NCBI GenBank assembly: GCA_030625285.1
Contig: DAOURC010000005.1
Coordinates: 1 to 16,368, forward strand
Direction of reading: 5' to 3'
Source: Eubacteriales bacterium
Lineage (GTDB): Bacteria > Bacillota > Clostridia > Peptostreptococcales > Acidaminobacteraceae
DNA: 16,368 bases
How positions within the stretch are numbered: the first letter of the stretch is position 1; the number at the start of each line of letters is the position of its first letter. This document shows, in pieces, positions 1 through 16,368 of this stretch. The notes beneath the pieces are model-generated. The model searched no databases, was not told the DNA's origin, and saw only the letters and a list, made by a program, of their open reading frames with translations. Made by a program: the position numbers and the translations under genes.

Positions 1-1
1 A

Positions 2-250
2 AAAGAACGTTTTTTTAACGAAGGCGACTATATAAAACTTAAAAATTCATTTCTATTAAATAAAGAAAAAATGAAAAAAGCAAAAAAAGATGCCATCGTA
101 ATGCACCCTCTTCCTAGGGTAAATGAAATTTCATATGAAATCGACGACGATCCAAGATGCGTCTATTTCGATCAATCGAATCAAGGTGTGTTTGTCAGAA
201 TGGCTTTAATCACTAAAATGCTGGAGGTGGGCGATTATGCGTCTTGTTAA
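2..250 (+). CDS. pyrB: Aspartate carbamoyltransferase catalytic chain, 3' end (partial)
   Basis: This is the C-terminal ~82 residues of the catalytic chain that joins carbamoyl phosphate and L-aspartate in the second step of pyrimidine synthesis. The gene enters from outside the window and stops with TAA at 248-250. The visible part holds the HPLPRVNEI block, which in the family contributes active-site loop residues, followed by the typical tail with [11 protein letters not shown] and [11 protein letters not shown]. Its last 14 bases overlap the start of pyrI, so the two chains are translationally coupled, as expected for subunits of one holoenzyme. The promoter and any pyrimidine attenuator would lie outside the window. 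Confidence 0.96.
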
Positions 251-671
251 TAGTATTGAAAACGGTATAGTAATAGATCATATCACCGCAGGTAAAGGAA
301 TGATCGTTTTTAACGAGTTGAAACTTAAAGATGTGTGTAACACGATAGTGCTTCTTATGAATATCCCAAGTAAACATCTTAATAAAAAAGATATAATTAA
401 AATCGAAGGTGATTTTAAACTTGATTCCAAAGTACTTGGTCTAATCGATACAAACATCATTGTAAACTATATAGAAGACAATAAGGTTATTAAAAAAGAA
501 CATGTCACTGTACCGGATAAAGTAAGCGATATTATAAAATGTGATAATCCTAGATGTATCAGTCATACAGATGATTACGCAAAACCGATTTTTACACTTA
601 TTAAACAAAACGGCGAACTGGAGTATCAATGCAGTTATTGTGAAGAAATAACTAAAATCAAATTTAAATAA
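237..671 (+). CDS. pyrI: Aspartate carbamoyltransferase regulatory chain
   Basis: This 144-residue chain assembles with PyrB and passes on allosteric nucleotide signals (CTP and ATP in the E. coli enzyme). The N-terminal ~95 residues form the nucleotide-binding domain. The C-terminal domain carries the four zinc cysteines C102, C107, C132 and C135 in the spacing C-x4-C...C-x2-C, which fix the contact with the catalytic chain. The length is close to the E. coli chain (153). The start ATG lies inside the end of pyrB, preceded by GGAGGTGGG within pyrB. A hairpin terminator follows 11 bases after the stop, so pyrBI ends the transcript here. All zinc ligands are present, so it is expected to be functional. 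Confidence 0.97.
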
Positions 672-680
672 CGACATAAA

Positions 681-717
681 AAAACTCTTCCAAATAAGGA
701 AGAGTTTCTTTTTTATT
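681..717. terminator. Bidirectional intrinsic terminator between pyrI and the symporter gene
   Basis: A perfect 10-bp stem, AAACTCTTCC (683-692) with GGAAGAGTTT (699-708), encloses the loop AAATAA. It is flanked by an A-run on the left and a T-run on the right, so it can act on both strands. Two convergent genes end here (pyrI on +, the symporter on -). Confidence 0.93.
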
Positions 718-728
718 AATAATACTAA

Positions 729-2105
729 TTATAACCAACCAAACAACATGTTCAAGAATGCAATAATAATAGCAACTGGAGCTACAAACTTAGCTAAGAA
801 TAGGAATGCTCCTAAATAACCAACTTTAACTTCTCCACCATTTGTAACTTCATCTTCAACATCGCTTCTAAGCATTTTAAATCCAACAAACAATGAAATA
901 AACAATCCACCGATTGGAAGCATCAAGTCAGAAAGCTCAATCATCCAGTCCATAAATGGAAGAGTTAATACTTCTCCACCTTTGTATAAAGGCAAAGTAA
1001 AGTCAACCACACTATAAGTCAATGATTCAAATGCTCCTAAAACTGCGATTCCAGTTGCTGCCCAGATAGTTGCAGATTTTCTTGAAATTCCTTTTTCTTC
1101 TGCAAAGTAAGCAACGACAACCTCTAGAATTGAAACAGAAGAAGTTAATGCAGCTACCGCTAAAAGAACAAAGAACATAATAGCAAATATATATCCACCA
1201 GGCATCATGTTAAATACATTTGGTAATGTAATAAATACTAATCCAGGACCAGCACCAGGCTCGATTCCAAATGCAAATACTGCAGGGAATATAGCAAGAC
1301 CAGCAAGTAACGCGATAAGTGTATCAGCGATTGTTACTTGAAGAGCTGTAGTTCCCAAGTTTTCTTTTTTACCAATATAAGAACCATAAGTAATCATAGT
1401 ACCCATACCAAGTGATAACGAGAAGAACGCATGTCCAAGAGCAGACATAACTGCCGCACCAGATAGCTTACTGAAATCAGGACTGAATAAGAACTTGATT
1501 CCTTCGCTTGCTCCAGGAAGAGTAATCGCTCTAATATCAAGAACTACAATGATTACAAGTAATAATGGCATTAATATCTTAGTATATCTTTCAATACCAT
1601 CTTTAATACCGCCAAGTACAACACCAGCAGTAAGTGCCATAAATACTAATTGCCATAAAATTGGTCTAAGCGGGCTAGTGATAAGGCCACCAAATGCGCC
1701 ACCCAATTCGTCTGGAGTCATACCTGAAAATTGATTAGTAACAGCTTTAAATACATAATCAAGTGTCCATCCAGCAACTACGCCGTAGAAAGAAAGAATA
1801 ACTGCAGCAGCAGCAAGTCCTAACCATCCAGCCAAATACCAAGGAGTCCCTGGAGCTATTTTTTTGAATGATCCAACAGCATTCGCTTGTGCACGTCTAC
1901 CAATTAAAAACTCAGAGAGCATAACTGGTAATCCAATAATTGCGATACAAATTAAATAAACTAGAATAAAAGCAGCACCACCATAAACACCAGTAATATA
2001 TGGGAATTTCCAAATATTACCTAAACCGATAGCAGAACCAGCAGCAGCGGCAATAATACCAAACTTACTCGTAAAACCATCTCTTTGAACATTGTTATTG
2101 TCCAT
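729..2105 (-). CDS. Sodium-dependent symporter of the NSS (neurotransmitter transporter) family
   Basis: This 458-residue polytopic membrane protein belongs to the LeuT/Tyt1/MhsT-like family, which imports amino acids with Na+. The diagnostic TM1 sequence GSAIGLGNIWKFPY sits at residues ~23-36; in LeuT the unwound part of this helix binds substrate and sodium. GxGLVFITLP and FFSLSLGMG segments match TM7 and TM6 regions of the family. The length is shorter than eukaryotic members and agrees with bacterial 11-12-helix forms. The start ATG follows a GGGGGA ribosome site and a leader with a long inverted repeat. The substrate cannot be told from sequence; bacterial relatives move hydrophobic or aromatic amino acids. 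It stands alone and converges on pyrI. The charged tail around SDVEDEVTN precedes the last helix. Confidence 0.93.
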   Translation of the reverse strand: MDNNNVQRDGFTSKFGIIAAAAGSAIGLGNIWKFPYITGVYGGAAFILVYLICIAIIGLPVMLSEFLIGRRAQANAVGSFKKIAPGTPWYLAGWLGLAAAAVILSFYGVVAGWTLDYVFKAVTNQFSGMTPDELGGAFGGLITSPLRPILWQLVFMALTAGVVLGGIKDGIERYTKILMPLLLVIIVVLDIRAITLPGASEGIKFLFSPDFSKLSGAAVMSALGHAFFSLSLGMGTMITYGSYIGKKENLGTTALQVTIADTLIALLAGLAIFPAVFAFGIEPGAGPGLVFITLPNVFNMMPGGYIFAIMFFVLLAVAALTSSVSILEVVVAYFAEEKGISRKSATIWAATGIAVLGAFESLTYSVVDFTLPLYKGGEVLTLPFMDWMIELSDLMLPIGGLFISLFVGFKMLRSDVEDEVTNGGEVKVGYLGAFLFLAKFVAPVAIIIAFLNMLFGWL

Positions 2106-2131
2106 GTAAAATTTCCCCCTTTTAAATATAT

Positions 2132-2154
2132 TTAAACAACTTAAAGTTGTTTAA
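2132..2154. repeat. 23-bp inverted repeat in the symporter leader
   Basis: TTAAACAACTT and AAGTTGTTTAA form a perfect 11-bp inverted repeat around one central base. A second perfect palindrome, TTTAAATATATTTAAA, lies next to it at 2121-2136. The repeat lies 27-49 bases upstream of the symporter ATG and downstream of the predicted promoter. It could be an operator for a dimeric repressor or an mRNA hairpin. It lacks a T-run, so it is not a terminator. Confidence 0.6.
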
Positions 2155-2194
2155 GACTTATTAAGTTTTTTGAATTTTCTTATAATATAATGAA

Positions 2195-2223
2195 ATTTTA
2201 GCACATTTTTTAAGTTTTCGCAA
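2195..2223 (-). promoter_or_regulatory. Candidate sigma-A promoter for the symporter gene
   Basis: On the - strand, TTGCGA (2218-2223) and TAAAAT (2195-2200) are separated by 17 bases. The -35 box overlaps the last codons of the upstream FAD-oxidoreductase gene. The predicted start near 2188 would give a leader of about 80 bases containing the inverted repeat. Confidence 0.45.
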
Positions 2224-3805
2224 CATTTAAATGCTTTTCAATTATCATTGCTGCGATTTTATACCCATCAACCGCAGCAGAAGTTATCCCTCCAGCATAG
2301 CCAGCGCCTTCTCCCGCCGGATACAAACCTTTTATTCCAGCGGATTCACAAGTACTTGAATTTCTTAAAATCCTAACAGGAGATGAACTCCTCGTCTCTA
2401 CACCTGTCAATATGACATCATCCGCTGCAAAGCCTTTAATTTTATTATTAAAATACGGAAAAGCTTCATGAAGCGCTTCTGTTATAAACGCAGGATAAAT
2501 ATTGTTGAGATCTTCTAAAGTGAATCCCGGTTTATAACTCGGATAAATATCCCCAATACTGTTATCGCTTTTATCTATGCTTAAAAAACTTTTCATGGTT
2601 TGGATTGGAGCCCTATAATCTCCTCCACCGAGATAAAAAGCTTTTTCCTCAATTGTTCTTTGAAAATCCATTCCTCTTAAAATATGATTTCCTTCAAAAT
2701 CTTCTGGATTTACATTGACTATGATAGCGCTGTTGGCATTTTCCCTGTTACGCTTATACTCACTCATGCCATTGACTACTAGCCTATTGTTCTCTGATGA
2801 AGCTCCAACTACAAGGCCACCCGGACACATACAAAACGAGTAAACACTTCTTCCATTGCTGGCTTTATATGTTAATTTATATTCAGCCGCCCCTAAATAA
2901 GTGGCAATTTCAGCGTCTCCATATTGCGCTTTATCAATATCGATCTGTTTGTGTTCTATTCTAAATCCAACAGCAAAGGGTTTTGGTTCCATAGGTACAT
3001 TTTTTTCAACCAACATTTCAAACGTATCTCTTGCACTATTTCCTATACCTAAAACAACCACATTACTTTCGTACTTTTGTTCATCATTGACAATTACGCC
3101 TTTAATCTGATTACCTTCAATTATCAAATCTGTAACCTTGGAATTGAAGTTAAAAGTTCCGCCCCACTCAATAATTTTTTTCCTCATATTAATCATGATT
3201 TTTTTTAAATTATCAGTACCCAAGTGTGGTTTGTTTTTATATAGAATTTCAGACGGCGCACCATTATCGACAAATATTTCTAATATTTTATCAATCCTGT
3301 TATCCTTGATTCTCGTTGTTAATTTACCATCCGAAAAAGTACCTGCTCCACCTTCGCCAAATTGAACATTTGATTCAGTATTCAATATACCTTTTTTCCA
3401 AAATTCCCTTACCGTTTCAGTTCTATCTTCTATTTTTTCTCCTCTTTCAAGAATTATAGGATTGTAACCCATTTCAGCTAAGAGATAAGCAGCAAAAATG
3501 CCACTAGGACCACTTCCGATTACAATTGGACTATTTACTAGCTCAGCACCATATTTGTTCTCAGGATAGTGATATGGTTTATCTTTCTCAATTTTTAAAC
3601 GAGAAAATCTTTTTTCGTTTTTTAGTCTTACCTTTACCGTAAAAACCTTTTTAATCTGATCTTTCTTCCTCGCGTCGATAGACATTTTCTCAATCTGATA
3701 TTCAATTATGTCTTCAGGTTTTATCCTTAGCGTTTTTACAATTAAAGATAAAACTTTGTTGTCATCAACATTGTATGGAAGTTTTAAATTAGTTAAACGA
3801 AGCAT
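2210..3805 (-). CDS. FAD-dependent oxidoreductase, COG2509-like, function unknown
   Basis: This 531-residue flavoprotein resembles the COG2509 'FAD-dependent dehydrogenase' group. Residues 1-85 form an N-terminal alpha/beta domain with basic residues. The Rossmann FAD-binding motif VIGSGPSG follows at ~95-102, with the acidic end of beta-2 at E120. FGEGGAGTFSDGKL (~148-161) is a signature of this group, and the C-terminal GEGAGYAGGITSAAVDG segment closes the FAD site. No substrate is established for the family. The ATG has an AGGTGA ribosome site and starts only 4 bases after the S-component stop, so the two are co-transcribed. The pairing might mean the enzyme acts on, or uses a cofactor derived from, the transported vitamin; this is inference only. 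Confidence 0.88.
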   Translation of the reverse strand: MLRLTNLKLPYNVDDNKVLSLIVKTLRIKPEDIIEYQIEKMSIDARKKDQIKKVFTVKVRLKNEKRFSRLKIEKDKPYHYPENKYGAELVNSPIVIGSGPSGIFAAYLLAEMGYNPIILERGEKIEDRTETVREFWKKGILNTESNVQFGEGGAGTFSDGKLTTRIKDNRIDKILEIFVDNGAPSEILYKNKPHLGTDNLKKIMINMRKKIIEWGGTFNFNSKVTDLIIEGNQIKGVIVNDEQKYESNVVVLGIGNSARDTFEMLVEKNVPMEPKPFAVGFRIEHKQIDIDKAQYGDAEIATYLGAAEYKLTYKASNGRSVYSFCMCPGGLVVGASSENNRLVVNGMSEYKRNRENANSAIIVNVNPEDFEGNHILRGMDFQRTIEEKAFYLGGGDYRAPIQTMKSFLSIDKSDNSIGDIYPSYKPGFTLEDLNNIYPAFITEALHEAFPYFNNKIKGFAADDVILTGVETRSSSPVRILRNSSTCESAGIKGLYPAGEGAGYAGGITSAAVDGYKIAAMIIEKHLNVAKT

Positions 3806-3809
3806 TTAA

Positions 3810-4319
3810 TCACCTATATCTATAATTTTTCTTTAACGATCTTACAATTACAGGTATCAATAGAAGTTGAATGACTATTCCAGGAATTCCCGTAATGATC
3901 GCCCCTTGTAAATACACCATATAATTCATCTTTAAACCAAGTAAACTCTGAAGCGCATAAACTACTCCAGCTGCCGTTAATCTTCCTAAAATCATTCCTA
4001 AAACAAGCGAATAATAAATATCAAACTTTTTACTAAGTATAGCTATTGATAATCCATATATCATGAGTTCAAATGCCATGATAATAGCAATTGGATACAT
4101 TATCGGCATACCTGAAATCAAACTGTTTATTATCGGACTGATAAATCCTATAAATCCAGCAAAAAAAGGACTTAAAAAAAACCCTCCAATAATCACCGGT
4201 ATATGCATTGGTAAAAACATCGGACCACTTATCCCCGATATATGAAATATGTAAGGTACAATAACTGAAAATGCCAATAACACACTGCCTAATACAATAT
4301 TTTTTGTCTGTTTATTCAC
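3810..4319 (-). CDS. ECF transporter S component (vitamin-binding subunit), substrate unknown
   Basis: This is a 169-residue hydrophobic protein with about six membrane helices, the size and pattern of ECF substrate-capture subunits. The loop GPMFLPMHIPVIIGGFF (~32-48) followed by GFIGFISP and the GMPIMYP stretch is typical of the ECF_trnsprt family, which includes cobalamin and other vitamin S components. It uses a GTG start behind GAGGAG, with 9 bases between. No ATPase or EcfT gene adjoins it, so it probably docks on the EcfA1-A2-T module encoded at 13582-16047. The substrate cannot be assigned. It heads a two-gene operon with the FAD oxidoreductase. Confidence 0.85.
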   Translation of the reverse strand: MNKQTKNIVLGSVLLAFSVIVPYIFHISGISGPMFLPMHIPVIIGGFFLSPFFAGFIGFISPIINSLISGMPIMYPIAIIMAFELMIYGLSIAILSKKFDIYYSLVLGMILGRLTAAGVVYALQSLLGLKMNYMVYLQGAIITGIPGIVIQLLLIPVIVRSLKKNYRYR

Positions 4320-4390
4320 GTCGAATTCTCCTCTTTAAGTCAAGTTTTATTTATCTGTTTAATTGTATTCCTTTAAGTACTTTAATAGTC

Positions 4391-4406
4391 ATTTGAAATT
4401 TCAAAT
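4391..4406. repeat. 16-bp perfect palindrome upstream of the S-component gene
   Basis: ATTTGAAATTTCAAAT reads the same on both strands. It lies 72-87 bases upstream of the GTG start, in the 119-base gap between the S component and the Nmad3 gene. It has no T-run and so is not an evident terminator. An operator is possible, but AT-rich chance palindromes are common. A weak TACAAT -10-like box lies downstream on the - strand (4357-4362) without a good -35. Confidence 0.4.
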
Positions 4407-4438
4407 TGTATTAATGATTATTCTTTTAAATGCATTTA

Positions 4439-5287
4439 TCAGCGGTTACGCACTGAGTTTTGAAGTAAACTAATCATCCAGTCTTCAATTTCAGGTGTGC
4501 TGTTGATTACAAATTCTTGTCCTTTAGCAGCAGATTGGAAATAACCATCTTTCCAACTATTTGGAGTATGATAACTAATAGAAGTATTCTTGAATATTTC
4601 TGGTAGATTCCATTTTGACTTGCTTAAACCCTCTTTAGTAAGTTGTACATCATCATTATAATTAAAAGTCCCGAAGCCTGGCATAGAAGAATCAAATGTC
4701 AATGTCTCATTAGCAATATAGATATGATCCGTATCAGTTGCATTTGTACCTCGTACAATATGCGGATGATATAGCATCCAATCATCAAAAGTACTGGAAT
4801 TGATTTTTTTGATTTCTCCGATTTGCATATATCCATAGATTACATGCTTTCCTTTCCTATCGGTTTTACTATATTTATATTTCCCATCAATAAGTTCTAC
4901 TTGTCGAAACCAACCAAAGAATAAAAAGATATCATTAACAGATACATTTTGATTTGAGAGGTGACCATGCGCTGCGCCAGCTTGTCCAAAGAGAGCTCTC
5001 CAATCCTTTGACCTCTCACAAACAGTGCTATCGATATCAGGATCTAGATGACACCCTACTTCGTGAATCAATTTCTTTCCATCACCTTCAAATTTTATTT
5101 CACTACCTATCAATTCTGAGATTAATTCAGTAAAGTTTTTATTTTGACTTAAATATAAATCAGAATATTTAATCGGGGAATTTAAATCCGGTATCGGAAA
5201 TGACAACAATCTTCCATCAGGTAATATTGGACTTGGGTAACCACCATACCCAGAATCGAACCCTTTTCTACTAAGTATAATTTTCAT
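4439..5287 (-). CDS. Nmad3 family protein (nucleotide modification associated domain 3)
   Basis: This 282-residue protein begins MKIILSRKGFDSGYGGYPSP, and the IILSRKGFDS..GG.PSPILPDG N-terminus is the hallmark of Nmad3. That domain was first described from comparative genomics of DNA base hypermodification systems; its chemistry is unproven. Likely functional residues include HEVGCHLDPD (75-84), GQAGAAHGHL (101-110), DDW..YHPHIVRG (168-180) and DTDHIYI (185-191), a His/Asp-rich pattern compatible with a metal site. The reading frame is open up to 5365, but the ATG at 5287 is chosen because it has GAGGGG 10 bases upstream, follows the ndk stop by 22 bases, and starts exactly at the conserved N-terminus. 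It is the last gene of a five-gene run. No signal peptide or membrane segment was seen. Confidence 0.82.
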   Translation of the reverse strand: MKIILSRKGFDSGYGGYPSPILPDGRLLSFPIPDLNSPIKYSDLYLSQNKNFTELISELIGSEIKFEGDGKKLIHEVGCHLDPDIDSTVCERSKDWRALFGQAGAAHGHLSNQNVSVNDIFLFFGWFRQVELIDGKYKYSKTDRKGKHVIYGYMQIGEIKKINSSTFDDWMLYHPHIVRGTNATDTDHIYIANETLTFDSSMPGFGTFNYNDDVQLTKEGLSKSKWNLPEIFKNTSISYHTPNSWKDGYFQSAAKGQEFVINSTPEIEDWMISLLQNSVRNR

Positions 5288-5309
5288 TATGCAAATCCCC
5301 TCATATGCT

Positions 5310-5708
5310 TTATCTAGACCAGATATCCAATTCCCTCTTTGCATCGTCACTATTTGCCGAGCCATGCACGGCGTTTTGCTGAATATCAGTGCCGTATAAA
5401 TTCCTTACGGTACCTTTTTCAGCCTTCATCGAGTCTGTTACTCCGTTGATTTCTCTTACCTTATCAACGGCATCTTCACCCATAATTTCCATAACGACAA
5501 TTTTGCCACTAAGTATAAACTTCACTAAACTCGGGTAAAACGATTTGTCGGTATGCTCTTCATAATGTTTTTTTAAAAGCTCTTCATTCGCATACATCAT
5601 CTTCATATTTTCAATGCTCAATCCATTATTTTCATATATGGAGATAATGTCGCCAACATGCTTGGCCTTCACGGCATCTGGTTTAATAATCACTAAAGTT
5701 CTTTCCAT
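5310..5708 (-). CDS. ndk: Nucleoside diphosphate kinase
   Basis: This 132-residue enzyme transfers the gamma phosphate between nucleoside triphosphates and diphosphates through a phosphohistidine. TLVIIKPDAV marks the N-terminus, and NAVHGSANSDDA holds the catalytic histidine (H115 from the chosen start). R103 of the TVRNLYG segment (R102 from the chosen start) and the GTDIQQNAVH stretch match the nucleotide site. The length is slightly below the usual ~140-150. The ATG at 5708 shares one base with the upstream TGA stop (TGATG) and follows AGGAGTG; a TTG three bases earlier is less likely. Tight linkage between DUF1893 and Nmad3 genes is unusual for this housekeeping gene. Confidence 0.96.
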   Translation of the reverse strand: MERTLVIIKPDAVKAKHVGDIISIYENNGLSIENMKMMYANEELLKKHYEEHTDKSFYPSLVKFILSGKIVVMEIMGEDAVDKVREINGVTDSMKAEKGTVRNLYGTDIQQNAVHGSANSDDAKRELDIWSR

Positions 5709-6136
5709 CAAATCACTCCTGTGGATTTCAAAAAGTCTCTAACTTTTATTTCTAACTCCCTATAATCATCTGTAGTTATCGCCCTGGTTTCAACAGGACA
5801 CATCCCCGTTTGCTCGCGGTTTTTTATATACTCAGCCCATTTGTCATAAGAATAACCTATTTCATGACTTTGTATATATTTTACAGCATTTTCAGACATC
5901 ACCTGTCCATGAATAGATATAATACCACTTTCAACAGCAATCATAGCGGCAGCTTTTCCCACTATTCTATCTGCAAGAGAAGCGCCTCTTAAATCAATCT
6001 TAAGAATTTCCTTTGCCTCAAAAAGTGGAAATATCCCTCTTTCCTTACTAGTGTAAATAGCTTCGCCTTTTTTTACAACAATACATGCATACTCACCATC
6101 AGCGATCAAATTCTTTGCTAAATCAAAATCATCCAT
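5708..6136 (-). CDS. DUF1893 protein (deaminase-like fold, TM1506 type)
   Basis: This 142-residue protein resembles DUF1893, a family whose structural representative (Thermotoga TM1506) has a cytidine-deaminase-like fold but no proven activity. The core is GASLADRIVGKAAAMIAVESG (~51-71, split GASLADRIVG then KAAAMIAVESG), where a true deaminase would have H/C-A-E, and MCPVETRA (112-119), which stands where deaminases have PCxxC. Without the full zinc triad, catalysis of the usual type is doubtful; binding of a nucleotide or another small ligand is possible. The ATG follows GGAGTG at a good distance. It lies 35 bases after the radical SAM gene and shares one base with ndk, so co-transcription is likely. 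Confidence 0.85.
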   Translation of the reverse strand: MDDFDLAKNLIADGEYACIVVKKGEAIYTSKERGIFPLFEAKEILKIDLRGASLADRIVGKAAAMIAVESGIISIHGQVMSENAVKYIQSHEIGYSYDKWAEYIKNREQTGMCPVETRAITTDDYRELEIKVRDFLKSTGVI

Positions 6137-6171
6137 TTTATCACTCCACCAATTAAGTATACCAGATTCAT

Positions 6172-7155
6172 CTAGAAAACTATAGGTATGTCAGCCCCAC
6201 ATTTTTCACATTTGCCATCTACAATATAGCTTTCATAATATGGGTCTCTTCTAAAAACCAAATGATGACATTTAGGACAATATGTGTTTCTATCAACATA
6301 TGCGACATTGCCGATATATACATAATCAAGCACTTCTTTTGCAACATCGGCATAATACTTGATCAGACTGGCATTTGTGGCGCTAGCTGTAAATTTATAC
6401 GCTGGGTAATATCTCGAAATATGAAGTGGAATTGTTTTATCTATTGCAGCAATCCATTTAATCATTCTTTTGAATTCTTTGATATTGTCATTGAAACCCT
6501 GGATTAATAAATGAGTAATTTCTATATGAACATTATTATCGTAAAGTATTTCTATTGTTCTTAATACCTCTTTTAATCTACCTCTAGTAATTTTTTCATA
6601 AAATTCATTATTGAATGCCTTAAGATCGATATTTGCAGCGTCCAATAAAGGTGATATTTCATTTAGTGGTTCTTTATTGATAAATCCATTCGATACCAAA
6701 ATATTGTCTAGATCATTATTCTTCGCCTCTATGGCAATATCCCGCATGAATTCATAAAATATTATTGGTTCATTATAAGTATATGCAATACCGATATTCG
6801 GTCTAAGAGCTATTGCTTTTTCTATAATTTGTTTTGGCGATCTATGAACTACATCATATTCCTTTCCCATGGAGATAGTGTGATTTTGACAAAATCCACA
6901 TCTAAAATTACATCCAAAAGAACCTATGGATAATATCAAAGAACCTGGTCTATAATGATACAGCGGTTTTTTTTCAATAGGATCAAGATGAATAGCAGTT
7001 ATTTGCCCGTAATTTATTGAAAACAACTTGCCGTCGATATTTTGTATCGCTTGGCAAAATCCTTTTTTCCCAATTTTAATAATGCAGTTGTGAGGGCAAA
7101 TTGTACATCTCATAACTCCATTGCCCATTTCTATAAAGTATCTTGATTCTTTCAT
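6172..7155 (-). CDS. amrS: AmmeMemoRadiSam system radical SAM enzyme
   Basis: This 327-residue radical SAM protein is of the PflA-like COG1180 group. The cluster motif CxxxCxxC is C82-NFR-C86-GF-C89, which binds the [4Fe-4S] that cleaves S-adenosylmethionine. An upstream cysteine set, C17/C20/C24/C34 (CTICPHNC...GFC), is typical of the AmmeMemoRadiSam subgroup. NIDLKAFNNEFY and the THLLIQGFND strand match the barrel. Two CxxC pairs near the C-terminus (CPKCHH and CEKCG) look like a rubredoxin/zinc-ribbon knuckle that may bind a further metal. It starts 19 bases after the stop of the MEMO-AMMECR1 fusion, its usual partner. The ribosome site is weak, suggesting coupling to that gene. The substrate is unknown for the family; the symbol follows family usage. 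Confidence 0.93.
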   Translation of the reverse strand: MKESRYFIEMGNGVMRCTICPHNCIIKIGKKGFCQAIQNIDGKLFSINYGQITAIHLDPIEKKPLYHYRPGSLILSIGSFGCNFRCGFCQNHTISMGKEYDVVHRSPKQIIEKAIALRPNIGIAYTYNEPIIFYEFMRDIAIEAKNNDLDNILVSNGFINKEPLNEISPLLDAANIDLKAFNNEFYEKITRGRLKEVLRTIEILYDNNVHIEITHLLIQGFNDNIKEFKRMIKWIAAIDKTIPLHISRYYPAYKFTASATNASLIKYYADVAKEVLDYVYIGNVAYVDRNTYCPKCHHLVFRRDPYYESYIVDGKCEKCGADIPIVF

Positions 7156-7174
7156 GATTTTTTCATCTCACTTT

Positions 7175-8590
7175 TTACAAATGCCTAGTAACTGTAAACC
7201 TTTCAATTGAATAATCTTCATCTTCTTTAATTCCGGCTTTATTCAGAGCAATTCTAAGTTGTTCTTCAACAGTATCAATACCTTTTAAATCAGGTAATAA
7301 TAATCCTCTTTTATATCCACTGCTTACAATGACACCATATGTCTTCGGATTTAATTCACTCTTGTCAGAAACAGAATCAGGTTCATTTAAAACATCGACA
7401 GTAATAATAAGATCATTCAATTCATAAACTTCTATAACCGGAAATCTCGGATCTTTTGTAGCAGCACTGATAGCATTTTCTACTATCTCCTCACCAAGAC
7501 AATTTCTTGTCGGTAAAAATGTACCAATACATCCTCTTAATCCCCCTGAATCCTTTATGGAAACAAATGCACCCTTTTTGATAGATTTCAAATCGTCTAT
7601 TTTATAATACTCAGATTCTTTGAAATTTAATCTCTCTTTGGATTCAACAAATAGATTGATGGTATTCCTAGCCAGTTTAACGAATGCGTCTTCTTTCTCC
7701 ATAGCTTCTTTCACATACTCTATCCTCGTTTTTTCAATATCCTTAATCAACGACTTATCGTCAGGTCTTAAATTTTCAAACGAAACCACTCCATATCCTA
7801 CTCCAAAAGGACCTTCATAACTTAATTTTTCAACATCATAATCATAAGAATCCAAAGTTCCCAGCAAAATATCTATAGATCTTTTTCCACATTCTCCAGC
7901 TTCTGCGCAAAATTCCGGATCCATTGCTATAATTTCAGTGTTTTTCTTATTAATCAACAGCTCAATTATTTTTTCATCAAAGGCCTTTCCCATAGGGTTG
8001 TAATCATACGGCCCAGAATCTTTTAGACGGTGAGATAAATCACCACTGGCGATTACAATCACATCTCTATCGATTTCTTCAACAGCGTCGGACAAAGCCA
8101 TTCCGACTTTATATAGATCTTGGTAACTCAGTAGTCCATAAGTAATAGAAATAAGGTTATATGATTTATATTCTTTATCGATGAAGTAAAGCGGAACTAA
8201 AGTACCGTGATCAAGTTTATACGTTGTTCCAAAATAATCGGCTGTTTTCTTATCGATCAAAGCACCGCTTAGTTTATATTTTTTCTTCATGATATTTGTA
8301 AACTCATCAATTAATTCAATATCGTTTTCTCTTTGGTACTCTAATGCATATTCACCAAAATTATTGAAATTCCCATCAAGATGTTTTTCATACATTATAG
8401 ATATTCCATCACTAAAGAGCGGTCCATGAGGTGAAATCACGATAACAGTTTGAGGTTTTAATGAAGCAATATTTTTTGATGCCTTTTCCATTGCTTCAAT
8501 AGTATTTATTACTTTCTTTTCTTCACCACGTCCAATTTCTTTTAATATCAAAGGTGGATGTGGCGTTAGATATGCAGCTAATATCGACAT
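7175..8590 (-). CDS. amrA: AmmeMemoRadiSam protein: LigB/MEMO-like domain fused to AMMECR1 domain
   Basis: This is a 471-residue two-domain protein. Residues ~1-275 form a MEMO/LigB (class III extradiol dioxygenase-like) domain with YLTPHPP (H11), SPHG (H55), LDHGT (H128), SGDLSH (D184, H187) and AGECGKRS (E233, C234). These positions are where the family keeps metal-binding or catalytic residues. Residues ~290-471 form the AMMECR1 domain with the invariant LRGCIG (351-356), KDPRFP (379-384) and the [10 protein letters not shown] segment. The two parts are separate genes in many genomes and separate proteins (MEMO1, AMMECR1) in humans; neither role is settled in bacteria. AGGAGGG precedes the ATG. 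It opens a five-gene run and is preceded by an intrinsic hairpin and a copy of a dispersed repeat. Confidence 0.92.
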
Positions 8591-8621
8591 AGTATCCCTC
8601 CTGAATTTAATATATACCCAA

Positions 8622-8652
8622 TAAAAAAGAAGAGTTCACATTTGAACTCTTC
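8622..8652 (-). terminator. Intrinsic terminator or attenuator upstream of the AmmeMemoRadiSam operon
   Basis: GAAGAGTTCA (8629-8638) and TGAACTCTTC (8643-8652) form a perfect 10-bp stem with a 4-base loop. On the - strand it is followed by TTTTTT (8623-8628). It lies only 32 bases upstream of the ATG at 8590, too close to leave a complete promoter between them. It is therefore either a terminator for transcripts arriving from the right or an attenuator in the operon's own leader. Confidence 0.85.
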
Positions 8653-8656
8653 CTTA

Positions 8657-8845
8657 TCTAAATTATTTTTATTATCTCTATGAAAATCGGGGTGGTTTTA
8701 GGACCATATTTTTTCCATTATTCAATCTCCATCGCGGAGACGACTATACATTGCCTTAATAAAAAAATATATACCATGGTACAACACCAACTACAAACCC
8801 ATTTTCCACCACAGAAATATGATAATTTTGAAGACTTATACCCCT
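8657..8845. repeat. Dispersed intergenic repeat, copy 1 (~189 bp)
   Basis: This aligns with 10127-10314 in the same orientation. The first 45 bases are identical; over the whole length I count 15 substitutions (13 transitions) and one single-base gap, about 92% identity by hand. It contains the short hairpin TCTCC-ATCGC-GGAGA (8726-8740) and the dyad TATACC-AT-GGTACA (8770-8783). The - strand carries a promoter-like pair, TTGTAG (8791-8796) and TATATA (8768-8773), 17 bases apart with TGG before the -10. The open frame on + at 8680-8865 is broken in copy 2, so it is not a gene. A CCTTATC direct repeat flanks the copy at 8652-8658 and 8843-8849. Confidence 0.93.
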
Positions 8846-8964
8846 TATCAAAAAACCTACCATAAAGATAACAAACAACATAATTATCGCAATATTAGTA
8901 TAAATCGAATTAATTATTTAACATTAAATCATGGACTGGATTTAATAATTATTTTCAATTACTT

Positions 8965-8983
8965 ATAAGGAATTTTTCCTTAT
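8965..8983. repeat. Hairpin-forming inverted repeat in the 8846-9035 gap
   Basis: ATAAGGAA and TTCCTTAT form an 8-bp perfect stem with a TTT loop. No T-run follows on either strand. Otherwise 8846-9004 is AT-rich and shows no gene. Confidence 0.5.
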
Positions 8984-8992
8984 TCTTAACAG

Positions 8993-9023
8993 AAAAAAAT
9001 AATATAGAATGTGCCCCATTCTA
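8993..9023 (-). terminator. Probable terminator of the membrane-anchored protein gene
   Basis: On the - strand, TAGAATG-GGGCA-CATTCTA (9005-9023) makes a 7-bp stem 12 bases after the stop of the gene ending at 9036. TTTTTTT (8993-8999) follows after five bases. The stem is AT-rich and the T-run is displaced, so it may be leaky. Confidence 0.55.
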
Positions 9024-9035
9024 ATTTTCAGTATT

Positions 9036-9875
9036 TCATGTAGGTACTATTGCATCTCTGTTAATAGTTTTATCTGGTACTGGTAAATCAAAAGGCTCCG
9101 GGTTAAAGTCAAATGAATATATATTAAACTCCCCATCAGTAAAGGAGTTAAAACTACCATCATCATTGCGGAGGATGTTTCCTGTTCCTAATAGAGATAA
9201 GTACGCAACGCTAGAATTTGAATAATCAATTTTGGCTATTTCTCCTTCTTCATCAATCCAAACTTCCAAGTAAAATGGTAGATAATTTGAAAATTCAATA
9301 TAGTTATCCACTTTATTGATTTGGCAGCTACGCATTTCTAAATTCTGAATAGCTTCATCACTTTTCTCAAAAAATTTATAAATTTGGTTATTGTCAACTT
9401 GTACTATTTCATAATAATCAGGATTCACAATTATATCCTTAATTTGTTCAACTTCTGGACCAGGTCGGCCAATTATCCCATGCCATATAGTCTTTAACCA
9501 AAGACCATCTGTATTTGCATATGAACTAACTTCATCGTTATAAACATAGTAACTTTCATAATTGTCTATTTCCTGACCTTCTACAGTTACATACAATGAT
9601 TCTACCATATTGCTTGATTTAAAATACAGGCTATTTACATCAGAATAATCAAACAACAATTCATCTAAAATCTCAACATATTCATTAGGATTCGTAGAAT
9701 AGATAACTTTCCGATATTTGGTATACCCTATATCTGTCGATTCCAATAAATTGTCAATACTATTATTGTATAGTTTTCTATCTTCACGTTGAGATAAGAT
9801 AAAAACGAATAGAATAATAAGCAGAATTCCAAAGAAAATAATATAAACTTTACATTTCTTATTTGTACTTGCCAT
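9036..9875 (-). CDS. Membrane-anchored extracytoplasmic protein, function unknown
   Basis: This 279-residue protein has a lysine-rich start, one hydrophobic segment (YIIFFGILLIILFVFIL, ~11-27) and a long polar remainder, so it is probably anchored by an uncleaved N-terminal helix and faces outward. The only cysteine near the anchor (C8) lies before the hydrophobic segment, so this is not a lipoprotein. The C-terminal half alternates short beta strands (YYEIVQVDNNQIYKFFE, then EFSNYLPFYLEVWIDEEGEI), a pattern reminiscent of the LolA/LppX lipid-binding fold; this is a guess from pattern, not an assignment. I do not recognise the family. An AGGAGG site sits four bases before the ATG. It is the only gene between the two repeat copies and has its own promoter candidates and terminator. 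Confidence 0.75.
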   Translation of the reverse strand: MASTNKKCKVYIIFFGILLIILFVFILSQREDRKLYNNSIDNLLESTDIGYTKYRKVIYSTNPNEYVEILDELLFDYSDVNSLYFKSSNMVESLYVTVEGQEIDNYESYYVYNDEVSSYANTDGLWLKTIWHGIIGRPGPEVEQIKDIIVNPDYYEIVQVDNNQIYKFFEKSDEAIQNLEMRSCQINKVDNYIEFSNYLPFYLEVWIDEEGEIAKIDYSNSSVAYLSLLGTGNILRNDDGSFNSFTDGEFNIYSFDFNPEPFDLPVPDKTINRDAIVPT

Positions 9876-9949
9876 CTTTCCTCCTTTAAAAATTTTTTAT
9901 GAGTGGACTTTTTAGTTAGTTTATTTTTTAGTAACACATTACAGAATAT

Positions 9950-9979
9950 ATGCTAATTCTCAATCTGATTTATTGTCAA
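9950..9979 (-). promoter_or_regulatory. Weak promoter candidate, proximal to the 9875 start
   Basis: On the - strand a perfect TTGACA (9974-9979) is followed after 18 bases by TAGCAT (9950-9955), a poor -10 match. It lies in tandem with the stronger pair at 10000-10026. Confidence 0.3.
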
Positions 9980-9999
9980 GATTAATGCTGCCTATACTA

Positions 10000-10026
10000 A
10001 TTATAGAATGTTTACTATTATGTCAA
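10000..10026 (-). promoter_or_regulatory. Promoter candidate for the membrane-anchored protein gene
   Basis: On the - strand TTGACA (10021-10026) and TATAAT (10000-10005) are both perfect consensus hexamers, but the spacer is only 15 bases. Short spacers reduce basal activity and are often used where an activator realigns the boxes. The leader to the ATG would be about 115 bases. Confidence 0.45.
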
Positions 10027-10126
10027 ACTATTGTAATAATCCTTAATATTTAATTAAGATTTGTATTTGCTAAAATCACGATATCTAACTCCAATACCAC
10101 TTTCCTATAATCCATATTATTCTTAA

Positions 10127-10314
10127 TCTAAATTATTTTTATTATCTCTATGAAAATCGGGGTGGTTTTAGATTCATATTTTTCTATTATTTAATCTCCA
10201 TCGCGGGGACGACTATACATTGCCTTAATAAAAAAATATATACCACGGTATAACATCAACTGCAAACCCATCTTCCACTGCAGAAATATGAGAATTCTGA
10301 AGACTTATACCCCT
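10127..10314. repeat. Dispersed intergenic repeat, copy 2 (~188 bp)
   Basis: This is the second copy of the element at 8657-8845, same orientation, start-to-start distance 1470 bases. The shared ends are TCTAAATT on the left and ACTTATACCCCT on the right; flanking sequences then diverge. The hairpin TCTCC-ATCGC-GGGGA (10195-10209) keeps pairing by a G-T pair if read on the + strand. The dyad TATACC-AC-GGTATA (10239-10252) is perfect here. The - strand promoter-like pair is kept as TTGCAG (10260-10265) and TATATA (10237-10242) with the same 17-base spacing and TGG. It stands upstream of the membrane-anchored protein gene, as copy 1 stands upstream of the AmmeMemoRadiSam genes. Confidence 0.93.
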
Positions 10315-10346
10315 CAATACAGACTATTTACAGATTCTTTAGTTAT

Positions 10347-10385
10347 AAAAATATTGCTATTGAGCTTCACACTGTTACAGGCTCA
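10347..10385 (-). terminator. Weak terminator-like hairpin after the small membrane protein gene
   Basis: On the - strand TGAGC and GCTCA (10381-10385 and 10361-10365) enclose a smaller CTG/CAG pairing, and an ATTTTTAT run lies about eight bases further. The stem is short. The rest of 10315-10412 shows nothing further. Confidence 0.3.
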
Positions 10386-10412
10386 GACCTTTTCAAATCC
10401 ACTTTAATGCAA

Positions 10413-10862
10413 TCAATCTATATCTTCTAAGACGATTAGAAACAAATCATCCATGTGTTTTGTATAGACGACAATGCTTTTATCCTTTCTCTCAAGGTTA
10501 GCGATAAAGAGAGACAAAAGACTAGCCGACTTCTTATTCAGATTCACAAGAATATTCATCGTATCCTTGCCATAAGAATCTCTTCGAATAAATATGCTCC
10601 GAAGACTAAACTCTTGATATTCCATAAGAAGATTGTTCAAATCACGATTTTCGAAAGCAAAACGTTTATCGTAATCATTCCGCACTCTTATAACAATTTC
10701 GTCCGCCGCACTCTCGTTGATTTTCATATTATTGAACATGCTCGTTATTTGGATAATGTGTTTCCCGCTATCAGTTGAGTAGTATTCAACTGATTTCCAT
10801 TGCAAAAAAACAATCAAAAGAACAACAAAAAAGAATAATATTGCTTTATAATATCTTTTCAT
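10413..10862 (-). CDS. Small membrane-anchored protein, function unknown
   Basis: This 149-residue protein has a basic start (MKRYYK), one hydrophobic helix (~7-21, AILFFFVVLLIVFLQ) and a polar domain of about 125 residues, predicted to be outside the membrane. It has no cysteine, metal motif or catalytic signature I recognise. The polar part mixes charged and aliphatic residues in a way consistent with a small alpha/beta domain ending in the strand-like FLIVLED. Its ribosome site is only a modest AGGAT about eight bases before the ATG. It lies 114 bases downstream of the LytTR regulator gene on the same strand, with no clear terminator between them, so it may be read with the regulator or be one of its targets. 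Confidence 0.65.
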   Translation of the reverse strand: MKRYYKAILFFFVVLLIVFLQWKSVEYYSTDSGKHIIQITSMFNNMKINESAADEIVIRVRNDYDKRFAFENRDLNNLLMEYQEFSLRSIFIRRDSYGKDTMNILVNLNKKSASLLSLFIANLERKDKSIVVYTKHMDDLFLIVLEDID

Positions 10863-10976
10863 AATCTTATATCCTATCCCAATAATAAATATTTTAAATG
10901 TAATAACTTACCGTGGCCACAAATAAACTTTACCATTTTTTAAGAGAAATACAATTGCATATGCACGAACGACATT

Positions 10977-11717
10977 CTAAATGCCATCAACGACATTTTT
11001 ATACTCTGAATTCAAAGTTTTTAATACCTCGTCTTTGTATTTACTCCCCAATAAAATATGATCTTCTATTCCATTAAAGCTGATATTTCCATTTTTCAGA
11101 TCTACGTTCTTCACATATTTTTTGTTTATGATGCAACTCCTATGGCATTGAACAAAATCATCCGATAATTCGTCTTGTATATTTTTTAGTGTTTGATGAC
11201 AGCTTATCCTTTCCATTTTAGTTACAATCATCACTTTTCTCAGGCTCGCCTCAATGTAGATGACATCACTTTGATTGAGAAGAATATAAAATCCCTTCAT
11301 TTTGATTCTCAGGAATTTCTCTTTCTCTTCTACATCTTCATTTTTTATGCCGTACTTGATGATGGTTTGAAGAGCCTTTCTAACTTGATCTTCTGTATAC
11401 GGTTTTTTTATATAATCATAGCAATGAATCTCCCTGAACGACAACAACTCTTTGCTCCAATTGGATGTACTGAATAAAATCGGTGTTATCTTATATCGAT
11501 CCATCTCCCTCAATTGTTTTGCCAAATCAAATCCACTGTAATCTTTCAAATGAATATCAATCACAAAAATATCTATGCTATACTCCATCGATATCGTCAC
11601 TGCCTCTGCAGCATATCCCGTCGTAAAGACATTTATTGAATCATCAATGGAGTTGACGATGCCTTTAAGCCATGAGGCAATTACCACTTCATCTTCAATA
11701 ATCAATATGTTTTTCAT
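10977..11717 (-). CDS. LytTR-family response regulator (orphan)
   Basis: This 246-residue two-component regulator has a REC domain (~1-122) with acidic pocket E8/D9, phospho-acceptor D54 (VIDIHL), switch T84 (FSTS) and K105 before P106 (KKPY). A LytTR DNA-binding domain (~138-242) shows SDVIYIEASLRKVMI, the HQTLKNIQDEL helix, and FVQCHRSCIINKKYV, the family's standard core. Such proteins (AgrA, ComE, LytR types) control peptide pheromone, wall or bacteriocin genes and usually pair with a HPK10-type kinase, but no kinase gene is in the window. AAGGT precedes the ATG. A promoter candidate lies between the rpsI terminator and this gene, so it is its own transcription unit. Confidence 0.92.
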   Translation of the reverse strand: MKNILIIEDEVVIASWLKGIVNSIDDSINVFTTGYAAEAVTISMEYSIDIFVIDIHLKDYSGFDLAKQLREMDRYKITPILFSTSNWSKELLSFREIHCYDYIKKPYTEDQVRKALQTIIKYGIKNEDVEEKEKFLRIKMKGFYILLNQSDVIYIEASLRKVMIVTKMERISCHQTLKNIQDELSDDFVQCHRSCIINKKYVKNVDLKNGNISFNGIEDHILLGSKYKDEVLKTLNSEYKNVVDGI

Positions 11718-11747
11718 GTTATTACCTTTTTCTCCCTTTGCATCTTT

Positions 11748-11776
11748 ATATTACCACTATCTCGATTTTTTCGCAA
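11748..11776 (-). promoter_or_regulatory. Candidate promoter for the LytTR regulator
   Basis: On the - strand TTGCGA (11771-11776) and TAATAT (11748-11753) are 17 bases apart, and the -10 is preceded by TGG, an extended -10 element. The -35 abuts the T-run of the rpsI terminator. The leader would be about 24-30 bases. Confidence 0.5.
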
Positions 11777-11804
11777 ATAAAAAAGAGTCCAAAATTGAAC
11801 TCTT
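11775..11804 (-). terminator. Intrinsic terminator of rplM-rpsI
   Basis: On the - strand AAGAGTTC-AATTTT-GGACTCTT forms an 8-bp stem with one G-T pair (11783-11804), followed by TTTTATT. It lies 20 bases after the rpsI stop. Confidence 0.88.
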
Positions 11805-11824
11805 CTTTGATATCCATAGATAAA

Positions 11825-12217
11825 TTATCTCTTTGAAAATTGTGGAGATTTTCTTGCTTTTTTAAGACCGTATTTCTTTCTTTCTTTCATTCTTGGATCT
11901 CTTGTTAAGAAACCAGCTTGCTTAAGAGCAGGTCTGTTCTCTGCATCAACTAATAATAATGCTCTTGAGATACCATGTCTTATTGCACCAGCTTGACCAG
12001 TGAATCCACCACCGTTCACTCTAACAATAACATCAAACTTAGAAAGTGTATCTGTTAAAATAAGAGGTCTTTTAACTTCATTTCTTAAAATTTCATAATC
12101 AAGATATTCACTAATATCTTGCCCATTTATCGTAACGTTTCCACTACCTGGAACCAATCTAACTCTCGCAATTGATTTTTTTCTTCTTCCCGTACCTTGA
12201 TATTGCTTAGTAGCCAT
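11825..12217 (-). CDS. rpsI: 30S ribosomal protein S9
   Basis: This 130-residue small-subunit protein has a C-terminal tail that reaches the P-site t[17 protein letters not shown] marks the N-terminus, [20 protein letters not shown] the core, and the tail ends in the invariant SKR (KSPQFSKR). The ATG at 12217 is chosen: AGGAGG lies seven bases upstream and [12 protein letters not shown] is the standard N-terminus; a TTG one codon earlier is also in frame. It follows rplM by 17 bases and is closed by a terminator. Confidence 0.98.
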
Positions 12218-12234
12218 CAAATATCCTCCTTTGC

Positions 12235-12663
12235 CTATAATTCTAATGCTTCAGGTTTTTGAGCTTCATGCTTATGCTCAGGACCAGCGTATATTTTTAA
12301 TTTTTTAAACATTTGATTTCCAAGAGAATTCTTTGGCATCATTCCCTTTACTGATAATCTAATAATTTCTTCAGGTCTTCTTGCCATCATTTCTTTATAA
12401 GTTCTTTCTTTCAAATGACCGATGTAACCTGTGTGCCAACGATACATCTTAGCATTTTCCTTATTACCAGTCACCTTGACTTTATCAGCATTTATCACAA
12501 TAACAAAATCACCTGTGTCAACATGCGGTGTATATATTGGCTTATGCTTGCCTCTTAAAATAGTAGCGATTTGAGTTGATAAACGTCCTAACGTTTTGTC
12601 AGTAGCATCAACAATATACCATTTTCTTTCAATTTCTAACGGTTTTGCAACGTAAGATTTCAT
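12235..12663 (-). CDS. rplM: 50S ribosomal protein L13
   Basis: This 142-residue large-subunit protein has exactly the usual family length. [32 protein letters not shown] and the internal [19 protein letters not shown] are standard L13 blocks. AGGAGGT sits six bases before the ATG. It has its own promoter 82-110 bases upstream and a leader with a predicted hairpin, so rplM-rpsI can be expressed apart from the ECF-truA genes behind it. The S9 gene follows at 17 bases. Confidence 0.98.
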
Positions 12664-12696
12664 TTCGTACCTCCTAACAACGATTATTTTTCACCT

Positions 12697-12727
12697 ATAT
12701 ATTAACCCGGGGCTATTGGGTCATATC
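12697..12727 (-). promoter_or_regulatory. Leader hairpin of rplM (candidate L13 autoregulatory leader)
   Basis: On the - strand the leader folds as ATAT-G-ACCC, loop AATAGCCCC, GGGT-TA-ATAT, a stem of two parts with a small internal loop. It sits between the predicted promoter and the AGGAGGT site of rplM. An L13 leader that represses its own mRNA is known in Firmicutes. I infer the same role from position; I could not compare with the known consensus. Confidence 0.5.
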
Positions 12728-12744
12728 CTATACAGTCAACATAC

Positions 12745-12773
12745 ATTTTATAATAGAACTTTCTATATGTCAA
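12745..12773 (-). promoter_or_regulatory. Promoter of rplM-rpsI
   Basis: On the - strand a perfect TTGACA (12768-12773) and TAAAAT (12745-12750) are separated by 17 bases. This is the best sigma-A promoter in the window, and it lies in the 154-base gap between truA and rplM. Confidence 0.8.
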
Positions 12774-12817
12774 GATAATAATAGTAGACATTCTCAATAA
12801 AAAAATTCTTGTCCTGT

Positions 12818-13585
12818 TTACCTGATTACCTTGTATTCATCCATCTGATAATATACCTTTTCAAGATACAATCCAGACGCCGGTGCTATTCTAGTTGTCA
12901 AATCTCTTGAACAACTTTTTAGAATTTCATCTGTACTTTCAGGAAGTCTTTTTTCTAATCCTACCTGAACTAAATGATAAATCATAAGTCTTATCATATG
13001 ATATAAAAATCCATTTCCAATAAAACGAATCACAAGCATTTCATCTTCTAATTCAAAATCAATCGAAGAAATATTCCTTATGGGATTTACTATCTTTCCC
13101 TTCTTGCCGATTGAAGAAAACGATGTAAAATCATGTTCGCCAATTAAATGTTTTGAAGCACTTCTCATCATTTCAATATTTAATTCTTCAATAAACCAAA
13201 AATAATTCCTGAAAAACAATTGATCTTCTTTATTGAAATTGATTTTATAAATATAACTTTTTTCTACGGCGCAGTATCTAGCATGAAAATCTAGTGGAAC
13301 TTCTCTTACACTTTGTATCTTTATACTATCTACAAATTTATTTCCCAGAAAATACTTTAAATTTTCTACTGGAACAACATCTTCATATTTAAAAGTGAAA
13401 CTCTGATTAATTGCATGAACTCCTTTATCTGTTCTACCGGATCCATCAATCAAAATTTCTTGTTTTAATAAACTACTCATAGTTTTCTCTAGATAGCCTT
13501 GTACACTTAAAATATTGGACAATCTTTGCCAGCCGTGAAATTCAGAACCGTCATATGATACTTCTATATGCACATTTTTAATCAT
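12818..13585 (-). CDS. truA: tRNA pseudouridine(38-40) synthase
   Basis: This 255-residue enzyme converts uridines 38-40 in the tRNA anticodon stem-loop to pseudouridine. The catalytic aspartate is D53 in GSGRTDKGVHA (48-58). YDGSEFHGWQ near the N-terminus and the YMIRxL-like FLYHMIRLMI segment belong to the TruA core. The length is normal. The ATG overlaps the ecfT stop as ATGA, so translation is coupled. It closes the ecfA1-ecfA2-ecfT-truA unit, a conserved Firmicute order. Confidence 0.97.
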   Translation of the reverse strand: MIKNVHIEVSYDGSEFHGWQRLSNILSVQGYLEKTMSSLLKQEILIDGSGRTDKGVHAINQSFTFKYEDVVPVENLKYFLGNKFVDSIKIQSVREVPLDFHARYCAVEKSYIYKINFNKEDQLFFRNYFWFIEELNIEMMRSASKHLIGEHDFTSFSSIGKKGKIVNPIRNISSIDFELEDEMLVIRFIGNGFLYHMIRLMIYHLVQVGLEKRLPESTDEILKSCSRDLTTRIAPASGLYLEKVYYQMDEYKVIR

Positions 13586-14382
13586 AGATAAATTTTCACT
13601 CCTATAATTGATGCAATATACAACCCTATGAAAATCAATCCGATAATATCTTTCTTGGTATAACGAAGAGTCTTTAACCTTGTTCTATTTTCTCCTCCTC
13701 TATAACACCTTGCTTCCATAGCCATCGCTAATTCATCGGCGCGTCTGAAAGCGCTGATAAACAATGGCACAAGGAGGGGAATCAAACTCTTTGCTCTTTT
13801 AAATATATTTCCACTTTCAAAATCTGCTCCTCTTGCCATTTGTGCTTTCATGATCTTATCGGTTTCTTTTAAAAGCGTCGGTATAAATCTAAGAGCGATC
13901 GTCATCATCATCGCCAGTTCATGAGCCGGCAGTCCAATTTTTTTAAAGGGATTCAACAGATTTTCCAATCCGTCAGTCAACATAATCGGGCTGGTTGTCA
14001 ATGTAAGTAGTGACGTTCCTGTAATTAAGAATATAAGTCTCATCATCATAAAAAAAGCCTGATAAAGTCCTTCTTTTGTTATATCAAGAATCCAAAACGA
14101 AAATATTACTTCCCCTTCAGTTAAAAAAATATTAATTCCGAAGGCGAAAATTAAAATCAACATAATTGGTTTTAAACCCTTTAAAATATATTTAAATGGA
14201 ACTTTAGATATTTTTACAATCAACATAACGAATATAACTACCGGGATGTACTGATAGAAATCATTAATCATGAAAAGAGAAATAATAAATAAAAAACTCA
14301 CAATGATTTTAAATCTTGCATCCAGATGATGTATAAAAGAGTCTGCAGGGTAATATTGCCCAATAGTAATATCTCTAAGCAT
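13582..14382 (-). CDS. ecfT: ECF transporter transmembrane scaffold subunit EcfT
   Basis: This 266-residue membrane subunit couples vitamin-binding S components to the two ATPases. It begins [22 protein letters not shown], the standard EcfT start, followed by hydrophobic helices. It has the two coupling-helix Ala-Arg motifs in [12 protein letters not shown] and [11 protein letters not shown], which dock into the ATPase grooves. The ATG at 14382 is chosen over a GTG nine bases earlier because GGTGG precedes it and the conserved N-terminus starts there. It overlaps the ecfA2 stop by 8 bases and the truA start by 4. Confidence 0.95.
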
Positions 14383-15235
14383 GTTTTCCACCCACTAATT
14401 TTAATATTTCAGATTTAATTGCATCAAAGGCAATAACATTTTCATCAATAGGAATCCCTTTTGCCCTGAGCGCATTTACTAAATATAGTATTTGCGGTAG
14501 TCCTAGTCCAATTTCTTCTAATCTCTTTGAATGTTTAAAAACTTCCTCTTTGGGACCAGTAAGTTCAATTTTTCCGTTGTGCATTACAATAATTCTATCC
14601 ACCAGTTTAGCAATATCTTCCATACTATGCGAAACTAAAATTACGGTTATTTTCTTTTCATCATGCAACCTTTTAATTTGGCTCAGTATTTCATCTCTTC
14701 CGCGAGGATCGAGTCCTGCAGTAGGTTCATCAAGAATCAACACTTCGGGCTCCATAGCAAGAACTCCAGCAATTGCAGCTCTTCTTTTTTGACCTCCGCT
14801 TAATTCAAATGGAGATTTTTCCTTATACTCTTCAAAATCCAAACTAACAATATCCATCGCATTTCTAACTCGTATATCGATTTCTTCTTTATCAAGCCCT
14901 AAATTTGTAGGCCCAAAAGCAATATCTTTATACACTGTTTCCTCAAACAATTGATATTCTGGGTACTGAAATACAAGTCCGACTTTTTTTCTGATTTCAG
15001 AAAGTTTAACCTTATCTTCAGTTATATTAAAACCATTAACTATTATCTGTCCCATAGTCGGCTTGATCAAACCGTTCATATGTTGAATAAGCGTAGATTT
15101 TCCTGAACCTGTGTGACCAATAAGCCCAACAAATTCGCCTTTTTCAATTTCCAAATTTACATCTTCTAAGGCCATGGTTTCAAATGGGCTCCCCTGATCG
15201 TAGATATAGGTTAAATTTTTTATACTAATCGACAT
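14375..15235 (-). CDS. ecfA2: ECF transporter ATPase EcfA2
   Basis: This 286-residue ABC ATPase is one half of the ECF motor. Walker A is GHTGSGKST (40-48), the Q-loop glutamine is Q90 ([13 protein letters not shown], a segment typical of EcfA2), the signature is LSGGQKRR (145-152), and Walker B is LILDEP with E170. The H-loop is VSHSMED. The C-terminal ~60 residues form the family's dimerisation region. It starts 16 bases inside the end of ecfA1 and overlaps ecfT by 8 bases, so the three subunits are made together. Confidence 0.97.
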
Positions 15236-16047
15236 AATTCTTCCACCATCTCTTCTACGGTCAAGATTTCATCACTGACATCAATACCTTCTTTTCTCAA
15301 ACTATGAGCCATCAACGTTACTTGTGGAACATCCAAACCCATATCTTGAAGTTTATCAACTTCTTTAAATACTTCTTTTGGTGTACCTTGAATAATAATT
15401 CTTCCATTTTCAATAACGACAACTCTATCTGCTTTAATTACTTCTTCCATAAAATGAGTAATATGAACTATAGTAATTCCTTCTTCTTTATTAAGTCTCT
15501 CTATAGTCTCCATAACTTCATTTCTACCAACTGGATCTAACATTGCAGTTGGTTCATCTAAAACTATGCATTCAGGCTTCATCGCCAAAATCCCTGCAAT
15601 TGCAACTCTTTGTTTTTGCCCGCCAGACAATAGATGTGGAGGTTTCTTCATATACTCAGTCATTCCAACCTGTTTCAAGGATTCATCTACTCTTGTTCTG
15701 ATAGTCTCTTGAGGTAGACCTAGATTTTCAGGCCCAAATGCAACATCTTCTTCCACAACAGTTGCAACTATTTGATTATCAGGATTTTGAAAAACCATTC
15801 CTGCTGTTTTTCTGATTTCCCAAATCAATTCGCTATCTTTAGTATCTAAACCAGCTACTAAAATCGTGCCATGTGTCGGCAGCAATATTCCATTGATCAA
15901 TTTTGCAAGTGTAGATTTTCCAGATCCATTATGCCCGATAATAGCCACAAATTCACCTTTTTTAATATTCAAATCTATCATATCTATCGCTTTTGATTTA
16001 TATTCAGTTGTCTCGTATGTATATCCTACGCTTTTAATATCAATCAT
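15220..16047 (-). CDS. ecfA1: ECF transporter ATPase EcfA1
   Basis: This 275-residue ABC ATPase is the partner of EcfA2. Walker A is GHNGSGKST (38-46), the Q-loop is FQNPDNQIV (Q87) with the DNQ signature of EcfA1, the signature is LSGGQKQR (140-147), Walker B is IVLDEP (E165), and the H-loop is ITHFMEE. The ATG at 16047 is preferred because AGAGGT lies six bases upstream and [12 protein letters not shown] is a normal family start; a TTG six codons earlier is also in frame. A terminator hairpin separates it from rplQ, so expression depends on read-through or on a weak promoter in the 53-base gap. Confidence 0.97.
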
Positions 16048-16076
16048 ATTTGTACCTCTTATCAACTATAATAAGC

Positions 16077-16102
16077 AAAAAAGGGACTAATAAAAGTCCC
16101 TT
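16077..16102 (-). terminator. Intrinsic terminator at the end of rplQ
   Basis: On the - strand AAGGGACT-TTTATT-AGTCCCTT makes an 8-bp perfect stem (16081-16102) followed by TTTT. The stem begins within the rplQ stop codon, so a ribosome finishing rplQ would cover its first bases. Confidence 0.88.
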
Positions 16103-16367
16103 ATAGTAGTTCAATAATTGCCATCGGTGCACTATCTCCTCGACGAGGAGCTGTTTTAATGATTCTAGTGTATCCACCATTTCTTTCTTGATATTTAGGG
16201 GCAATTTCATCGAATAAGTTCTTTACTACAGTCTCACTTGTTAAGTAAGATAATGCTTGTCTTTTTGCGTGTAAATCTCCCTTTTTCCCAAGAGTGATCA
16301 TTTTCTCAACAGTTTTTTTGATTTCTTTAGCACGCGTTTCAGTTGTCGTAATTCTACCATGTTGTAA
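16101..16367 (-). CDS. rplQ: 50S ribosomal protein L17 (partial, 5' end outside the window)
   Basis: This is the C-terminal 88 residues of the large-subunit protein L17. It reads in frame from the window edge ([18 protein letters not shown]), then [37 protein letters not shown] and the closing [14 protein letters not shown] block, all standard L17. An internal ATG at 16301 is not the start. In Firmicutes L17 ends the large rpsM-rpsK-rpoA operon and is followed by ecfA1, as here. Confidence 0.97.
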
Positions 16368-16368
16368 T

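Follow-up and report, generated by a model that had tools for sequence, protein, structure and literature searches.

Decayed attachment sites as the probable origin of a direct repeat behind rpsI in a bacterium of the Acidaminobacteraceae

What is an intergenic repeat of about 189 bp that is found in two direct copies around a single gene, and how did it come to be there? The question is raised by a locus in the window, the whole stretch of 16,368 nucleotides analysed here (contig DAOURC010000005.1 of assembly GCA_030625285.1). The features of the locus are collected in Table 1.

Table 1. Features of the locus in window coordinates
Feature	Position	Strand	Remarks
LigB/AMMECR1-domain gene	7175..8590	-	directly after rpsI in relatives
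Terminator T2	8626..8655	-	directly after core 1; aligned with the terminator behind rpsI in G003
Region between intact rpsI and native AMMECR1 side	8657..11824	-	
Repeat copy 1	8657..8845	read on -	putative attR-like junction: arm of ~141 nt and rpsI-like core of ~45 nt
Core of copy 1	8657..8701	-	rpsI-like 3' end and about 14 nt downstream
Gene B	9036..9875	-	orphan 279-aa protein between the repeats; N-terminal hydrophobic stretch (by eye)
Repeat copy 2	10127..10314	read on -	arm of ~141 nt and identical 45-nt core; candidate internal attachment-site copy
Core of copy 2	10127..10171	-	identical to the core of copy 1
Gene A	10413..10862	-	orphan 149-aa protein; N-terminal hydrophobic stretch (by eye)
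LytTR response regulator	10977..11717	-	Response_reg and LytTR (Pfam)
Hairpin T1	11776..11808	-	directly after intact rpsI
3' end of intact rpsI, third copy of the core	11824..11852	-	83% over 29 nt (window self-comparison)
rpsI, ribosomal protein S9 (PF00380), intact	11825..12220	-	

The original prediction described two copies with about 92% identity, sharp ends and 45 identical bases, and this description is confirmed by blastn and by alignment. The two copies, both on the plus strand, are 91.5% identical over 189 positions (E 1.8e-74). The reported 13 transitions among 15 substitutions are also found; with 2 transversions and 1 indel, the total comes to 16 differences in 189 alignment columns. 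None of these falls in the first 45 bases, as against 16 in the remaining 144 columns (Fisher p 0.014, a modest value), and the arms of the two copies are 91% identical. Because the surrounding genes are on the minus strand, the repeat is read on that strand here, and the 45 identical bases form its 3' end. A separate 17-nt direct repeat with one mismatch, possibly due to chance, can be seen at 9623-9639 and 10316-10332; its second copy begins 2 nt past the end of repeat copy 2.

Repeats of this kind may be MITE-like elements, mobile regulatory cassettes or structured RNAs, all of which were proposed in the original prediction. The sharp ends and the intergenic position of the copies would suit any of them. 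However, no further copy is found in the genome's own assembly (1.06 Mb, 63% complete) or in 40 other genomes of the family. No inverted pair of at least 20 nt joins the ends of a copy as MITE-type terminal inverted repeats would, and inspection by eye covered shorter ones. The repeat has no match in phages, and its one match in plasmids (33 nt, E 0.5) is judged to be chance. Scanning viral sequences with the letters of the core and of the arm gives 0 and 0 matches. A pattern scan of genome contigs gives a single match (L032, 22 nt), which lies at the start of a 782-aa open reading frame in another organism and is also judged to be chance.

The case for a structured RNA fares little better. 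No Rfam family matches at its gathering score, the only matches being below threshold with E up to 5, and no strong fold is predicted. Compared with shuffled sequences, the plus strand of copy 2 folds somewhat more stably (z -2.2), and the other three strands are unremarkable (z -1.1 for the plus strand of copy 1, -0.1 for the minus strand of each copy). A promoter-like pair had been thought to be kept in both copies, but the scan lists no pair common to both; positions 8550-11900 hold 18 promoter pairs against a shuffle mean of 21.9, so that such pairs are no commoner than chance. The statement that the reading frame is broken is true of copy 2, which has a frameshift and stops, but not of copy 1, which is open on the plus strand from an ATG at 8680. 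A coding repeat was considered and set aside: the 15 substitutions are spread evenly over the codon positions (6/5/4), with no sign of coding selection.

What the earlier reading missed is that the 45 identical bases resemble the 3' end of rpsI and that copy 1 lies where relatives have their rpsI end. On the same strand, three copies of the core can be found (at 8671, 10141 and 11824), the last being the rpsI end itself, which is only 83% like the other two. Translated in the S9 frame, the core of the repeat reads KPPRFS*R*, compared with KSPQFSKR* at the end of S9. Cores 1 and 2 share the same decay, including the stop codon in this frame.

The significance of the resemblance can be judged from 500 dinucleotide shuffles per comparison. 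When the final 48 nt of each copy (minus strand) are compared, none of the shuffles reaches the score obtained against rpsI from the same genome or from G001, a genome of the same genus. Against rpsI from G003, of the same family, the score is reached by none (copy 1) and by one (copy 2). Against the more distant G017 the 48 nt do not rise above the shuffles, of which 181 and 233 in 500 score as high. Copy 1 taken whole outscores all 500 shuffles against the own, G001 and G003 genes, and copy 2 taken whole matches weakly, its scores being reached by 35, 1 and 5 of 500. When 61 genomes are searched blindly with copy 2, some match at E up to 1 appears in 58 of them, mostly of 17-47 nt. The best match outside the own genome (G049:C2:17602-17628, E 1.7e-4) spans the rpsI stop of that genome. 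Both copies thus carry an rpsI-like core, and the 45 identical nucleotides stop about where the similarity to rpsI stops.

The remainder of the repeat, about 141 nt, has no match to rpsI (97 to 474 of 500 shuffles reach the score), nor does this arm have any relative among 204 loci beyond matches of 19-32 nt. Residues that look like S9 (GIS, KYGLK) had suggested that all 189 bp derive from a decayed part of rpsI; this is not upheld, the 141-nt part being no better than shuffles. An additional stretch in the alignment of copy 1 with G003 requires an 11-nt gap, and as an rpsI remnant it is undecided at best. The repeat is a composite of an rpsI-like core and an arm without a convincing match elsewhere. 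On the results for copies, folding, Rfam and promoters given above, and with a quarter of the repeat resembling rpsI, a regulatory cassette, MITE or structured RNA is very improbable.

How the core came to be in this place can be approached by comparison with relatives. Uninserted sites, which the original prediction proposed to look for, are present in G001 and G003, where rpsI lies next to the AMMECR1 gene. The gap between the two genes is 211 bp in G001 and 82 bp in G003, as against 3,235 bp in the window, where the interval contains the LytTR regulator, two orphan genes and both repeats. The genes of the region are absent from the corresponding place in G001 and G003; the T1 part is present in G001. 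Among 44 stretches examined (38 from the family, window included, and 6 from the order), the two genes lie within 500 bp of each other in 15 and further apart in 9, the window among these. The other 20 show no AMMECR1 gene, several because the contig ends. As the stretches were hand-picked, some of them because an AMMECR1 gene had already been seen nearby, 15/44 is not a rate.

Window positions 8594-8699, which comprise core 1, a spacer, terminator T2 and the start region of the AMMECR1 gene, align in one piece with the junction from rpsI to AMMECR1 in G003 (78.5% over 107 nt, E 9.6e-18). Core 1 therefore occupies the former place of the rpsI end, and the junction at copy 1 looks native. G003 is matched by the intact rpsI end with T1 as well (77% over 57 nt, E 2.4e-6). 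Across the 56-nt stretch that runs from core to terminator, G003 shares 41 positions with copy 1 and 45 with the intact rpsI end. That the intact end is the closer of the two is expected if selection acts on it alone. The native placement assigned to copy 1 in this comparison is based on the terminator and the flank. Copy 2 is without the terminator that comes after copy 1.

T1 and T2 are related (82% over 33 nt), and of the two only T2 is listed by the terminator scan. G001 retains both, with no core detected between them, which suggests that the insertion predates the split from the window's lineage and was later deleted in G001. Base composition does not clearly distinguish the region, its GC content being 0.24-0.35 in steps of 400 bases and that of the flanks 0.31-0.35.

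Another gene of the window deserves mention. The gene at 4439-5365 has an Nmad3 domain (PF18754), and nothing like it lies between the corresponding neighbours in G001. Its listed frame overlaps the gene at 5310-5711, which we take by eye to be a nucleoside diphosphate kinase.

Because assemblers err at repeats, a misjoin might in principle have produced the second copy, and the assembly is metagenome-like, in 201 contigs and 63% complete. Such an artefact would hardly leave 16 differences, which make the copies distinct sequences, each with its own flanks, and the gene order on both sides agrees with that of relatives. It is scarcely to be expected here.

The genes within the region reveal little of its origin. 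Neither gene A nor gene B belongs to a Pfam family. Among 5.8 billion proteins each falls only into its own cluster, in a search that needs shared 5-residue words, and gene B has no relative in 40 other genomes. Relatives of the LytTR regulator are found in 46 of 61 genomes, own included, at E 1e-8, and have no bearing on the repeat. Neither an integrase nor a transfer gene is found in 8657-11824 among the open reading frames of the region and the Pfam matches of its three genes. The own genome, which is incomplete, has only two Phage_integrase matches, both on other contigs.

Evidence that integrases make use of the rpsI end can be sought elsewhere. IMG/VR was scanned with two versions of an rpsI-end motif, which gave 14 loci. 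In 13 of these the motif is preceded by S9 residues; the exception, L198, was rejected as a chance match. An integrase-like open reading frame follows on the opposite strand, 86-777 nt after the rpsI stop, in 11 of the 14 loci, and is lacking after the stop in L193, L198 and L203. All ten such frames submitted to Pfam pass the cut-off of PF00589 (Phage_integrase); the eleventh, from L200, was left out of this test.

In three of the loci (L195, L202 and L203), S9 is reduced to roughly its last 20 residues and is preceded by other DNA, a composite arrangement like that seen in the window. L202 and L203 are nearly identical there (97% over 772 nt) and are counted as one case. In L195 (4013-4033) and L202 (8312-8332) the partial S9 end comes after DNA that is not rpsI and has an integrase behind it; these may be tandem rpsI integrations.

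A profile of the 11 integrases was applied to 114 stretches from about 91 genomes, which often extend only about 1 kb downstream. It finds matches near rpsI in two genomes of the same family, G061 (at 0.7 kb) and G006 (1.8 kb), and also in G050, G100 and G102. The integrase near rpsI in G102 (L082) is split over the frames 2-592 and 571-891 and is probably a decayed gene.

Assembly breaks point the same way. The downstream contig end was covered for all but two (G063 and G077) of 115 rpsI contigs, and at least 6 of the 115 break within 26 nt of the stop (G004, G011, G015, G020, G031 and G084), those of G004 and G011 at the same codon. The next nearest ends lie at about 138, 139, 186 and 397 nt (G115, G068, G069 and G058). 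Breaks at the stop are expected where the sequence behind rpsI varies in a population, and hint at such variation, with other causes possible. Counting against such a use, the 21-nt rpsI-end motif does not occur twice as an exact match in any of the order's 297 genomes (own included), of which 169 have it once, and a displaced rpsI end was sought in G006, G061 and G013 and not found. The integrases near rpsI in G061 and G006 indicate that this family, too, makes use of rpsI as a hot spot, as has been described for streptococci, enterococci and macrococci.

The repeats are probably decayed attachment sites, left by integrase-less elements that accreted in tandem at rpsI. In an ancestor, an element with a tyrosine integrase would have entered rpsI at its 3' end, and the element's own copy of the gene end would have left S9 intact. 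The old rpsI end, together with its terminator, would have been displaced to the far side and have decayed there, and would now be copy 1, a junction of the attR type. Copy 2, with a second core and the same arm, would be the boundary to another element. From rpsI, the layout would then consist of element 1 (the LytTR regulator, gene A, arm and core 2) and element 2 (gene B, arm and core 1), followed by T2 and the AMMECR1 gene. Both elements would have lost their integrase, or never had one, and would be CIME-like relics. Such an integrase-mediated origin, with two elements and this order of events, is what we infer.

Identical cores with diverged arms are what would be given by tandem elements that share an end and an attachment core. 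Counting against tandem elements, the two proposed elements do not resemble each other at their left ends. The decay shared by both cores suggests that copying took place after the decay, and not two fresh insertions.

For these reasons, and because the arm has no relatives and the region no integrase, a different history is kept as a rival. It could have begun with one insertion, or with the rpsI end and its terminator being duplicated locally, and the decayed junction would later have been duplicated in the ordinary way. Either slippage or the homologous (RecA-type) insertion of a circle would have placed gene B between the copies, with no second site-specific insertion. The relatedness of T1 and T2 would also fit, since a duplication would then have exceeded the core. 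However, such a duplication would be expected to diverge evenly, whereas 0/45 positions differ in the core and 16/144 in the arm (at the modest p given above), and the terminator behind copy 1 is absent from copy 2. We regard this history as possible but rather unlikely.

Decayed attachment sites of tandem elements remain the preferred reading, and the connection of the repeats with mobile DNA, already seen in the original prediction, fits the evidence. So does its proposal that recombination between the repeats could delete or swap gene B; either segment might still be lost by recombination between the cores or the arms. A further idea goes beyond relics. The segments may be minimal non-autonomous rpsI cassettes, each made up of one or two small genes, a fixed 141-nt arm and the core, which stack in the manner of integron cassettes and depend for their movement on rpsI-specific integrases supplied in trans by resident phages or islands. 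Were this improbable idea true, genes A and B, both orphans, would belong to the cargo of a cassette pool of this kind.

An anonymous intergenic repeat can in this way be explained as the likely trace of a site-specific insertion into a gene for a ribosomal protein. Before an intergenic repeat is put forward as a new element or RNA, it is best checked against the 3' ends of the housekeeping genes next to it.

Several known systems can be compared with the locus. In Macrococcus caseolyticus, McRImecD islands of 16-18 kb with an integrase are located at the 3' end of rpsI. They have extended imperfect repeats of 160-163 bp with a 61-bp core shared with the rpsI end, and McRImecD-1 excises (PMC5341023). 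The locus resembles them in the proposed insertion at the 3' end of rpsI and in one repeat that appears to be the displaced rpsI end; unlike them, it has segments of only about 1.5-1.7 kb, which lack an integrase, and a core that has decayed (PMC5341023). The esp island of Enterococcus faecium is bounded by an imperfect 54-bp direct repeat, of which the left one is the 3' end of rpsI, and rpsI is termed a hot spot in that study (PMC2858755). That island is large and transferable, whereas the proposed elements of the window are small and without transfer genes (PMC2858755). In streptococci, IMESag-rpsI (9,496 bp) and ICEs target the 3' end of rpsI with a tyrosine integrase (PMC5090054, PMC4701971). 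They share the target site proposed for the locus, but are larger, and mobilizable or conjugative (PMC5090054, PMC4701971).

CIMEs lack genes for integration and transfer but retain their att sites, and they can stack in tandem at the end of one target gene (PMC5704250). Like them, the region behind rpsI has no integrase and has candidate att sites in tandem; unlike the CIMEs described in that account, it has att sites that have suffered erosion, and the search for a parent element carrying this arm gave none (PMC5704250). The lack of an own integrase in 8657-11824 sets the locus apart from ICEs and IMEs. Intact rpsI lies at one end and what looks like a displaced rpsI end at the other, and the proposed element or elements have direct repeats of the target core as their boundaries. 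Judged by its DNA, the locus shows the tested features of a CIME-like relic at rpsI, with recombination between att sites putative. Its layout appears similar to that of the rpsI islands in the published accounts (PMC5341023, PMC2858755), and it may best be seen as a decayed further case of a known type of integration scar, small and eroded.
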